Shown one piece after another: positions 1 through 64,000 of a DNA stretch of 64,000 nt. The notes under the pieces were generated by a model. That model worked only from the letters and a program-made list of their open reading frames with translations. It ran no database searches and was not told the DNA's origin. A program made the translations under genes and the position numbers. Within the stretch, counting starts at the first letter, position 1. Every line of letters starts with the position of its first letter. Source of the stretch: Teredinibacter turnerae T7901 (lineage in GTDB: Bacteria; Pseudomonadota; Gammaproteobacteria; Pseudomonadales; Cellvibrionaceae); NCBI RefSeq assembly GCF_000023025.1, contig NC_012997.1:4151125-4215124 (forward strand), given 5' to 3'.

Positions 1-1811
1 CCGTCACCTTCACTGCCCGGCCACCAGGCGGCAACAAACGCATCAGACGCGTTCAGCTCCGGGTTCACCCACATTGGGCGGCCAGATAAGAAAACGGATA
101 CCACTGGAATGCCTTGTTCGCGCAATCGTTGCAGCATCGCCAGGGAGGGTTTATCACCGGGTTCAAGCTCGAGACTGGCAACATCGCCAACACCCTCAGC
201 ATAGGGGCGTTCGCCAAACACGGCGATAGCAACATCCGGTTTGGCCCCGCCGCTAACGCTGCCGTCGACAGAGTAGGTCACGGTACCATCGCCAGCGGTT
301 ACCGCACGTTTTATACCTTCATAAATTGAAGTCGCGCCCGGGAATTTATCATTGGTGTTACCGGTGCCCTGCCAGGTAATGGTCCAGCCTCCGCTCTGCC
401 AGCCGATGTCTTTGGCCGCTGGCCCCACCACCATAACGCGCTGTTGTGGCAGCAAGGGCAAAATGTGGTTCTGGTTTTTCAGCAATACCAAACTTTCACG
501 GACCGCCTTGCGCGCCAACGCGCGATGCGCGTCGCTACCCAGCACGGATGCATCCAGCGCTCGCGCAGAAGGCTTGCCTTCAAAGATGCCCGTGCGAACT
601 TTCACCCGCAGGATACGCCGCACAGCGTCATCAATGCGCGCCTGGGAAATTTCACCGCTTTCAACCTGAGCGATGGTGTTTTTGATAAGCGCTTTCCAGT
701 CATTAGGCACCATCACCAGATCGATACCTGCATTAATCGCCTGCGCACAGGAGCTGACCGTACAGCCTGCCACCTGCCCGTGACCGTTCCAATCGCCGAC
801 AACCAGACCGTCAAACCCCATACGCTCTTTCAGTACGCGGGTGAGCAGATCCTTATTGCCGTGCATTTTTTCACCTTGCCACGAACTAAAGCTGGACATC
901 ACCGTTTGCACGCCTGCATTAATAGCGGGTGGATAACCCGCACTGTGAACGTCAATTAATTCCCGCTCACTCACCCGGGTATCGCCTTGATCATCACCCT
1001 GCCAGGTGCCGCCGTCGCCCAGAAAATGTTTTGCGCTCGCCAGCACATGCTCGTTCGATAAAAACTCATCGGTGCCTGGCTCCCCCTGCAAACCCTTGAC
1101 GATTTCACCGGAAAACTGCGCAACCAGCGCCGGGTCTTCCGAATAGCTCTCGTAGGTGCGACCCCAACCGTAATTGCGTGCAACAGCTATTGTGGGCGCG
1201 AAGGCCCAATCGATACCGGTTGCGCGAACCGCTTTTGCAGTTGCTGCGCCGATGTCGCGCACCAGTTGCGGATCGCGCGTTGCGCCAAGCGCAATGTTCT
1301 GTGGAAACAGCGTCGCCCCGATAACATTGTTATGACCATGAACCGCGTCGGTGCCCCAGATCACTGGAATTGCCACGTAGCCATCGGAGTCGTCCATACT
1401 CTCGTCATAAAACTGATCCGCCAGTGCCAGCCAATCCGCTACGGTCGCATTTTCTTTGCGGTGCGGCCATGACCCGCCTCCGTTTAGCACTGACCCCAGG
1501 TGATACTTTTTGACATCCCCCGGCTCCAGGCTCTGAATTTCCGCCTGCATCATCTGGCCAACTTTTTCCGCCAGCGACATTTTTGCCAGCAGACTTTCCA
1601 CGCGCGATTCCACCGCTTCGTCGCCCCCCACAGGCGACGAAGCTTGGGGCCACAATTCAGGGTGCACAACCGCTTGTTCCTGAGTTTGCGGTGTGGGTGT
1701 TGGTGTCGGAGAAGGCGCCTTAGGTGACGGCTCCGGCGAGCAGGCGGCAAGTAAACCGCTCAAGGTTAGCACCGACAAAAAACGTCGATTTGGAAAGCAC
1801 GTAAATCTCAT
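1..1811 (-). CDS. Glycoside hydrolase family 3 lipoprotein (beta-glucosidase type), C-terminus beyond window
   Basis: This is an exo-acting beta-glucosidase/glucan glucohydrolase likely to split cello-oligosaccharides at the outer membrane or in the periplasm. The frame opens with ATG at 1811 and stays open to the window edge, so about 603 codons are visible and the end is missing. A signal peptide ends in a lipobox (LLAAC, Cys24), followed by a Pro/Thr linker. GH3 landmarks follow: an AEKVGQMMQ segment, a GTDAVHGHNN segment, a KHFLGDGGT segment, and VVGDWNG containing the catalytic nucleophile Asp (about residue 340). The (beta/alpha)6 sandwich domain then begins. The start lies only 2 bases past the stop of the GH5 gene, so the two form an operon (GH5 first) that makes and then finishes oligosaccharides. 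Confident at family level; substrate is inferred. Confidence 0.93.
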   Translation of the reverse strand, partial: MRFTCFPNRRFLSVLTLSGLLAACSPEPSPKAPSPTPTPTPQTQEQAVVHPELWPQASSPVGGDEAVESRVESLLAKMSLAEKVGQMMQAEIQSLEPGDVKKYHLGSVLNGGGSWPHRKENATVADWLALADQFYDESMDDSDGYVAIPVIWGTDAVHGHNNVIGATLFPQNIALGATRDPQLVRDIGAATAKAVRATGIDWAFAPTIAVARNYGWGRTYESYSEDPALVAQFSGEIVKGLQGEPGTDEFLSNEHVLASAKHFLGDGGTWQGDDQGDTRVSERELIDVHSAGYPPAINAGVQTVMSSFSSWQGEKMHGNKDLLTRVLKERMGFDGLVVGDWNGHGQVAGCTVSSCAQAINAGIDLVMVPNDWKALIKNTIAQVESGEISQARIDDAVRRILRVKVRTGIFEGKPSARALDASVLGSDAHRALARKAVRESLVLLKNQNHILPLLPQQRVMVVGPAAKDIGWQSGGWTITWQGTGNTNDKFPGATSIYEGIKRAVTAGDGTVTYSVDGSVSGGAKPDVAIAVFGERPYAEGVGDVASLELEPGDKPSLAMLQRLREQGIPVVSVFLSGRPMWVNPELNASDAFVAAWWPGSEGD

Positions 1812-1813
1812 AG

Positions 1814-2953
1814 TCAGCTCTCGTTATGTTTTGGCTTTAGGTAGGTTGTAAACATATCTATTACGGGTTGGTTTACGTTGGCCGGGTCCAGGGGACCATC
1901 ACCTCGGTAAATACCAAACGATTCCTCGTGATAAACATGAAATGTGTTAGTGAGCTTGCGCTCCTCCAACACAGAAAGCATATCGCGGAGGTAATTTAAG
2001 CCCCCGCGATCCGCTTCGAAATTTGCTTTATAGGTGCCCCACTCACCAAAATACAGGGGCACATTGTGCGCTTTACCCCACGCCAGATATTGGTCGATTG
2101 TGCGAGCCAAAAATGCGCGGGTGTGCTGCCGGGACGGATCTGGCCATACGCCGCCATCGCGATTTTTCATAGATGCGTCCCAAGGAATACCCTGGTGGGA
2201 ATAAAAATACGGGGCGTAACTGTGAAAGGTATAAATAATATTGTTGCCATCTACGGTAACAAAATTCATGTCGGCATCGTTTTCCCAACGGCGGTTTATC
2301 GAATTAACCCGCTCGACAATAATCGGATGTTTTTTATCGACCAGACGGATGGCATCGACCGTGCGCTGGGCGAGGCGTTGCCACTGCTGCTTTGCTCGTG
2401 TCACGCCCGGCTCGTTCAATAGATCGTAGCCAAAAACAACAGGTTCATCCCGATACCGCTCGGCAATCGCGCGCCACATGGCAATAAAACGCTTTTGCAG
2501 GTCGACGTCCTGCCACAACTTGCGGCCGTTTCCCTGCGACTGAAAACCACCCTGAGGCACATGCACATTCAGAATAAGATAAACCCCCGCAGCCCGGGCC
2601 CATGCGATATTGGTGTCCAACCACTGCCAGCCATCCGCTTGGTATTCGAATGGTGCCGCATCCAATTCGAGGGTTTGATAATTCAAATAAAAGCGCACCA
2701 GGTTCATCCCCATAGCGCGTACGCGAGAATAATCCTCTGCACTGTGGTGTGTCACCGGAATACGATCATTTACCCAAACACGGTTACCAAAAGAAACACC
2801 GCGCAAAAATACCGGCTGATTTTTCTCGTCCGCAATTGCAGTGCCCTGCGCATGATGAAACTGAAACAGTGGACCCGCCTGCGCCCAACCCGCGAGCAGA
2901 ACCCATACGACGGTAAAAAAAACCAACTCCGTTTTTAGCGACATACTGGTCAC
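1814..2953 (-). CDS. Secreted glycoside hydrolase family 5 protein (endoglucanase/mannanase-like)
   Basis: A 379-residue secreted GH5 glycosidase with a hydrophobic signal peptide ending near AGWAQA. The catalytic (beta/alpha)8 barrel shows RGVSFGN, an N-V-H motif (NVHVPQGG), the acid/base glutamate in LLNEPG (about E181) and the nucleophile glutamate in FGEWGTY (about E304), so both catalytic residues are present. Unlike many cellulases of this group it has no carbohydrate-binding module or linker. The frame starts at a GTG (2953), but an ATG three codons later (2944) fits the signal peptide better. It is the first gene of a GH5-GH3 operon. The exact substrate (beta-glucan, mannan or another) cannot be decided here. 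Confidence 0.9.
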   Translation of the reverse strand: MTSMSLKTELVFFTVVWVLLAGWAQAGPLFQFHHAQGTAIADEKNQPVFLRGVSFGNRVWVNDRIPVTHHSAEDYSRVRAMGMNLVRFYLNYQTLELDAAPFEYQADGWQWLDTNIAWARAAGVYLILNVHVPQGGFQSQGNGRKLWQDVDLQKRFIAMWRAIAERYRDEPVVFGYDLLNEPGVTRAKQQWQRLAQRTVDAIRLVDKKHPIIVERVNSINRRWENDADMNFVTVDGNNIIYTFHSYAPYFYSHQGIPWDASMKNRDGGVWPDPSRQHTRAFLARTIDQYLAWGKAHNVPLYFGEWGTYKANFEADRGGLNYLRDMLSVLEERKLTNTFHVYHEESFGIYRGDGPLDPANVNQPVIDMFTTYLKPKHNES

Positions 2954-3112
2954 CCGATATTTTTCTTATGTTTTTTTACGAAATTGCGCATTCCCCAATG
3001 TGTGCGCAATTCGCGTTTTCTGCATCTTACCATTCTGTCGGAATTTTTCGAGACACAAACCTGTTATGCTCGATAACAAAAATAAATTCAGTTCATGCGA
3101 GGAGTTTTACTG

Positions 3113-5242
3113 GTGAAAACGCGTGTAATTAACCTACTGTTTACCGGTATCGTGATAGCGGGGTTAAGCGGTTGCGGCGGTTCCCAAAGCGACACTTTTA
3201 CCAGTGATCCGGTGCCGACGCCTACGGCCGCCGCATCGCCCGCGCCAACACCGTCTATTTCACCTGAACCATCACCGCAGCCATCACCGTCGCCATCACC
3301 ACAGCCAACACCGACTGGAACGCCAACACCTACACCTACACTGTCACCAACACCCACGCCATCGGTTACCCCCACTACGGCAGCCAGTCCAGAGCCTTCA
3401 GCGAGTCCAGAGCCTTCAGCCAGTCCAGAGCCTTCAGCGAGTCCAGGGCCAACACCCAGCCCAGAGCCTTCAGCGAGTCCAGGGCCAACACCCAGCCCAG
3501 AACCCACACCCAGTGCCGAACCCACGGTTGCACCGCTGCAACCTGATACCACTGCCGATCCCTCCCTGCCACTGCCTGGCGATTCCGACTATGCGGCAGC
3601 GCAGTCTGCCGCGCGTTTGCTGGATCAGGCCACCTTCGGCACAACGGCAAAAACACTGGTTGCAGCCATGGAGAAATCCCGCGAGCAGTGGTTAGATGAA
3701 CAAGTAGCACTGCCGCAAACCCTGCATCTGCCGTTACTCGATGAACGGCTGACAGAGATCGGTTTTGAACCGGCACCCGAAGTGGAAAAGGACGATGAAG
3801 GCTGGGTGCGCGATATTCAGCGCAGCGATATCTGGTGGGAATCGGCCGTTTGGGGGCAGGATCAACTGCGCCAACGGGTGGCCTATGCGCTCAGCCAGAT
3901 ACTGGTTATTTCCAATGTATCCGACGTGCTCTACAACGATTCCCGCGGCATCGCCAACTACCACGATATTCTTGCCGCGCATGCGTTCGGCAATTATCGC
4001 GACCTGCTAAAAGCGGTTACGCTCAACCCCATGATGGGCGAATACCTGAGCATGGTGCGCAACGAAAAAGCCGATGCACAACGCAATATTCGCCCAGACG
4101 AAAATTACGCGCGCGAAGTTATGCAACTCTTCTCCATCGGGTTGGTACAACTGAATATCGATGGCTCACCGGTATTGGATAACCAACAACAACCCGTGCC
4201 CACCTATGGTCAGGACGACATAAAAAATCTCGCCCGTGTATTCACCGGCTGGAACCACGCAACCATTAACCAGTGGTGGGAGTGGGCCAGCAGCGGCGCA
4301 GCGGAAATTCTGCCGATGAAGGCCTTCCCTGCCTATCACGATACCGGGAGTAAAACCCTGTTCAGCGACAAGAGCATCCCCGCCGATTTAACCCCGGAGC
4401 AGGACATAGACGCGGCACTGGATATTCTCTTTGCACACAGCAATATCGCCCCCTTTATAAGTAAGCAATTGATCCAACGGCTCATTACCAGCAACCCCAG
4501 CCCAGACTATGTTGCGCGGGTTGCCAGCGTATTTAACGATAATGGCGCTGGCGAAAAAGGCGATTTAAAAGCCGTTATAAAAGCAATATACCTCGACGAC
4601 GAAGCGATAAATGGCCCGACCCTGGCGCCCACCACCTTTGGTAAATTGCGCGAACCACTGTTAAAAGTGACCGGCTTGTGGCGAGCGTTTAAAGCCCAGG
4701 GTATTCCCGTGCGAGAAAACAATGGCAGCCTGTCACTAAACCGACTGCGCTTTCGTGGCTCCGACCGGGAAATGGGGCAACGGCCTTACGGCTCTTTTTC
4801 GGTGTTTAACTTCTACCGACCCGATTATCAGCAACCGGGCGAAATTAAAAACAACGATTTAATCGCGCCCGAATTTCAAATAATGACCGACAGCCAACTG
4901 GTGTCCTCCATCAGCCGGTTGAGCGGCAGTATTTTTTGGCGCGACACAAAAAATGCCTGGCCGCAAAGCGAATTAACGAACCCCGATAACCAGCCAAAAG
5001 CGGATTGGGATTTATACCCGGCGCAATTATTTCTTGAAGAAGAAAAACAACTGGCAAATGACCCCTCAGCATTAGTAGAGCGCCTGAACCTTTTACTTTT
5101 GCATGGCACCATGTCCACGCAATTGCGCGCCACTATTATCGACTTTATTACCGAGTTCCAGCCCTACTCGTCCGCCGAAATGCGCGTGTATGACGCGCTG
5201 GTGTTAGTGATGGCCTCCCCCGAATACGCAATTCAAAGGTAA
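3113..5242 (+). CDS. DUF1800 family lipoprotein with Pro-rich linker
   Basis: A large DUF1800 protein of unknown biochemical role, in a family usually encoded next to DUF1501 proteins. I place the start at GTG 3113 because a GCGAGGAG Shine-Dalgarno lies just before it; an in-frame ATG at 3095 would put that signal inside the gene. The N-terminus is a lipoprotein signal (GLSGC), followed by about 130 residues of Pro/Thr/Ser/Glu linker including PEPSAS-type repeats, then the DUF1800 domain from about residue 170 to the end (ARLLDQATFG near its start, YAREVMQLFSIG and NLARVFTGW in the middle). The stop is 4 bases from the DUF1501 start, so the two are co-transcribed. The linker resembles those that hold secreted catalytic domains away from the cell. 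Confidence 0.9.
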   Translation: MKTRVINLLFTGIVIAGLSGCGGSQSDTFTSDPVPTPTAAASPAPTPSISPEPSPQPSPSPSPQPTPTGTPTPTPTLSPTPTPSVTPTTAASPEPSASPEPSASPEPSASPGPTPSPEPSASPGPTPSPEPTPSAEPTVAPLQPDTTADPSLPLPGDSDYAAAQSAARLLDQATFGTTAKTLVAAMEKSREQWLDEQVALPQTLHLPLLDERLTEIGFEPAPEVEKDDEGWVRDIQRSDIWWESAVWGQDQLRQRVAYALSQILVISNVSDVLYNDSRGIANYHDILAAHAFGNYRDLLKAVTLNPMMGEYLSMVRNEKADAQRNIRPDENYAREVMQLFSIGLVQLNIDGSPVLDNQQQPVPTYGQDDIKNLARVFTGWNHATINQWWEWASSGAAEILPMKAFPAYHDTGSKTLFSDKSIPADLTPEQDIDAALDILFAHSNIAPFISKQLIQRLITSNPSPDYVARVASVFNDNGAGEKGDLKAVIKAIYLDDEAINGPTLAPTTFGKLREPLLKVTGLWRAFKAQGIPVRENNGSLSLNRLRFRGSDREMGQRPYGSFSVFNFYRPDYQQPGEIKNNDLIAPEFQIMTDSQLVSSISRLSGSIFWRDTKNAWPQSELTNPDNQPKADWDLYPAQLFLEEEKQLANDPSALVERLNLLLLHGTMSTQLRATIIDFITEFQPYSSAEMRVYDALVLVMASPEYAIQR
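3384..3520 (+). repeat. Coding minisatellite: PEPSAS/PGPTPS repeats
   Basis: Tandem copies of an 18-base unit (agtccagagccttcagcg and variants with ccagggccaacaccc) encode the SPEPSA/SPGPTP linker of the DUF1800 lipoprotein. The unit length is a multiple of three, so copy-number changes keep frame and would change only tether length. Confidence 0.8.
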
Positions 5243-5246
5243 GCGC

Positions 5247-6623
5247 ATGAATACCACTCTCAACCGTCGCCACTTTTTACAACGGGCAGCCACACTGGCC
5301 CTGGGTAGCTCCAGCGCCATGGCAACACTGAGCCGACTGCAATTGGCCCATGCGCAAACTGCCGGGCAGAGCGATTACAAAGCACTGGTGTGCGTATTCC
5401 TTTTTGGTGGTAACGATGCGTTCAATATGGTGGTGCCGCGCAGCACAACGGAGTACGCCGCCTATTCCGCAACGCGACAATCGCTGGCCGTGCCACAAAA
5501 TGAGCTTATCGCCATCGACGGCCAGCAAAACAATGGTGCCGAGTACGGTTTGCACCCGGCGCTCGCCGATCTTGCGCAACTGTACTCGAACAATAAACTG
5601 GCAATATTAGGCAACGTGGGTGCGCTTATCGAACCCACCAGCAAAATCGCCTATCAGGCAAAAACTGCCGCGCTGCCGCCGCAACTTTTCTCGCACAACG
5701 ACCAGCAAAATTTTTTACAGAGTTTGCAGAGCACACAAAAACGCAACGGCTGGGCCGGGCGCGCCGCGGACTTGATGCACTCGCTAAATAACAACCCTCG
5801 TTTATCGATGAATATATCGCTAAACGGCAGCAACCTCTGGCAAGCCGGGGCAGACGTTGTACCTTATTCAGTTAACCCCGAAGGGGTGGGCACCATCAAC
5901 GCCATGGACCGCAAAGCAAGCGCGACAGAGAACGGATGGGAACACAGCCGCGTTGCTGCCTTTCAGGCCATACTCGCGCAACAGCAAAACCATATTTTAG
6001 CCCGCAACTACGCCGAGCATATGAATCGCGCCTGGGATCTTTCGGAGGAAGTCGGCGATGCGGTAGCCGCCTCAGCCCAAATACAAACCCTGTTTCCGGA
6101 AGACAACCGCCTTGCCGCCGGGCTAAAGATGACCGCCAAACTGATTGCTGCTCGCGATAGCTTAAACGTATCCCGCCAGACATTTTTTGTTGGCATGGGC
6201 GATTTCGATACCCACGGCGATCAAAATCGCCGCCAAAGTCTGCTGATGTCGCAACTTAATGACGGGCTCGCCGCATTTTACAACGCTCTGGAAGAGCTGG
6301 GCGTTGCAGACAAAGTTACCACCTTCACCATGTCCGATTTCGGCCGCACACTGACCAGCAACGGCGACGGCACCGACCACGGCTGGGGCGGCCACCACTT
6401 TATTATCGGCGACGCGGTCGCTGGAGGGCGAATTTACGGCACCATGCCCGACCTGGCCATAGGCAGTAACGACGACATGGGCGAGGGCCGAATAATTCCA
6501 ACCACCAGCATCGACCAATACGCAGCCACCCTCAGCGGCTGGTTCGGCCTACCCGGCAGCGCCTACGCGGATGTGTTCCCTAACCTGGCGAATTTTGACG
6601 TTACTGATTTGGGGTTTTTATAG
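5247..6623 (+). CDS. DUF1501 family secreted protein with Tat-type signal
   Basis: A 458-residue DUF1501 protein, a relative of the sulfatase/alkaline phosphatase fold whose activity is not established. The N-terminus carries a twin-arginine-like motif (NRRHFLQ) and a hydrophobic stretch ending near AHAQT, consistent with Tat export. Family landmarks are VFLFGGNDAFNMVVPRS near the start, GMGDFDTHGDQN in the middle, FTMSDFGRTLTSNGDGTDHGWGGHH later and a SYADVFPNL-like end. It follows the DUF1800 gene by 4 bases, the usual partnership. A degraded second copy of its last 120 codons and its 3' flank lies at 17405-17812. Confidence 0.92.
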   Translation: MNTTLNRRHFLQRAATLALGSSSAMATLSRLQLAHAQTAGQSDYKALVCVFLFGGNDAFNMVVPRSTTEYAAYSATRQSLAVPQNELIAIDGQQNNGAEYGLHPALADLAQLYSNNKLAILGNVGALIEPTSKIAYQAKTAALPPQLFSHNDQQNFLQSLQSTQKRNGWAGRAADLMHSLNNNPRLSMNISLNGSNLWQAGADVVPYSVNPEGVGTINAMDRKASATENGWEHSRVAAFQAILAQQQNHILARNYAEHMNRAWDLSEEVGDAVAASAQIQTLFPEDNRLAAGLKMTAKLIAARDSLNVSRQTFFVGMGDFDTHGDQNRRQSLLMSQLNDGLAAFYNALEELGVADKVTTFTMSDFGRTLTSNGDGTDHGWGGHHFIIGDAVAGGRIYGTMPDLAIGSNDDMGEGRIIPTTSIDQYAATLSGWFGLPGSAYADVFPNLANFDVTDLGFL

Positions 6624-6915
6624 TAACGGAAGAAAACTGAAGCAATAAAACGCCAGGGCTCTCGGGGTAATTTTGAATGCTTGCCTGTTTTTAGGTGTGG
6701 TTGGTCCGTGTGTGTTGGTATTGGTGCTGGTGCTGCTGCTGGTGTTAGTGCGGGAACAGTCGTGGGGAGTGGCAATAGTCGTGAAGAGCAGCCCTGAGCT
6801 TTGCTCAAATAGAGCAAGCACAAAAGGCCATAATAGACGTACTGAAAGTTCGGTACTCATAAAGCGGGAACAAATGAACCTAAGTTTCCTACAAATTAAT
6901 TAAACCTGTAGGAAA
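6624..6915. other. Intergenic region with a perfect 10-bp inverted repeat
   Basis: No convincing gene. A GTTTCCTACA / TGTAGGAAAC inverted repeat occupies 6884-6893 and 6907-6916 around an AT-rich loop, touching the stop codon of the GNAT gene that ends at 6916. It could be a minus-strand terminator without a strong U-run, or the left boundary structure of the island. A GGTGCTGGTGCTGCTGCTGGTG low-complexity stretch lies near 6723-6745. Confidence 0.5.
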
Positions 6916-7437
6916 CTACTTTTCCAACATCTTGACCATAACAAACATGCCCAACTCGTACTTATCAGTTTTATAGGGTATTTCATCGACTATGCTGAAT
7001 TGGTGCCGTTGATAAAACCGTTGGGCCTGCACATTGTTTTTTAGCACATCCAGCCAAACATACTTACTCCCAAGCGCTAAAGCAAGTTCCATTACTTTAT
7101 GCAAAAGCACTGAACCCAGATTGTTGCCAACGTTATCTTTTTTTACATAGATTTTTTGCAGCTCAATACACAGCTTGCCCATATCCTTCAGCTCGGAATT
7201 TATATTTAACTTGGCAAAACCAATTAATACATCGCTTTTCAAGGCCAATAAATACCGGTGACTTGACGGTGAATTGATACACGATTCAATTGCATCATGC
7301 GTAAAATCAGCATCTAAAAAGCTATCAATGTTATGCCAGATATCGGAAAAGTGTTCTTTATAGGTGGCACGACCTAAAACCGCTATCGCAGGAACATCTT
7401 TTAAAATTGCTTCTCTTATGGTGAAATCTGGCGTCAA
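6916..7437 (-). CDS. GNAT family N-acetyltransferase
   Basis: A 173-residue GCN5-related acetyltransferase, predicted to move an acetyl group from acetyl-CoA to an unknown amine. The order of elements is typical: IREA at the start, the beta4 segment LCIELQKIYV, an acetyl-CoA loop in the position of Q/RxxGxG (NVGNNLGSVLLHKV) and the C-terminal VLKNNVQAQRFYQRHQF motif. It resembles PaiA/RimI-like enzymes of unknown substrate. It lies at the left end of the AT-rich island, on the same strand as every other island gene, and was probably acquired with it. Confidence 0.85.
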   Translation of the reverse strand: MTPDFTIREAILKDVPAIAVLGRATYKEHFSDIWHNIDSFLDADFTHDAIESCINSPSSHRYLLALKSDVLIGFAKLNINSELKDMGKLCIELQKIYVKKDNVGNNLGSVLLHKVMELALALGSKYVWLDVLKNNVQAQRFYQRHQFSIVDEIPYKTDKYELGMFVMVKMLEK

Positions 7438-7610
7438 ATTTTTTTAAACCTCGCGACTTTTATAATATTAACCAGCAGTATTGAGACTGTGGAAGCCTAG
7501 CTATTTTTACCACAGCGTATGTGAACAGCATCTATGGCGGTGACCGCCTACTTCATCCCAGAGCGCTGCGTTCGCCCAGACAACCGTGCTCACTCTGCCC
7601 AACATTTTTT

Positions 7611-7997
7611 CTACTGTACCGGCGAATCTAACTCAGTGACTTTTGTAGGGTTCTCAACTCGACACTGCGCAGGAAAGCCTTTCATAGTTCTATTTATATT
7701 TGATGTTTGCATCATTTTATTTGGGATCATAACGTTTGCCACGTAATCCAAAGTACAATTGCACTGCTGAATGGTTATGGGGCGAAGTGCCTGGATTCTA
7801 GGGTCACTCACACCTTTCACGCAATCGTTATAATTCCTGACAATCGGCCCAGTAAACGCTTTGCCCGCTGCCTCTGGCAGCATCGCCAGAATTTCTGCTT
7901 CTGAGTGCACCTTACTATCGTAAGCTTGTTGCGCATACGCGGCGAATGAAATGGAGAGTAAAAATAAAGATAAGGATGTAAATAACGTTGTTCTCAT
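7611..7997 (-). CDS. Small secreted protein, unknown family
   Basis: A 128-residue protein of unknown function. I choose ATG 7997 because a clean signal peptide starts there (MRTTLFTSLSLFLLSISFAAYAQQ); the frame could open 12 codons earlier. The mature part has three cysteines near the C-terminus (DCVKG, QCNCTLDYV, QCRVEN), suggesting a small periplasmic disulfide-bonded domain. It stands alone with a long leader (about 100 bases) and lies in the cassette-like island. Confidence 0.6.
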   Translation of the reverse strand: MRTTLFTSLSLFLLSISFAAYAQQAYDSKVHSEAEILAMLPEAAGKAFTGPIVRNYNDCVKGVSDPRIQALRPITIQQCNCTLDYVANVMIPNKMMQTSNINRTMKGFPAQCRVENPTKVTELDSPVQ

Positions 7998-8064
7998 TGT
8001 GTATCCTTTAAAAATTAAAGAAATGTGACCCATAAGGACTGAGCTGCCGTCACTTTTGACAACG

Positions 8065-8105
8065 CAGATGAAATTGCGTTTACCCTCCTAATTTCATTTG
8101 CATTT
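8065..8105. repeat. Inverted repeat upstream of the small secreted protein gene
   Basis: Two arms matching 11 of 12 bases (GCAGATGAAATT on one side, AATTTCATTTGC on the other) flank a loop carrying an AGGAGG-like purine run. It may be a leader structure or a remnant of a cassette recombination site. No function can be assigned from sequence alone. Confidence 0.4.
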
Positions 8106-8304
8106 ATAATTCCGAGCGAACCAACGGCCAAAACGGAGTGATTTTGTGGGTAAAATCACGCAAAGCGGAATGCAAAAGGCGTTCAAACGGCGAGAAGTGT
8201 AAGCCATGATAGGCAATCGAGCAGATTATCGCCTCAACGCAGCCCTCAGTTATTTTTTCCTCGGGAATAACAGTGCCCCCCTGTTTGCTCGTCCCAGCCT
8301 GCAC
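8104..8304 (-). CDS. Doubtful 66-codon ORF
   Basis: An open frame whose product (middle part SIAYHGLHFSPFERLLHS) I do not recognise. The DNA here is rich in dyad symmetry (GTGATTTT / AAAATCAC at 8137-8158), so the open frame may be a by-product of a folded non-coding element. No good ribosome binding site is visible. Recorded because nothing else explains this interval between the nuclease-like gene and the small secreted protein. Confidence 0.2.
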   Translation of the reverse strand: MQAGTSKQGGTVIPEEKITEGCVEAIICSIAYHGLHFSPFERLLHSALRDFTHKITPFWPLVRSEL

Positions 8305-8388
8305 GGTTTTGTGAACACGAACACGACCGTATTGTTAGTTGATTCGTAAATAACATCAATTTTTATAAAAAAATAATTGCAGTGAAAA

Positions 8389-8916
8389 TTATTTTTCAAC
8401 CACAAAATAATACATACCATATTGACCGGCAACATTTATTGTTGCCGTAGCATTAGGGAGTTGCCTGTACATCTTCCTAGCGATTGCTTCATATTTTGAA
8501 GGACTGCCGATTCCACATGCTATATATGTTAGCGCCGAGCATGAGTATTTATTTTTTAAATTATTTACCTGTAACAATTGCATTTTGTCTAAATCAGAAA
8601 GCAAAGCTGAAAACATTGATCGTCCACTTACCAAATTCGTCTTAAGCGACTCCGCCTTAAGCTCTATTACGAATAATTGATTAGTTTGTTGGCTCGATCT
8701 TTCTACGAAAAGTATGTCTAATGATTTTCTGCTATCGTCATATTTTTGCTCTCTCACAGCAATGCCTATGCTGTTTAATGCAACTGCCATTTCAACCTGA
8801 AGCCACACCTCCCATTGGGCTTCTGTGCGCATCGCTTGTACAATTCTAGCCTGATGGCCTACTAAATAATTATTAAGCCAACCGATAAATTTTTTTGTGT
8901 TGTCAGTTACTGGCAT
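8389..8916 (-). CDS. Hypothetical protein with PD-(D/E)XK-like core
   Basis: A 175-residue protein without a family I can name. Its middle reads SLDILFVER, then about 17 residues later LFVIELKAE: an Asp on a beta-strand followed by E-x-K on the next strand, the layout of a PD-(D/E)XK nuclease-type core. An N-terminal helix pair and a C-terminal YYFVVEK strand complete it. No partner methylase or toxin/antitoxin gene is adjacent. It could be an orphan restriction-like or nuclease-fold protein carried as a cassette. The function is inference from a short motif only. Confidence 0.5.
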   Translation of the reverse strand: MPVTDNTKKFIGWLNNYLVGHQARIVQAMRTEAQWEVWLQVEMAVALNSIGIAVREQKYDDSRKSLDILFVERSSQQTNQLFVIELKAESLKTNLVSGRSMFSALLSDLDKMQLLQVNNLKNKYSCSALTYIACGIGSPSKYEAIARKMYRQLPNATATINVAGQYGMYYFVVEK

Positions 8917-9780
8917 TTTTTATACTTCCTTATATTTCATTATCTTAAAGATTTGACGCATGTCACGTTAGCTAATACGCATGGGGATATTATTCACAAC
9001 ATGGTGGCAGAACACCCCGTTACCAGGACGCCCCCAAAAAAATCTGGACCTGCGACGCTACCGCATCACCGGCTCCTCAGCTGTATTATTTACCGCGCAA
9101 TAAACGCCATTTACGCAGTCAGTAAATTTAATCATTTTCGCCTTTTCACCTAACAGTTAAACAACTCAAATCCAGCGCAAATTGAATGCAAACCTCGTAC
9201 TTTAGTTGTCATACAGAATCCAGCCCTACATGTCCGGTGGATTTATCCACTATGAATTAAATACAACCACCAACACCTTTGCCAAGTAAACGGCCTTCCC
9301 GCTCTTAAACGACTGCCGATATTCACAGCAACATAAACGAACTCAACACGCCCGAATACCTCACTTCCTTTGACCTTACCTTCGCAGGCCACCAGTAATT
9401 TCCCGGGGTTTCAAACTAAAAGCCCGCTTTCCACTCACCAACAGGAAATGATCACAGTACGCCAATATTTCATCCAGGCAAATATTCGTCCAAGATAATC
9501 GCGCTCGCAGGACTATTTTGCTGATTTAGCCGCCGAGATTGGCGGCTTTTTCCGCTAGAACGGTTTGTTTAGTTTGATATGGCGTTTTTGCGCTGGGATT
9601 ATCTTTATTCGTGTGCCGAGATATTTAACAGACGCTTCAATTAAGCGGTGCAGCAAGTACAGGTCGGCTTTCGTGGGCTTAGGAACAGAAAGGCAACTGG
9701 GCCCGCCAAGTCAGTACACCACGCCAAGGCTGCCCGTTGGCACCAAATATCCCACATCGGCGTGAATATAGGGGCATTGG
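8917..9780. other. Gene-free stretch of the island
   Basis: No supportable gene on either strand over about 860 bases apart from short chance frames. The start holds a GTTAGCTAATAC segment (8969-8980) that resembles the attC-type boxes elsewhere in the island but lacks a convincing partner. A good terminator hairpin lies at 9528-9552. The rest looks like decayed sequence. Confidence 0.5.
9528..9552 (+). terminator. Rho-independent terminator-like hairpin
   Basis: AGCCGCC / GGCGGCT arms around a 6-base loop are followed directly by TTTTT on the plus strand. No plus-strand gene precedes it now, so it may be the surviving end of a lost gene. Confidence 0.6.
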
Positions 9781-10074
9781 CGGTTGGAGACCGGTAAAAC
9801 TCGGTCAATGGCGGGTCATCTGTGGTTGTAGACCGGCAGAACTCGGCCAAAGGCGGGTCATCGGCGGTTGTAGACCGGTAAAACTCGGTCAATGTCGCGT
9901 CATCGGCGGTTGTAGACCGGGAGAATTCGGTCAAAGGTGGGTCATCTGTGGTTGTAGACCGGTAAAACTCGGTCAAAGGCGGGTCATCGGCGGTTGTAGA
10001 TCGGGAGAATTCGGTCAAAGGTGGGTCATCGGCGGTTGTAGACCGGGAGAATTCGGTCAAAGGCGGGTCGTCAG
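9781..10074. repeat. Seven tandem copies of a 42-bp repeat
   Basis: Seven directly adjacent 42-base units (consensus start cggttgtagaccggtaaaac, end gcgggtcatcgg) run without spacers. Each unit holds a small dyad GACCG...CGGTC. Because 42 is a multiple of three, the minus strand stays open and would encode a 14-residue repeat (DDPPLTEFSRSTTA); a 149-codon frame covers 9641-10090. Unit-to-unit changes include both silent and amino-acid-changing differences, so coding is not proven. A single degenerate copy with the same first 12 bases occurs at 17370-17408, at the other end of the island. It is not a CRISPR, since there are no unique spacers. Confidence 0.85.
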
Positions 10075-10387
10075 CAAGTGCCACCGACAACTAGTACGTA
10101 CTCTAGTGATACTAAATAGCCAGCGAGCGCGCCAGGTACGATCTTTTTATATTTTTTTCTGCTATGGTACAACGTCAGATTACACGCCACGATACTGCAA
10201 ATCAAATTGGAATCTTTGCCGTTGAGTTTAGGATGATGCCCTATTGCAGAACTATAGGCTTATTTACCCTGCATTTGCACAATAGTGCACATCTCGGGTT
10301 CGCTTTATCACAGCAAACAAAAATTAAATGGGTTCATCCAATTCTCAAATATTTCATTGTAAAAAGCTTTAGCGAAATAAAACGAAA

Positions 10388-10451
10388 TAACGTCAAACTT
10401 TGCGAAAACGAAGCGTGGATGCAGTTCTCCGCAAGCGCTTTTTGTTACACC
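10388..10451 (-). mobile_element. Candidate integron attC site at the end of the first LysE cassette
   Basis: Read on the minus strand: an R''-type box GGTGTAAC, a short spacer, an L''-type arm CTTGCGG, a 23-base variable part, an L'-type arm TTCGCAA, a spacer, and GTTA at the R' position. The stop codon of the LysE gene touches the first box, as is usual for gene cassettes. GGTGTAAC is the exact reverse complement of the GTTACACC that begins the same cassette at 11082-11075, as expected if this segment once circularised through its own attC. Confidence 0.65.
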
Positions 10452-11062
10452 TATTTGCTTGATGCCACCAACCCAACACCAAACCCAATAAAAACGCTAC
10501 CAGTAATTTTATTCAGAATGCCATTTCCGCGATCAGATGAAAGCTTTTCTTTGGCCAGGGAAGCGAAGATAGCATACGCAGTGTGAATAACCATAATCAA
10601 AACGCTAAATGTTGACGCCAGAATTATAAACTGAGGAACATAAGCCTTAGAAAGGTCTATAAACTGAGGGAATATTGACATAAAAAATACAATAGTCTTT
10701 GGGTTCGATATTGATATAAAAAAACCTTCCGCAAAACACTTTTCGAAAGTACTTTCTTTCAATTTAGTTTGCGCATTAGGTGTACTTTTCGAGTTGAATG
10801 TTTTAATACCAAGATAGACCAAATAAATGGCACCTATAATTTTAATGATAGTAAATGCAAATGCTGACTTGGCTAGCACAACACCTAAACTTGTTGCAGA
10901 AATAACCGAAACAAGAAGAATTGCCAGCGCAATTCCCACAATCCCAGAGAATGTTCTAGACAGCCCTCGTTGAATTGAATTATTGAGAGTTAATATAACA
11001 GCTGGCCCAGGCAACATCACAGTAGCCATGGCAACCCCTAAATAAACTAGATAATTATCCAT
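10451..11062 (-). CDS. LysE/RhtB family exporter (first of three)
   Basis: A 203-residue inner-membrane protein of the LysE/RhtB amino-acid export family. It has about five to six hydrophobic helices, the N-terminal signature LPGPAVILTLNNSIQRG, the segment GAIYLVYLGIKTF in the middle and FFISISNPKTIVFFMSIFPQF after the cytoplasmic loop. The substrate is unknown (amino acids or related solutes). Candidate attC sites flank it on both sides (10388-10451 and 11075-11152), so it has the structure of a single-gene cassette. Two diverged paralogues (12629-13249 and 13934-14557) lie in the same array. Confidence 0.9.
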   Translation of the reverse strand: MDNYLVYLGVAMATVMLPGPAVILTLNNSIQRGLSRTFSGIVGIALAILLVSVISATSLGVVLAKSAFAFTIIKIIGAIYLVYLGIKTFNSKSTPNAQTKLKESTFEKCFAEGFFISISNPKTIVFFMSIFPQFIDLSKAYVPQFIILASTFSVLIMVIHTAYAIFASLAKEKLSSDRGNGILNKITGSVFIGFGVGLVASSK

Positions 11063-11074
11063 GATCCGCTCTCA

Positions 11075-11152
11075 GGTGTAACGTAAGTGCCTGCATGATT
11101 ATTGCCCATAGAAAGCAATATTTCACTATCCAGGCCATTTTTGGCGTTAGCC
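11075..11152 (-). mobile_element. Candidate integron attC site upstream of the first LysE cassette
   Basis: Minus-strand order: R''-type GGCTAAC, spacer, L''-type GGCCTG, a central part with an inner ATTGC/GCAAT dyad, L'-type CAGGCA, spacer, R'-type GTTACACC. The length is 78 bases. The outer boxes share only the TAAC/GTTA core, while the R' box pairs perfectly with the R'' box at the other end of the LysE cassette, which is the pattern produced by site-specific cassette insertion (hybrid R' boxes). Confidence 0.7.
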
Positions 11153-11174
11153 TATCCCCACCTACTAAGGCTAA

Positions 11175-11199
11175 TAGGAGCGCTAACTAAACGCTCCTA
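11175..11199. terminator. Perfect 8-bp stem-loop between the B1 beta-lactamase gene and the attC
   Basis: TAGGAGCG and CGCTCCTA flank a 9-base loop. It lies about 165 bases after the stop of the metallo-beta-lactamase gene (minus strand) and before the candidate attC. There is no strong U-run, so termination is only a possibility. Confidence 0.4.
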
Positions 11200-11362
11200 A
11201 TCGTAGCTTTCAAGACCTGAATATTGAGCTTAATCGATCGTTTTTACTTTTGCTTCAAATACCATCAGTCTTATCCTTGGTGTAAATTCACGTGGTTGTA
11301 CATTGTAGTTCTGGAGACGCCCGTTCGTACCATCAGGCACTAATGGGAGCGACGGAAAACTG

Positions 11363-12094
11363 TCAATTTGACAACTTAGGTAGAGCTGAGATAGCAAGCT
11401 TCTTAGTATGAGTCAATAGTGAAAGCCCGCCTATCTTCCCATGACCAGGAACAACCGCTTTAATCTCAGGATACTTCGACAGCACGTTCTCGACGGAACT
11501 AGACCAGTTTTTAATATCTGCTTCGCCTACATACCCAAGTCCAGTTGAATCTACACTCCGCACAAGGCAACCACCAAATAATATTTGAGATTTTGGCAAC
11601 CAAACCACTATATTATCTATTGTATGCCCACCTCCGGGATAATACGCTTCTATTAGGCCGTCGGCTAACATTAGCTCTGCCCCCTCGAACGACTTCGTCG
11701 CAACCTCTTTGTCGTCTTTTTTCAATAACTCGTTGGTTAAGGCGGAGGCATACGTAGGAATCGAATGAGCATTAAGCCATTTAATTCCGGCGGTTCTATC
11801 TTCATGTGAATGAGTGGAAATACTCCCTATTAATACTAAGTTTCTACCCTCAATCCACTGAACAAGATTAATGGTATCTTTTTCCGACCAAGGAGTATCG
11901 ACAATAAACGCTTTCTTATTCTCAATAACCACCAACCCATTTGAGCTTACCAACCCAAAACCGTTTACCTGACTATAGGACCCATGTAGAAATACATTCT
12001 TTTCAATTTCCTCAACGCTAAAACCTGGCATTTCCTCACCGGCACATAAATCCCCGGCAATAAATAGTATGAATATTACTAAAAAAACTCTCAT
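11363..12094 (-). CDS. Subclass B1 metallo-beta-lactamase
   Basis: A 243-residue periplasmic zinc beta-lactamase predicted to hydrolyse penicillins, cephalosporins and probably carbapenems. A signal peptide (MRVFLVIFILFIAGDLCAGE) leads into the B1 fold. All six zinc ligands of subclass B1 are visible: H95, H97 and D99 in THSHED, H157 in GGGHTIDN, C176 in FGGCLVRS and H218 in VPGHGK. From memory, the blocks VNGFGLVSSNGLVVI and HEDRTAGIKWLN are very close to DIM/TMB enzymes, and SIPTYASALTNELLKKD is close to IMP. The cysteine ligand separates it from B2/B3 enzymes and from generic MBL-fold hydrolases. It lies inside the cassette-like island on the same strand as its neighbours, with a candidate attC downstream. 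It is AT-rich relative to the flanking chromosome, which suggests transfer. Confidence 0.93.
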   Translation of the reverse strand: MRVFLVIFILFIAGDLCAGEEMPGFSVEEIEKNVFLHGSYSQVNGFGLVSSNGLVVIENKKAFIVDTPWSEKDTINLVQWIEGRNLVLIGSISTHSHEDRTAGIKWLNAHSIPTYASALTNELLKKDDKEVATKSFEGAELMLADGLIEAYYPGGGHTIDNIVVWLPKSQILFGGCLVRSVDSTGLGYVGEADIKNWSSSVENVLSKYPEIKAVVPGHGKIGGLSLLTHTKKLAISALPKLSN

Positions 12095-12198
12095 TTAAAT
12101 GGGGCCTCTAATGCCTAGCTTTGCAAAACTTTCGGACTGAATAATGTTGTGTTAACAAACACAAAAGGCGTAACGAAAATATTTCAACAGGACCACAT

Positions 12199-12257
12199 TG
12201 CTACATTTATCTGCTGCACAAATAGTCATCCAAATTTTTAGCAGATGTATATTAGCT
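12199..12257 (-). mobile_element. attC-like folded element, degenerate boxes
   Basis: A perfect 7-bp stem ATCTGCT / AGCAGAT (12209-12215, 12240-12246) is flanked by outer GCTA/TAGC boxes at attC-like spacing. The outer boxes lack the AAC/GTT core of an active site. It lies between the small orphan gene and the B1 beta-lactamase, where an attC would be expected. CTAGCCGC is directly repeated just beside it (12263-12281). Confidence 0.4.
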
Positions 12258-12339
12258 CACACCTAGCCGCTTGCAACTAGCCGCATGCATATTAGTAGAA
12301 AACAGACACCACACCCTTCGAGTCAACAGTATTAAAGAG

Positions 12340-12522
12340 TCAACTTATAAGAGCATTAAGGTCATATACGGAATGAATCTTTCCTTCACTAAAACCAACT
12401 TCCGTTTCAGAATTAATGTCGAAGAATATAGGTCCTTGTTCCGGGTGTAATCCATTGTAAATATACGTAGAGATCACTAGCATTATATATTTTTCATCTG
12501 CAAAACAAGCGTGATAGTACAC
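12340..12522 (-). CDS. Small orphan protein, possibly with a non-ATG start
   Basis: A 60-codon frame from GTG 12522 with no recognised family (internal motif GPIFFDINSETEVGF). The same frame reads upstream as RNIIYLIEVDVYYHACF before meeting a stop, and an AGG purine run precedes an ATT pair there, so translation could begin a few codons earlier at a rare start. It may equally be the C-terminal fragment of a larger cassette gene. It lies between the second LysE gene and the B1 enzyme, in the common orientation. Confidence 0.4.
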   Translation of the reverse strand: MYYHACFADEKYIMLVISTYIYNGLHPEQGPIFFDINSETEVGFSEGKIHSVYDLNALIS

Positions 12523-12613
12523 ATCTACTTCGATGAGATAAATAATATTCCTCGCACTGTCGATTTAATATAATGGCGCGCTTTAGGGCAAATCGAAGCC
12601 TAGCCTAGGCTTT

Positions 12614-12645
12614 CCCCAAAACACTTTGTTAACTGTGTTTTAGGG
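12614..12645. terminator. Stem-loop spanning the stop of the second LysE gene
   Basis: CCCCAAAACAC and GTGTTTTAGGG flank a 10-base loop and overlap the stop codon. A second dyad (AAGCCTA / TAGGCTT) lies directly to the left at about 12596-12612. Together they could be a terminator or a decayed cassette site; no clear attC boxes are seen. Confidence 0.4.
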
Positions 12646-13249
12646 ATGCGGTAATGGCACCAGCTCCAAACAAGGCCGAACCTCCGAAGCGATTAAACCA
12701 TTTCTTGGCGTTACGCGACTGAACTCGCTCCCTTACTTGGCCAGCAAACAATGTATAGAAGGTTATATTTAAAGCAACAAGCACAATGAATGTCGCTACT
12801 AAAATTACTATTTGAGGAATAAAATCTTTAGCTGGACTGATAAATTGCGGTAAGAAGGCAACAAAAAATACAATGCCCTTTGGGTTTAATGCGGTCACTA
12901 AATAAGCCGACCGAAACATAGACCATTTATCACTTGATGTCTTTGGGGATTCTTGAGCGTCGTCGACTTTAGCAAAAAACGTTTTACAACCAATATAAAT
13001 TAAATAAGCAACGCCAATCCACTTTAATATCAGAAATAATTCTGAAGAAGCTGCCAAGATCCCGCCTAAACCCGCCAGGGAAAATGTCATCGCCGTTAAG
13101 TCTCCTGCGAGGACCCCAGCAACTAACGGAAAAACTGATTTTTTACCATGAGATAACGCTTGACTCATAACCAATATAACGGTTGGCCCAGGAATAATAC
13201 AAAAAACCAAAACAGCTGAAGCAAATGCAATCCAAACTTCAATATTCAA
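12629..13249 (-). CDS. LysE/RhtB family exporter (second of three)
   Basis: A 206-residue polytopic inner-membrane exporter of the LysE/RhtB family. The signature PGPTVILVMSQALSHGKK is near the N-terminus, the central GVAYLIYIGCKTFF and the post-loop LVTALNPKGIVFFVAFLPQF match the family, and it ends with a short basic tail. It belongs to a clearly different branch from the exporter at 10451, so it is not a recent duplication but an independently gathered relative. The substrate is unknown. Confidence 0.9.
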   Translation of the reverse strand: MNIEVWIAFASAVLVFCIIPGPTVILVMSQALSHGKKSVFPLVAGVLAGDLTAMTFSLAGLGGILAASSELFLILKWIGVAYLIYIGCKTFFAKVDDAQESPKTSSDKWSMFRSAYLVTALNPKGIVFFVAFLPQFISPAKDFIPQIVILVATFIVLVALNITFYTLFAGQVRERVQSRNAKKWFNRFGGSALFGAGAITASLKHS

Positions 13250-13270
13250 TTTTACTCTCCTTAGTTGTAA

Positions 13271-13354
13271 TAGCTAATACCGCTTTGTACCGGCATTTTC
13301 TGTGCAGTGGAGTTTTGAGGTAAAGAGTCGAAACCACCACAAAGCGGAGCGAAG
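13271..13354 (-). mobile_element. attC-like folded element between GNAT and LysE genes
   Basis: A perfect 9-bp stem CCGCTTTGT / ACAAAGCGG (13280-13288, 13339-13347) has outer AGCTAA- and GAAGC-type boxes and an inner GTGG...CCAC dyad. The fold resembles an attC, but the outer boxes have diverged. It fills the whole gap between two cassette-like genes. Moderate to low confidence as a recombination site. Confidence 0.4.
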
Positions 13355-13381
13355 CAAAAAACATGTCCCCATGACAGCTCG

Positions 13382-13837
13382 TCAGGAGTTTTTAGTGTTG
13401 TTTAACTCATGCACGGTTACTTCATACTCTTCATTTCCTGGCATTTGACCGCTAGCCATACCCGTTACACTAAAACCAACAGACCTATAGAAGTCTAATG
13501 CTGTATTATTTCCTTTTAGTACTTCTATTGAAAACATGCGATCCTGTGACCCAACAACAGCTTTAACTAAAGCTTTACCAATACCGTTACGATAGTTAGC
13601 CGGACCAACGTATAACCAAGCTATTTCTTCTTCGCTATATGCAATAAACCCTACAACTTCACTGTTGCGCTCAGCAACCAGTATTTTGTATTTAAAAAGA
13701 TCTTCGTTTTTTGCCGCTATTTTTAGCGGCAAGAATGCACTATCTAGAGATGCGCTTCGTAGCTCATCTAAACGAGCCAAATCATGTATCTCGCAAATAC
13801 GAGACCAATCTTTGTTTAAATACTCACGAATTATCAT
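13382..13837 (-). CDS. GNAT family N-acetyltransferase (second)
   Basis: A 151-residue acetyltransferase with the GNAT fold: IREYLNKDW at the start, EEIAWLYVGPANYRNGIGKALV containing the acetyl-CoA P-loop (N-x-IGKAL) and the terminal VLKGNNTALDFYRSVGF motif. ATG 13837 is preferred over a GTG two codons earlier. The substrate is unknown; it could protect against a toxin or antibiotic, as many cassette GNATs do, but nothing here shows that. It is set between two LysE-type exporters, all on the same strand. Confidence 0.85.
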   Translation of the reverse strand: MIIREYLNKDWSRICEIHDLARLDELRSASLDSAFLPLKIAAKNEDLFKYKILVAERNSEVVGFIAYSEEEIAWLYVGPANYRNGIGKALVKAVVGSQDRMFSIEVLKGNNTALDFYRSVGFSVTGMASGQMPGNEEYEVTVHELNNTKNS

Positions 13838-13933
13838 ATGCACTTTCGATTTTTCAAGAAACGCCTTACGCTTTTGTAATGGGCCTAGCGTCAGCGAGGT
13901 CCATCCGAAGTCGATATTGACAGACTTGCAGCT

Positions 13934-14557
13934 TTACCTTGTTGAATTTGCAAGCAAACAACCAGCACCAACAAAAGCTGAACCAAATACCTTACCTAGA
14001 ATTTTCGGTGATAGAAAATTATTTAGACCTTTCTTAGCTCGACAGAAAAACAAAGCATACCCTGACAGACATAAAAATGATAAAGACATAAAACCTACCA
14101 CCAATAAAACAAATTGAGGCAATAACGACTCGCTTACAACTATAAACTGTGGAAATAACGCTGTTGTGAAAATAATTGCTTTTGGATTTGTTATTGCAAA
14201 CAATATACCCTTTGCATAAAGACTAATAGCGCCTTCATCTACTTTTTTCTGACCTTCAAATTCTAAACTTCCAACGCCACTCTTCCATAAACGAACCCCA
14301 ATATAGATAAGGTAGATCGCGCCCACATATTTAATGATTGTAAATATAATTGAGGAACTCAATATAACAGCGCTCAAACCAAGCACAGAAAACGAAGACA
14401 TGACAAAAAGCCCGGTGACGTTTCCTATAATTAACGCTAATGCTTTTTTAAACCCCATAGATAAGCTAGTTACCGCCACCATTAACACCGCCGGACCTGG
14501 AGTTAAAGTAGCTATTAATGCAATCCCACAAAATAACAGCCAACTTTCTACTTGCAT
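13934..14557 (-). CDS. LysE/RhtB family exporter (third of three)
   Basis: A 207-residue polytopic membrane protein with the LysE signature (LTPGPAVLMVAVTSLSMGFKK), GAIYLIYIGVRLWKSG and LFAITNPKAIIFTTALFPQF. Its 5' end starts 19 bases after the best candidate attC (14574-14630). No clear attC follows its stop; the gap to the GNAT gene holds only a GCTAGGC box. The substrate is unknown. Confidence 0.9.
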   Translation of the reverse strand: MQVESWLLFCGIALIATLTPGPAVLMVAVTSLSMGFKKALALIIGNVTGLFVMSSFSVLGLSAVILSSSIIFTIIKYVGAIYLIYIGVRLWKSGVGSLEFEGQKKVDEGAISLYAKGILFAITNPKAIIFTTALFPQFIVVSESLLPQFVLLVVGFMSLSFLCLSGYALFFCRAKKGLNNFLSPKILGKVFGSAFVGAGCLLANSTR

Positions 14558-14573
14558 GTATTTTCCTATTGTG

Positions 14574-14630
14574 TAGCTAACGTCTCAATCAGCCGATCCG
14601 TTAGCGGTCGGCTGATTTGATTTGTTAGCA
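14574..14630 (-). mobile_element. Well-formed integron attC site overlapping the end of an MBL-fold gene
   Basis: The clearest attC of the window. Minus-strand order: R'' TGCTAAC, 6-base spacer, L'' AATCAGCCGA, an 11-base tip, L' TCGGCTGATT, 5-base spacer, R' GTTAGCT. The outer boxes pair over 6 bases and the inner arms over 10 bases, leaving an unpaired central spacer of unequal length on the two sides, exactly the single-strand fold recognised by IntI. The last codons and stop of the upstream gene lie inside the site. The size (57 bases) and layout recall the short attC sites of mobile resistance integrons. Confidence 0.85.
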
Positions 14631-15484
14631 TTAGTCGAACCGCTCGGTTCATGTTCGTTTTTTATCTCTTCAGTGGCCAGTACCTCTTGTTGCTCTATAA
14701 ACCGAAAGAAATTTTCCTTACTAATGAACGGGTTAGTGGTTATGTCATTGGCGCTAAGTTCCTGATTAGAAAACAAATTATTTTTATGCGGATGATTGGA
14801 TAGATTAACGGTTACCACAGGGTCTTCCATAGCTACTCTCTTGATTCGGGCCATGCTAGCCATAAACTGCTTGGCAAGTGCAGGCTTTTGAAAATTTGTT
14901 CCATGCCCACCAACTACAAACGCACGATATAGCTGAACGTTATCTTTCACGAAGAAGTCAATGGATAGGTCACCCTCTGTATGCCCTGGGGTTATGTAAA
15001 ATTTAAACTCTGTATCACCGACAACAATATTTGAGCTGTCTTCGGCAAACGATTCTACAACTGGTGGAAAAAATTTGCTTTTACCTTGGCTTTTCAAAGC
15101 TTGTTCTTTTGCTAGCTCAAGCGCTTTTTCCGACATTACAACTTTGGAGCCATACAAAGACTGAAGAAATTCCGCGCCACCGACATGGTCGGAATGCCCA
15201 TGGGTTACAAAAATGTGAGTTACTTTTTTATCATCTAAATCTAGTTTTTTAAGGTTGTCTGGAATCCACATACTATATGGAAAATCAAGAGTATCTATGA
15301 TAACTAGACCGGATGACGTTTCGACTGCATACGAAGATACCCACTTATCTCCTACATAGTACACGTTATCAAACATTCTGAATGGCTCAACATATCCGTT
15401 CTCACCCTTCATTTCCGGAACGCCTGTACCCGCCATCGCTCTTAATGGAATGAGCAAGGCGACGAAATATAAAATTCTATTCAT
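14585..15484 (-). CDS. MBL-fold metallo-hydrolase, subclass B3-like, with attC-encoded tail
   Basis: A 299-residue exported metallo-hydrolase. I start it at ATG 15484, where a signal peptide begins (MNRILYFVALLIPLRAMAGT); the frame runs 58 codons further upstream through a cassette junction and is unlikely to be used. Zinc ligands H95, H97, D99 and H100 lie in VTHGHSDHVGG, H168 in TPGHTEGDLS, and a late His in NLSNHPHKN (about H231). This set, with HxHxDH and no ligand cysteine, matches subclass B3 enzymes and related MBL-fold hydrolases. Whether it opens beta-lactams is unknown. The C-terminal tail NANKSNQPTANGSAD is encoded by the attC site itself, a hallmark of cassette genes. Confidence 0.82.
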   Translation of the reverse strand: MNRILYFVALLIPLRAMAGTGVPEMKGENGYVEPFRMFDNVYYVGDKWVSSYAVETSSGLVIIDTLDFPYSMWIPDNLKKLDLDDKKVTHIFVTHGHSDHVGGAEFLQSLYGSKVVMSEKALELAKEQALKSQGKSKFFPPVVESFAEDSSNIVVGDTEFKFYITPGHTEGDLSIDFFVKDNVQLYRAFVVGGHGTNFQKPALAKQFMASMARIKRVAMEDPVVTVNLSNHPHKNNLFSNQELSANDITTNPFISKENFFRFIEQQEVLATEEIKNEHEPSGSTNANKSNQPTANGSAD

Positions 15485-15498
15485 GTGGACTTCCGAGT

Positions 15499-15623
15499 TG
15501 CTAGCGCCCTTAGCTCCCCTCCGCATTGTGGAGCTTGTTTTTGTATAAAACTGAGCGAAGTGAATGTACAAAGCCAAGCGTAGCCGTGTGGGTCTGGTGG
15601 CTATTTTAGCTAAGCAGTTAAAT
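15499..15623 (-). mobile_element. Candidate long attC site upstream of the B3-like gene
   Basis: Minus-strand order: R'' ATTTAAC (fits RYYYAAC), L'' CTTAGCT, about 90 bases of variable sequence containing an AGCTCC/GGAGCT hairpin, L' AGCTAAG, R'-type GCTAGCA. The R' box differs from GTTAGCA by one base; GTTAGCA is what the R'' box (TGCTAAC) at the far end of the same cassette predicts. Confidence 0.55.
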
Positions 15624-15691
15624 CGCCAAACCAAAAAATAGAATATTATTACATTCAAAATTCACTATTAAAAAAGAGAAAGTTCATCATT

Positions 15692-16003
15692 TTACAAAAT
15701 ATTTTTCCACCACCTACCTAGAGCTACAATTTGACCTAAAGCAAAAGAAATTGGCCCATAAAATAAAATCCAGCCCAATGGAGCGTTACCTGTGTTGTAA
15801 CCCGTCAAGCACTCATACCCAAGCATCCAGGCAATGGTTAGCGCTAAAGATAGTGCCACACCAACAATACCGTACTTTATACTTTTTAAAGCAAGCAGTG
15901 ACCCTGGAGACGTTGTAAAATTTATATGCCGCACTACTACTACAAAGCAGATTTCAATCACCACAAGAGCGATAGGCAGAATTAGTGCAATAAATACGTA
16001 CAT
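15692..16003 (-). CDS. Small membrane protein, unknown family
   Basis: A 103-residue protein with three predicted membrane helices (MYVFIALILPIALVVIEICF, a central VGVALSLALTIAWMLGYEC, and GWILFYGPISFALGQIVAL). I recognise no family. It is the rightmost intact gene of the island, upstream of a candidate attC, in the common minus orientation. Confidence 0.6.
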   Translation of the reverse strand: MYVFIALILPIALVVIEICFVVVVRHINFTTSPGSLLALKSIKYGIVGVALSLALTIAWMLGYECLTGYNTGNAPLGWILFYGPISFALGQIVALGRWWKNIL

Positions 16004-16269
16004 AATTTATGTCTTATAAATCCTTTGCAAGCTGATCCAAAGTGCAGTGCTATTTTTTCGATTAATGGCGAAGCCAGAAAAAACGGCGCGAAGCTTTGAG
16101 GTTCAGCTTGATGAACCTGTTAAAAATATACTGCAAGCAATAATTCAAAGCCAATATACTTTTTAGCACCATCATAAAAAACTGCATTATTTCTAACCAA
16201 GGCCGTCCAGCTAAGGCCTAGCCACGAAATGAACATTTAATTATAAATACTGTACCCAAATAAAAAGTT

Positions 16270-16516
16270 CTACATATTTTTTAACAATTCCTCTGCTTGA
16301 CTATTTTCCAGCTCCACATCCATTTTCATAGAATAAATAACGGCATCTATATCCCCACCTCTAGCTTGTTGACATACTGACTAAGCAATTTAGCTTCAGA
16401 TTGCTTCGCGCGGGCTTCACTTTGCACCCACGGCAAAAACAAACGATAGTACCAGTAACCGGTAGTTATACCGCAGACGATAAAAAACCTAGGCATACCG
16501 CAACGACCAACTTCAT
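16270..16516 (-). pseudogene. Frameshifted remnant of a small membrane-anchored protein
   Basis: Three short stretches in different frames join into one sensible protein: a hydrophobic start MKLVVAVCLG then FFIVCGITTGYWYYRLFLPW, a charged helix QSEARAKQSEAKLLSQYV, and GGDIDAVIYSMKMDVELENS ending QAEELLKNM-stop. Two frame changes break it. It looks like a one-helix anchor with a coiled-coil tail, now decayed. The reconstruction is by eye. Confidence 0.4.
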
Positions 16517-17404
16517 ATAACCTTTTTTAACAATATTCTTAGCCCGAAAATTTCGCCGAATTCGGACCAAACACCGAACGTTTCCGTACAATCCCGATGA
16601 CCCCAGGAACCTACGCCCAACCTATCTCTTGCTTTCTATCTTGCCTGGAGGATATTGCTCCAAAGGAACCGCGTTTTTACCTACCCCGGAGGCTTGCAGT
16701 AGCCCAAACATTACCATGAGGTACGCATAGGTAAAGGTAAAGGTAAAGCTACACCTGAATGCAATGCCCATTAACCCATTTTTGAGCGTGCTAGTCAGTG
16801 GTGTGCAGCACTCAAGTGCCTATATCCATAGCGCCAACATGGTGCTCTCAAAATGGACATATATCGTCGCCAACACTGTTTCACCAGAGAGCAAACATTC
16901 GCCAAATCTAAACTATTATGTAGGCTTGATGCGTTGATTTGAGTGCCGATATTGAAGCTATTTGCGACATTCCACTCCATCTATCCAGTACTGGCTATTT
17001 TCAAGCATCAAGATGCCAATTTCCCCGATGGTTTATTTAACAGATGTCTAGCTTTAACTGGCGCCGGCTTGCCTCAAATCCAGTGCACCCTATATTCGAG
17101 CTGTGAGTCGACTTTGTAAGGGATTGATATTGCTAAAAGCCTGCCACCGACGAGGCTTGCCTTCTGTTCAGTGCTTACGCCCTGTTAGACGCGTTTAGCC
17201 CCTGCCAACCAACGCAAAAGCCGCTTGAAAACGCTATCCACAAAGCGGCTCAATTGCACCAAACAGTCCATATTGGCACGAACATTGATCCGTTGGCGGC
17301 TAGAGATGAATCAGGCCTTATCAAAGGCGCGCAACCGATGGCGGGATTCGGCTAAAGCGAGCCTAACTACGGTTGGAGACCAGTATAAGTAAGGTAGATT
17401 CCCA
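16517..17404. other. Gene-free, decayed right part of the island
   Basis: No supportable gene. It contains a GGTAAA tandem triplet repeat (16731-16749), a perfect AGCCGCTT / AAGCGGCT hairpin near 17219-17251, a GTCTAAC box (reverse strand, about 17189) without a clear partner, and a degenerate single copy of the 42-bp repeat at 17370-17408. The mixture fits old, inactivated cassettes or gene fragments. Confidence 0.45.
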
Positions 17405-17812
17405 TCGGCTCGTGGCTTTTTGCAACGCTCTGGAAGCGCTGGGAACTCGGATGCTGGAAAACCTCGGATAAAGTAACCACCTTCACCGTATCCGATTTTA
17501 GCCGCAGACTTAGCAGATACGACGGCACTAAGCACAAGCGGAGCGACTACCTCTTTTTAGGCTCGACCATCCGGCCGCTACCGGCCACGTATACAGCTCC
17601 ATATGTGAGCTCGCCATCGGCAGTAGCATAGAAACGGCTGAAGGCCGAATTAGTCCCACTACCGATATCACCCAAAACACAACAACCCTCAGCGTTTTTC
17701 CCACTTCCCCGGCAATGCCTACGTGGATGTATTTCCGAAGCTGACGAATTTTTAGCTTAGTGATTCAGGCTTTATATAGTGCGAAGAGCGACCCTAGGCC
17801 AATAAAACGCCA
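17405..17812 (+). pseudogene. Degraded copy of the DUF1501 3' end and its flank
   Basis: The sequence is colinear with the end of the intact DUF1501 gene (6263-6655). Shared blocks include caacgctctggaag, accaccttcaccgt-tccgatttt, cccggca-tgcctacg-ggatgt, and beyond the stop codon caataaaacgcc. The block-to-block distance is similar in both copies (about 362 and 377 bases). The reading frame is destroyed by indels and stops. It is therefore an old duplicate that now marks the right edge of the AT-rich island, whose left edge is the intact copy. Confidence 0.75.
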
Positions 17813-17929
17813 AGTTGCATCACCTCAACCTATTGAGATTAGAGGGCTTCATATGAATATTTACGCGCCATCGATCACATTATCCTGTTAAAATAGTGCA
17901 AAATTAATAATCAATAAATGGGATTTATT

Positions 17930-19894
17930 ATGCGCCGCACTGCGTACCTGCTAGTACTCTTTGTCAACATCCTCTCGTTTAATGCACAGTCTTCCCAACT
18001 TACGGCTGATGATTATGCTCAGCTACCCGATGTGCAAAAGCTCGCACTCGCGCCGAATGGAAAAAAACTTGCTTCTATGATACGTGTCGACGTACCCCAA
18101 ATGAAGGGTACTGCTGTTCAGGTAACGAACTTGGACACAGGCAAGAGCAACATCGTTTTATTTACTGATAATACCAAATACTTTCTCAGTCACCTTAAAT
18201 GGAAGGATGAAAAAACACTGCTCGTGTTTACTTGGTATCCAAGCAAGCGTGACACGTGGACAGGTATGGCTCGGGTGCACGGCGACACGCGAGAGACTCG
18301 ACTTCTCATAGTTAACACAGAAACAGGGGAAGTTAACCCCCCTTTTAAGGTAGGCTTCCTAAAAAAATACAAATATCTGCCATCAGGTCTGGGAACAGTT
18401 ATAAATACGCTTCCGGACAAGCCGGATCATATTCTCATGCGTGTACCGGGCTTATCAGATGGTTGGCCAGTGGGGCACGCTGTCGTTGACGTTAACATCA
18501 AGAAACGCTCTGCCCGCTTCATTCAAAAAAGAGATCCCTCCACAAGTGGCTGGGAGACAGACAAGCAGGGACGAGTACGTTTCGGCTGGAGTTATAATGA
18601 TGGAAAAACGTTTGATCTAAGCTTCAAGGACGTTAAAAAAAACCAGTGGGATAATCGTTGGACGTACATACCGTTTTCCGCCCAGTCAACAGAGTTCTCT
18701 GGTTTTGACTACGACCCCAACATTGTTTATCTGGAGCAATACAAAAATGGGTACTCGGTAATATCAAAGGCCGACCTTAGAGACCCATCCAACAAGACCG
18801 AAATTGTATTTAGTCGCGAAAACGCTGATGCTTCAGGCAAACTTATTTTTAGCAAAAAAAGGCAAAAACTGATCGGCATTGATCAAGGGCGAAGCCACCC
18901 TACTCGATTTATTGATGATGAATGGAGAGAAATCCAAGCAAAAATAGACGAGGCTCTTCCTAAAAGAAACAATAACATTTTCTCCATTACTGACGATGAA
19001 AATAAATTTCTGGTATTCAGCAATAGCCCGACAGAATCGGGAACTTACTATATAGGCTCTCGCTCACCCTTGAAACTAGAGCCGGCAGGTTATAGTTACA
19101 AAAAGCTTACCACAGACAAACTGTCGGATGTGCTCAGGACGAGCTTCACCGCACGGGATGGAACTCAAATTGAAGCCCACTTAACGCTCCCGAAGGGAGC
19201 CACGAAAAAATTGCCTACCCTAGTGTTTCCCCACGGTGGTCCATTCGCCAGAACCGAATGGGAGTTTGACATCTGGGCGCAGTTTTTTTCAAGCATGGGT
19301 TACACCGTAATTCAGCCAAATTTTCGAGGATCAGCCGGATATGGGTTGAATTTTACCTTAGCAGGTTTACGCGAATGGGGTAAAGCAATGCAGGAGGATG
19401 TCGAAGACACTGTCGCCGAGATTGTAAAGCGAGGTATTGCCGACCCGAAAAAAATATGCATTGTGGGCGCAAGCTACGGCGGCTATGCAGCACTTGTTGG
19501 TGTTAGCAAAACGCCGGATCTCTATCGTTGCGCTATTAGCGTGAACGGGGTGACGGATCTACTGAAACTTGTTGACAGAGAAACCAACATTGCGACTTCT
19601 TACGATTTAGTGGACGAATACATCGGCGATGATCGCGCAGACCTGGCAGCAAACTCACCGGTCAAGCTCGTAGATAATATTAAAGTTCCCGTTCTTTTAA
19701 TCCATGGTGAAAAAGATCGGCAGGTGGATGTTACGCACGGACGGCAAATGTACTACGCATTACGTGACGCGAAAAAAGATGTTATCTATATTGAGCAGGA
19801 AAACGAAGATCACTACATTTCTGGTGAACACAGCCGTATTGAAGCCTTCCGCGCAATGGCAGACTTCCTAAACAAAAACCTGCCGGTTAGATGA
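17930..19894 (+). CDS. S9 family prolyl oligopeptidase-like peptidase
   Basis: An exported serine peptidase of the S9 family (dipeptidyl/acylaminoacyl-peptidase type) of about 654 residues. ATG 17930 is chosen because a weak GGGA lies about 7 bases before it; ATG 17918 has no ribosome binding site. A signal peptide ends near SFNAQSS. The N-terminal half is a predicted beta-propeller; the C-terminal alpha/beta-hydrolase carries the catalytic Ser in GASYGGY, the Asp in HGEKDRQVD and the His in ENEDHY (about residues 519, 600 and 632 counted from 17918). FPHGGPFARTEWEFD supplies the oxyanion region. It stands alone, immediately right of the island. Confidence 0.92.
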   Translation: MRRTAYLLVLFVNILSFNAQSSQLTADDYAQLPDVQKLALAPNGKKLASMIRVDVPQMKGTAVQVTNLDTGKSNIVLFTDNTKYFLSHLKWKDEKTLLVFTWYPSKRDTWTGMARVHGDTRETRLLIVNTETGEVNPPFKVGFLKKYKYLPSGLGTVINTLPDKPDHILMRVPGLSDGWPVGHAVVDVNIKKRSARFIQKRDPSTSGWETDKQGRVRFGWSYNDGKTFDLSFKDVKKNQWDNRWTYIPFSAQSTEFSGFDYDPNIVYLEQYKNGYSVISKADLRDPSNKTEIVFSRENADASGKLIFSKKRQKLIGIDQGRSHPTRFIDDEWREIQAKIDEALPKRNNNIFSITDDENKFLVFSNSPTESGTYYIGSRSPLKLEPAGYSYKKLTTDKLSDVLRTSFTARDGTQIEAHLTLPKGATKKLPTLVFPHGGPFARTEWEFDIWAQFFSSMGYTVIQPNFRGSAGYGLNFTLAGLREWGKAMQEDVEDTVAEIVKRGIADPKKICIVGASYGGYAALVGVSKTPDLYRCAISVNGVTDLLKLVDRETNIATSYDLVDEYIGDDRADLAANSPVKLVDNIKVPVLLIHGEKDRQVDVTHGRQMYYALRDAKKDVIYIEQENEDHYISGEHSRIEAFRAMADFLNKNLPVR

Positions 19895-19902
19895 CGGTCA
19901 GG

Positions 19903-19931
19903 ATCTCTCGGGGTTAAATACCTCGGGAGAT
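19903..19931 (+). terminator. Stem-loop after the S9 peptidase gene
   Basis: ATCTCTCGGGG pairs with CCTCGGGAGAT (two wobble pairs) around a 7-base loop, 8 bases after the stop codon, followed by AACTTTTGG. A plausible terminator. Confidence 0.55.
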
Positions 19932-20175
19932 AACTTTTGGTGCGATAACATTGTTACTCAATCTACGGCAGGCGGAACGCACCACAAGAGGTTCAAACTG
20001 TTCCACATCGCAGGGCGAACCTTCATTTGACCACCACTTAGCGTAAAGCTCACAATAATAACCAAACACTCCGCCCCAGCCTACGTTCGCGGTTTAGCGA
20101 AGAGCACGAATTAGCAGTTTTTATTTAGCCGTTTTGGCCGCGCGTGTTAATAAGCCCCCATCAATGCACATTTGG

Positions 20176-20631
20176 TCAGCGATCACGAAACTCTGTTAAT
20201 AGCAACACTGATGAAATTACGGCTTCTGAGTTTGAATGCTGCATTGCGATATTTTGCGCTTGCAGAGCGATAACTTTTAGCTGCTTACGTCCATCGGGCG
20301 TGTGAAGCCAGGAAAATGCAGCAACATTAATTAGAACAACTATCCAAAACACTAATCTAAAGCTTGCTTTTCTAGTTTTATGCCGAAATTGATGTTGTGC
20401 GAGAAGAGCGCCTGGCCAGCCACATAACAGGCCGAGCATATGCAACGTACTTTCCGGTACCCGCCATTCGCCATTTTTGGCTGCTTTTTTGTCTTTCGCG
20501 TAATACGCATATGCGATACAACTAATCAATAAAAATGCAACCCCAATAATTAACGGCGTAAAACCTAAAATGTAGGACGCTGAAATTACCAAGAAAAATA
20601 TGATGACGACATAGGGTTGGTAGTTTTTCAT
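20176..20631 (-). CDS. DUF1294 membrane protein
   Basis: A 151-residue inner-membrane protein with four predicted helices. The family signature is clear: a cytoplasmic turn followed by LHMLGLLCGWPGALLAQHQFRHKTRKASF and then FRLVFWIVVLINVAAF. In many bacteria this domain is fused to a cold-shock domain; here the nucleic-acid-binding part is absent. Function unknown. No operon partner is close. Confidence 0.8.
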   Translation of the reverse strand: MKNYQPYVVIIFFLVISASYILGFTPLIIGVAFLLISCIAYAYYAKDKKAAKNGEWRVPESTLHMLGLLCGWPGALLAQHQFRHKTRKASFRLVFWIVVLINVAAFSWLHTPDGRKQLKVIALQAQNIAMQHSNSEAVISSVLLLTEFRDR

Positions 20632-20868
20632 AGGTCATTTTTCCCTAACATTTTTTATTCTTTTAGAAACTGTTTTCAAGGTTTTCAATTGGATCTAAAG
20701 CTGACTTTCGTAAAGGCACTACAATTTCTACCCTGACTGCTTTGCGGTAACAGCTACAGGCAAACATCATCTAATTCTCTAATAAAGCATTTTAAGCTTA
20801 AAAATTGTTGAATCTGCCTGCAGATTTGTCAACGCAAAAACGGCATTAAATTCCATTACTACACTTTT

Positions 20869-21684
20869 TTATTCGGCAATTTTTCGCCCTGTGATGCTGT
20901 AAACCATCGGAATATCGTTTCCCTTATGGCTTAAATAGAAACGCCCTGGCTCGCGTTCGACCATGCCTTCGAAACAGTTGTACGGGCTATATGGGAATTC
21001 ACTGACACGCTCAATCTGGATACCAACAGCCAGCAGAGCGGTGATTACGCTGGAGATAGGATGAGCCCAGGCTGCGAACTTGCCTATCGCGTCAGAGGAG
21101 TTTTCTGTGTACGTGCCTTCTTCATCGATATCGGGCTCGTGCTTAGTAAAATACGAATACCCAGCCAGCAGGTCATAAACAGGGTGAAAATCTACTATAT
21201 AGAAGCGACCACCGATGGCAAGGTTTGACGCAATAACCTGGGCCCATCGGCTTAGATCCGGCAACCAGCAGATGGTACCGTAGGAGGTAAACACAATGTC
21301 ATAGGGAGCCGCGCCTGAACGCTGGAATGAATAGACATCGGCGCAAACAAATTCTGCGCCTAACTGAAGCTCTTGCGCCAGCTCTCGGGCCTTTTTAATG
21401 GCAACCGGTGATATGTCCACACCAGTGCAGACTGCCCCTTTTCTTGCCCACGAGAGTGTGTCCATGCCGAAGTGACACTGAAGCTGCAGAAGTGATTTGC
21501 TGTTAACGTCCCCAAGCTCGGCGAGTTCAATCTCGCGAAGCGAGGTTTCGCCAGATAAAAAACCTTTTAGGTCATAGAACCTCGAACCAAAATGGGCTTC
21601 TGCCCTTCGGTCCCAACCTACGCGATTCATCTCGAAGTAGTCGGCCTCCGTCAACGTCTTCTTCATATCATCTAACTCCCTCAC
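20869..21684 (-). CDS. SAM-dependent methyltransferase (class I)
   Basis: A 271-residue methyltransferase of unknown substrate. It begins with MNRVGWDRRAEAHFGSRFYD, and the SAM-binding core is seen in LLQLQCHFGMDTLSWARKGA (motif I), VDISPVAIKKARELA (motif II) and DIVFTSYGTICWL (motif III/IV). An alternative start six codons in (ATG 21666, MKKTLTEADYF) is equally possible. Monocistronic. Confidence 0.85.
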   Translation of the reverse strand: MRELDDMKKTLTEADYFEMNRVGWDRRAEAHFGSRFYDLKGFLSGETSLREIELAELGDVNSKSLLQLQCHFGMDTLSWARKGAVCTGVDISPVAIKKARELAQELQLGAEFVCADVYSFQRSGAAPYDIVFTSYGTICWLPDLSRWAQVIASNLAIGGRFYIVDFHPVYDLLAGYSYFTKHEPDIDEEGTYTENSSDAIGKFAAWAHPISSVITALLAVGIQIERVSEFPYSPYNCFEGMVEREPGRFYLSHKGNDIPMVYSITGRKIAE

Positions 21685-21891
21685 CCTGCGTTAACCGACG
21701 CACACGCCAGTGCGCGGTAGTAATGTTTAACAAATTCTACACCTGTAAAAGTGTACCGACGCTAGACCAAAAAGCGTACATAGCCTGATAGCTGACAGGC
21801 TCAACTTAACCCAACTGACGGGTTGCGGTCACTTTCGTTTACCTGCTACCCAATTCGTTAACCTGGCGGAAAAACAAATAACCCCATCTAC

Positions 21892-22269
21892 TTAGTCGCG
21901 CTCCCTTCGAGCACCATGTTTTTTGGGTGCGCTTGCCAGCAGCGAAACAAGGCGGGCAATTAGCCATAAAACGATTAACCAAAAAACTAACAAGGCACAA
22001 TAACCAAAAGTACTTGGCGAGCACCAACCCCAACCACACTGGCCGTTGTTCAGCAGCAGTCCGGGAAATCCGATGCTATTTAACAAATATACGGGCATCG
22101 TTTGGATAAAACCCAAAACAGCATAGGGTGCACTCATGTAAACAGGCAGGTTGTCTCGCAGTAGAAGATAAGGAAGCCAAACCAGCGCATTTATCAGTAT
22201 GAACACGCAGAGTAACTTTATTGTTGTTCTCTCAAACATCGACCCTAGACCTAAATTTCGCCCTCGCAC
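21892..22269 (-). CDS. Small membrane protein, unknown family
   Basis: A 125-residue protein (or 115 from ATG 22239) with three hydrophobic segments (KLLCVFILINALVWLPYLLL, SAPYAVLGFIQTMPVYLLNS, TFGYCALLVFWLIVLWLIA) and a basic C-terminal tail. No family recognised. It has a short CGWGWCSPS loop with two cysteines. Not obviously linked to its neighbours. Confidence 0.5.
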   Translation of the reverse strand: MRGRNLGLGSMFERTTIKLLCVFILINALVWLPYLLLRDNLPVYMSAPYAVLGFIQTMPVYLLNSIGFPGLLLNNGQCGWGWCSPSTFGYCALLVFWLIVLWLIARLVSLLASAPKKHGARRERD

Positions 22270-22676
22270 CGCAAATCAACTTTTCACCCTTATCCATGAA
22301 GCGCCTGCAACTGCGCTCTTACCCCTAACCCGCCTCGTTGTCGACCAGATATCACGCGGCTTTCTTTCGCCAGGAACGTTTCCTACCCTCCACCAACAAC
22401 GATCAGCAGTACTTCAACCTGGCCCTACGGCAAATATCCGTTCAACTTAAATTCGCATGTTGATTCACTGAGTACCCCAATGATTCAAAAGGATGGCGTT
22501 TCAGCAGCAATTAGGCTGCCAGAACCCAATTCAACTGTTTTGCACGAAATGCGTTGCTGGGCGTTTAACAGGAGCCGCTGTTTCGCGCAGGCCAAGGCCC
22601 AGCTATAGACCATACTCTTTCGTGGATTTACCCGTTAGAATACCGCTCACATAACAATAACGCGGTATGTTCAGCC

Positions 22677-23066
22677 ATGACTCAGCACCTTAAAAAAATA
22701 CTTCATGTGTTATTAACCTGCCTGTTAGCTTACACGGCTTACTTGCAATTTAACGATCCAGATCCGTTATTTTGGGTGTTACTCTACGGCCTGGCGGCTC
22801 TCGTTCCATTGGCTGCCGTTATCGGCACAAATACCAAAACAGCGAACGCACTACACGGGCTGGCAGCGGGATTTTGTCTTGCCGGGCTCGCCATCTCTCT
22901 GCCAGGATTGGTGGAATACCTCCACTACCATTTGGGCAGCGAATCGCTGGTGGAAGATATGAGCCCGGAAAAACCCTATATTGAAGAAGGCAGGGAATTT
23001 ATTGGGACGGCGTTTGCGTTTATCGTGAGCCTGAGTTATTGGGTGGTGCGCAAACCTCTCGCCTAA
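22677..23066 (+). CDS. TMEM220-family membrane protein
   Basis: A 129-residue inner-membrane protein with four predicted helices. The start HVLLTCLLAYTAYLQFNDPDPLFWVLLYG matches the family's conserved Q-x-NDPDPxxW motif. Function is unknown in bacteria and eukaryotes. It stands alone, 470 bases before the TonB receptor gene. Confidence 0.75.
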   Translation: MTQHLKKILHVLLTCLLAYTAYLQFNDPDPLFWVLLYGLAALVPLAAVIGTNTKTANALHGLAAGFCLAGLAISLPGLVEYLHYHLGSESLVEDMSPEKPYIEEGREFIGTAFAFIVSLSYWVVRKPLA

Positions 23067-23591
23067 CTTTATTTTCATCTCGCAATTTATGTAATTCGCC
23101 AATCACCGCCGCACCTTTACCATCGGAGGTTAGCCGCATTTAAGCGACGTTAACCTCCTGATCGCGCTCTGCCGACGACATTTAATGCAAGTTCTCTTAA
23201 GCTCGCTGATATAGCATTATTATAGAACGCGCAAAAATCTACGAATTTTCGGCGATATGTGGCGATTTTCCGCAAAATAGCGATATGCGAGCTGAGATAC
23301 CCCCTCGCCTGTGCTACACTGTTGCACGTTGTGTTGCTTTTGTCGTCTTAACTCTGGAGAGAAATGTCGGCAAAAGTTGCGTTTATCGATCTCCTAAGGC
23401 TATTCGAATTTTCGAGTCCTCGTCCGTCTGCCAAACGTAACGCCTGTGGCATAAAACGGCTGCGAGTAACAGATCGATAACTTCATTCTTTAGCAAGGCG
23501 CCGCATTACGCCAAGCCTCTGCTAGCCATCAATCATGCATTCCGGGAATTCGCTATCAACCGGGAATGACTCAAAACCGGGGAAGTTTGTT
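23067..23591. other. Long leader/promoter region of the TonB receptor gene
   Basis: No gene is seen. A CTACACTGTTGCACG-type segment near 23316 could hold a promoter, but no certain -35/-10 pair stands out. The open frame that begins at ATG 23535 is judged to be leader (see the receptor entry). Confidence 0.4.
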
Positions 23592-26048
23592 GTGAAAACG
23601 AAACCACACCGTGCAGCGTTCGGTAAAAAGCCGCTGCAAATTGCCATAGCGTTGGTTATCGCTGGCAGCTTGAGCCAGGGCGCTCTCGCACAAAAAGTCG
23701 AAGAAATGGTGGTCACTGCGACCAAACAGCCAGCGCGTGCGCAAGACACGCCTATCGCAATCCAGGCACTGGGTGCCAGCGCGATGGAAGAGCTGAACAT
23801 TCAGAGCTTCGACGACTACGTAGCCAATCTGCCAAATGTTTCTGCCGGCGGACGCGGTCCAGGGCAATCCACCGTGTACATTCGCGGTATGTCCATTCAA
23901 CCCATCACCGTTATGCTTTCCGGCGCGCAGGGCACTACGCCTAACGTTGCCCTTTATCTGGACGAACAGCCAGTAACCGCGCCCGGCCGCAATCTGGATG
24001 TGTACGCCGCCGATATGGAGCGCATTGAAGTGCTCGCCGGCCCGCAAGGTACTCTGTTTGGCTCCAGCTCTCAGGCGGGTACCATCCGACTGATTACCAA
24101 CAAACCAAATTTTGATGGTTTCGACACCGGCTTTAAAACATCCTGGTCCGAAACAAAAGGCGGCGACATGAGCACCAGCGCCGAAGCCTTTGTGAACCTG
24201 CCGATAAACGACAAGCTGGCAACACGCTTTGTGGTTTATAACAACCAGCAAGGTGGTTACATCGATAATGTAGTAGGCACCTTCAGCATCGACCCGAGTA
24301 AAAACCCGGATGCCAATGTATCTTTGCCAGCAAACGCCACCTACGAAGACGCTTCCAACGTCGCGCTTGCCGAGGACGACTTTAACGATAGTTTTTATAA
24401 AGGTATGCGCATCGGCGCTAAATACCTGATTAATGACGACTGGGATATTTTAGTTCAGCACAGCCGTCAGGAGCTCGGCGCCGATGGTGTATTTGATTAC
24501 GATCCAGAAGTTGGTGATTTGGAAGTCGAACGATTTTTCCCTGACGAATTGCGCGATAGCTTTGATCAAACCGCCTGGACCTTGGAAGGTCGCCTGGGCG
24601 CGCTGGAAATGCTGTACACCGGCGCTTACTTAAACCGCGATGTGCAACAGAGCATCGACTACACCGGCTATAACAACAGCGGCGGTTTTATCGAGTACTA
24701 CACCTGTACCTACGATAACCCGGACTACATGGTAAATTACCCGAACGCTGCCGAGTACATTACCGATGTGCGCGAATGTAAAAACCCGGTTAAAGGTTTT
24801 AAAGGCACCCAGAACCAAACGCGTGAAACCCACGAATTCCGTATTGTTACGCCCACAGAAAAAAATATTCGCGCGGTTGTCGGTGTATTTTATGAAGACT
24901 TCCAGATTAAAACACAGGACGATTTTCTGTACCTGGCCACGCCTGATATCGGCTTTGTACCCAACGCACCTATTGCCGGGGCAAACAATATTAACGATGC
25001 CACGCGACCTGCTGGTGTAGCGTTTTTTAACGATATTACGCGTACCGAAACTCAGATGGCAGCTTTTGGTGAGGTCGCCTATGACCTGCTTTCCAATCTT
25101 ACTGCGACTGTAGGCTTGCGCTACTACGAGATGGAATCTGATTTCACTGGTTCGTCCAATTTTGCCGACGGTATTTTCCAAAATGGTGCGCAAACGGACC
25201 GTGGTCGCGATTACGACAGTTCAGGTGGCCACACCAAAGAGCCATTGAAAGCGGATGACGTCATTACTAAGTTCAACCTGAGCTACCGCCCATCGACCTA
25301 CAGCATGGTGTATTTCACCTACTCCGAAGGCTTCCGCCCTGGTGGCTTTAACCGCGGCGGTGGCATTCCTTCTGCCAACCCGGATTACCCAACGGTATCG
25401 GTAACCTACGAAACCGACAACGTGGTAAACCGCGAGATTGGCTGGAAGACCCAGTGGTTTGATCAGAGCCTGCAGTTCAACGGCAATATTTATAACATTC
25501 AGTGGAACGACATGCAGGTGTCCCGTTTCGATCCTGAAAATGTTTCTATATTAACGTTTATCGAAAACGCTGCCGATGCTGAAATAACCGGCTTGGAAGC
25601 AGACCTCACCTGGGCGGCCACCAATAATCTCACCTTGTTCGCGGCTATGTCGTATAACGACTCCGAGCTAAAATCGACAGAGGCGCAGGTTATTGAAATG
25701 GCACCGGTGGGCAGCCAGTTACCGCTGACCCCCAAACTGCAATTTAACCTGCGTGCACGCTATGCATGGAGCATGGGCCTACAGGATTACTATGTGCAGC
25801 TGGGCAGCCGCTACTCCGATAAAAGCTACAGCTCAATCGTAGCGGAAGAACGGGAAGAACAGCACGGTTACACACTGGTGGATGCCAGCATTGGTACCAA
25901 ACGCGATGGCTGGAACCTAGAGTTGTTTGTCGACAACCTTACCGACAAACGCGCAGAAATGTTTATTAATAACCAGGACGACATTCGCCGCATCGGCACT
26001 AACCGGCCTCGTACGGCAGGTTTGCGCGTCTCCTATCGCTATCAGTAA
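23592..26048 (+). CDS. TonB-dependent outer-membrane receptor
   Basis: An outer-membrane beta-barrel transporter of about 818 residues. I prefer GTG 23592 because GGGGAAG lies 7 bases before it and a basic signal peptide (KTKPHRAAFGKKPLQIAIAL...LAQ) follows; ATG 23535 would put 19 non-signal-like residues in front. The plug domain begins VEEMVVTATKQPARAQDTPI, continues with YIRGMSIQP and ADMERIEVLAGPQGTLFGSS, and the barrel ends with the aromatic terminal strand GLRVSYRYQ. It resembles the receptors that take up complex organic ligands in marine proteobacteria. It lies 15 bases before a TPR-sulfotransferase gene, a recurrent pairing whose logic is not known. Confidence 0.93.
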   Translation: MKTKPHRAAFGKKPLQIAIALVIAGSLSQGALAQKVEEMVVTATKQPARAQDTPIAIQALGASAMEELNIQSFDDYVANLPNVSAGGRGPGQSTVYIRGMSIQPITVMLSGAQGTTPNVALYLDEQPVTAPGRNLDVYAADMERIEVLAGPQGTLFGSSSQAGTIRLITNKPNFDGFDTGFKTSWSETKGGDMSTSAEAFVNLPINDKLATRFVVYNNQQGGYIDNVVGTFSIDPSKNPDANVSLPANATYEDASNVALAEDDFNDSFYKGMRIGAKYLINDDWDILVQHSRQELGADGVFDYDPEVGDLEVERFFPDELRDSFDQTAWTLEGRLGALEMLYTGAYLNRDVQQSIDYTGYNNSGGFIEYYTCTYDNPDYMVNYPNAAEYITDVRECKNPVKGFKGTQNQTRETHEFRIVTPTEKNIRAVVGVFYEDFQIKTQDDFLYLATPDIGFVPNAPIAGANNINDATRPAGVAFFNDITRTETQMAAFGEVAYDLLSNLTATVGLRYYEMESDFTGSSNFADGIFQNGAQTDRGRDYDSSGGHTKEPLKADDVITKFNLSYRPSTYSMVYFTYSEGFRPGGFNRGGGIPSANPDYPTVSVTYETDNVVNREIGWKTQWFDQSLQFNGNIYNIQWNDMQVSRFDPENVSILTFIENAADAEITGLEADLTWAATNNLTLFAAMSYNDSELKSTEAQVIEMAPVGSQLPLTPKLQFNLRARYAWSMGLQDYYVQLGSRYSDKSYSSIVAEEREEQHGYTLVDASIGTKRDGWNLELFVDNLTDKRAEMFINNQDDIRRIGTNRPRTAGLRVSYRYQ

Positions 26049-26063
26049 AAAATAAGGTCAGTT

Positions 26064-28052
26064 ATGCATAACGACGTAATAAATCGCGCACTCGAACAAA
26101 GTGAATGCGCGCTGAAAGCCGGCGATCATGCTACTGCCCTCTCCGCCGCTGATGCGGTTCTCCAGGAAAATCCGCAGCACCGGGACGGTCTTTATTTAAA
26201 GGCCGTTTGCCAGCGCTACCTCGGCAACACCAAAGGCGCTCTGCAAACGCTTACCGCGCTGCAGAGCGCTGCACCCGGATACGGACGCGGTTTTCAGGAA
26301 CTGGGGCATTGCCAGCTCATGATGGGGGACTTAAAGCAAGCCTTTAAAGCCTATAAAAAAGCTACGCAATTAAACCCGGGACTTATCGCATCCTGGCAGC
26401 GGCTGGAGCAGCTGGCCAAACAAATGGATTTGCGTAAAGAACACACTCAAGCCAGTGCTCAGCTGGCATATTTCAACCGCTTACCGCCGTTGTTGGTTAG
26501 CATTACCAGTATGCTCAGTGAAGGTAAACTCTACAAAGCGGAAAACCTGTGCCGCCAGTTTTTGCAGGAACATAAACATCATCCTGAGGCCATGCGCCTG
26601 CTGGCCAAGATTGGAACTCAACTTCACATTCTGGACGACGCAGAATTTCTGTTGGAAAGCTGCGTTCAACTGTACCCGGAGTTCGCACAGGCGCGACTGG
26701 ACTTAGTGAATGTGCTGCAAAAACGGCAAAAATACGGAAAAGCACTGACACAAGCCACCCAGCTCTACGAAGAAAATCCGGTTGATCGACAAATTAAGTC
26801 CACCTACGCGAACGCCGCAATGGCTGTGGGTGATTTCGACACCGCGTTAACAACCTATGACGCACTCCTTGAGCAGGAACCGAAAAATTCCGTTACCTGG
26901 CTAATGAAGGGGCACGCGTTAAAAACCATTGGCAAGCATGAGGAAGCGGTAGCCAGCTATCAAAAAGCCCATACGCTTAAACCGCAATTTGGCGATGCCT
27001 GGTGGAGCCTGGCGAACTTAAAAACCTACCGTTTCAGCGCACAGGAAATCGCTGCAATGGAGAAAGCCGAGGCCCAATCCGGGCTCGATAACGCCGATCA
27101 CTATCATTTGTGTTTCGCCCTGGGGCGCTGCTACGAAGATCGAGGGGAGTTCGAAAAGTCATTCAAATATTACGAGCGCGGTAATTTACTTAAGAAGCGG
27201 CAAAGTGACTACAGCGCCAGCGCCACCCACGAAGAATTCGAACGGCAGAAAGCGGTAGTCGACGCGGAATTGTTACACGACGACTCGCAGGGCTACGAGG
27301 CCCCAGATCCGATATTTATCGTCGGTTTACCCCGTGCAGGCTCAACTCTGCTGGAACAGATTCTGGCTAGCCACTCAATGGTCGACGGCACCTTGGAGCT
27401 ACCCAATATTTTGGCGTTTGCCCACCGCCTGAATGGCCGCCGCCGCACCGACGAAGCGCCCCGGTACCCCGCAGTATTGCAAACCATGGGTGGCGAGGAA
27501 CTGGAAAAGCTGGGCAAACAGTTCATTGACGACACGCAGATTTATCGCAAAGGCGCGCCCTTTTTTACCGATAAAATGCCGAACAATTTTCGCCACATCG
27601 GGCTGATATTAAAAATCCTGCCCAATGCAAAAATAATTGATGCGCGTCGACACCCCATGGCCTGCTGCTTTAGCGGGTACAAACAATTGTTTGCCGAGGG
27701 TCAGGAATTTACCTACAGCCAGGAGGATGTCGCGCAGTATTATCGCGATTATGTGGCACTGATGGATCATTGGGATGAGGTCGCACCTGGAAAAATCCTG
27801 CGGGTTTACCATGAACAACTGGTCGAACATACCGAACCGCAAATTCGACGTATTCTGGACTTCTGCGGGCTGCCGTTTGAGGATAGCTGCCTCGCTTTTC
27901 ATAAAACCGAGCGCGCGGTTCGTACCGCAAGTTCTGAGCAGGTTCGCCAACCTATCTACACATCCGGCTTGGCCCAATGGAAGAACTTCGAAGCCCACCT
28001 GGGCCCAATGCTGCGCCAGCTGGCGCCACTGATCGAAGCTTACCCTGCGTAA
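26064..28052 (+). CDS. TPR-repeat sulfotransferase
   Basis: A 662-residue cytoplasmic protein made of N-terminal tetratricopeptide repeats (about residues 10-330, e.g. GRGFQELGHCQLMMGDLKQA and AVASYQKAHTLKPQFGDAW) and a C-terminal sulfotransferase domain. The PAPS 5'-phosphosulfate loop is visible in DPIFIVGLPRAGSTLLEQ (about residues 415-432), followed by DKMPNNFRHIGLI and the 3'-phosphate region ARRHPMACCFSGYKQLF. It probably transfers sulfate from PAPS to an unknown acceptor. It is co-transcribed with the TonB receptor upstream. Confidence 0.92.
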   Translation: MHNDVINRALEQSECALKAGDHATALSAADAVLQENPQHRDGLYLKAVCQRYLGNTKGALQTLTALQSAAPGYGRGFQELGHCQLMMGDLKQAFKAYKKATQLNPGLIASWQRLEQLAKQMDLRKEHTQASAQLAYFNRLPPLLVSITSMLSEGKLYKAENLCRQFLQEHKHHPEAMRLLAKIGTQLHILDDAEFLLESCVQLYPEFAQARLDLVNVLQKRQKYGKALTQATQLYEENPVDRQIKSTYANAAMAVGDFDTALTTYDALLEQEPKNSVTWLMKGHALKTIGKHEEAVASYQKAHTLKPQFGDAWWSLANLKTYRFSAQEIAAMEKAEAQSGLDNADHYHLCFALGRCYEDRGEFEKSFKYYERGNLLKKRQSDYSASATHEEFERQKAVVDAELLHDDSQGYEAPDPIFIVGLPRAGSTLLEQILASHSMVDGTLELPNILAFAHRLNGRRRTDEAPRYPAVLQTMGGEELEKLGKQFIDDTQIYRKGAPFFTDKMPNNFRHIGLILKILPNAKIIDARRHPMACCFSGYKQLFAEGQEFTYSQEDVAQYYRDYVALMDHWDEVAPGKILRVYHEQLVEHTEPQIRRILDFCGLPFEDSCLAFHKTERAVRTASSEQVRQPIYTSGLAQWKNFEAHLGPMLRQLAPLIEAYPA

Positions 28053-28056
28053 CACC

Positions 28057-28116
28057 AAAAGCCGTTAGACCTGTGAGCGCGGCGGTTTTAGCCGCTCGTG
28101 CCCACACGGCTTTTCT
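28057..28116 (+). terminator. Probable terminator between the convergent sulfotransferase and shikimate kinase genes
   Basis: AAAAGCCGT and ACGGCTTTT form outer arms around a branched centre with a CGGCGGTTTTAGCCGC-like hairpin. It could serve both strands, since the genes on either side converge here. Confidence 0.5.
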
Positions 28117-28142
28117 AATGCGACGATTAGCGCAACCTTGAC

Positions 28143-28658
28143 TTAGACGCTGCCGCCAGCGGACAGCCGGTCGACAATGGCTTGTACAACCTCCTCTGCC
28201 GTTCCGCCATCGGCCGCCACAGTAATATCTGCATATTGGCGGTAAAGCGGCAAACGTTCCGCGAAAATCGTCTCGAGGGTCGTCCCCGGCTGACTCGCCA
28301 AACCCCGCGTTGCCTGATTGTGGATACGCGCCTGCATGCTGCTCAGCTTAAGATCGAGAAATACCCGAGGCCCTAGTGTTGCCAGGCGCCGCATGGCTGA
28401 GTCACTGTACACAGCGCTGCCTCCTGTGGCGACCACGGCATTCTCCAGCGACGCGGACGTTAACACGTCGGCCTCCAGTTCACGCAACGCCATATAGCCA
28501 TGCTGGTTCAGGTAGTCCTGTAAGGTCATGTCAACTTGTTGCTGAATCAGTATGTCCGTATCGATAAAGGCTTTGGCGAGACGTTTAGCCAGCAGCACAC
28601 CTGTGGTGCTCTTCCCGGCCCCTGGCATCCCAATCAAAATTACAGACGATTCACTCAT
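28143..28658 (-). CDS. aroK: Shikimate kinase
   Basis: A 171-residue cytoplasmic kinase that phosphorylates shikimate with ATP in the chorismate pathway. The Walker A loop is GMPGAGKSTTG (residues about 10-20), the shikimate-binding Asp lies in FIDTDILI, the Arg in LRELEADVL, and the ATP lid in NQATRGLASQ. Residue ATGGSAVYS is the usual GG glycine motif (Walker B position). It is monocistronic and away from aroB. Length matches the family. Confidence 0.92.
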   Translation of the reverse strand: MSESSVILIGMPGAGKSTTGVLLAKRLAKAFIDTDILIQQQVDMTLQDYLNQHGYMALRELEADVLTSASLENAVVATGGSAVYSDSAMRRLATLGPRVFLDLKLSSMQARIHNQATRGLASQPGTTLETIFAERLPLYRQYADITVAADGGTAEEVVQAIVDRLSAGGSV

Positions 28659-29297
28659 ACGAACTCTCTCACACTATTTCTCACTCTCTCTCACACTACC
28701 TCTCACAAACGTGCACAGGCGCAAACGCTACAGCAATGACCCTACAGGCTCCGCGCGCGCTATAAACAGGGCTCACCGCGGACCTTGGCGGCGCATACTG
28801 TAGGCGGATCAAAATCCAAACTCAAGTGCCACGGATTACCTAATTACACTAATGGCGACACTGTCAGCACAAATGTTCGAGCGTCATACCAGCACGCCAT
28901 TAGGGATAACCATACCTATAATAAATTTCAAAAATATGCAGAAGGCGTGAATAGAATTAATAAAAATTCGCCGACCGCGAGCAATCTTTCGCTTTTGGTT
29001 CAGCTCGGAGTGATATTGGTGCAGAAATGCAGTGAAATTTAGTGTAGTAATTCAAACAAAAAGCACAATTCTGTTCGGGAACAAATTTAAAAATATTTTC
29101 CTGTAGGGAAGACTACAAATTTAATCTTAACGCGCCAATATTTTGCGTCATTTTCGCGCGCAAGCTCTCTTCTATAGGCCAAAACTAACATTTTTCAAAA
29201 TGGCTTGCCCCTTGCAATCAGCGAATTGAGACAGTGACAAAGTCGCGTTTCGAGAGCAGAAACTTTTCTGCAACTCTGGCAATTTAAGGAGAGCCCC
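28659..29297. other. Intergenic region before the ferredoxin pair
   Basis: No gene is seen over about 640 bases. Two near-identical copies of a pyrimidine-rich 20-base unit (ctctctcacactatttctca and ctctctcacactacctctca) lie at about 28665-28706, just upstream of aroK. The right half is AT-rich and presumably carries the promoter of the ferredoxin genes. Confidence 0.45.
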
Positions 29298-29582
29298 ATG
29301 GCGAAAGCCCAGTTAACATTTAAAGATATTGATTTAACACTCACCGTCCCCGTTGGAGTTCGAGTGATCGAAATTTCCGACAAGCTCGGTTCCGGCATTA
29401 TTTATGGCTGCCGGGAAGGCGACTGTGGAACCTGCCTTATGAAAGTCGACGAAGGCTGGTCGAACCTATCTACCATTTCCGTCGTGGAAGACAAAATTTT
29501 GCGTGAGAACTCGGCTGGCAAACATCACCGCCTTGCGTGTCAGGCGCAGGTACTCGGCGATGTAACTGTTAGCCCAGCTTGA
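29298..29582 (+). CDS. [2Fe-2S] ferredoxin, plant type (first)
   Basis: A 94-residue electron carrier. The four cluster cysteines are C38, C43, C46 (GCREGDCGTC) and C81 (RLACQ), giving the plant-type C-x4-C-x2-C...C pattern. A good AAGGAGAG ribosome site precedes ATG 29298. It is followed after 32 bases by a second, different ferredoxin of the same type. No reductase or oxygenase component is adjacent, so the partner enzyme is unknown. Confidence 0.9.
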   Translation: MAKAQLTFKDIDLTLTVPVGVRVIEISDKLGSGIIYGCREGDCGTCLMKVDEGWSNLSTISVVEDKILRENSAGKHHRLACQAQVLGDVTVSPA

Positions 29583-29614
29583 TCCGCAAAATATAATTAG
29601 TTTGGAGAATCATC

Positions 29615-29962
29615 ATGCCCGACATACTTTTTTCACACCCGAGCTACAAAAACAAGACCGTCTATGCCACTGCAGGCAGTCACACAGAAACCGTTCTACA
29701 AATCGCCCGCGAAAACAAAATCCCGATTAACTTTAAGTGTCAGGATGGTAAATGCGGTAAGTGCCTGGTTAAAGTGACCTCACTGGCGGATAAAGAGCGC
29801 ATGGCTGGACCTTTGACCGACAAAGAACGATCAGTGTTAGTTGAGTTAGGAAAACTCACCCAAGAGCAGATCGATACAATGCTGGTCGACGATTTTCCCT
29901 GCGAATGGCGACTCGCTTGCCAGATTATTGTTCGCGACGAAGACCTGATGGTGGAGTATTAA
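29615..29962 (+). CDS. [2Fe-2S] ferredoxin, plant type (second)
   Basis: A 115-residue ferredoxin with cluster cysteines C42, C47, C50 (KCQDGKCGKC) and C102 (RLACQ), and an additional cysteine at 96 (FPCEW). It carries a longer insert between the third and fourth ligands (GPLTDKERSVLVELGKLTQEQ) that resembles ferredoxins joined to larger redox enzymes. TTTGGAG precedes ATG 29615. Expressed with the first ferredoxin. Confidence 0.88.
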   Translation: MPDILFSHPSYKNKTVYATAGSHTETVLQIARENKIPINFKCQDGKCGKCLVKVTSLADKERMAGPLTDKERSVLVELGKLTQEQIDTMLVDDFPCEWRLACQIIVRDEDLMVEY

Positions 29963-30410
29963 GCTTAGAAGGTCTGCACTAACGCTAAAAAACCGCAAGA
30001 CACGGCGACGCGGAAAACGCTTAAAGAAATTAGCAGTCAGCTCGGCCGTGAGCTAAAGTACTGTTAGTTTTATTTAGTACAATTAAGTGCTAGTTAGTAC
30101 AGTTACGTGTTTTTTAGTGCAGATTAAGCAACCTGACTGGCCTGCGTCGTCAGCAAATAATTAATATGCTGACGAACTAAGTTAAAGCTGTGAACACTGC
30201 TCACTCAATGCGCCACAAAAACCCTGCAGGGTTTAGTGGGATTATGAGTGTAGCAGTGTCGCAGGCTTGATAGGCCAGCTTAAAAGCTGTCCACTTGGAA
30301 CCGGTTGCCGTACCAACAAGTCTAGACTAGAAATGTTAAATAAAAAGTTAGTAGACGTATAAAAAGTCAAAACCAGCACAACACTCTTGAAACTGGGTTT
30401 AACAGAAACG
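29963..30410. other. Intergenic region with short direct repeats
   Basis: No gene. It contains loose direct repeats of a TTAGTACAATTA-like motif (30064-30120) and a perfect palindrome AACCCTGCAGGGTT (30217-30230). The two flanking redox genes converge on this region. Confidence 0.45.
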
Positions 30411-30785
30411 TTATAGACGGGCTACGCGTTTGTCGCGAATAAGGATTTTATTATCCTGCTCGATGATACGGATAGAAGTAAGTTTTTTACCGCGGCAGAT
30501 TTCGCTCAGAGACTCTCCGGTTTCGGAAGAATACACGATTCCGTGCATAGAGCATCGTAGTTGTTGCTTTTCAAAATCAAACACAGAATGACTTTCGCAA
30601 TCCAGCGTACGCGGCATGTGCACACACAAATTGTGGAAGGCCCGCACCTTACCTCGATCACGAATAATTAACGCTGAATCTTTTTTACCCCGAAACTTCA
30701 ATGGCAATTTTATACAATCGCCATCCAAAAGCTCGTCCCCATCACATACGTAGAATTCTTGCGTTTCCAGAAGCTCCATATGCAT
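30411..30785 (-). CDS. Small Rieske [2Fe-2S] protein
   Basis: A 124-residue single-domain Rieske protein. Cluster ligands are C54/H56 (LCVHMPRT) and C78/H81 (RCSMHG), the C-x-H and C-x2-H boxes of Rieske-type ferredoxins of ring-hydroxylating systems. The second box is followed by IVYSSETGESL as usual. It lies opposite the two plant-type ferredoxins and is transcribed toward them. Whether the three proteins serve one pathway is unknown. Confidence 0.88.
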   Translation of the reverse strand: MHMELLETQEFYVCDGDELLDGDCIKLPLKFRGKKDSALIIRDRGKVRAFHNLCVHMPRTLDCESHSVFDFEKQQLRCSMHGIVYSSETGESLSEICRGKKLTSIRIIEQDNKILIRDKRVARL

Positions 30786-31199
30786 TCACCTCAGCTGTGC
30801 AATGATTTGAAGTACTCGTTGAAAAACGTAATTAAGCGCGCAGCGGTATTTTCGAGAATAGCCAAGTGAAAATAACGCGAAATATGACAAGCCCCCCCAT
30901 TAGGCCGAATGGCCATTTTACGGTGATACCAGAGGTAAACAAGGGGGTAGATGGAAAATGTTTTAATACATTAGCGAATTTTTATTCCCAAATACGCGAT
31001 TTGGCGTGCAATATAGTAATTTTGACTTACTCTGATAAGGATCAGCAAGCGAGTGCCAGTTGCTATCGTCTAATTAAAGCGTGGCATTGCACCAGCATAT
31101 AGCACAGCACGATGTAGCCTAACACGTTAGCGAAGCCTAAAAAGCCCGGCGTAAATCCAAGCTAACCGTTATTCCACCAATCAGAATGATTGTGTATCG
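30786..31199. other. Intergenic region left of the xylanase remnant
   Basis: No convincing gene in 414 bases. A 78-codon plus-strand frame at 30866 has no recognisable product. Confidence 0.4.
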
Positions 31200-31415
31200 C
31201 TAACGGCCGATATAGTCCATTAACCAGTTCATCGCCGGGCGCGGCGTACCGTTACTTTGGATTAATCCAGTTCCATTGACCCAGGTCGAGCCCACCACAT
31301 AGCCCCACAAGGTAATTCCTTTCACTTATTCGTGATTAAAAAAACGGGGACTGCTGTTGGACTATTGGAAACTGCGACTGATCATTGGCACTGGCAACAT
31401 CGTATTCCGACAGGC
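31200..31415 (-). pseudogene. C-terminal remnant of a GH10 endo-xylanase
   Basis: Conceptual translation on the minus strand, ending at stop 31200-31202, gives VKGITLWGYVVGSTW then VNGTGLIQSNGTPRPAMNWLMDYIGR, the strongly conserved C-terminal end of GH10 xylanases. Upstream, with one in-frame stop (TAA at 31326-31328) and one frame change, come NHE, QQQSPFF, and SEYDVASANDQSQ, where the Glu of SEYD sits at the position of the GH10 catalytic nucleophile. Nothing of the rest of the barrel is left. It is the relic of a xylanase gene, in line with the plant-wall lifestyle. Confidence 0.75.
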
Positions 31416-31530
31416 CGAGGTGTTATTTTTCGCTCGTTTAGCCCGCTAGACAACGACAAAAACTCCCTAACGGCATTTCGGTGTAAAATCCAGAACTCTA
31501 ACCTATACAAAGTGTAAATAAACCCCAGAC

Positions 31531-31995
31531 TTATTCACCCGCACCCGCACCCGCACCCGCACCCGCACCCGCACCCGCACCCGCACCCGCACCAAGCAAT
31601 GGTTGCTTTTTTAGCGTGTGGTAGCGTAACGCCATAAAACAACACTGCTGCAGCACTGCGGTAGGGAGCGGAACATCCAAGCTCAAGCGAATTTCACGAT
31701 TGCCATGCAATTCCAACTCTGAGCAGTAAAGTTCGCGAAAAGTCTCAACCAGAAGCGTGTTGCAATTGAAATAAACTGAAATGCAATCCGGATACTTACT
31801 TTTCCAATCAATACACAGGGGGCTGCCTTTGATGACACAATAGCTTGGTTCGCCCCACTTTAGCGTTTCCTCCACTCGGCCCAATTTGTAGTTTGCAGCA
31901 GTATCCAAAATCATCTGCCGGAGTTCCAGAAAATAGCGTTGGGCCGCAACTGGATAGGTCAGATATTTTTCTTGAACCGCCTCGGGAATTTCCAT
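31531..31995 (-). CDS. DUF1801-like protein with a poly(Gly-Ala) tail
   Basis: A 154-residue protein. Residues 1-130 resemble the DUF1801/YdhG-like fold (LRQMILDTAANYKLGRVEETLKWGEPSYCVIKGSPLCIDWKS has the typical E-x-LKWGEP(S/T)Y motif). Function is unknown. From about residue 134 the protein becomes a pure Gly-Ala dipeptide repeat ending in E, encoded by a hexanucleotide microsatellite. The tail is not part of the family and probably arose by repeat expansion over the original stop. Confidence 0.75.
   Translation of the reverse strand: MEIPEAVQEKYLTYPVAAQRYFLELRQMILDTAANYKLGRVEETLKWGEPSYCVIKGSPLCIDWKSKYPDCISVYFNCNTLLVETFRELYCSELELHGNREIRLSLDVPLPTAVLQQCCFMALRYHTLKKQPLLGAGAGAGAGAGAGAGAGAGE
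31536..31593. repeat. Hexanucleotide microsatellite (CACCCG)n
   Basis: Nine full and one partial copies of CACCCG without a single mismatch lie in the 3' end of the DUF1801-like gene. Perfect repeats of this length usually vary in copy number by slippage; with 6-base units the frame is kept. Confidence 0.95.
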
Positions 31996-32062
31996 ATATA
32001 AAGCCTCTCACAGTAGTAAAACACAGCCGTCATTTAAGATGATTCCGCAAATACAACGCAGA

Positions 32063-32599
32063 CTACCGCATCTTCAAGACGATGTCTGACAGTTGCTCCA
32101 GGCTCCATTGGTCATCGGCGTGAGAACCGTAGTTCATACTCACTATTGAGCCGCGATTATCTAACAAAAAATCAGCCGGCAAGCCGAAAATACCATTTTC
32201 GGCTCGTTTGTATAAGCGCCCCGTTTTTAAAAACCCCATAAAACCGGCATAGGCGACCTTCGGGTGAAAGATGGCCCGCCAATCACGCTCCACTCCCCAG
32301 CGCTTGTAGTGTGCCAACGTCGGATCAGCCACACAATCAAACGGCAACTGGCCCTGATACTTGAGCATCTCTTCTTGGGAAGAGTGGAAAAACACCACTT
32401 CCCTTACCCCCAATTCCTGCAGCTGATCCTGTGCCTGGGCAAACTGGTGCAAGTGATAATTACACACCGGGCAACCAGCAAAACGCCGAAACTGGACATG
32501 AACAAACGTGTCTTGCGCGCAGACAAGTGACACAGGTTCATTGTGAATGGACAACAACGGCGCTGTTGGCGCCGTCTGTCCAAGGCTTAGTCGGGCCAT
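32063..32599 (-). CDS. Peroxiredoxin-like (AhpC/TSA family) protein
   Basis: A 178-residue thioredoxin-fold protein. The peroxidatic-type site is RRFAGCPVCNYHLHQF, which has a CxxC arrangement. The family end PADFLLDNRGSIVSMNYG fits. ATG 32599 is chosen because AGAGGAG lies 5 bases upstream; a GTG at 32605 would overlap it. It is divergent from a TetR regulator that starts 81 bases away, with a palindrome between them, so it is probably the target of that repressor. Confidence 0.85.
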   Translation of the reverse strand: MARLSLGQTAPTAPLLSIHNEPVSLVCAQDTFVHVQFRRFAGCPVCNYHLHQFAQAQDQLQELGVREVVFFHSSQEEMLKYQGQLPFDCVADPTLAHYKRWGVERDWRAIFHPKVAYAGFMGFLKTGRLYKRAENGIFGLPADFLLDNRGSIVSMNYGSHADDQWSLEQLSDIVLKMR

Positions 32600-32636
32600 G
32601 AGCACTCCTCTCGTATTGACACTGTGAAATATATTC

Positions 32637-32647
32637 GTACAGTGTAC
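32637..32647. promoter_or_regulatory. Palindromic operator candidate in the tetR/peroxiredoxin-like intergenic region
   Basis: GTACAGTGTAC is a perfect 11-bp palindrome, set in a wider AT-rich partial dyad (ATATATTC...ATATATA). It lies between the two divergent starts, 16 bases after a TTGACA hexamer (32616-32621). Position and symmetry fit a TetR-type operator controlling both genes. Confidence 0.5.
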
Positions 32648-32680
32648 ATATATAAATGTGAACTCGAAGTAGTTGTACCC

Positions 32681-33310
32681 ATGGGGCGACGCGCAAAATT
32701 AACACTCGCGGATATAGAAAACGCTGGCCTAAGCCTCCTGGACGAGAATGGTGCCAGCGGCCTGTCTATTCGCACCCTTGCAACTAAATTGGGCTGCGCG
32801 CCAATGACCCTGTACAACTACGTAGCAACCAGGGAAGAGCTGGATATACTCCTGGTAGAGTGCGCACTAAGGGGCATTGCCACGCCGCCAGCAGACAGCG
32901 CTACCTGGGAGAGCCAGATTCGCATTCTCGCGCTCGATATGTGGGAACACATTCATCGTCACCCAAACATCGTCTCGCTGTTGCTTACGCGCCGCAGTCA
33001 GTCCGCCACAGTGCTGCGGTTGAGTGAGGCGTTGCTGCATAGTTTGCGCGTGCCCTGCGCTGACAACCGGCAACGGCTGCACGCTTTTAGAGCTATTAGC
33101 GCAGTGATTATCGGCATGGCACAGAACGATCTGGCAGGCCCAATCCCGAGCACAGCGGGCCAGGCGAAATCGGATACCATCGCGCACATCCAACAATTGG
33201 ACCCCGATAGATACCCGGCTTTAATTGCGATCACCAGCCCAGCCGAAGAGAGCAGTGCTAAGGAGGAATTTATTGCAGCACTGGAGATTGTAATTCGCGG
33301 GATAACCTGA
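32681..33310 (+). CDS. TetR/AcrR family transcriptional regulator
   Basis: A 209-residue repressor. ATG 32681 opens the usual N-terminal helix-turn-helix (MGRRAKLTLADIENAGLSLL, then SIRTLATKLGCAPMTLYNYVATREELDILL); a longer frame from 32624 reads through the promoter and is unlikely. The C-terminal part is the ligand-binding helical domain (ALDMWEHIHRHPNIVSLLL). It lies divergent to the peroxiredoxin-like gene. Ligand unknown. Confidence 0.9.
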   Translation: MGRRAKLTLADIENAGLSLLDENGASGLSIRTLATKLGCAPMTLYNYVATREELDILLVECALRGIATPPADSATWESQIRILALDMWEHIHRHPNIVSLLLTRRSQSATVLRLSEALLHSLRVPCADNRQRLHAFRAISAVIIGMAQNDLAGPIPSTAGQAKSDTIAHIQQLDPDRYPALIAITSPAEESSAKEEFIAALEIVIRGIT

Positions 33311-33340
33311 ATTCGCCCTCGCTACCGAAGCGCCTTCGCA

Positions 33341-33820
33341 TTAGCTGCCGCCGCGCAGATGAAGGAAACGTGTATAGATATCAGCGGGGCGTGCCAGACC
33401 GCAATCTGAAAGCAGCATTCCGATGTTACCCCGGTGGTAGGTGCCATGAATAACCAAGTGGTCGAGCACTTCTGCCACAGTCATACGCCCCTCGTCACCG
33501 TCGGTAAAAGTGAAGTTGATTTCCCGCTGCAAACCAACCTCGTCCACAGTTTTCACAAACTCGATGAGCCAATGATCAGCATTCGAAACACGCTCACTCA
33601 GCTCTGCTAGTGTTGGGGTGCTATCAGTATTTGTTTTTGTATAGCCGTGACCATTGCCAGTAATATGACCAATAAAAATCTGGTCCACCACGTTGATGTG
33701 GTTAAATAAACGCAAGGCCATGTGTTGTTCGCCTGGGAACTTGTGTGAATCGATTGCGTTGAGTGCCGTCAACAACTCCGCATCAGCCCAGGCTTTATAA
33801 CTTAATTTCTTTATCATCAT
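33341..33820 (-). CDS. DinB family protein
   Basis: A 159-residue four-helix-bundle protein of the DinB/YfiT-like family, likely metal-dependent. The three metal-binding histidines are recognisable in LFNHINVVDQIF and in LDHLVIHGTYHRGNIGMLL. Many family members are thiol transferases or unknown enzymes; substrate not known. It lies convergent with the TetR gene. Confidence 0.88.
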   Translation of the reverse strand: MMIKKLSYKAWADAELLTALNAIDSHKFPGEQHMALRLFNHINVVDQIFIGHITGNGHGYTKTNTDSTPTLAELSERVSNADHWLIEFVKTVDEVGLQREINFTFTDGDEGRMTVAEVLDHLVIHGTYHRGNIGMLLSDCGLARPADIYTRFLHLRGGS

Positions 33821-33977
33821 CCTTAACCCATAATAGCGACGGAAATATGATAGGTGAATTTATTAACTTGGCAATGAAAATTGCGAAGTTAATGGGCTCG
33901 AGATAAAAGGAAAAGTTTATTCAGTAACCACTAAGGATTGAAGAAAATTAAGCTCCTTTTGAGCCCTCGCTACGAAC

Positions 33978-34601
33978 TCACTTTGTCAGCGCCTGTGAGT
34001 CTGTACCACAGCGCTTAACGTAATAATCATCCACCAACCCATCGGCTATCTCCACGGCACAGCAGTTGAGAACTTTGTCTCGCAGCAGCCGCCTGCCACG
34101 TGCCGCCCGACTCTTTATGGCAGAGGGAGAAACACCTTCCTGCTCAGCCAGGTCGCGCATGCTTTCGCCGCGGATATCCGCAGCTAACAGTGCTTCCCGG
34201 TAAATCCCGGGCAACTCGCCAATAAAACCAATCAGGCATTCCGATAATGCGGAGTGGAAACTGAGATCGTCATCCACTAGATGAGCCACATCCTCTTGCA
34301 ACACCTCTTCGCGGCAGGCAGCCTGCGCGCGATAGAAGTCGGCAATTGTGGTCCGCGCAGCCGCGTACAGCCACCCGGTGAGGTTGCGGATTTGTGGTGC
34401 TTTAGCGTCGCGTTCCAACGCCTTAACGAATAAGTCCTGCAGCAGATCATCGACCGGGGCATTGGCGGGCAACCGCTGCGAGAGGTAATTGAACAGACTT
34501 TCCCGCAACTTCGTGGAATCCAGTCTCGCCTTGTCGAGATCGCCCGCGTCAGGCGGGCGCTCGCTCTGATTGTTACCGGTTTGGCAGCTAACAGCATTCA
34601 C
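33978..34601 (-). CDS. RNA polymerase sigma factor, ECF (SigZ-like)
   Basis: A 207-residue extracytoplasmic-function sigma factor. Region 2 is seen in LFNYLSQRLPANAPVDDLLQ, then DLFVKALERDAK and GWLYAAARTTIADFYR; region 4 is the helix-turn-helix SMRDLAEQEGVSPSAIKSRAARGRRLLRD. A C-terminal extension CCAVEIADGLVDDYYVKRCG with cysteines resembles the tail of SigZ-type factors. Its start lies 14 bases inside the end of arsI, so the two are translationally linked. No anti-sigma gene is adjacent. Confidence 0.88.
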   Translation of the reverse strand: MNAVSCQTGNNQSERPPDAGDLDKARLDSTKLRESLFNYLSQRLPANAPVDDLLQDLFVKALERDAKAPQIRNLTGWLYAAARTTIADFYRAQAACREEVLQEDVAHLVDDDLSFHSALSECLIGFIGELPGIYREALLAADIRGESMRDLAEQEGVSPSAIKSRAARGRRLLRDKVLNCCAVEIADGLVDDYYVKRCGTDSQALTK

Positions 34602-35094
34602 GGTCTAACAATTCCTCTGGTGAGTTTGTGCAACATTCCGCGCCTTTTGCCGCTCCGGTTTGCACAGGCGAAGGCACACAGCAAGGAGGTTCGTCGTCAG
34701 CAACAGCTTCAACCGAATCGCCAAACTCGTCAATATCAGCGCGGGTATAAAAATGTTCCCATGGGATACCCTGTGGATCGGAAACCCAGTGCTTGTCGCT
34801 TTTCGCATAACAGCAGCGCGCATCCGCTTCATCGACGAAGGTGCCTTCGTTGGCATTTATCGCCCGGGTCCGCAATACAGCGAGATCCTCATCTGACAAT
34901 GCCTGCACGCCAAAGTGATTGAGTCCGGGGCGATCGCCGCGCGAAGAAATAGCAAATATCAGGCGCAAGTCTTCGATCAACCATTTTGCGTAATCGGATT
35001 TTATTTTATGCGCTTGCGCACCGAAGAGACGCGAGTAAAACTCGATGTTAGTCGCCAGGTTATCGACAGAAAGATGGACGTGGAAGTATGGCAT
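34588..35094 (-). CDS. arsI: ArsI/CadI family glyoxalase-fold dioxygenase (organoarsenical C-As lyase type) with Cys-rich tail
   Basis: A 168-residue vicinal-oxygen-chelate protein. ATG 35094 is fixed by AGGAGG 6 bases upstream; the frame extends further without a ribosome site. In ArsI the enzyme uses Fe(II) and oxygen to break the carbon-arsenic bond of trivalent organoarsenicals. The matching residues are seen: H5 in YFHVHLS, the His of GLNHFG, E113 in PWEHFY, and the substrate-binding vicinal pair C94-C95 (ARCCYAKSDKHWVSDP). The tail adds three further CC pairs (PPCCVP, AECCTN, RECC), typical of arsenic/metal binding. It overlaps a sigma factor gene. No arsR or arsM is visible nearby. Confidence 0.85.
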   Translation of the reverse strand: MPYFHVHLSVDNLATNIEFYSRLFGAQAHKIKSDYAKWLIEDLRLIFAISSRGDRPGLNHFGVQALSDEDLAVLRTRAINANEGTFVDEADARCCYAKSDKHWVSDPQGIPWEHFYTRADIDEFGDSVEAVADDEPPCCVPSPVQTGAAKGAECCTNSPEELLDRECC

Positions 35095-35269
35095 TTTGCC
35101 TCCTATTAAGGCCTTGATGAAAGACATCTTAATAGACGGTAAAAGTGGCTGCTGGTCGCAAAAAAAATTATGCCTAAGCCGTGAATCGATACGAATTGAC
35201 CACACGAGGAAAGCGGCCGCTAGGCCACCCCACATAAATCTAAGCCGGCGACTCCGCGAGTAGGTTAGC

Positions 35270-35896
35270 TTACACCCAACGACGAACTTGAGCGCGGTAA
35301 GTGTCGTACCTGCTTGAGAAGAGCGCGGCTAAGTGGCTTTCCTCTACACGCACCTGGCTGTATAGCGCGGTCAAACCCACTGCCAGGCATAGCAACGAGA
35401 ACACCGACGGCAGCGCCAGAAAAAACCCCACCTGCGCAAGCGCAACACCTAAATACATCGGGTTGCGAGAAAAGGCATAAAAGCCATCTGTTATAAGCGC
35501 TTCAGGGCCTCCGGGTTTAACACCGGATGCCCAATGGTGACCCATACGAAAATGGACAACAAGCACCCAGGCGAATCCGACTGTGAGCATAATATCGCCC
35601 AAAAGGAGTGCCGCCGATTGGTTCAGCGATGGAAACAACCCAAGGTAACTGTCCAGACCAGGGAAAATTAAGCGAAACACACACGCCAGCCAGATAACCA
35701 CGCGAAAAAAGCGGAATACCATGTGATTCCACCAGTTTGCACAGAAACGTGTGCCCGCGAAGACATATTCCCGGCCGGTGCGCTTCTTTTGAATAAGGAT
35801 ACGCAAGGTATAGAAGGCGGCGACAAAGGTGAAGAAACACGCAAGGTAGACCCGGTTAAAGTCAACCAGCTGGGGTAAATACTCTGATAATTGCAT
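35270..35896 (-). CDS. Membrane methyltransferase, isoprenylcysteine/PEMT-like
   Basis: A 208-residue protein with five predicted membrane helices. The C-terminal methyltransferase signature of the ICMT/PEMT group is visible: TDGFYAFSRNPMYLGVALAQVGFFLALPS, which holds the R-N/H-P-x-Y SAM-binding motif, and a late V-x-x-EE/H-like RVEESHLAALFSSRYDTYRAQVRRW. The substrate (lipid or peptide) is unknown. Confidence 0.82.
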   Translation of the reverse strand: MQLSEYLPQLVDFNRVYLACFFTFVAAFYTLRILIQKKRTGREYVFAGTRFCANWWNHMVFRFFRVVIWLACVFRLIFPGLDSYLGLFPSLNQSAALLLGDIMLTVGFAWVLVVHFRMGHHWASGVKPGGPEALITDGFYAFSRNPMYLGVALAQVGFFLALPSVFSLLCLAVGLTALYSQVRVEESHLAALFSSRYDTYRAQVRRWV

Positions 35897-36193
35897 AGAT
35901 GAACCAAGGGTGGGCGCGCATTGTACATGCCCGAAATAAATGGAGTGCGCAGCGAAACTTCACAGCCATTAGATCAGTTTTAGAGAAATGGGTAAAGCCG
36001 ACGGGGCGGATAAAAATAATGGAGACGACGATTGCCGATGGTGATAGCGTCTGGTGGTGATGGTGTCTGCCAAACTAGACTACTCAGTCTAAATTGCACA
36101 ACAGCCAAACAAACGTGAATAAAGAAAAAGATTATAAAAACAAAAAAGCTGGCAACATAGGCCAGCTTTTTAAGATTCGTTTTGCCGCTTAGC
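35897..36193. other. Intergenic region with the cold-shock gene terminator
   Basis: About 300 bases without a gene. The only structured element is the terminator at 36142-36171. The rest is AT-rich. Confidence 0.4.
36142..36171 (-). terminator. Rho-independent terminator of the cold-shock gene
   Basis: AGCTGGC / GCCAGCT arms (36147-36153, 36161-36167) around a 7-base loop are followed on the minus strand by a T-run, 23 bases after the stop of the cold-shock gene. A T-run also exists on the plus side, so it may act in both directions. Confidence 0.85.
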
Positions 36194-36403
36194 TTATAGG
36201 GCAACGATGTTTTGCGCTTGTGGGCCTTTCTGACCGTCGGTAACGGTGAATTCCACTTGCTGGCCTTCAGTAAGGGTTTTGAAGCCAGAGCTTTCAATAG
36301 CGCTGAAATGGGCGAAAACGTCAGGACCGGAAGGCTGAGAAATAAAACCAAAACCTTTAGATTCGTTGAACCATTTTACGGTGCCAGTGACTTTGTTAGA
36401 CAT
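36194..36403 (-). CDS. CspA-family cold-shock protein
   Basis: A 69-residue single cold-shock domain that binds single-stranded RNA/DNA as a chaperone. ATG 36403 is chosen because the family begins [13 protein letters not shown] and AGGATC lies just upstream. RNP1 (KGFGFI) and RNP2 (DVFAHFS) are intact. The long A/T-rich leader upstream could carry a cold-regulated structure, but none is certain. Transcription ends at the hairpin 23 bases downstream. Confidence 0.95.
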
Positions 36404-36418
36404 AATAAGATCCTGCAA

Positions 36419-36640
36419 AAAAATAAACGGGTGCCTATAAAAAGGCGAGGTAGCTGAAATAAAGACTGATATTTAGAAACTACAGGACGAAGAACTACAG
36501 AGATACTACGAACGGGAGAGTATAAAAAAAGCTTGCTTCCTAGCTAGGGCGCAAGTTACAGGCCTGATACAAAACAGTCAAGCACTATTTTTAATAATCT
36601 TCATCGACACGGATTACTCAGAAATCAGGCCTGTCGCTGA
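36419..36640. other. Intergenic leader of the cold-shock gene
   Basis: No gene seen. It holds the promoter and untranslated leader of the cold-shock gene, and beyond that the downstream end of the ebo cluster. Confidence 0.4.
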
Positions 36641-38026
36641 TCAACGCCCCACGGCGCGCAATAGCAAGTCAAAGATTGCCGTTGCGGCAATGCCCGATTG
36701 CGCATTACCGTTGCCAAGCAGCGACGAATCCGAGGCTATGAGAATTGCACCATCCTGGGGATTTTCCGTGAGCGCACCGTGGGAGCCTTTAACCAGGGAC
36801 GTATCGAGCGGAATCAGGTCCATTAGATAGCGAAACCCAAGTTTCTTCTTAAGGAGAATTTTCGCCGCTTTTAGCATTGGAAAGGTTATTTTCGGATCGA
36901 CGAACAGCTCTACCGGGTCATAGCCTGGCTTGCGGTGGATATCCACGCAACGAGCGAAATCCGGTGCGCGGCTGTCGTCAAGCCAGTAGTAATAGCTAAA
37001 CCAACAGTCGGGCTTGGCGATGGCAATCAGCTCCCCGCTGCGCTCATGGCTCAAACCGTGTACCTGTTTGCCCCGCTCATCCAGCAGGAATTCCACCTCG
37101 GGCTGTTGTTCCACCAGCGCGCGCACGGCTTGTAATAGGCCTTTGTCCTGAACGTAAATGTGCGCCACTTGATGGTCCGCCACCGCAAACACACGGCTCG
37201 CGCCAGCATCCAGCAGCTCCAGACCAAGCTCCTCACGCACCTTTAGCCATCCTTGTTCACGGAACAGCCGGTTCAAATGGCAAGCCTTGTTGACCGGTTG
37301 AATGCCATATTCCGATAACACTACCACCCGATAATCGTTAGCGTCTGCGTAATCAATCAGCTGCCCGCACACCGCATCGATTGAGCGCAATTCGTCAGGA
37401 ATACTCGGATGTTCAGGCCCAACTTTTTGCATCGCGTAATCCAGATGCGGCAGGTACACCGCCGCAAAGTCCGGCGCGCGCATTTCCAGGGTGCGCACGG
37501 CGGCATCAGCGATCCATTGGCTGGACACAATACTGCTTTTGGGCCCCCAGAAATTGAACAACGGAAAGGTGCCCAGCTCCTGATTGAGCATAGCGCGCAA
37601 TTCACCCGGTGCAGTGTAGATATCGGGAAGTTTGCGACCGTCAGCCGGATACATCGGGCGCACCGTAATCGCGGTATCCGCCGGGCAGTACATGTTGTAC
37701 CAACAAAAAATATTGGCGGTGCTGGCCTGGGGTTGCTGCTGTTTTAGTTGAGTCCAGATTTGTGGGGCCTGAACCAGGTGATTGCTCTGATGCCAAAAGC
37801 GTATCTCTGCCTGATCGCGAAAATACCAGCCGTTGCCAACAATGCCATGCTGCGCAGGCGCCGTCCCGGTAAAATACGTGGTTTGCACGGAACAGGTAAC
37901 CGCCGGCAGCATGGAGTGAATATGTGATTGCGCCCCCCGTTCAGCCAGCTGTTTCAGGTGAGGGGTATGTTCGCCAATATGCTTGGGGCTTAAACCCACT
38001 ACATTCAAAACCAGCAATTTTGCCAT
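36641..38026 (-). CDS. eboF: EboF-like alkaline phosphatase/nucleotide pyrophosphatase family protein
   Basis: A 461-residue enzyme of the alkaline phosphatase superfamily (type I phosphodiesterase/nucleotide pyrophosphatase). It starts MAKLLVLNVVGLSPKHIGEHTP, with HSMLPAVTCSVQTTYFTG around the nucleophile Thr/Ser and AQHGIVGNGW; metal ligands follow in YLPHLDYAMQKVGP and VVVLSEYGIQPV and in GSHGALTEN near the end. It closes a six-gene minus-strand cluster matching the ebo operon. In other bacteria ebo products are needed to move or prepare small-molecule precursors for the periplasm; the substrate here is unknown. Confidence 0.87.
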   Translation of the reverse strand: MAKLLVLNVVGLSPKHIGEHTPHLKQLAERGAQSHIHSMLPAVTCSVQTTYFTGTAPAQHGIVGNGWYFRDQAEIRFWHQSNHLVQAPQIWTQLKQQQPQASTANIFCWYNMYCPADTAITVRPMYPADGRKLPDIYTAPGELRAMLNQELGTFPLFNFWGPKSSIVSSQWIADAAVRTLEMRAPDFAAVYLPHLDYAMQKVGPEHPSIPDELRSIDAVCGQLIDYADANDYRVVVLSEYGIQPVNKACHLNRLFREQGWLKVREELGLELLDAGASRVFAVADHQVAHIYVQDKGLLQAVRALVEQQPEVEFLLDERGKQVHGLSHERSGELIAIAKPDCWFSYYYWLDDSRAPDFARCVDIHRKPGYDPVELFVDPKITFPMLKAAKILLKKKLGFRYLMDLIPLDTSLVKGSHGALTENPQDGAILIASDSSLLGNGNAQSGIAATAIFDLLLRAVGR

Positions 38027-38083
38027 TGATCGGTACGCCTTGTATTTCGAGAATTACGTTGGTTATCAGGTAGGGGGGACGGC

Positions 38084-38974
38084 TTACGCCTCAGAAGATT
38101 TAATCGGCTTCTGGCCTCGCAAAACTGAATTGCCCTCGAACAATTCCGCCTGGTCAAAGTCCGCAGTCTGCCAATCTTCTGCCGCAATCTGACCGCTCTG
38201 CTGGTAGGCCGCCAATGCATTCGCGTAACACATTTGGTGAACCTCCGTTTGAGGAATGCCGGACTGTAACATCAGGTTGGCTGTTTTCGGCACCGCCATC
38301 GGGTCGGACACACCCCAGTCTGCGCTGGAGTCGATAAAAATGCGCTCTGAGCCATATTGCCGCGCAATATTCACCATTCGCTCGCTGCCCATTTTAGTTT
38401 GCGGATAGAGCGTGAATGCGGTCCAATAGCCGCGATCTAATACCGCCTTAACGGTATTTTCGTTGTTGTGATCAATCACCACCTGCGACGGCAATAAGCC
38501 GTGTTCCTCGCAGATATCCATCGTCAGAATGGTGCCTTTGAGTTTGTCTCGGTGCGGTGTATGTACCATTACGGGAAGATCAAATTGCTTGGCTAATTCC
38601 AGCTGCGCGCGAAAATATTTTTCTTCCAACGCCGTTTGTTCATCGAAACCAATTTCACCGACTGCCACCACACCCTCTTTTGCCAAAAACAACGGCAGGA
38701 TTTCCATAACCGCTTCCGCAAGCGGTTCGTTATTGGCTTCTTTCGAGTTCAAACCGATAGTGCAATAGTGTTTTATTCCAAATTGCGACGCGCGGAAGCG
38801 TTCCCACCCCACCAATGACGCGAGATAATCTTTGTAGGTGTCTACCGATGTGCGTGGCTGCCCGAGCCAGAATGCCGGTTCGATAACAGCCACCACGCCC
38901 GCTTCCGCCATTGCCTGGTAGTCATCGGTGGTGCGCGCACTCATGTGTACGTGTGGATCAATATACATAGTCAA
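38084..38974 (-). CDS. eboB: EboB-like TatD family metal-dependent hydrolase
   Basis: A 296-residue TatD-type TIM-barrel hydrolase. The metal motif YIDPHVHMSAR starts the protein; further ligands lie in VGEIGFDEQT (Glu), VMVHTPHRDK (His), VIDHNNENT (His) and IDSSADWG (Asp). TatD enzymes are nucleases or amidohydrolases; in ebo clusters the role is unknown. It starts 7 bases after the eboA stop. Confidence 0.88.
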   Translation of the reverse strand: MTMYIDPHVHMSARTTDDYQAMAEAGVVAVIEPAFWLGQPRTSVDTYKDYLASLVGWERFRASQFGIKHYCTIGLNSKEANNEPLAEAVMEILPLFLAKEGVVAVGEIGFDEQTALEEKYFRAQLELAKQFDLPVMVHTPHRDKLKGTILTMDICEEHGLLPSQVVIDHNNENTVKAVLDRGYWTAFTLYPQTKMGSERMVNIARQYGSERIFIDSSADWGVSDPMAVPKTANLMLQSGIPQTEVHQMCYANALAAYQQSGQIAAEDWQTADFDQAELFEGNSVLRGQKPIKSSEA

Positions 38975-38980
38975 TACCTC

Positions 38981-39835
38981 TCAGTTGTCCCACGCTGCGA
39001 GGTCTTCCCAGCGCAATGTATTAGCAGGTTGATCGGGAAGTTGCGCGGCCAGGGTTTGTGCCTTTGGCAGGTTATTTTCCCGTAAGCCGAGCACAATCGC
39101 CGCTCGAATTTTTGGCGAACTGATCGCCGATTGGTGTTCTAAAAATTGAAAATCCGCATCGCTGGATGCGTTCCAGGCAGGGCAGCAATAAAGATCCCAG
39201 GGGACCGGGCGCGATGCTGCCTGACGCTCACGAGCGTAATCCTGCAACATCGCCACCAACGCCGAATTATTACGCTCGCGTACGCCGACAATGGACCAAA
39301 TGGGTACCGCAAGGAAAGCCGCTTTTAGTACCAGCTGGTTCCATCCAGCAGCATCGAAATACCGCTGTGGGTAATCGGTGTGATGGGCAACCGCACAAAA
39401 TACGCTTTCGATATTACTGCGTGCAGCTTCGCGCGCGCGCTCCACAAACGTTTCGCCGTCAGGAATGAATTGCAGGCTCTTTACCAACACTATCAGCTCA
39501 TTGACATCAGCGGTTTTAAACAATTCGGACATTGCCGCCGTGTACTCATTCGCATCGACGAGCGCGGCCAGTTCCAGCAAAATCAGTAAACGCGCTGCCT
39601 GACCCATTGACCAATTTTGCAAGGCGCCAAACGGGTCCAGATCCGCGTCTAACTCCAGGTGTGTTGTTGCCGATTTAAACCAGCGCGGCGCCATGGCAAA
39701 ATTTAAAAAGAATCCGGCGCGCGTATAATTGTTGCGAGACACCTCAATATTCGCCGTCAAATTCTGCCAGCCCGGGCCAGTACTCAGTGCTTTTCGCAGA
39801 CCGTCGTACAAAGGTTGATTCTGAATATTTTTCAT
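38981..39835 (-). CDS. eboA: EboA domain protein
   Basis: A 284-residue soluble protein assigned to EboA by its helical repeat character (WSMGQAARLLILLELAALV, VKSLQFIPDGETFVERAREA, ARSNIESVFCAVAHHTDYP) and its place in the ebo cluster. ATG 39835 is preferred to a GTG at 39883 that lies in a repeat-rich leader. No catalytic motif is visible. The HHTDYPQRYFD segment and the neighbourhood carry the assignment. Confidence 0.78.
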   Translation of the reverse strand: MKNIQNQPLYDGLRKALSTGPGWQNLTANIEVSRNNYTRAGFFLNFAMAPRWFKSATTHLELDADLDPFGALQNWSMGQAARLLILLELAALVDANEYTAAMSELFKTADVNELIVLVKSLQFIPDGETFVERAREAARSNIESVFCAVAHHTDYPQRYFDAAGWNQLVLKAAFLAVPIWSIVGVRERNNSALVAMLQDYARERQAASRPVPWDLYCCPAWNASSDADFQFLEHQSAISSPKIRAAIVLGLRENNLPKAQTLAAQLPDQPANTLRWEDLAAWDN

Positions 39836-39874
39836 AACAATTGGCTTTAGTGTTCGGCTTAGGCTTTCGGTTGC

Positions 39875-39960
39875 AACACGCACTTACAACAAGTAGTTAC
39901 GACATGTACTTACGACAAGTTGCTGCGACAAATTATTGTGACAAATAGCTACAACAAGCG
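39875..39960. repeat. Degenerate ~15-base repeats upstream of eboA
   Basis: About five to six imperfect copies of a TTACGACAAGTAGC-like motif (acttacaacaagtagt, tacgacatgtact, tacgacaagttgct, gcgacaaattatt, gtgacaaatagct) lie between eboC and eboA. They may bind a regulator or be a slippage product. Confidence 0.5.
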
Positions 39961-40012
39961 CATATCTGAGCAATCTATTTACTTTAAGCTCACGACTCGC
40001 GTCACCCCGCGT

Positions 40013-40942
40013 TTAGCTGGCGGCATACCACTTTTGTAGAAATATGCCAGCAGCAAAACAGCAGGCGGTAAATAGTGCGATCTGCGTTTGCCCCAGAACC
40101 AGTAGCAAGCTGGTATCGATAAGGCACATTCCCGAAAGCAAGATACCCACCGCCTGTGGAATATTTCGGCGCGCGCCTGGCATTAAATAGCGAATGCCAT
40201 GCGCGATCCACAGCAAGGTTAAAAGTGCAGCGGCAGCGGCGAGAAAATCAAAATATCCCACACACAACAAAAACAGTATAAAACCGCTGGGGCAAAGCAA
40301 TAACACAATTGGCCAGCGGCTCTCGAGCGAATTTACATGTTCCGACCGAGCTAAATAGGTAATACCTGCGATATAAACCAGTAAGGCCGCGCCTGCAACG
40401 AGTACCGCCGTATTCGGCGTTGCGATGACGCTCGCCGCTGTGATATAGACCAGCAGCCGACAGCTGCCCATCATCCAGGCCGCATGCGGCCATTGCTTGT
40501 GTCGCGCGTTGTACAGCAGAATTGCCGCCAGCAGCCCACTGGCAGACACAATGGGCAGCCATTGTTGGCCGTCATTTGCGGCAAACCAAAGCAATACCAG
40601 GGCAAGCGCAACAAAACCACACGCGTAAAATGCCACTTCGGTAACCGACACATCGCCCCGTACAATTGGCCGGTCTTGTTTGTGCGCCCTATCCCATTCA
40701 GCATCGAAAGCGTCATTCAAAAACATACCGGCCAAATAAAACAGACTTAGCGCCGCCAGCGTCAGTGCGATCTGTACGCCATCGTTCTGTACACTAACCT
40801 TTAGTACATCGTTGCTCAGCGCACTATTGCTAAGTGCACCAGCACCCAAGCCACCAACCAGGGCCATACCGGCCAGTGTGTTAGTCCAAACCGTTGGCAA
40901 ATTAGGTATACGCCCAAGCTGCATTATCGTATTTATTTTCAT
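40013..40942 (-). CDS. eboC: EboC-like UbiA family prenyltransferase
   Basis: A 309-residue inner-membrane protein of the UbiA superfamily with about eight helices. The first prenyl-diphosphate/Mg site is NDAFDAEWDRAHKQDRPI (D-x3-D type); the usual second motif is weaker. The start LGRIPNLPTVWTNTLAGM is typical. UbiA enzymes join isoprenoid chains to acceptors. In ebo clusters this membrane enzyme is always present. It overlaps eboE by 4 bases (ATGA). Confidence 0.88.
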   Translation of the reverse strand: MKINTIMQLGRIPNLPTVWTNTLAGMALVGGLGAGALSNSALSNDVLKVSVQNDGVQIALTLAALSLFYLAGMFLNDAFDAEWDRAHKQDRPIVRGDVSVTEVAFYACGFVALALVLLWFAANDGQQWLPIVSASGLLAAILLYNARHKQWPHAAWMMGSCRLLVYITAASVIATPNTAVLVAGAALLVYIAGITYLARSEHVNSLESRWPIVLLLCPSGFILFLLCVGYFDFLAAAAALLTLLWIAHGIRYLMPGARRNIPQAVGILLSGMCLIDTSLLLVLGQTQIALFTACCFAAGIFLQKWYAAS

Positions 40943-42147
40943 CTCAGTCGCTCCAGCACCCAGTCCAGTTCTCGCGCAATGCTGTCTTCAATGGTCGCGG
41001 TTTTTAATGGCTCAGGCAGCACGCCGAAGGTGTAGGTTTCGACTTCCAGATGGGTGGAATAAATATTGTCGTTTTGTGCCGCCAAAAATTCGATTAAATC
41101 CGCCTGCGTTGTACCCAGCCCATCTACGGACTGAAAAAACACCGGCACATGAAAATGACTGCGTAATTCCTGGTGTGATTGAACTGCCGCCAGCGCTTCT
41201 GGTAAATCCAGAAAAAATTCAGTGCTATTATTTTCACGAATATTGGACTGGTGTAAATACACCCCCTCAGCAAAGGAAGCGAGTTTGGTGCGTGTAACAT
41301 CATCAACCTTGTGCACCTGTAACGCCGAGCTCAACTGAACTTTGTGGATAGGCACACCAGCCTCCACCAGCATCTCTGCTGCCGCGCGGGAAGATTCATA
41401 CATTACCGCTGCGTGGCACGTGTCCAGACAGACACCGAGATATTGCTTGAGCGAGGCGAGCGACAATGACTGTCTATCCTTTTCGTCGCCACCGCGCGCG
41501 TCAAACACCAGTTCACGCCAGCGCTCCAGAGCGCCTTCACTAAAAAGATGTGTAGTAAAAAAGTCGACCGTTTCCGATGTGGTTTCAAGAAAGCAGCCGG
41601 GTTCCGGCTCAAGAGCGAGATGGATACAGTGACCCGTTTTTTGGTGTAAATGGTAGAGCGCAGCAGCAACTTTCAATAAATTATGGACAGCTGTTTCCAG
41701 TTTGCCTTGCGCTAGCAAGTCCGGCTTAAAACCAACAGGCACCGTAGAAATACTGCCGTGCATACCCGCAGGTAAAAGCGCCGCCAGCAACGTCGCGAGT
41801 GTTTCGGTGTATACCACTCTTTCTGGCGTCGTCCAGTCTGGCTGGTAAACCGCTTGCTTCACTGGCGCGCCGTGAAACTTACCGTAAGGAAACCCGTTGA
41901 TGGTGAAAACGTAAAGCTGGGTTTCATTTAACCACTGCTGAAAAATAGATAAAGCCGCGGCGTCTCGCGCAAGCGCATGCGCGGCAACAGCAGAAAGCCG
42001 CAGGCCAACCCCCATGGGCTGGTCAGGGCAAAATCGGCTTTTCACCTGTGGCAAAGAGTGTTGCAATGCCTCGAAAAAAGGTGACCACTCTTCGCCAGGG
42101 TGAATATTCGTGCAATAGGTGAGATGGCAATGATGGTGTAATTGCAT
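40939..42147 (-). CDS. eboE: EboE-like metabolite traffic protein (TIM-barrel)
   Basis: A 402-residue protein resembling sugar isomerase-like TIM barrels and assigned to EboE. Characteristic stretches are CHLTYCTNIHPGEEW at the start, FTINGFPYGKFHG, HLALEPEPGCFLETTSET, GVCLDTCHAAVMYE and SVDGLGTTQADLIEFL. It lies 1 base overlapped with eboD (TAATG) and overlaps eboC by ATGA, showing tight translational coupling. Confidence 0.87.
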   Translation of the reverse strand: MQLHHHCHLTYCTNIHPGEEWSPFFEALQHSLPQVKSRFCPDQPMGVGLRLSAVAAHALARDAAALSIFQQWLNETQLYVFTINGFPYGKFHGAPVKQAVYQPDWTTPERVVYTETLATLLAALLPAGMHGSISTVPVGFKPDLLAQGKLETAVHNLLKVAAALYHLHQKTGHCIHLALEPEPGCFLETTSETVDFFTTHLFSEGALERWRELVFDARGGDEKDRQSLSLASLKQYLGVCLDTCHAAVMYESSRAAAEMLVEAGVPIHKVQLSSALQVHKVDDVTRTKLASFAEGVYLHQSNIRENNSTEFFLDLPEALAAVQSHQELRSHFHVPVFFQSVDGLGTTQADLIEFLAAQNDNIYSTHLEVETYTFGVLPEPLKTATIEDSIARELDWVLERLR

Positions 42148-43364
42148 TAGCCCGCTACCCGCGCAAGGCGATTCTCACGCTTGGCCTGCACGGCTAATTT
42201 ATCGCGCGCGCGCAGCAATGCCTCGGTGTCTATTTCGCTGGCTTCCAGGGTTTTGCCAATATCAGTTAGCAAGGTAATGCACAGGCGGCCACCCAGGTGC
42301 TGGCGAAATTCTTCGAGACCGACCAACAACTCGCTATTACCCTGCCCGTCTGCACTGATTAATGCGTCATCCCACAGGCTAAAGCCTAACCCTTGAATTA
42401 CCGCTAACACCTGGTCACATGCAGCCTGGTTCAATAACCCGATTTCCACTGCGTAGAGCGCATCCAACGCCATTCCAATGGCTACAGCTTCACCGTGGGA
42501 CAACGCGTGTTTGGTGAGCGACTCGAGCTTGTGCGCACTCCAGTGACCATAATCCAGTGGGCGGGCACTGCCCTGCTCGAACGGGTCACCGCCAAGACAA
42601 ATCTGATTGAGGTGCAGCTGGGCACAGCGTTTTATTAAATGGTGTGTTGCTCGTGGCTCACGCGCATTTAATGCCTGCTGATTTTGCGCAATCCAGAAAA
42701 AGAATTCCGCATCGCGAATTAAAGCAACTTTAACGGCTTCAGCAAAGCCGGACCGAAAATCGCGCGCACTCAAGCTATCGAGAAAAGCTGCGTCATTAAT
42801 GATAGCGTGCGGTACAGCAAAGCAGCCAAGCAAATTTTTGATACCCTGACTGTTAATACCGTTTTTTACTCCCACACCCGCATCATTTTGCGCGAGCACA
42901 GTGGTGGGCATGCGAATCAGGCGCATGCCGCGATGAAAAGTTGAGGCTGCATAACCAACCGCATCCAGCACACCACCACCGCCAATTGCGACAATAAAAG
43001 ATTGACGGTCCATACCTGCGGCCAGCATTAAATCGTATATCGCGTCGATTTGGATTTGATTTTTTGCCGCCTCACCGCCGGGCACAGGGTGCACAGCATC
43101 AACCAGGTTTAATTCGTGCACACTGCAGTATTTGGTGATCGCGTTTGCCAGTTCCGGGTTTACATCCAATACGCCCTGGTCAATAAAAAATTGCAGCTTA
43201 GGCACAGCGCCCTTGTGATCCCCTTTAACCTCGCTGACGAATGTTAAATTTTCGGCTGCAAAAGCATTACGGGTAAAACACAAAGGGTAACTGAACTTAA
43301 GAGAAAAGCTCGGGTACAGCGGTGAGTCATCCATTTCACTGGACGGGGGGACGTTTGAATTCAT
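42147..43364 (-). CDS. eboD: EboD-like 3-dehydroquinate synthase family protein
   Basis: A 405-residue member of the dehydroquinate synthase (AroB)/sugar-phosphate cyclase superfamily and the first gene of the cluster. The NAD motif is FIVAIGGGGVLDAVGYAAST; substrate/zinc residues lie in RMPTTVLAQNDAGVGVKNGINSQGIKN, SGFAEAVKVALI and DYGHWSAHKLE and SHGEAVAIG. It is not the housekeeping AroB; the ebo member is suspected to cyclise a sugar phosphate. Confidence 0.88.
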   Translation of the reverse strand: MNSNVPPSSEMDDSPLYPSFSLKFSYPLCFTRNAFAAENLTFVSEVKGDHKGAVPKLQFFIDQGVLDVNPELANAITKYCSVHELNLVDAVHPVPGGEAAKNQIQIDAIYDLMLAAGMDRQSFIVAIGGGGVLDAVGYAASTFHRGMRLIRMPTTVLAQNDAGVGVKNGINSQGIKNLLGCFAVPHAIINDAAFLDSLSARDFRSGFAEAVKVALIRDAEFFFWIAQNQQALNAREPRATHHLIKRCAQLHLNQICLGGDPFEQGSARPLDYGHWSAHKLESLTKHALSHGEAVAIGMALDALYAVEIGLLNQAACDQVLAVIQGLGFSLWDDALISADGQGNSELLVGLEEFRQHLGGRLCITLLTDIGKTLEASEIDTEALLRARDKLAVQAKRENRLARVAG

Positions 43365-43726
43365 GTTAATAACCTATCACTGTTCTGCACTGCGGCGCAC
43401 AGACATGCTACCAGGCAAAAAGATTCACTCTAACAAAACCTCCCTGCGGCAAGGGTAAACACCAGAGTGCGTTGGCGTGAACCCGTCGTTCATTCCTATT
43501 GACCATGTTCGCGAAACCTTTGTTCGCGAAACCTACGCTTGCGAAACCTGCGTTTACGAAACCCATGTTTGCGATGTGGTAATTGCGGATGGCGCTGTGC
43601 AGTTGCTTTTTATAATTCGTCGCTTGTTTTTACGATTATTGTTAGTTTTGCGCTGCATTGAATGAGTGTTAACAGGCTCTAGGTTAAACCATAGAACCGG
43701 CGATAGCTATCCGCAGCGCGCGCCAT
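43365..43726. repeat. Intergenic region with a 15-base tandem repeat
   Basis: The region before eboD (promoter of the cluster) contains nearly five copies of a 15-base unit (gttcgcgaaaccttt, gttcgcgaaacctac, gcttgcgaaacctgc, gtttacgaaacccat, gtttgcgatg) at 43507-43578. A 62-codon frame through it is considered a chance product. No gene is supported. Confidence 0.65.
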
Positions 43727-44263
43727 TCATTCAGCATCGCGCACCAGGCGAACCATCTTAGCGCGGATTCGCTCATCATAGGTGGGCGCGCCATTGGCGT
43801 AATCCACATACCATGAATAGTGGGTGTAAAAATGGTATGGAGAAGAAGACCACACTTGCGCGGCTGGGGTTCCCGGAAACAGCGCCAAGTTTATCGCCGG
43901 TTGTTCGCACTGCATTTCCACGAGCGTGGATAATTCGCGGATATTTGCGAGGCGCCAGTCCGTATGGCCAGCAAAGCCGCCGTCCGCATTGAGTCCTGGC
44001 GCAACCTGAAGCGCTTCTGCCCAGGTCATTGCTCGGGGTTCTCCGTCGCTGCAGTTTGGCCCCGTTGCCCCCGCTAAACACGTCATCCACATTAAGCGGG
44101 TGCGGCTGTCGGTCACTGTACCGTCACCGTTTTCTGCAAAAAATTCTGTCGACATGGTCGCGGGAATATTTTCTGCTTGGCATCGCTGCTCGGGCGAGTC
44201 TTGTGCAATGGCGCGGCCAATCAAACCGAAGAATGCACACACCAATAAGGTTCTTATAATCAT
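43727..44263 (-). CDS. DUF1566 domain secreted protein
   Basis: A 178-residue exported protein (signal MIIRTLLVCAFFGLIGRAIAQ, start ATG 44263). The DUF1566 signature is TDSRTRLMWMTCLAG, AMTWAEALQVAP, GHTDWRLANIRELSTLVE, and VWSSSPYHFY near the end with VRLVRDAE as terminus. These Lcl-type domains are found on adhesive or extracellular proteins. It follows a second DUF1566 protein by a few bases, so they are one unit. Confidence 0.85.
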   Translation of the reverse strand: MIIRTLLVCAFFGLIGRAIAQDSPEQRCQAENIPATMSTEFFAENGDGTVTDSRTRLMWMTCLAGATGPNCSDGEPRAMTWAEALQVAPGLNADGGFAGHTDWRLANIRELSTLVEMQCEQPAINLALFPGTPAAQVWSSSPYHFYTHYSWYVDYANGAPTYDERIRAKMVRLVRDAE

Positions 44264-44295
44264 CGAATCAACCTCGGAAACGTTAACCACAAACG

Positions 44296-45138
44296 CTATG
44301 GGGACGAAGGCGCGTCGCGTACCAGCCGCACAAAGCGACTATTGTTGCGCTGAAGTGGCGCGCTGTAGCCGAACTGAAAGCTGACCGCCCATGCACTGGT
44401 AGGCTTGCCCACGACAGGGGAGCTACTCCAATAAAAATCGTTTTGCGTATGGGAAAAGAATTCGCCGTCCACGGCTGGCCGCGACACACCAAAATTCACC
44501 AGGCTCTGCAATTCCTGCAGACTGGGCAAACGCCAGTCGGTATACCCGCACAAACCAGCTGCATTTACCCGTTCGACGAATTCACCGGTGTTGCAATAGG
44601 TCGCCGGGCTGCTTTTGTTATAGCCTGCGCACTGATCATATTTTTGGTTCCATTCGCCGACCGCGCCGCCATTGGCGGCCACTTGCCCGCTGTACCAGGT
44701 GAAGCGATCGTCGGCATCGTGTAGACCACCGTTGCCGTTTTGATCGTCGGCACTAACTTTGGCTTCCCACATTAATCCGCTGACATTATCGCGAACACAG
44801 TGCCATTCTTTGGCCGACTCTGAGAGTGTTTTACCGGTACTGCTGATTTTGCTATAGGAAAAACCATTGTCGCTGCCATAAAGCGTATCGCGGCCACGCA
44901 TGCAATCCTGCTGCGCAAGAATATCGCCCTGCGCAAGATCACCCTCAGGTAGTTTTTCAGCATTGATTACGGCACTGCAATCCTGGTTTATGTCCTTCGG
45001 GTAATTTCCACCCCAGGTAATACCCGTATCATTCAGTTTGCGCTGGCTTGCGGTGAGATCTGGCCCGGGCTCCGGCTGGCATGCCGCCAAGAGTACACCG
45101 GCGGAAAACAGCAGGCCGAGTGTTGGTAGAGTTTTCAT
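44296..45138 (-). CDS. DUF1566 domain lipoprotein
   Basis: A 280-residue lipoprotein (MKTLPTLGLLFSAGVLLAAC, lipobox LAAC). DUF1566 motifs follow: VRDNVSGLMWEAKVS, GYTDWRLPSLQELQSLVNFG, FYWSSSPVVG and FVRLVRDAP. Its N-terminal part holds paired cysteines (QDCSAV, QQDCMRG, WHCVRD). It lies after a terminator that ends the DUF1552 transcript and probably has its own promoter in 45139-45204. Confidence 0.85.
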   Translation of the reverse strand: MKTLPTLGLLFSAGVLLAACQPEPGPDLTASQRKLNDTGITWGGNYPKDINQDCSAVINAEKLPEGDLAQGDILAQQDCMRGRDTLYGSDNGFSYSKISSTGKTLSESAKEWHCVRDNVSGLMWEAKVSADDQNGNGGLHDADDRFTWYSGQVAANGGAVGEWNQKYDQCAGYNKSSPATYCNTGEFVERVNAAGLCGYTDWRLPSLQELQSLVNFGVSRPAVDGEFFSHTQNDFYWSSSPVVGKPTSAWAVSFQFGYSAPLQRNNSRFVRLVRDAPSSP

Positions 45139-45204
45139 AATTATTGTTTTTCTTATTCGCTTAACGTCGTAAATATCTTACGGCAAAGTACCGCAGGGTT
45201 AAAC

Positions 45205-45228
45205 AAAAAACCCGGCTCAAGGCCGGGT
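45205..45228 (-). terminator. Rho-independent terminator after the DUF1552 gene
   Basis: ACCCGGC / GCCGGGT arms around a 5-base loop run into TTTTTT on the minus strand, 20 bases after the DUF1552 stop. It separates the giant protein-DUF1552 transcript from the DUF1566 pair. Confidence 0.9.
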
Positions 45229-45247
45229 CTGTCTTGCAAAACACGAA

Positions 45248-46492
45248 TCAGGTCAGCACCCCAGGAATTACATCCGTTTCGTAACGCTGATACACGGAAG
45301 ACTGGTGTGCATTCAGCGCAACTGCGGCAGTGTGGATCATGTTGAGCGGCGTGTAGCCCGCGCCACCGGCGTTAGACACGCCGCGCTGAATAGCGCCACC
45401 GCCGCCGGCCATAATCAACGGCACATCGCCGTTACCGTGCGCATCGCCGTTACCCATATCAGTCACTTCACACACAACGGTGTCATCCAGAACACCACGA
45501 TCGCGAAGCGCCTTAATGGTGTATGCCGAGAGGCTACTCATATGGTTGCGCGTCTCGCTGAAGTGTGGGTAACTCGGATCACCATTGTTACCGCCGTGAA
45601 TTGACGCATGGTAAATACCGCTAAAGTTCAGATAAGGGAATGCGAACTCGCCCTGGTGGTTACCAAACGCCAGCGACGCTGACGCGGTGAGGTTACAGGA
45701 GAACGCGAGCGCGATGATGTCTGCCTGCAGATTCGCCTGCTGCTCGAAGGTATCGTACTCCAGTGCGAAGGGGGCTGGTGCGCTGCCGGCACTACACGAC
45801 AAGCCGCCGCCAAGATCCGCCAGCCGCGCTTCGGTTTCTTCGATGGCGGTGAGGTGAGAATCCAAGCGCTGACGCTCGTAGTTGCCCAGCTTGCTGTTCA
45901 GAGCACTTAATGCGTCTTTGTGCGCATCGATCACACTGCCCTTACCACCGGTATTACCGCCGCCACCGCCAAGATTGCCAAACAGGCGATCAAACGCGTT
46001 GAAGGGGTTATCTTCAAACGGAACTTCCGCACCGTTATCCTTAGTCAGGTAGCCGTGGCCATTACTGTGCACACCGAGGTTGATGTAGGTAAACGGCATG
46101 CCGTCACTCAGAATCCGCCCCATATTCACATCAAAACTGTCACCACCCCAGCTGTTGTTGATGATGGTGGGTACAACACCGTGTCCACCGCGATGGTGAC
46201 CCATACTGCGGAGGAAGTTACAGTCGCTCGCCACGGTACTGTAGGGCTGCGACATAATCGGGAATGACGTGAGGTTGCTGTTTGGCAACCAGCGGGATGG
46301 GATACAACCGTCCGGACAATAGATGACCAGCGATTTACTCGGCCCATTCTGCGCTTCAGCCAGGCGGGAGAGCATCATCCCCCCTACCAGCGGCGACGCA
46401 TTCATGAGCCCGCGCGAGATTCCTGCCGAAGATAAGACTTTCAGGAAATCACGGCGCTTCTTGTCGAACTTATTCTTATATGGCTTTTTCAT
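45248..46492 (-). CDS. DUF1552 family secreted protein
   Basis: A 414-residue DUF1552 protein. The N-terminus carries a twin-arginine-like motif (KKRRDFLKVLSSAG) and a hydrophobic segment, so Tat export is likely. Family stretches are VIYCPDGCIPSRWLPN, FLRSMGHHRGGHG, PFTYINLGVHSNGHG, IHGGNNGDPSYPHF and VVCEVTDMGNGDAHGNGDVPLI, a layout reminiscent of DUF1501 and the alkaline phosphatase fold. It follows the giant DUF1592-type protein, its constant partner. Enzymatic role unknown. Confidence 0.9.
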   Translation of the reverse strand: MKKPYKNKFDKKRRDFLKVLSSAGISRGLMNASPLVGGMMLSRLAEAQNGPSKSLVIYCPDGCIPSRWLPNSNLTSFPIMSQPYSTVASDCNFLRSMGHHRGGHGVVPTIINNSWGGDSFDVNMGRILSDGMPFTYINLGVHSNGHGYLTKDNGAEVPFEDNPFNAFDRLFGNLGGGGGNTGGKGSVIDAHKDALSALNSKLGNYERQRLDSHLTAIEETEARLADLGGGLSCSAGSAPAPFALEYDTFEQQANLQADIIALAFSCNLTASASLAFGNHQGEFAFPYLNFSGIYHASIHGGNNGDPSYPHFSETRNHMSSLSAYTIKALRDRGVLDDTVVCEVTDMGNGDAHGNGDVPLIMAGGGGAIQRGVSNAGGAGYTPLNMIHTAAVALNAHQSSVYQRYETDVIPGVLT

Positions 46493-46539
46493 GATCTTAA
46501 CCTTTCAAAATATGGGGTCACAATTGGGAGCCTGCCAAT

Positions 46540-46559
46540 GCGGCGGCCTCGGCCGCCGC
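46540..46559. other. GC-rich stem between the giant gene and DUF1552
   Basis: GCGGCGGCC / GGCCGCCGC, a perfect 9-bp stem with a 2-base centre, lies between the two genes on the shared minus-strand transcript. Without a U-run it probably works as an mRNA processing or stability element that lets the two cistrons be expressed at different levels. Confidence 0.6.
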
Positions 46560-46569
46560 GCTCAGGCGA

Positions 46570-49500
46570 TTAGTTGCTGCGAGACCAGGCTTTGCGGTAG
46601 CGCACTGCGTCCATAACGCTCATGCTCTCCAGCATCGCTCTTGGGCTCTGCTCCATCATTGTGTTTGTCAGGTCGCGAACCTCACAGGCGTAGCCGTTTT
46701 GCTCGGTGGCAGTCAAGGTCGGACCTTCCAGGTCGTCGTTGTCGATACCATCAATACCCACACCGGTGATAAACCGGAACAGGTTCTGCGGCACACACTG
46801 CTGCACATTGGGCAGATCGACGAGGACATGGCCTAGACCTTTGGTGCCCTGGAAGTCGATAGATACGTCCTTATCGTTGAGGTTCTCTGGTGCGTATAGC
46901 TGACCAACCGAGTCGATAACGTTGCCACGCAAATCGGTGGTGCGCACATTACCAACGGGGTCGAAGTCTTCCATACCGAAGCCCAGTGGGTTGATCCATT
47001 CACGGTGACAAACCTGACAGTTGTCGTCGCCAGTAACCGCGGCGTACTTCATGCGGTTGGTGGTTGTCGGCTCGGCCAGGTAATCCGCAAGCTCTTCCAA
47101 CTTGGCTGCCCGGTCGGCGAATACACCGGCAGGTGGCTCAGGCTGATCTTCACAGAGCATGCGACGACGCACCCGTACCGAACGGCGAATTGGCGAGGTT
47201 TCCACCTCTTCCGCCCAGCGCGCCATGAAGGCACCGTTCGCCAGAATACCGCCGCGGTTGGTGGTATTCACCATCTGGAAGTTGCTGCCGCTTACGCCGT
47301 TAATGCCGTAGTGCTGCGCCAGTGGACCGTTGACGAAGGTGTAGTTCGCATCGTAAAGCGAGCTGAACTGTTCGTTCTCATCCAACATTACGTGGGCAAA
47401 CACTTCGCGAATTTCCTGCTTGAGGTGTGGAATCACGGCATCGAAGTTCGGCCAGGTAGCGGGATCTTTCGGCGCGCTCTCCAGGTGCTCGGTATCCAGC
47501 CAGTGAGCAACGAAGTCACCCATGCGGTCGCGAACGGCACTGGTGTTCAGCAGACGATCTGCCTCCGCCAAAATGTCGGACTCGGTGCGCAACTGGTTGT
47601 TCACGGCTTTCTGCCAGGTAGTGTTGTCTGGCGCGGAACCTGTGTAGGTGTAGCTCAACCAGGTGGCCATTTCGTAGGAGGTCAGCTCGTACGAATCGCT
47701 GTCCAGACCATTGCTGGTACTGGGCACACCGATCTCACTGCGATACAGGAACTGCGGTGAAGACAACGCGGCTTCCAGCGCGAGCTGAATACCGGCTTTC
47801 ACATCACCCCCGGTTTGCGAGCCGTTCGCCATGCTGCTGTATGTCGTGCTTTCTCCGCCCTCAAGTGGGCGACGGAAAATGCGCGGCAGCAGGTTGTTGA
47901 CGAACTGGTTGGCACAGGTCTGGTTGAAGTTGCCGTTACAGGTCAGGATCGCATTAAAGTTGGTGTCGGCAGACCACTGGGCAATATCTTCAGCAACCGA
48001 TAAATAACTGTCGTAACTGTTATTTACCACTGATGAGTGGGTGTTGTTGACGAAGTAGCCAATGATATTGTCAGCCGCCAGGCCAGTGGAAGCGTTGAAA
48101 TCCACACCCAGTAGGTCTTCGACTGAGTGCTGATACTCTTCACGAGTTAACAGTTTTAGCTGACGGGCACCATAGGTCACCGGATCGTTACACACCAACT
48201 GCTGGCTGTCGTTCCAGAAAGTCGCTTCAAGGAAGTCGACAATCTTATCGGCACACTCCTGATCACACGCAGAAGGCATATTGCGCGGCATTTCTGCTGC
48301 AATATAGGCTGCCATTGTGGTCTTATCGCGCGCTGTATTCAGCGATATGCCAATCGAACCACCGCCTGCGTCGGCACCGTGACAGCTCGCGCACTGCGCA
48401 GAGTACTCCTGTTCGCCCGTTAACGCGCTGCCCGAGCTTGAGGAGCTGGAGCTGCTGGAGGACGAACTGCTGGAGCTACTGCTCGAGGAGGAGCTGCTGG
48501 AGTTTCCACCACCCGGGCCATAACACACAGGCGCCGTAATGTTGTTGTTGTGGTTACCTTGCATGCCAAAGCTGGTGTTGCCGCCATTCGCGCTCAGGTT
48601 GCCGTTCCAGCCTACGTTGGAGGCGGTGACGGTGTTGCCACTTTCAACCAGGGTCGCGCTCCACGAACCTGTCAATTGTGGGTTCTGAGCGAACTCGAGG
48701 GTAATTTCCCAGCCGTTTGTTGGCGTATTTCCGTTGTTAGTAACGGTAATCTCCAACTGATAGCCAGTACCCCAGTTGTTGACGATGGCTGCATCACAGG
48801 TCACCCCGCCGCTGGAGCTGCTGCCGGAACCGGAGCTGCTGGAGGACGAAGACGAGCTGGAGCTGCTGGATGAACTGGAGCTACTGGACGACGAGGATGA
48901 GCTGGATGTACCACCGTTCTCAGGAACCAGTTTGTAAAGTTCTCCAAGGTAGTTCACTACAAACAGCTCGCCGTTGTTAGCTTCACCAAACGACGAAATG
49001 TAGAAGTTGGTATCAAAGAGCTCTTCACGGGTGTAAGAACCATCGCTCTCACGGGTTACCGCCCAGATGCGACCAGACTGATAGTCACCCATGATGTACT
49101 GGCCATTACGTCCACCGATCGCGCTACCGCGATACACGTAACCACCGGTAATCGACTGGGAGATACCGTGATCCAACTCCATGATTGGATCGACATAAGG
49201 TCCACTGGTATTACAGCTATTGCTGGTGACGTGGAAACCTTCGTAGCAGCGCCAACCGTAGTTGCCACCCGCTTCGATGATATTCACTTCTTCCCAGGTC
49301 GCCTGACCCACATCCGACAACCAGAGTTCGCCCGTTTGACGGTCAAAACTCCAGCGCCAGGGGTTGCGCAACCCGTAGACGTAAATCTCGTCGAGCACGT
49401 TGTTGTTACCAACAAAGGGGTTATCGCTAGGTACGCTGTAGGTAGAGCCACTATCCACGTCGATACGAATCATGGTACCGAAGTAGTTGGTGGTGTTCTG

Positions 49501-52119
49501 CGCAGCGTTCTGTGGGTCGTTGGCGGAACCACCGTCACCGAATGCCGCGTACAGATAACCGTCCGGACCAAAGTGGATGTCACCACCATTGTGGTTTGAG
49601 TAGGTCTGCTCGAATGAGAAGATATCCTGCCGTGAACCACTGACCAGACTGCGACCGTCAGACGACTCGGTGTAGCGAGCAATTACAGAGGTCATCGGAT
49701 TAGACGCCGGTGTAGTCATGGATATGAATACACTGTTATTGGCGGGATAATCCGGATGGAACGCCATACCAAGCACACCGCCCTCGTTCTCGGAGTCAAC
49801 GACGTTGGACAAATCGAGATAGAGGTTTTTAGTCGTGGTGTTCTCGTTGTTCGCATCTATCCAGTAGATTCGGCCATCTTTCTCCAGAACATACCAGCGG
49901 GAGTTATCGCCAGGCGCCTGCAACATACCAAGCGGCGAATCGAACGTCATGTTCGGGAACGCACGCTCAATTTCCACAGGTTCAGGATCGCCACCTGGGT
50001 TGTTGTTGCCGCCACCATTCGCACCAGTAACGTCCAGGTCAACACTCCACACGCGCTGGGCACCTGTGATGTACAGGGTTTTACCATCAACACCACCAAA
50101 AGTTGCATTGGTCACATTGGCAGAAACGTTGATTGTCGCAATCTGGTTACCTGAAGGTGTGAACACCGATACGCGCTGGCCATTGTGTTCAGCCACGTAG
50201 AGGTTACCGTGACAGTCAACCGTCATACCGTCCGGGTTGTTCAGGCTGCTGACCAGTACTTCCGGTGCGCCTACCTGACCGTTGCCCGCAATCGGGTACA
50301 GCAACAGCTGACCGGAAGAAGAACCGACGTACAGGGTGTCTTCATCAGGCGAAAGCGCGATACCGTTTGGATTGTTGAGTGAGCTATCAATCAGGGTGAC
50401 ATTGCCATTAGGTGCAACACTGTAAACACCCGTATAAGGCTGTCCACCGGTGTTACCCTGCTGGTAATTCGGATCGGTAAAGTAGATGGTGCCATTGCTC
50501 GCGATCACCAGGTCGTTCGGCGAATTGAACACATTGCCATTGTAACTTGACGCCACAGTGCTGCGCGTGCCGTTGGCGAGGTTATAGCGCGAGAGGCCAC
50601 TATATTTGTGGGTCGCCGCAATCACTTCACCGTTACCGGCATAGGCCATACCATTGCTGCCCGCATCGTTGATTTGCGTGCTCATTTGGCCGTTCGCTGA
50701 AAGCTTCTGGATGCGAGAGCTGTAATTGGCATCGAACAGGAAGTCGGAGAAGTACAACGCCCCGTCAACCCACACAGGCCCTTCGTACAGTCCGCTGCGA
50801 TTTCCGTTGGCTCCAGGAATCGCGCTAGCAGTCATGGTACCAGAAGGCGCCGCGCCACAATTGCCACCCACCATGCCCGAGCTGGAAGAGCTGGAACTGC
50901 TGGAGGACGAACTGGACGAGCTCGAGCTGGACGAACTTGAGCTGCTCGAAGAGGAGCTGGAGCTGTTGGACGAACTGCTGGAGGACGAGCTGGAGCTGGA
51001 TGACGAAGTAGAACCGTTGCCACCGCCCGTCTCACGGGAATCACAACTGATGGGCTGGTCAGAAATTTCGATATCATCCATCCACACATCAGCATTGTTG
51101 TTACTGAAGCTGTGCCAACCGAAGAAGGCATAGTTCAGTTTGCCATCCAACCACTGAGTGTTGCCATTCACACCGCCATTGTTCCAATCGCTGATGGAGT
51201 CAATGGAGTGGATCAACTGATTATCCAGGTAGGCGTGCAGCTGATGGTATGGGCGATTGCCGCCGAGCATTTCCACCACAACACAATGCCAGGTGTCAGC
51301 CGCTATCTCAGGACCGCTGTACCACTGACTCTGGGGCGGAGAAATGTCATCGCTAGGCATTTCGTTGGTGCCTACGTGACCTTTGATCTGGCCAAAGCGC
51401 ACTTCGTTGTCGGCCTGAGCGACATTGCCGCGCACACCGAAAATATGCTCGTGGTTATCGCCAGCTTCGTTACCGAGCTTCTTGCTCATGTAAACCATTG
51501 CTTTCAGATAAACCTTATCGAGCCCGGCAGGCAGAGTGCGAACAATCTGCGCAGGGGCTGCACCGCCCTTGAAGTGCACAGAGTTGTTACCGGTAAATGC
51601 CCGCGTGTTATCAACCAGCGCATAGACACTCTGGCCGATATTGTTGTTCGGATTATTGGACTGCCAGCCAACAAAGTTGCCCCAACCGCTGGGCTGCTGA
51701 TTTACGCCGGTGGATTCAAAACCATCGGTAAAGTTAATCAGGCTGCCACCGGAACTTGACGAACTGCTGGAAGAACTCGAAGAACTGGAACCTCCGTTCG
51801 AAGAGGAGGATGAGCTGCTTGACGAGCTGCTGGAAGAACTGGAACTGCTGGATGAACTGGACGAAGTGCTGCTGTTAGAGCCACCACAGTCGCCACGCGG
51901 ACCACCACCGCCAGTCTGGCTGTTACAGGTATTAATACCTATACAGCTGGAATTGTTTTCCCACCCCCAACCATTATCTGTGTTTTCACACATTGGCCAG
52001 GAGTAGCCATACCATTCACACTCACAGGATTGCGCCTGCGCTTGGGAGACCGAGAAGATCGACAGCGTGAGCGTCGCTGCGAGCAACCGTCGGCTCAATT
52101 TGAATGGGATATTATTCAT
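46570..52119 (-). CDS. Giant secreted cellulose-binding multiredox protein: CBM10-X-SMP30-GSDH-CBM2-cyt c-DUF1592-type
   Basis: About 1849 residues from ATG 52119 (the frame opens at 52152; the signal NNIPFKLSRRLLAATLTLSI...AQA fits the later start). Domains in order: CBM10 (about 32-78; CEWYGYSWPMC, NGWGWE); poly-Ser; a jelly-roll-like unknown module (127-360; KVYLKAMVYMSKKL, MDDIEISD end); poly-Ser; SMP-30/gluconolactonase-type propeller (422-705; EGPVW, NPNGIALSPDEDTL); glucose/sorbosone dehydrogenase-type propeller (716-1070; GLRNPWRWSFD, YSNHNGGDIHFGPDG), PQQ-dependent in relatives; poly-Ser; CBM2 with end cysteines C1108/C1199; poly-Ser; cytochrome c (CASCH at 1243-1247); then the DUF1587/1595/1592/1588/1585 series (LLTREEYQHSVEDLLG onward) with a second heme motif CQVCH at 1701-1705. 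It suggests a sugar- or lactone-oxidising, electron-carrying enzyme held on cellulose, perhaps supplying lytic polysaccharide monooxygenases. Co-transcribed with DUF1552. Confidence 0.9.
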   Translation of the reverse strand: MNNIPFKLSRRLLAATLTLSIFSVSQAQAQSCECEWYGYSWPMCENTDNGWGWENNSSCIGINTCNSQTGGGGPRGDCGGSNSSTSSSSSSSSSSSSSSSSSSSSSSNGGSSSSSSSSSSSSSGGSLINFTDGFESTGVNQQPSGWGNFVGWQSNNPNNNIGQSVYALVDNTRAFTGNNSVHFKGGAAPAQIVRTLPAGLDKVYLKAMVYMSKKLGNEAGDNHEHIFGVRGNVAQADNEVRFGQIKGHVGTNEMPSDDISPPQSQWYSGPEIAADTWHCVVVEMLGGNRPYHQLHAYLDNQLIHSIDSISDWNNGGVNGNTQWLDGKLNYAFFGWHSFSNNNADVWMDDIEISDQPISCDSRETGGGNGSTSSSSSSSSSSSSSNSSSSSSSSSSSSSSSSSSSSSSSSSSSSSGMVGGNCGAAPSGTMTASAIPGANGNRSGLYEGPVWVDGALYFSDFLFDANYSSRIQKLSANGQMSTQINDAGSNGMAYAGNGEVIAATHKYSGLSRYNLANGTRSTVASSYNGNVFNSPNDLVIASNGTIYFTDPNYQQGNTGGQPYTGVYSVAPNGNVTLIDSSLNNPNGIALSPDEDTLYVGSSSGQLLLYPIAGNGQVGAPEVLVSSLNNPDGMTVDCHGNLYVAEHNGQRVSVFTPSGNQIATINVSANVTNATFGGVDGKTLYITGAQRVWSVDLDVTGANGGGNNNPGGDPEPVEIERAFPNMTFDSPLGMLQAPGDNSRWYVLEKDGRIYWIDANNENTTTKNLYLDLSNVVDSENEGGVLGMAFHPDYPANNSVFISMTTPASNPMTSVIARYTESSDGRSLVSGSRQDIFSFEQTYSNHNGGDIHFGPDGYLYAAFGDGGSANDPQNAAQNTTNYFGTMIRIDVDSGSTYSVPSDNPFVGNNNVLDEIYVYGLRNPWRWSFDRQTGELWLSDVGQATWEEVNIIEAGGNYGWRCYEGFHVTSNSCNTSGPYVDPIMELDHGISQSITGGYVYRGSAIGGRNGQYIMGDYQSGRIWAVTRESDGSYTREELFDTNFYISSFGEANNGELFVVNYLGELYKLVPENGGTSSSSSSSSSSSSSSSSSSSSSSSSSGSGSSSSGGVTCDAAIVNNWGTGYQLEITVTNNGNTPTNGWEITLEFAQNPQLTGSWSATLVESGNTVTASNVGWNGNLSANGGNTSFGMQGNHNNNITAPVCYGPGGGNSSSSSSSSSSSSSSSSSSSSSSSGSALTGEQEYSAQCASCHGADAGGGSIGISLNTARDKTTMAAYIAAEMPRNMPSACDQECADKIVDFLEATFWNDSQQLVCNDPVTYGARQLKLLTREEYQHSVEDLLGVDFNASTGLAADNIIGYFVNNTHSSVVNNSYDSYLSVAEDIAQWSADTNFNAILTCNGNFNQTCANQFVNNLLPRIFRRPLEGGESTTYSSMANGSQTGGDVKAGIQLALEAALSSPQFLYRSEIGVPSTSNGLDSDSYELTSYEMATWLSYTYTGSAPDNTTWQKAVNNQLRTESDILAEADRLLNTSAVRDRMGDFVAHWLDTEHLESAPKDPATWPNFDAVIPHLKQEIREVFAHVMLDENEQFSSLYDANYTFVNGPLAQHYGINGVSGSNFQMVNTTNRGGILANGAFMARWAEEVETSPIRRSVRVRRRMLCEDQPEPPAGVFADRAAKLEELADYLAEPTTTNRMKYAAVTGDDNCQVCHREWINPLGFGMEDFDPVGNVRTTDLRGNVIDSVGQLYAPENLNDKDVSIDFQGTKGLGHVLVDLPNVQQCVPQNLFRFITGVGIDGIDNDDLEGPTLTATEQNGYACEVRDLTNTMMEQSPRAMLESMSVMDAVRYRKAWSRSN

Positions 52120-52152
52120 TATTAGCCCCCACGAATTTTTGGAACGGGACAA

Positions 52153-53173
52153 CGGCGTAGCCCCGGTGGAAAACTAACGCCTTAGTACCAAACCACTGTA
52201 CAAACGCTAGTCGATTTACTCGCGCAGCATAATCACAGGTTTTTTGAAAGTCTATTAGGTAAAAAATGCCTTGATGAGGATCAACGAACCACGGCAGTTA
52301 AATATTCATAAAAAAGAAGCAGAGATATATCTTCATTCAAGATATTTATGAATAAGTTCTTATTTTTATTAACATTTGAAATATATATAACCAATTCTTA
52401 TAGCCATAAAATTTGTTGTTTTTGGCTATTAAAACCCTATGCAAGATTGCTGAACACGACAAGGCATTCATTATCACCGGAAAAGTCTTAATTCCTCCTC
52501 TTATAACCTAGGCTCTTATCACTAATAGTAGTTATTACCATTAAGACTTTTTCGCGAGTGGCAATTTGTCGCACCGAAACCCTTGAGTTTTCAAGTAAAG
52601 TGAGCCCTGAACTGAGATTAAAATTGTGTTTGTGAGGCTAGCTAAATCAGTTTTTTACCGTGATAAAAAGCAACCAAAATACATTGTTGGATTGTGATGG
52701 AAGCCATACCTCTGCAATCCTGTTGAGCGTGCTCCACTGGATTTCAATTTACAGTCGATCACACTTTTTAAAATTCGAAATAAACAGGGTAAACTTTTAA
52801 GCAGAAATACGTTCTTATGCAATTGTTGAGATACTCAACCTCTAATCAGATTTTGTAGCTAAATGCAGCGCTGCCATATTTTTAAGCCAACTGGTTAGCT
52901 TAAAGGCCAATTACTGTTCCCTAGAGCAGCCTTAACGGTTAATAACAGCTGCAAAAAAAGTAAACAGAGCCCTACGAAGCAAGAGCTCATTATTAAGAAG
53001 CCTTAAAAATCACCGATTAGTTCGAATTTTTTGCCTCCCAGCCTAGTCACCGCGGTGCAAAAAAACGTTTTTGCGCACCGCATATCGGAAGCAAAATCCA
53101 CTTAACGTTACACACGTTAAATATGCGCAAGCACAACATACGGTAATAACAATAACGATAAGAGATTACGAAT
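52153..53173. other. 1-kb AT-rich gene-free region upstream of the giant gene
   Basis: No gene on either strand. It separates the divergent giant protein gene (left) and lipoprotein gene (right) and must carry both promoters. Several long A/T runs occur (e.g. 52320-52400), but no promoter or operator can be fixed by eye. Confidence 0.5.
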
Positions 53174-54031
53174 ATGATCCGGCACCTACTTACCCTCAGC
53201 ACAACCTTTATCGCTGCCACATTAATTGCCACGCTCAGCGCGTGCAGCAAGCCTGAGAATACCCAAAGTAGTCAAACCCCAGGACGCGTCATCAAGGCAG
53301 GCACAACACAAGTGGATGAGCTCCTGGATAAATCCGGGCTCAATCAACAAATATCCCAATTACCGGCAATGGTACTGGCCGCCACCGACGACCAGTTACG
53401 TCGCGGTGTGGTTGAGGTGGATAAAGTTCGCGCGATATTCAGCGAAACATACAACCCGGCCGACCTTCGATATCAGGCACGCAGTTACCTGCTCGACCAC
53501 CTCGATGAAGCGGAACTAAATAAAATACTGGTGTGGCTGGATTCACCGTTGGGTAAAAAAGTCAGCGCGGAAACCAGCCTGCCCGGCAGCCCTTCAGCCC
53601 GCAGTAAGGTGATGGGACCCTACCCGCAGCTATCGGCAAACAAAGCACGCGTGAAGCAGGTTCAGGAACTTGAAAGTTACCAAAAGGCAACTGACGACGC
53701 CGTGGACCTGCAAATGGCGATACGAAAATCGCTTCAGCTTGCGATTAACCAATCCCTGCCAGAAGAAAGGCGTATCAGCGAAGCGGAATTTCTGGCGGAC
53801 GACCAAAACATGCGCCCGCAACTGGAAACACGGATGAAACAGTCTATCGAGGCGACAAATCTGTATAATCTGCAATCGCTCAGCGACAGCGAGCTGAACG
53901 AATATATTGCTTTTTCGCAGTCGGATACTGCCCGCAGCTATAGACACGCGCTGTCCGAAGCCCTCCAGGCGGCCCTTAAAAGCGCGGGCAAAAAGGCCGG
54001 ACTGAAACTCGCAGCACTAAATGCCGGATAA
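53174..54031 (+). CDS. Lipoprotein with DUF2059-like C-terminus
   Basis: A 285-residue lipoprotein (signal ending TLSAC). The protein is rich in amphipathic helices; two similar helical segments (RYQARSYLLDHLDEAELNKILVWLDSPLGKK and NLYNLQSLSDSELNEYIAFSQSDTARSY) resemble the DUF2059-type repeat (L-x-ELxxxxxFYxSPxGxK). Function is unknown. It is followed by the dsbB-like gene after 3 bases, so the two are co-expressed. Confidence 0.7.
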   Translation: MIRHLLTLSTTFIAATLIATLSACSKPENTQSSQTPGRVIKAGTTQVDELLDKSGLNQQISQLPAMVLAATDDQLRRGVVEVDKVRAIFSETYNPADLRYQARSYLLDHLDEAELNKILVWLDSPLGKKVSAETSLPGSPSARSKVMGPYPQLSANKARVKQVQELESYQKATDDAVDLQMAIRKSLQLAINQSLPEERRISEAEFLADDQNMRPQLETRMKQSIEATNLYNLQSLSDSELNEYIAFSQSDTARSYRHALSEALQAALKSAGKKAGLKLAALNAG

Positions 54032-54034
54032 TTT

Positions 54035-54556
54035 ATGAACATCTTACTCAATGCCGCCCCCCGTTTATGGCCATGGCTGACGGTGATTGCCGTTTGTGTT
54101 GGTTTGGAGGCTGGCGCCTTGTATTTTCAGGAAATCGTTGGCCTTTACCCTTGTGAACTATGCATTTACACGCGCGTATGGCTGACTGGAATGGCTCTGG
54201 TAGCGCTCATCGGTATTTTCGTGCGCGGCTTTACCTGGCCGCGACGCCTTGCTTTGCTGGCACTATTCGGTCTGACCCTGGCATTGTGCCGCACCACCTG
54301 GAAACTGTTGGGAATCGACTACGGTTTCGGCAACGACGGCGCGTGCAGCCTGGTCGCCAATTTTCCTTCCTGGGCGCCACTGGACCAGTGGTGGCCAATG
54401 CTGTTTATGATCCAGGACGCTTGTTCAGCGACCCCCGAAGTCATGTTTGGTTTGAGCATGGCCGATGGCTTGGCCGGAGTGTGTGTCGGCTTTGTTGCAT
54501 GTCTGTTGCTCGCCATCCTCGGAGAATTCAAAAGCCGCGATGAGGCTACTGATTAA
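54035..54556 (+). CDS. dsbB: DsbB-like disulfide bond formation protein
   Basis: A 173-residue inner-membrane quinone-linked oxidase that re-oxidises DsbA. It has four predicted helices, the first cysteine pair C40/C43 in YPCELCIYTR and a second pair C104 (GACSLV) and C130 (QDACSA) in the large periplasmic loop. The spacing matches DsbB. Co-transcribed with the preceding lipoprotein gene. Secretion of cysteine-rich enzymes such as the CBM2/CBM10 proteins needs this pathway. Confidence 0.88.
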   Translation: MNILLNAAPRLWPWLTVIAVCVGLEAGALYFQEIVGLYPCELCIYTRVWLTGMALVALIGIFVRGFTWPRRLALLALFGLTLALCRTTWKLLGIDYGFGNDGACSLVANFPSWAPLDQWWPMLFMIQDACSATPEVMFGLSMADGLAGVCVGFVACLLLAILGEFKSRDEATD

Positions 54557-54716
54557 ACCGGCGATCAAATAGATGATCCTATCTATTTAATCGCGCACCC
54601 TTGAAATACTGACGAAAATGTGTGAATTTTCTGATATTTCAAGGGCTTAATTTGCCCATCGGACAATGGCGGTGCTTCCCTGCCGCGCCTATTAACTTCG
54701 CAATTTTCATTGCCAG

Positions 54717-54752
54717 GTTAATTTTCATTGACAAGTTAATTTTCATTGACAA
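54717..54752. repeat. Two exact copies of an 18-base repeat
   Basis: GTTAATTTTCATTGACAA occurs twice head to tail, preceded by a degenerate copy (cgcaattttcattgcca). It lies 87 bases before the DUF418 start, where each copy also contains a TTGACA-like piece, so it may affect the promoter of that gene. Confidence 0.7.
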
Positions 54753-54838
54753 CTTCATAGTCGCGAGACGTTCTCGCCAACAGGCGCTCAATAAATTGGG
54801 CGCTACTTGCTCGCTGCCAAAATAAAGGAGGCGGCCCC

Positions 54839-56059
54839 GTGAGCCATTCAGGACATTTTTCCGCAGTTACCCAACCAATACGCAACGATAGAGTCAGAGA
54901 GAGACCCAGTGCGGCATTTGCGCCTGCGCGCGAGCGCATTGTTGTGGCGGATGCGTTGCGCGGGTTTGCACTTATGGGGTTGTTTATTGTTCACATGGTG
55001 GAGTATTTCGAACTCTACTGGTACCAACCGGAACCCGGCTGGATACACAACACGGTGTTCTTTTTATTCGGCGGCAAAGCGTACGGTGTTTTCGCCCTGC
55101 TGTTCGGCCTGAGCTTTTATATTATTCTCGATAACCACGCCCGGCGCGGTCGCGACTTCCGTTTGCGATTTTGCTGGCGGCTTATGCTGTTATGGTTTTT
55201 GGGGTATGTTCACAGCCTGCTCTACGCAGGGGACATTTTGCAACTGCTCGCCATATGCGGGTTTTTACTGGTTATCTGCCAGCGCCTCGGCAACAACGCT
55301 CTGTTATCTATCGCCTTATTTTTTCTCATCCAAGGGCCGCAGATATTGGTTATTGCCTGGTACACGGTTGTCGGCGTCGATTATCAGGCTCCGCTTTTTA
55401 TTCCGCATATGGTGCGCAATTTCGATGTTTTTGCTACCGGCAATATCAGCGATTTGTTGCGCTATAACCTGCTCGCTGGCCAAGTGGGGAAATGGTTGTT
55501 TTTCTTCGAAACAGGACGCCTCTGGCAACTGATCGGGTTAATGTTTCTCGGTGCTTACACAGGCCGAATCGGCTTATTTGAAACGCCGCTACCCCGCGTC
55601 GCAACATTGTTTAAGGGAGTGATTGTCGCCGGGGCGGCTTATTTTTTTATTAGCTGGTGCACCGCTTTTATTAGCGGGTTATTCACCGAGGGCATGGCCC
55701 GATGGGCAGCAGAACAACTGCTAAGTTACTGCGCAAACCTCTGCGTGATAGTGGGCGGCGTGAGCCTTTTTCTCGCTGCCTATCAGAGCACATTGCTGCG
55801 ACCAACTATCGAGAAGCTGGCACCAGCCGGACGCCTGACATTGAGTTTTTACTTGCTGCAAAGCGTAGTTTTCGTGCCAGTGTTTTACGGCTTCGGGCTC
55901 GGCGGATTCGCATTTCTGGGGCAGGCGTGGAGCCTGGTGTTAGCCATAGTCTGCTGCCTGTTACAAATTATTCTGGCAGCGGTTTGGCTAAAGCATTTTC
56001 GCTACGGTCCGATGGAATGGGTCTGGCGCAGGCTGACTTTTTTAGGCGCCAAAAACTAG
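54839..56059 (+). CDS. DUF418 family membrane protein
   Basis: A 406-residue polytopic inner-membrane protein. It begins with GTG 54839, preceded by AAAGGAGG. The family motif is ADALRGFALMGLFIVHMVEYF, followed by FFLFGGKAYGVFALLFGLSFYI; the DUF418 C-terminal part shows AGRLTLSFYLLQSVVFV and PMEWVWRRLTF. About ten helices. The family is thought to be transporters or acyltransferase-like; function unknown. Confidence 0.9.
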   Translation: MSHSGHFSAVTQPIRNDRVRERPSAAFAPARERIVVADALRGFALMGLFIVHMVEYFELYWYQPEPGWIHNTVFFLFGGKAYGVFALLFGLSFYIILDNHARRGRDFRLRFCWRLMLLWFLGYVHSLLYAGDILQLLAICGFLLVICQRLGNNALLSIALFFLIQGPQILVIAWYTVVGVDYQAPLFIPHMVRNFDVFATGNISDLLRYNLLAGQVGKWLFFFETGRLWQLIGLMFLGAYTGRIGLFETPLPRVATLFKGVIVAGAAYFFISWCTAFISGLFTEGMARWAAEQLLSYCANLCVIVGGVSLFLAAYQSTLLRPTIEKLAPAGRLTLSFYLLQSVVFVPVFYGFGLGGFAFLGQAWSLVLAIVCCLLQIILAAVWLKHFRYGPMEWVWRRLTFLGAKN

Positions 56060-56081
56060 GGCCCGCTCACAAGCCCTAGTA
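56058..56081. terminator. Convergent-gene stem-loop after DUF418 and hisD
   Basis: CTAGGGC / GCCCTAG arms with a 10-base loop, overlapping the DUF418 stop, between two converging genes. No strong T-run. Confidence 0.4.
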
Positions 56082-56091
56082 CTGACTCGAT

Positions 56092-57390
56092 TTATTTGAT
56101 GATGCGGTATTCAGCGGAGCGCGCGTGTGCTTCCAAATATTCACCCCGCGCCAAAACAGAAGCCACCTCACCCAACAGCGATGCGCCTTCTGGCGAGCAG
56201 TGAATGATAGACGAGCGCTTCACGTAGTCGTAAACACCCAGCGGTGAGGAAAAACGCGCAGTGCCGGAGGTAGGCAGGACGTGGTTTGGCCCTGCGCAAT
56301 AGTCGCCCAACGATTCCGAGGTGTGTCGCCCCATAAAGATAGCGCCGGCATGGCGAATAGCGGCCAAGTAATCGTCCGGGTTTTCTACCGACAACTCCAG
56401 GTGCTCCGGCGCAATGCGGTTGCTTAATGCAATCGCTTCAGCCATATCGCGGACGTGAATCAAGGCACCACGGTTGGCCAGCGAAACTTCGATAATGCCT
56501 TTGCGCTCCATGCCTGGCAGAAGCTTTTCAATGCTCTGGTAAACCTTATCGATAAACGACCCGTCCGGGCACAACAGGATTGCCTGCGCGTCTTCATCGT
56601 GTTCCGCTTGGGAGAACAAGTCCATCGCCACCCAATCAGGATCAGTTTTGCCATCGCACACCACGAGAATTTCCGATGGACCGGCAATCATGTCAATATC
56701 TACGGTACCAAACACTTCCCGCTTGGCGGTGGCCACAAAAATATTGCCAGGACCAACAATTTTATCGACCTTCGGCACCGTCTCCGTGCCATACGCCAGC
56801 GCCGCGACTGCTTGCGCGCCACCAACGGTGATAACCCGGGAAACCCCGGCCACCGCAGCTGCCGCCAGCACAATATCGTTCAGCTCACCTTTCGGGGTTG
56901 GCGTAACCAGCACAACTTCCGGGACACCAGCGACTTTTGCAGGCACTGCCGCCATCAAAATCGACGACGGGTATACCGCCTTGCCGCCAGGCGCATACAG
57001 ACCAACCCGGTCAAGTGGCGTCACCTTCTGGCCCAGCACTGTGCCGTTCGCTTCGGTGTAAGTCCAACTGTCTTGCTTTTGATGCTGATGATAAGCCTCG
57101 ATCCGCGCCGCGGCTTCACGCAGCGCCGCGACCTGCGACTCAGGAATGCGCGCGAGTGCCTGTTCCAGCGCATCGCCTTCCACGACAAGTTCTGCCGCAG
57201 ATGCGACCTGGCGGTGATCGAAGCGGTTGGTGTACTCCACCAAGGCCGCATCACCGCGCTCGCGCACATCCGCAAGAATGGCTTTTACCGTTTGTGTAAT
57301 ATCGTCATTGACCGACGCATCCCAGGCCAAGAGCGCATCCAGGCGCTGGTCGAACTCGGGATCGGCGGTTGTTAAACGGTTGATCAACAT
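56092..57390 (-). CDS. hisD: Histidinol dehydrogenase
   Basis: A 432-residue enzyme performing the last two steps of histidine synthesis (histidinol to histidine with NAD). ATG 57390 is preferred (GGAAAG upstream) over GTG 57405. Motifs: [74 protein letters not shown] (zinc Gln/His) and [30 protein letters not shown]. Downstream of hisG with a short gap, the usual Pseudomonas-type hisG-hisD pairing. Confidence 0.96.
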
Positions 57391-57410
57391 TTTTTCTTTC
57401 CACACAACAA

Positions 57411-58052
57411 TTAAGCAGCAATACGCTCGTTCACCGCCGCACTGACCGCGTCGATCAAGGCTTCAATTTCACGGTGTTTCATTTTCATCGATGCTTTGTT
57501 TACGATCAGGCGTGAACTGATTTCACAAATAGTTTCTCTAGGCTCCAAACCGTTCGCGCGCAGGGTATTGCCGGTGTCGACAATATCCACAATTTCATCG
57601 CACAAGTTCATGATCGGTGCCAGCTCCATCGCCCCATAGAGCTTGATGATGTCCACCTGGCGCCCCTGCTCCGCGTAATACTGGCGAGCGAGGCCGACAT
57701 ATTTGGTCGCAACACGAATACGCCCGCTTTTTTGGGGAACGCCCTTGATGCCAGCGGTCATCATACGACACTTGGCGATATGTAAATCCAATGGCTCGTA
57801 GTAACTTTTGCTATTGTGTTCGATCAGCGTGTCCTTTCCGGAAACGCCCACATCCGCCGCACCAAACTCGACGTAGGTCGGCACATCCACGCCGCGCAAA
57901 ATCAGCAAACGCACATTCTGCGAGCTGGTTTCGAACAACAGCTTGCGACTTTTCTGAATATCTTCCAACGGCTCGATGCCCGCGGCCGATAACAGGGGCA
58001 GCGTTTCCTCTAGAATCCGACCTTTGGTCAGAGCAATGGTAAGTTGCGACAT
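57411..58052 (-). CDS. hisG: ATP phosphoribosyltransferase, short form
   Basis: A 213-residue catalytic subunit for the first step of histidine synthesis (ATP + PRPP). ATG 58052 opens at [21 protein letters not shown]; a longer frame overlaps murA and is not used. Motifs: [23 protein letters not shown] and the PRPP loop [14 protein letters not shown]. The C-terminal regulatory domain is absent, so this is the short form that needs HisZ elsewhere. Confidence 0.95.
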
Positions 58053-58074
58053 GCTCGCTCCTAAGTGTGGGTTG

Positions 58075-59588
<1,514 letters not shown>

Positions 59589-59660
59589 GGGGAATACCTG
59601 GCTTGCGGACGCCGCTGGATGCGTTTGCGCCCTGAAAAAAGGCGGCCATTTTAATCAAAA

Positions 59661-59681
59661 AGCGGGTGCTTGGCACCCGCT
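59661..59681 (-). terminator. Rho-independent terminator after mlaC
   Basis: AGCGGGTGC / GCACCCGCT, a 9-bp stem with a 3-base loop, followed by TTTT on the minus strand, 20 bases after the mlaC stop. It isolates mlaC from ibaG-murA. Confidence 0.9.
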
Positions 59682-59701
59682 TGAGATCACATGAGGCTAA
59701 C

Positions 59702-60370
59702 TTAGCCTTTGGTTTGCGCAGACCAGCCTTCGATTGCCGCCTGAAGATCGCCTTTGTTGTCCTTTACACCCTGAGCAAACTGACTGCGAAAGGTCTTGCC
59801 GAGATTCACACCGTCGAGCACCACATTCAGTACCTTCCAGGAACCGGACTTGCCTTTGCCGAGCGAGTACACCACCAGGTTAGAGCCTTCCGGACCGGAA
59901 ACCTTCTGTACAATGCTCGCTTTATTCTTGAGCACCTGGCTCTGTTCAGACACCAGTTGGATATCCAGATCGACGTTGCTCGCCATGCCTTTCACCAGTG
60001 TTTCCACCAGGCTGCGCTTAAAGGTCGCTACAAATTGCTCTTGCTGTTTCTCGTTGGCCTGCTCCCAGTAGGTCGGCCCCATCACATTCTTGGCGATGAA
60101 ATCAAAACTGACTGACGGTTCCAGCAGCGATTCCACTTTGCCATAAAAAGCCTCCGGATCTTTCTTCAGCTCAGCGGTATCGTCTTTAGCCAGCGACAGC
60201 AGCTGGTCGGTAACTGTTTGTACCACGTACTCCGGGCCTTCCTTGTCCAGCGCCGCACTCGCAGGCTTCTGTTCCGCAGCAGCCCACTGACTGACAACGA
60301 GCAGCATGGCCGCCATTGCGCTGACGAGAGAGTGGCGAGCGGACCAAATCATCGGACGGTTCTTTTTCAC
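59702..60370 (-). CDS. mlaC: Phospholipid-transport periplasmic protein MlaC (isolated)
   Basis: A 222-residue periplasmic protein that shuttles phospholipids between the outer-membrane MlaA complex and the inner-membrane MlaFEDB ABC transporter. GTG 60370 with AGGAG 8 bases upstream. Signal peptide SLVSAMAAMLLVVSQWAAA; family stretch LEPSVSFDFIAKNVMGPTYWEQANEKQQEQF. Genes mlaF, mlaE, mlaD (normally upstream) and mlaB (normally between mlaC and ibaG) are absent; it has its own start and terminator. Confidence 0.9.
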   Translation of the reverse strand: MKKNRPMIWSARHSLVSAMAAMLLVVSQWAAAEQKPASAALDKEGPEYVVQTVTDQLLSLAKDDTAELKKDPEAFYGKVESLLEPSVSFDFIAKNVMGPTYWEQANEKQQEQFVATFKRSLVETLVKGMASNVDLDIQLVSEQSQVLKNKASIVQKVSGPEGSNLVVYSLGKGKSGSWKVLNVVLDGVNLGKTFRSQFAQGVKDNKGDLQAAIEGWSAQTKG

Positions 60371-60591
60371 GTGGTTTTCTCCTATGGAATTGATTTGAGC
60401 TGGAAATTTTTTACTCCAGCCCCATATTAAAGCGGACTATCTGAACGCAGGCTGACTGCGGTTGCGTTGAATCTGGCACATCACTAAGATGGCGCCGCCC
60501 GCGCATACACCGGCACGCATTGTAGGCGCTCCCTGGTGGGAATATCGTTACAGTCTGTACACCAAACACATTTCACCGAGCTGCGTTTTTT

Positions 60592-61587
60592 ATGCTGGAA
60601 AGTCTACCGCCCCTTCTCGTCATCGCTGTTGCCATCGTCGCCGGGTTCGCCGGATTAATCTGGAGCGCCGACCGATTTGTCGCAGGCAGCGCAGCAATTG
60701 CGAGCAGCTTTGGCGTGGCACCAGTCGTGATCGGTTTAACAATAGTCGCCTTCGGCACCTCGGCCCCGGAGATAATGGTGTCGATAAGTGCATCTTTAAA
60801 GGGTGCAGGAGATATGGCAGTCGGCAATGGTATTGGTTCCAATATCGCAAACACCGGCCTGGTGCTCGGCGCGACGGCACTGGTCGTCGCTATTCCAGTG
60901 CAAAAGCACCTGCTAAAAGATGAGTTGCCGCTGCTGTTAGTGGTTATGGCGATAAGCGGCTACTTCCTCTCAGACGGTATATTGGCCCAGTGGGAAGCCA
61001 TCGTACTTATCGGCGCGCTCATACCGGCCATATTTCTCCTGGTGTACCTCAAAAAAGGCGACCTCAGCGAACAGGAGACGACGGACGAAGACAGCATCCC
61101 GCATATGAGTCGCACCATGGCCTTCGTGTGGTTTGTCATCGGCCTGGGCGCACTGATGTTGAGTTCGGAAGTCCTTGTTTGGGGAGCAAAATCTGCCGCC
61201 GAGATGGCCGGGGTCAGCCCGCTGGTGATCGGGCTCACCATAATCGCCCTCGGCACCAGCCTGCCAGAACTCGCTGCGTCGCTTATCAGCGCGCTTAAGG
61301 GCCATCACGATATTGCCCTCGGCAATGTGTTGGGCTCGAATATGTTTAACCTGTTGGCCGTGATGTCGATCCCGGGTTTGTCCGGCTCCTTCCCGCTCGA
61401 CCAATCCGTATTCAGTCGCGATTTTGTGGTGATGGTGGCATTAACCATATTGCTTGCGGTTGCAATTGGCCTGTCGATTTGGCGTAACCGTGGCGCGGGT
61501 GGCGGTAAAATTGGCAAAACAGCCGGTTGTCTGCTCCTGTTGAGCTACTTTGGCTACTATGTTCTTCTATATCAAACTGCGATTTAA
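60592..61587 (+). CDS. Calcium/sodium antiporter (CaCA family, YrbG-like)
   Basis: A 331-residue inner-membrane exchanger with ten helices. Both alpha repeats are clear: GLTIVAFGTSAPEIMVSISA and GLTIIALGTSLPELAASLISA, the first with N-G-x-G-SNIANTGLVLG, the second with LGNVLGSNMFNLLAV. It starts the divergent yrbG-kdsD-kdsC-lptC-lptA row, with only 6 bases to kdsD. Confidence 0.94.
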   Translation: MLESLPPLLVIAVAIVAGFAGLIWSADRFVAGSAAIASSFGVAPVVIGLTIVAFGTSAPEIMVSISASLKGAGDMAVGNGIGSNIANTGLVLGATALVVAIPVQKHLLKDELPLLLVVMAISGYFLSDGILAQWEAIVLIGALIPAIFLLVYLKKGDLSEQETTDEDSIPHMSRTMAFVWFVIGLGALMLSSEVLVWGAKSAAEMAGVSPLVIGLTIIALGTSLPELAASLISALKGHHDIALGNVLGSNMFNLLAVMSIPGLSGSFPLDQSVFSRDFVVMVALTILLAVAIGLSIWRNRGAGGGKIGKTAGCLLLLSYFGYYVLLYQTAI

Positions 61588-61593
61588 CACCCC

Positions 61594-62562
61594 ATGTCCG
61601 AAACCGATCTAATTCAATCCGCGCAACGCACAATCGCGCTGGAGATTGCCGCCGTTCAAGCGCTAGAAGAGCGCATCAACGGTGAATTTGTCGCTGCCTG
61701 TGAAAAAATTCTGAGCTGCTCCGGACGCGTCGTGGTTTCGGGTATGGGGAAATCCGGCCACATCGGCAAAAAAATCGCCGCAACTCTGGCCAGTACGGGT
61801 ACACCCGCATTTTTTGTGCATCCCGGGGAAGCGAGCCACGGCGATCTGGGGATGATCACCAGAGACGATGTTTTCCTGTGTATCTCCAACTCCGGTAACT
61901 CGCCTGAGATGGTTGCCATTTTGCCTTGGATAAAACGCATGGGCATTCCCGTGGTGGCGATGACAGGTAAATCCAACAGCCCTCTCGCTGAAGCGGCGGA
62001 TGTGATACTCGATATCGCGGTCGCCACCGAAGCCTGCCCGCTGGATCTGGCGCCCACATCCTCAACCACAGTGACGCTGGTGCTCGGTGATGCGCTGGCG
62101 CTCGCACTTCTGGAGGCGCGGGGGTTCACTGCCGAAGACTTTGCCTATTCTCACCCAGGCGGCACTCTCGGACGGCGCTTACTATTGCATGTCGCTGACG
62201 TGATGCACGATGGTGAAACCGTTCCAATAGTTACAACCACGACCCCGGTGCTGGAGGCTCTCGGCGAAATGAGCCGCAAAGGGTTCGGCATTACCACCGT
62301 AGTAGATGCGACAGGTGAGCTGGTCGGGGTGTTCACCGACGGCGATCTACGCCGCTGCCTGGATCGTGATATCGAGGTAAAAAACGCCAGTATTGAACAG
62401 GTGATGAGTCGAGGTGGTCGAACAATTACGCCGCAGGCACTAGCCGCGGAAGCCTTCAACCTGATGGAAACCCATAAAATTACCGCCCTGGTTGTCACTG
62501 ATAACAACAAACCCGTGGGCATTTTGCATATGCATGACATGCTCCAGGCCGGGCTGGTTTAA
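61594..62562 (+). CDS. kdsD: Arabinose-5-phosphate isomerase
   Basis: A 322-residue isomerase making D-arabinose 5-phosphate for Kdo synthesis. SIS domain (VVVSGMGKSGHIGKKIAATLASTGTPAFFVHPGEASHGDLGMI; residues about 40-170) followed by two CBS domains (VADVMHDGETVPIV and IEQVMSRGGRTITPQ). The metal/catalytic HPGEASHGD motif is intact. Confidence 0.95.
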   Translation: MSETDLIQSAQRTIALEIAAVQALEERINGEFVAACEKILSCSGRVVVSGMGKSGHIGKKIAATLASTGTPAFFVHPGEASHGDLGMITRDDVFLCISNSGNSPEMVAILPWIKRMGIPVVAMTGKSNSPLAEAADVILDIAVATEACPLDLAPTSSTTVTLVLGDALALALLEARGFTAEDFAYSHPGGTLGRRLLLHVADVMHDGETVPIVTTTTPVLEALGEMSRKGFGITTVVDATGELVGVFTDGDLRRCLDRDIEVKNASIEQVMSRGGRTITPQALAAEAFNLMETHKITALVVTDNNKPVGILHMHDMLQAGLV

Positions 62563-62599
62563 CTCTGGTGTATGAACTTTGGTGTAAACAAGGAAAACG

Positions 62600-63154
62600 A
62601 TGAAACATTTATCTTTGGAAGACATTCATCGCAAGGCTGCGCAGATCAAACTACTCCTGCTCGATGTTGACGGCGTGATGACCGATGGCCGCCTGTACTT
62701 CAGTAACGACGGCCAAGAGATGAAGACCTTCAATACGCTCGACGGTCACGGCATTAAAATGTTGCGCCGCTCCGGGGTGGAAGTGGGCATTATTACTGGC
62801 CGGACCAGCCAGCTGGTGGCCAAGCGCGCGGCCGATCTCGGGATCTCACTGCTCATTCAGGGGCGCGAAGACAAATTCACCGCGCTCGAAGAGATGCGCG
62901 CAACCTTCCCCTGTGAGCTGGACCAAATCGCGTTTATGGGCGACGACTACCCGGACCTGACCGTGATGTGTCGCGTGGGCCTCGCACTTACCGTGCAAAA
63001 CGGCCACCCCGCGGTAGTCGAACGCGCACATTGGCAAAGTGCCGCGCGAGGTGGCGAAGGCGCGGTACGCGAAGCCTGCGATTTGATTATGCAGGCGCAA
63101 GGTACCTACGACGCGGCTTTACAGGCGTACTTGAGAACGCAACCGCATGCGTAA
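62600..63154 (+). CDS. kdsC: 3-deoxy-manno-octulosonate-8-phosphatase
   Basis: A 184-residue HAD phosphatase that removes phosphate from Kdo 8-phosphate. HAD motif I is LLLDVDGVMTDGRLYFS (Asp nucleophile), motif II IITGRTS, motif III K at EDKFTAL and motif IV FMGDDYPDLTVM. Ends 8 bases inside lptC. Confidence 0.95.
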   Translation: MKHLSLEDIHRKAAQIKLLLLDVDGVMTDGRLYFSNDGQEMKTFNTLDGHGIKMLRRSGVEVGIITGRTSQLVAKRAADLGISLLIQGREDKFTALEEMRATFPCELDQIAFMGDDYPDLTVMCRVGLALTVQNGHPAVVERAHWQSAARGGEGAVREACDLIMQAQGTYDAALQAYLRTQPHA

Positions 63155-63779
63155 AAACCGTTTTTACCTGCTGTTTATCGCGATGGGGATCGCCAGCATT
63201 GTAATGCTGTGGGATTCGTCCGAAAACGTGATTACACCCCCCAAAGCCGAACCCGCACCGCAAATTCCCTACGCATTTGCCGAGAATGCCGCGACCCGTT
63301 ACTTCAACGACAATGGTGTGCTCGAATATGCGTTCACGGCGAATCTCCTGGAGCACTTTCGTGTGCTCGGCGACAATCGTCAGCCCGTCGACGAATACAC
63401 CATGGTAGACCACCCACATTTTACAATTTACCAGGAAGACACCCCCTGGCACGTAGAATCTGTCGACGGCAAACTCGTGCGCAGCAGTGAGCAGATCGCC
63501 CTTTGGGATACGGTTCGCATCTGGCAGGAGCCACCCGAGCGACTACCCGGTGAGGAAGCGCCCGCTTACCGTGAAGCTTCCGAACTCACCACGGAAAAGC
63601 TCGATATCAACCCTGTAGAAAAGGTCGCATACACCGACGAGCCTGTTAAAATACTAACACCCTATGGGGTGATTAACGCCGTAGGCATGACAGCCAATTT
63701 TAAAAACCGAAAAATCGAATTGCACCACAAGGTGCATGCTATCCACCGAATTCCTGAAGACCGCAGCCTGAACGAATGA
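63147..63779 (+). CDS. lptC: LPS export ABC transporter periplasmic protein LptC
   Basis: A 210-residue single-span inner-membrane protein linking LptB2FG to LptA. N-terminal anchor NRFYLLFIAMGIASIVMLW followed by the OstA-like beta-jellyroll (YFNDNGVLEYAFTANLLEHF, EKLDINPVEKVAYTDEPVKI, GVINAVGMTANFKNRKIELHH). Overlaps kdsC by 8 bases and lptA by 4 (ATGA). Confidence 0.93.
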   Translation: MRKNRFYLLFIAMGIASIVMLWDSSENVITPPKAEPAPQIPYAFAENAATRYFNDNGVLEYAFTANLLEHFRVLGDNRQPVDEYTMVDHPHFTIYQEDTPWHVESVDGKLVRSSEQIALWDTVRIWQEPPERLPGEEAPAYREASELTTEKLDINPVEKVAYTDEPVKILTPYGVINAVGMTANFKNRKIELHHKVHAIHRIPEDRSLNE

Positions 63780-64000
63780 AACCCCTGTCAACTTTTTGCG
63801 CCGTGCTACCTGGGCGCTCCCTGCTCTGCGCCGCCATGCTGGCTTGTACGGCAATGCCAGCCGATGCCCTGCCGGACGATAGACTGCAAGATCTCAGCAT
63901 CTCTGCCGACTCCGCAGAGCTCGATGACCTGAACGGCACCACCACCTATGCAGGCAGCGTTATTGTCGAGCAAGGCAGCATGAAAATTCGTGCGGAAAAA
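63776..64000 (+). CDS. lptA: LPS transport periplasmic protein LptA (start only)
   Basis: The first 75 codons of lptA, from ATG 63776 overlapping the lptC stop, run off the window. A signal peptide (to about SADALPD) is followed by LSISADSAELDDLNGTTTYAGSVIVEQGSMKIRAEK, the OstA domain start with the typical Y-x-G-x-V-x-x-x-QG motif. LptA forms the periplasmic bridge that carries LPS to the outer membrane. Confidence 0.92.
   Translation, partial: MKPLSTFCAVLPGRSLLCAAMLACTAMPADALPDDRLQDLSISADSAELDDLNGTTTYAGSVIVEQGSMKIRAEK

What the first reader, a model, noticed from the sequence alone, without database searches (positions are those of the whole stretch)
45248..52119. Giant cellulose-bound redox protein with DUF1552 partner: a candidate undescribed oxidative system
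One polypeptide joins two cellulose-binding modules (CBM10, CBM2), two propeller oxidoreductase-type domains (SMP-30 and glucose/sorbosone dehydrogenase-like), a class I cytochrome c, and the DUF1587-1585 series with another CxxCH. The transcript continues with a Tat-exported DUF1552 protein. Known: Cellvibrio multi-domain redox proteins are implicated in feeding electrons to lytic polysaccharide monooxygenases. Inference: this protein oxidises cello-sugars at the fibre surface and passes electrons through its hemes to LPMOs or to the cell; DUF1592/DUF1552 would be the unknown redox or maturation part.
Basis: partly seen in the sequence, partly recalled or inferred. Interest (0 to 1): 0.88.

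Follow-up and report, generated by a model that had tools for sequence, protein, structure and literature searches.

The report
Cellulose-bound heme protein and obligate partner
The giant cellulose-binding heme protein is a shipworm-symbiont protein that others have already partly studied, but comparison of related genomes shows that it comes with an overlooked partner protein next door, which may explain why its isolated pieces have shown so little activity.

Summary
A DUF1552 gene with a Tat-like signal follows 77 nt later. DUF1585 was not detected.

The protein is not undescribed. Its X122 equals crystallised TtX122A of TERTU_3803 (Teredinibacter turnerae) at 236/236 residues. The PQQ idea is weakened: the published SGL-GSDH pair bound no PQQ and oxidised no glucose, pqqC was not found in this genome, and the GSDH profile scores best against Hedgehog-interacting protein.

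What looks new is the partner. In 68 loci found with X132 alone, 70 of 70 X132 genes are followed by DUF1552; so is cbp2D of Cellvibrio japonicus. The held main texts of four cellulose papers do not mention it. DUF1552 is predicted to have a sulfatase-like fold with four invariant histidines, one perhaps at the nucleophile position, which suggests a metal-redox rather than a hydrolase site. X132 has no convincing solved fold relative. The mechanism remains inference.

The parts
46570..52119 (-). Giant redox protein with N-terminal signal-like segment, 1849 aa, TERTU_3803-type: CBM10-X122-SGL-GSDH-CBM2-X183-X132, with four Ser-rich linkers
51940..52023 (-). CBM10
   Evidence: Pfam 24.1 bits, cut-off 23; 1e8r E 1.3e-8
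51031..51738 (-). X122, Cip1-like jelly roll; identical to crystallised TtX122A
50059..50784 (-). SMP-30/gluconolactonase-like propeller (SGL)
   Evidence: Pfam E 3.8e-43
48955..49941 (-). GSDH-type propeller (X173), scoring higher with Hedgehog-interacting protein than with PQQ enzymes
48529..48801 (-). CBM2
   Evidence: Pfam E 5.5e-21
48229..48426 (-). X183 cytochrome c, CASCH, with a conserved Met as probable sixth ligand
46573..48192 (-). X132: PSD3-PSD5-PSD4-PSCyt3 with CQVCH; no convincing solved fold relative
46493..46569 (-). 77-nt spacer with an 8-bp G+C hairpin without a T run
45248..46492 (-). DUF1552 (HXXSHH) protein, Tat-like signal, predicted AlkP/sulfatase-like fold, four invariant His (104, 295, 299, 352)
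45208..45230 (-). terminator-like hairpin after DUF1552
   Evidence: consensus match only; 7 such sites in the region against 10.7 in shuffles, so not above chance as a class
44296..45138 (-). Lcl_C protein, conserved neighbour
43727..44290 (-). second Lcl_C protein, conserved neighbour

Best explanation
The locus encodes a cellulose-tethered electron-transfer complex of two obligate parts. The giant protein is the scaffold: CBM10 and CBM2 hold it on cellulose, X122 and the two propellers are recognition or docking modules rather than PQQ enzymes, and X183 plus the heme of X132 form an electron path. The Tat-exported DUF1552 protein docks on X132 and supplies a second redox site, a metal held by four histidines in a sulfatase-like fold that has lost its nucleophile. 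Together they would move electrons between a substrate at the cellulose surface (or an LPMO or oxygen) and the heme chain. Shown here: domains, obligate gene pairing, invariant histidines, predicted folds. Inferred: heme in X132, the metal, the docking, the direction of electron flow and the substrate.
For: DUF1552 follows X132 on the same strand in 70 of 70 X132 genes in 68 loci found by scanning with X132 only, in 3 of 3 own-genome copies and 47 nt after cbp2D in the genome identified as C. japonicus. Of 120 family genomes DUF1552 is in 69 and PSD4 above cut-off in the same 69. In 86 of 86 aligned DUF1552 proteins the only invariant residues, apart from the Arg pair on which rows were trimmed, are one Gly and four His. 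Fold match to sulfatases and LtaS, best E 5.3e-7, 66 matches at E<=0.001. Published: cbp2D or cbp2E deletion impairs growth on filter paper while lpmo10B deletion grows like wild type; E. coli with a six-gene set that included cbp2E and cbp2D, but for which no DUF1552 gene is listed, did not grow on any of three insoluble celluloses; a 99.8% identical TERTU_3803 homologue is in the secretome of cellulose-grown cells.
Against: No experiment that I found touches DUF1552. TM-scores to the listed matches are low (0.25-0.44) with rmsd of 8-16 A. Profile comparison with sulfatases supports only the C-terminal half (prob 91.6, 88 columns); the N-terminal half, where the nucleophile lies, gave nothing (prob 0.4), and the window's own protein lacks the [TSAR]G residues that set the register in its relatives. 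No atomic coordinates were available, so the histidines were not seen to cluster. Gene pairing alone fits a chaperone as well. TtX183 domains did not drive the LPMO and lost electrons quickly to oxygen. The E. coli failure has other explanations, which its authors give (poor activity or export).
Confidence: 0.42

Rival explanations
1. One reading: the propellers are PQQ sugar dehydrogenases that oxidise cello-sugars and feed electrons through the hemes to LPMOs, as in fungal AA12.
For: GSDH match at E 2.7e-50; NHNGG in 9 of 9 and G[LF]RNP in 9 of 9 aligned GSDH domains; the genome has one AA10 LPMO match, identical to TtAA10 (6rw7) at 204 of 205 aligned residues, the mismatch being the last; CjX183 can activate LPMO (PMC8981238, abstract).
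Against: No PQQ binding, with or without calcium, and no glucose dehydrogenase activity of the pf08450-X173 pair (PMC10916295); pqqC not found; best profile match is HHIP, 144.8 bits, against 100.7 for the best bacterial GSDH and 89.8 for soluble glucose dehydrogenase; only 12 of 70 X132 ORFs carry a GSDH domain (7 of the 70 are cut at the left end of their locus).
Confidence: 0.12
2. DUF1552 is a maturation or folding factor for the X132 heme domain, exported by Tat, and not part of the working complex.
For: Strict pairing and gene order; Tat-like signal; in published work the full-length proteins could not be made in E. coli and X132 is not among the domains reported as purified.
Against: Four histidines stay invariant although identity to the window protein falls to 20%, which looks like an active or metal site; two loci (L088, L126) have a second DUF1552 in tandem.
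Confidence: 0.2
3. DUF1552 is a hydrolase (sulfatase, phosphatase or phosphodiesterase) that removes substituents from polysaccharide while X132 does separate redox work.
For: Predicted fold and C-terminal profile similarity to sulfatases including the Asp-x-Gly motif.
Against: An invariant His lies where the motif register puts the sulfatase Cys: in 21 of 46 proteins not of the SIH type (23 of 86 overall) residues +9/+10 are [TSAR]G, background 2.6%; the residues after the first strand that I take for the sulfatase Asp pair are mostly Pro (73 of 86) and Gly/Asn/Asp.
Confidence: 0.1
4. Long-range electron export: the hemes carry respiratory electrons out of the cell or into the shipworm gut, independent of cellulose chemistry, as PMC10916295 suggests in its conclusions.
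For: The sister cassette in this genome (L009) is X183x3-X122-X132, DUF1552, thioredoxin-like, DUF3570, ApbE; the last three also follow DUF1552 in L118, L121 and L130; DUF3570 is flavinylated by ApbE (PMC8238504, passages).
Against: CBM10 and CBM2 and the cbp2D cellulose phenotype point to cellulose; no ApbE set was seen beside this locus.
Confidence: 0.16

Closest known systems
TERTU_3803 of Teredinibacter turnerae (PMC10916295)
   Same: X122 identical over 236 residues; same list of modules: CBM10, CBM2, X122, pf08450, X173, X183, X132
   Different: No difference seen; only X122 could be compared residue by residue. The paper's main text as held has no hit for DUF1552, operon or neighbour; its supplement was not read
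Cbp2D/Cbp2E of Cellvibrio japonicus (PMC12542752, PMC8981238)
   Same: CBM2, X183 and X132 in Cbp2D; DUF1552 gene 47 nt downstream of cbp2D with the same four His
   Different: Cbp2D has YceI/X158 and FN3 and no X122-SGL-GSDH; a separate Cbp2E precedes it
PSCyt3/PSD proteins of Planctomycetes and Verrucomicrobia (PMC5615132, passages)
   Same: PSD and PSCyt3 domains; PSCyt2 and PSCyt3 genes usually next to two families of unknown genes
   Different: The CBMs listed there are other families, and the proteins were predicted periplasmic or cytoplasmic
Alkaline phosphatase/sulfatase superfamily
   Same: Predicted fold of DUF1552
   Different: Nucleophile position probably His; putative first-strand Asp ligands not conserved
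Fungal AA12 PQQ pyranose dehydrogenase (CcPDH)
   Same: GSDH-type propeller, cytochrome and CBM in one chain (PMC12055684, passages)
   Different: Little sequence similarity according to that paper; no PQQ binding shown for the T. turnerae pair

Membership tests
TERTU_3803/Cbp2D-type X183-X132 proteins | X183 cytochrome c with CxxCH and Met ligand | tested here: met
   CxxCH at aa 1243; in the 40-row alignment the two Cys are kept in 36 and 37, the His in 38 (the rest gaps), the Met in 39; fold match to 8q1v at prob 1.00, E 0.04
TERTU_3803/Cbp2D-type X183-X132 proteins | C-terminal X132 with its own CxxCH | tested here: met
   CQVCH at aa 1701; C472, C475, H476 invariant in 40 of 40
TERTU_3803/Cbp2D-type X183-X132 proteins | heme actually bound by X132 | not testable with these tools
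   needs spectroscopy
PQQ-dependent GSDH (AA12-like) | Pfam GSDH model | tested here: met
   E 2.7e-50
PQQ-dependent GSDH (AA12-like) | NCBIfam TIGR03606 cut-off | tested here: not met
   97.7 against 434.55 bits
PQQ-dependent GSDH (AA12-like) | PQQ binding and sugar oxidation | not testable with these tools
   published negative for PQQ and glucose with the T. turnerae pair
PQQ-dependent GSDH (AA12-like) | own PQQ synthesis | tested here: not met
   pqqC in 0 of 1 own genome; 7 of 56 class genomes as positive control. Only pqqC was searched; external PQQ is not excluded
DUF1552 (HXXSHH) | Pfam PF07586 cut-off | tested here: met
   139.4 bits, cut-off 30
DUF1552 (HXXSHH) | the name-giving HxxSHH motif | tested here: not met
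   HASIHG here; the YHxSIH form is shared by 37 of 67 relatives. Membership rests on the Pfam model, not on this motif
AlkP superfamily | fold | tested here: met
   66 PDB matches at E<=0.001, but TM 0.25-0.44 in the 50 rows shown
AlkP superfamily | Ser/Thr/Cys nucleophile | tested here: inconclusive
   motif register puts an invariant His there; profile alignment of that half failed; no coordinates

The most novel reading that the evidence does not exclude
DUF1552 is a new class of metal oxidoreductase grown out of the sulfatase fold by replacing the catalytic Cys with His, and together with the heme domain X132, itself a new fold, it attacks cellulose oxidatively without an LPMO. The same two-part unit, present in tens of copies in some genomes and also in Planctomycetota, would be a widespread unrecognised oxidative polysaccharide system.
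Probability: 0.15. Interest if true: 0.93.

Novelty: new variant of a known kind. Interest (0 to 1): 0.62.

Why it matters
Cbp2D and Cbp2E are important for growth on insoluble cellulose, and their authors suspect a new cutting mechanism, yet the published biochemistry that I read used single domains or domain pairs, and the E. coli gene set lists no DUF1552 gene. If X132 needs DUF1552 beside it, that work lacked half of the system. One gene deletion and one co-expression would test it. The answer would also give a first function to families that reach about 30 copies in single genomes (PSD4 32 in G028, 29 in G056).

Tried and rejected
PQQ sugar dehydrogenase: rejected as main explanation. Common origin of X132 and DUF1800, suggested by one open frame of G040 that matches both Pfam models: profile comparison gave prob 0.4 against 0.1-0.2 for unrelated controls, not support, so left open. 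DUF1501 as a bridge between DUF1552 and sulfatases: DUF1552-DUF1501 aligned only in the C-terminal half (prob 89.3), DUF1501-sulfatase not at all (prob 2.1) (11 of 19 intended DUF1501 loci passed my ORF filter). Global profile alignment of DUF1552 with sulfatases failed. A genome scan with a diverse DUF1552 alignment found no usable stretch; the scan was then run with X132, which is the better test because it is not conditioned on DUF1552. Its two peptide patterns are narrow, so the 68 loci are mostly Gammaproteobacteria and not a census. Recalled, not from a call: the metal ligands of alkaline phosphatase, the catalytic role of the sulfatase Cys, the Tat consensus, and that the genome lengths of the window's genome and of G064 fit T. 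turnerae and C. japonicus.

Full report
OBSERVATION. The window holds, on the minus strand, a 1849-aa ORF from ATG 52119 (open to TTG 52152) to 46570 and, 77 nt later, a 414-aa ORF 46492-45248. Pfam confirms GSDH, SGL, CBM_2, Cytochrome_CBB3, PSD3, PSD5, PSD4 and PSCyt3 in the first and DUF1552 in the second; CBM_10 is marginal (24.1 vs 23 bits) and DUF1585 was not found. The two CxxCH are at aa 1243 and 1701, and four Ser-rich stretches of 25-46 residues separate modules.

WHAT IT IS. The X122 domain is identical over 236 of 236 aligned residues to PDB 8q28, TtX122A of TERTU_3803. The one AA10 LPMO match of the genome equals 6rw7 at 204 of 205 aligned residues. In a second locus (L009, TERTU_2913-like) the first X183 equals 8q1v over 85 residues, the X122 differs from 8q2a at 3 of 238 and the second X183 from 8q1w at 5 of 82, my counts from the printed alignments. 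So the window comes from T. turnerae or a very close relative, not necessarily the crystallised strain, and the giant protein is TERTU_3803 or a strain copy. PMC10916295 (introduction, results 2.1-2.7 and conclusions read) describes this protein with CBM10, CBM2, X122, pf08450, X173, X183 and X132. It reports that the pf08450-X173 pair bound no PQQ and had no glucose dehydrogenase activity, that X122 showed no clear enzyme activity or binding, and that three X183 domains of TERTU_2913 did not drive the LPMO. PMC12055684 (passages) reports a 99.8% identical homologue in the secretome of cellulose-grown cells.

THE PQQ IDEA. pqqC (TIGR02111) was not found in the single-contig genome. That search first rang in no control, so it was repeated over 56 genomes of the class, where it matched in 7 (6 over cut-off) and again not in this genome. 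The profile of nine GSDH domains scores Hedgehog-interacting protein highest (144.8 bits), then 2g8s (100.7), 3a9g (95.1), 7cdy (91.7) and soluble glucose dehydrogenase (89.8). Four GSDH matches lie in three open frames of the genome. External PQQ and other quinones are not excluded.

THE PARTNER. The genome has three PSD4 and three DUF1552 matches, in three adjacent same-strand pairs. In 120 genomes of the family DUF1552 is in 69; PSD4 is in 70, of which 69 over cut-off, and by the printed tables these are the same 69 genomes; the extra one, G044, has E 9.9e-4. For 63 of the 69 (six with large or capped counts dropped) copy numbers are equal in 53 and correlate at r=0.955; in the 24 genomes whose PSD4 matches were all printed, 30 of 30 printed DUF1552 matches lie 758-2658 bp downstream of a PSD4 match on the same strand. 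A scan of genome contigs with X132 (alignment A2) gave 68 loci with 70 X132 ORFs. All 70 are followed on the same strand by DUF1552, whose open frame begins no more than 155 nt after the X132 stop or overlaps it; in 3 the DUF1552 ORF is cut by the end of the locus. Four Planctomycetota and two Deltaproteobacteria loci are among them. The selection did not use DUF1552. Two loci (L088, L126) have a second DUF1552 in tandem, so there are 72 DUF1552 ORFs.

ARRANGEMENTS. By my domain calls, 12 of 68 loci have X132 fused to GSDH, as here; 28 have CBM2 with X132 but no GSDH; 25 have no CBM2 detected in the X132 protein (some are cut by contig ends); 3 have the DUF3570/ApbE set. In the split form I scanned the protein before X132 in seven loci (L070, L080, L083, L085, L103, L108, L114): CBM2 and YceI are in 7 of 7, PKD domains in three, GH5 cellulase in two and a Cip1-like domain in one by Pfam. 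Its X183 equals 7b21, C. japonicus Cbp2D, at 86 of 88 residues, the mismatches being the last two, so I take it for C. japonicus. The held main texts have no DUF1552: PMC10916295, PMC12542752, PMC8981238 and PMC12055684; supplements were not opened. In fused-GSDH loci both Lcl_C proteins have matches beside DUF1552 in 11 of 12, in L074-L076 within one open frame; the twelfth has only 1035 bp of flank. Over all loci 17 of 68 have both; in L080, L087 and L097 they lie on the other strand and in L101 some 5-6 kb upstream; 11 of the 68 have less than 2 kb after DUF1552. A terminator-like hairpin lies between DUF1552 and the Lcl_C genes here, but such sites are no more frequent in the region than in shuffles (7 vs 10.7), so the transcript limits are open.

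FOLDS. The DUF1552 model (55 sequences: the window and 54 of the 67 usable relatives; pLDDT 85.2) matches alkaline-phosphatase-superfamily enzymes: steroid sulfatase 1p49 E 5.3e-7, choline sulfatase, LtaS; 66 matches at E<=0.001; in the 50 rows shown TM is 0.25-0.44 and rmsd 8-16 A, so the match is of the fold type only. Profile comparison with 14 sulfatases (of 24 fetched loci; those with the motif that I searched for) supports the C-terminal half: prob 91.6 over 88 columns, with Asp345-Met346-Gly in register with Asp-Asn-Gly. The N-terminal half did not align. Invariant in 86 of 86 DUF1552 proteins, apart from the Arg pair on which rows were trimmed, are Gly62 and four His: 104, 295, 299, 352 (the 86 are the 55 plus 31 from genome-search loci, rows with X dropped). 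His104 opens a helix in the model. In 21 of 46 proteins not of the SIH type, and in 23 of 86 overall, residues 9 and 10 after it are [TSAR]G, against 2.6% at other positions of the 46; the window's own protein does not have this. Planctomycetota read HMRGIGCLLTG where sulfatases read CTPSRAGLLTG. My reading is that the nucleophile was replaced by a metal-binding His. That is inference; no coordinates could be read. The X183-X132 model (40 sequences, pLDDT 89.1) has 0 matches at E<=0.001; all matches with a probability above 0.2 are cytochrome c structures aligned over 70-95 columns, led by TtX183A (E 0.04, prob 1.00). X132 is therefore probably a new fold for a heme protein.

FUNCTION. PMC12542752 (abstract and sections 13, 14, 15, 19, 20, 22 read) shows that cbp2D and cbp2E are upregulated on filter paper, that their single deletions lag while lpmo10B deletion grows like wild type, and that adding either deletion to a quadruple mutant abolishes growth; the authors propose a direct cut by a Cbp2D/E heterodimer. 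E. coli W with cel6A, cbp2E, cbp2D, lpmo10B, cel3B and cel5B grew on soluble CMC, as it did with three genes lacking cbp2D/E, but not on filter paper or two swollen celluloses; the authors name poor activity of Lpmo10B or Cbp2D/E and uncertain export as causes. The absence of DUF1552 from that set is a further possible cause, my inference. PMC5615132 (passages) notes that PSCyt3 genes are usually next to unknown genes in Verrucomicrobia; the search listing counts DUF1552 three times in that record but the main text as held does not name it, so the general pairing may already be known to those authors. I propose that the missing component in the cellulose systems is DUF1552 and that X132-DUF1552 is a two-site redox unit anchored here to cellulose. 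Chaperone and electron-export readings remain open.

NOVELTY. The polypeptide is published. The strict partnership and its extension to cbp2D, the conserved Lcl_C neighbours, the predicted DUF1552 fold with four invariant His and the lack of a fold relative of X132 were not found in print in searches, read as listings. They cover only open-licence PubMed Central papers; one search matched 242 papers, 25 listed, nearly all on an unrelated term PSD4.

Noticed in passing
window 3095-5242 and 5247-6623 (+): A DUF1800 gene followed 4 nt later by a DUF1501 gene: a second pair of a large partner and a possible relative of DUF1552 in the same window.
   Followed up: partly
window 43727-45138 (-): Two Lcl_C proteins conserved beside DUF1552 in 11 of 12 fused-GSDH loci, on the opposite strand in three other loci.
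   Followed up: partly
L009:3860-12354: Sister cassette of the same genome (TERTU_2913-like): X183x3-X122-X132, DUF1552, thioredoxin-like, DUF3570, ApbE; the last three also follow DUF1552 in L118, L121 and L130.
   Followed up: partly
L008:5456-11759: Third own pair, a PSD protein without detected CBM and a DUF1552 with the canonical HxxSHH, followed by ankyrin-repeat, cytochrome c'-like and b561-like genes (the last three named by eye, no domain search).
   Followed up: no
L103:5165-8206 and L114:5642-8542: GH5 cellulase fused with CBM2 and YceI (in L103 also a Cip1-like domain) in the gene before an X132 gene.
   Followed up: no
window 46493-46569 (-): Spacer hairpin without T run between the giant gene and DUF1552, folding z-score -2.48 (4 of 200 shuffles as good).
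   Followed up: partly
G040:C1:1261800-1262801 (-): One 641-aa open frame matches both PSD4 and the DUF1800 model; common origin not confirmed by profile comparison.
   Followed up: partly
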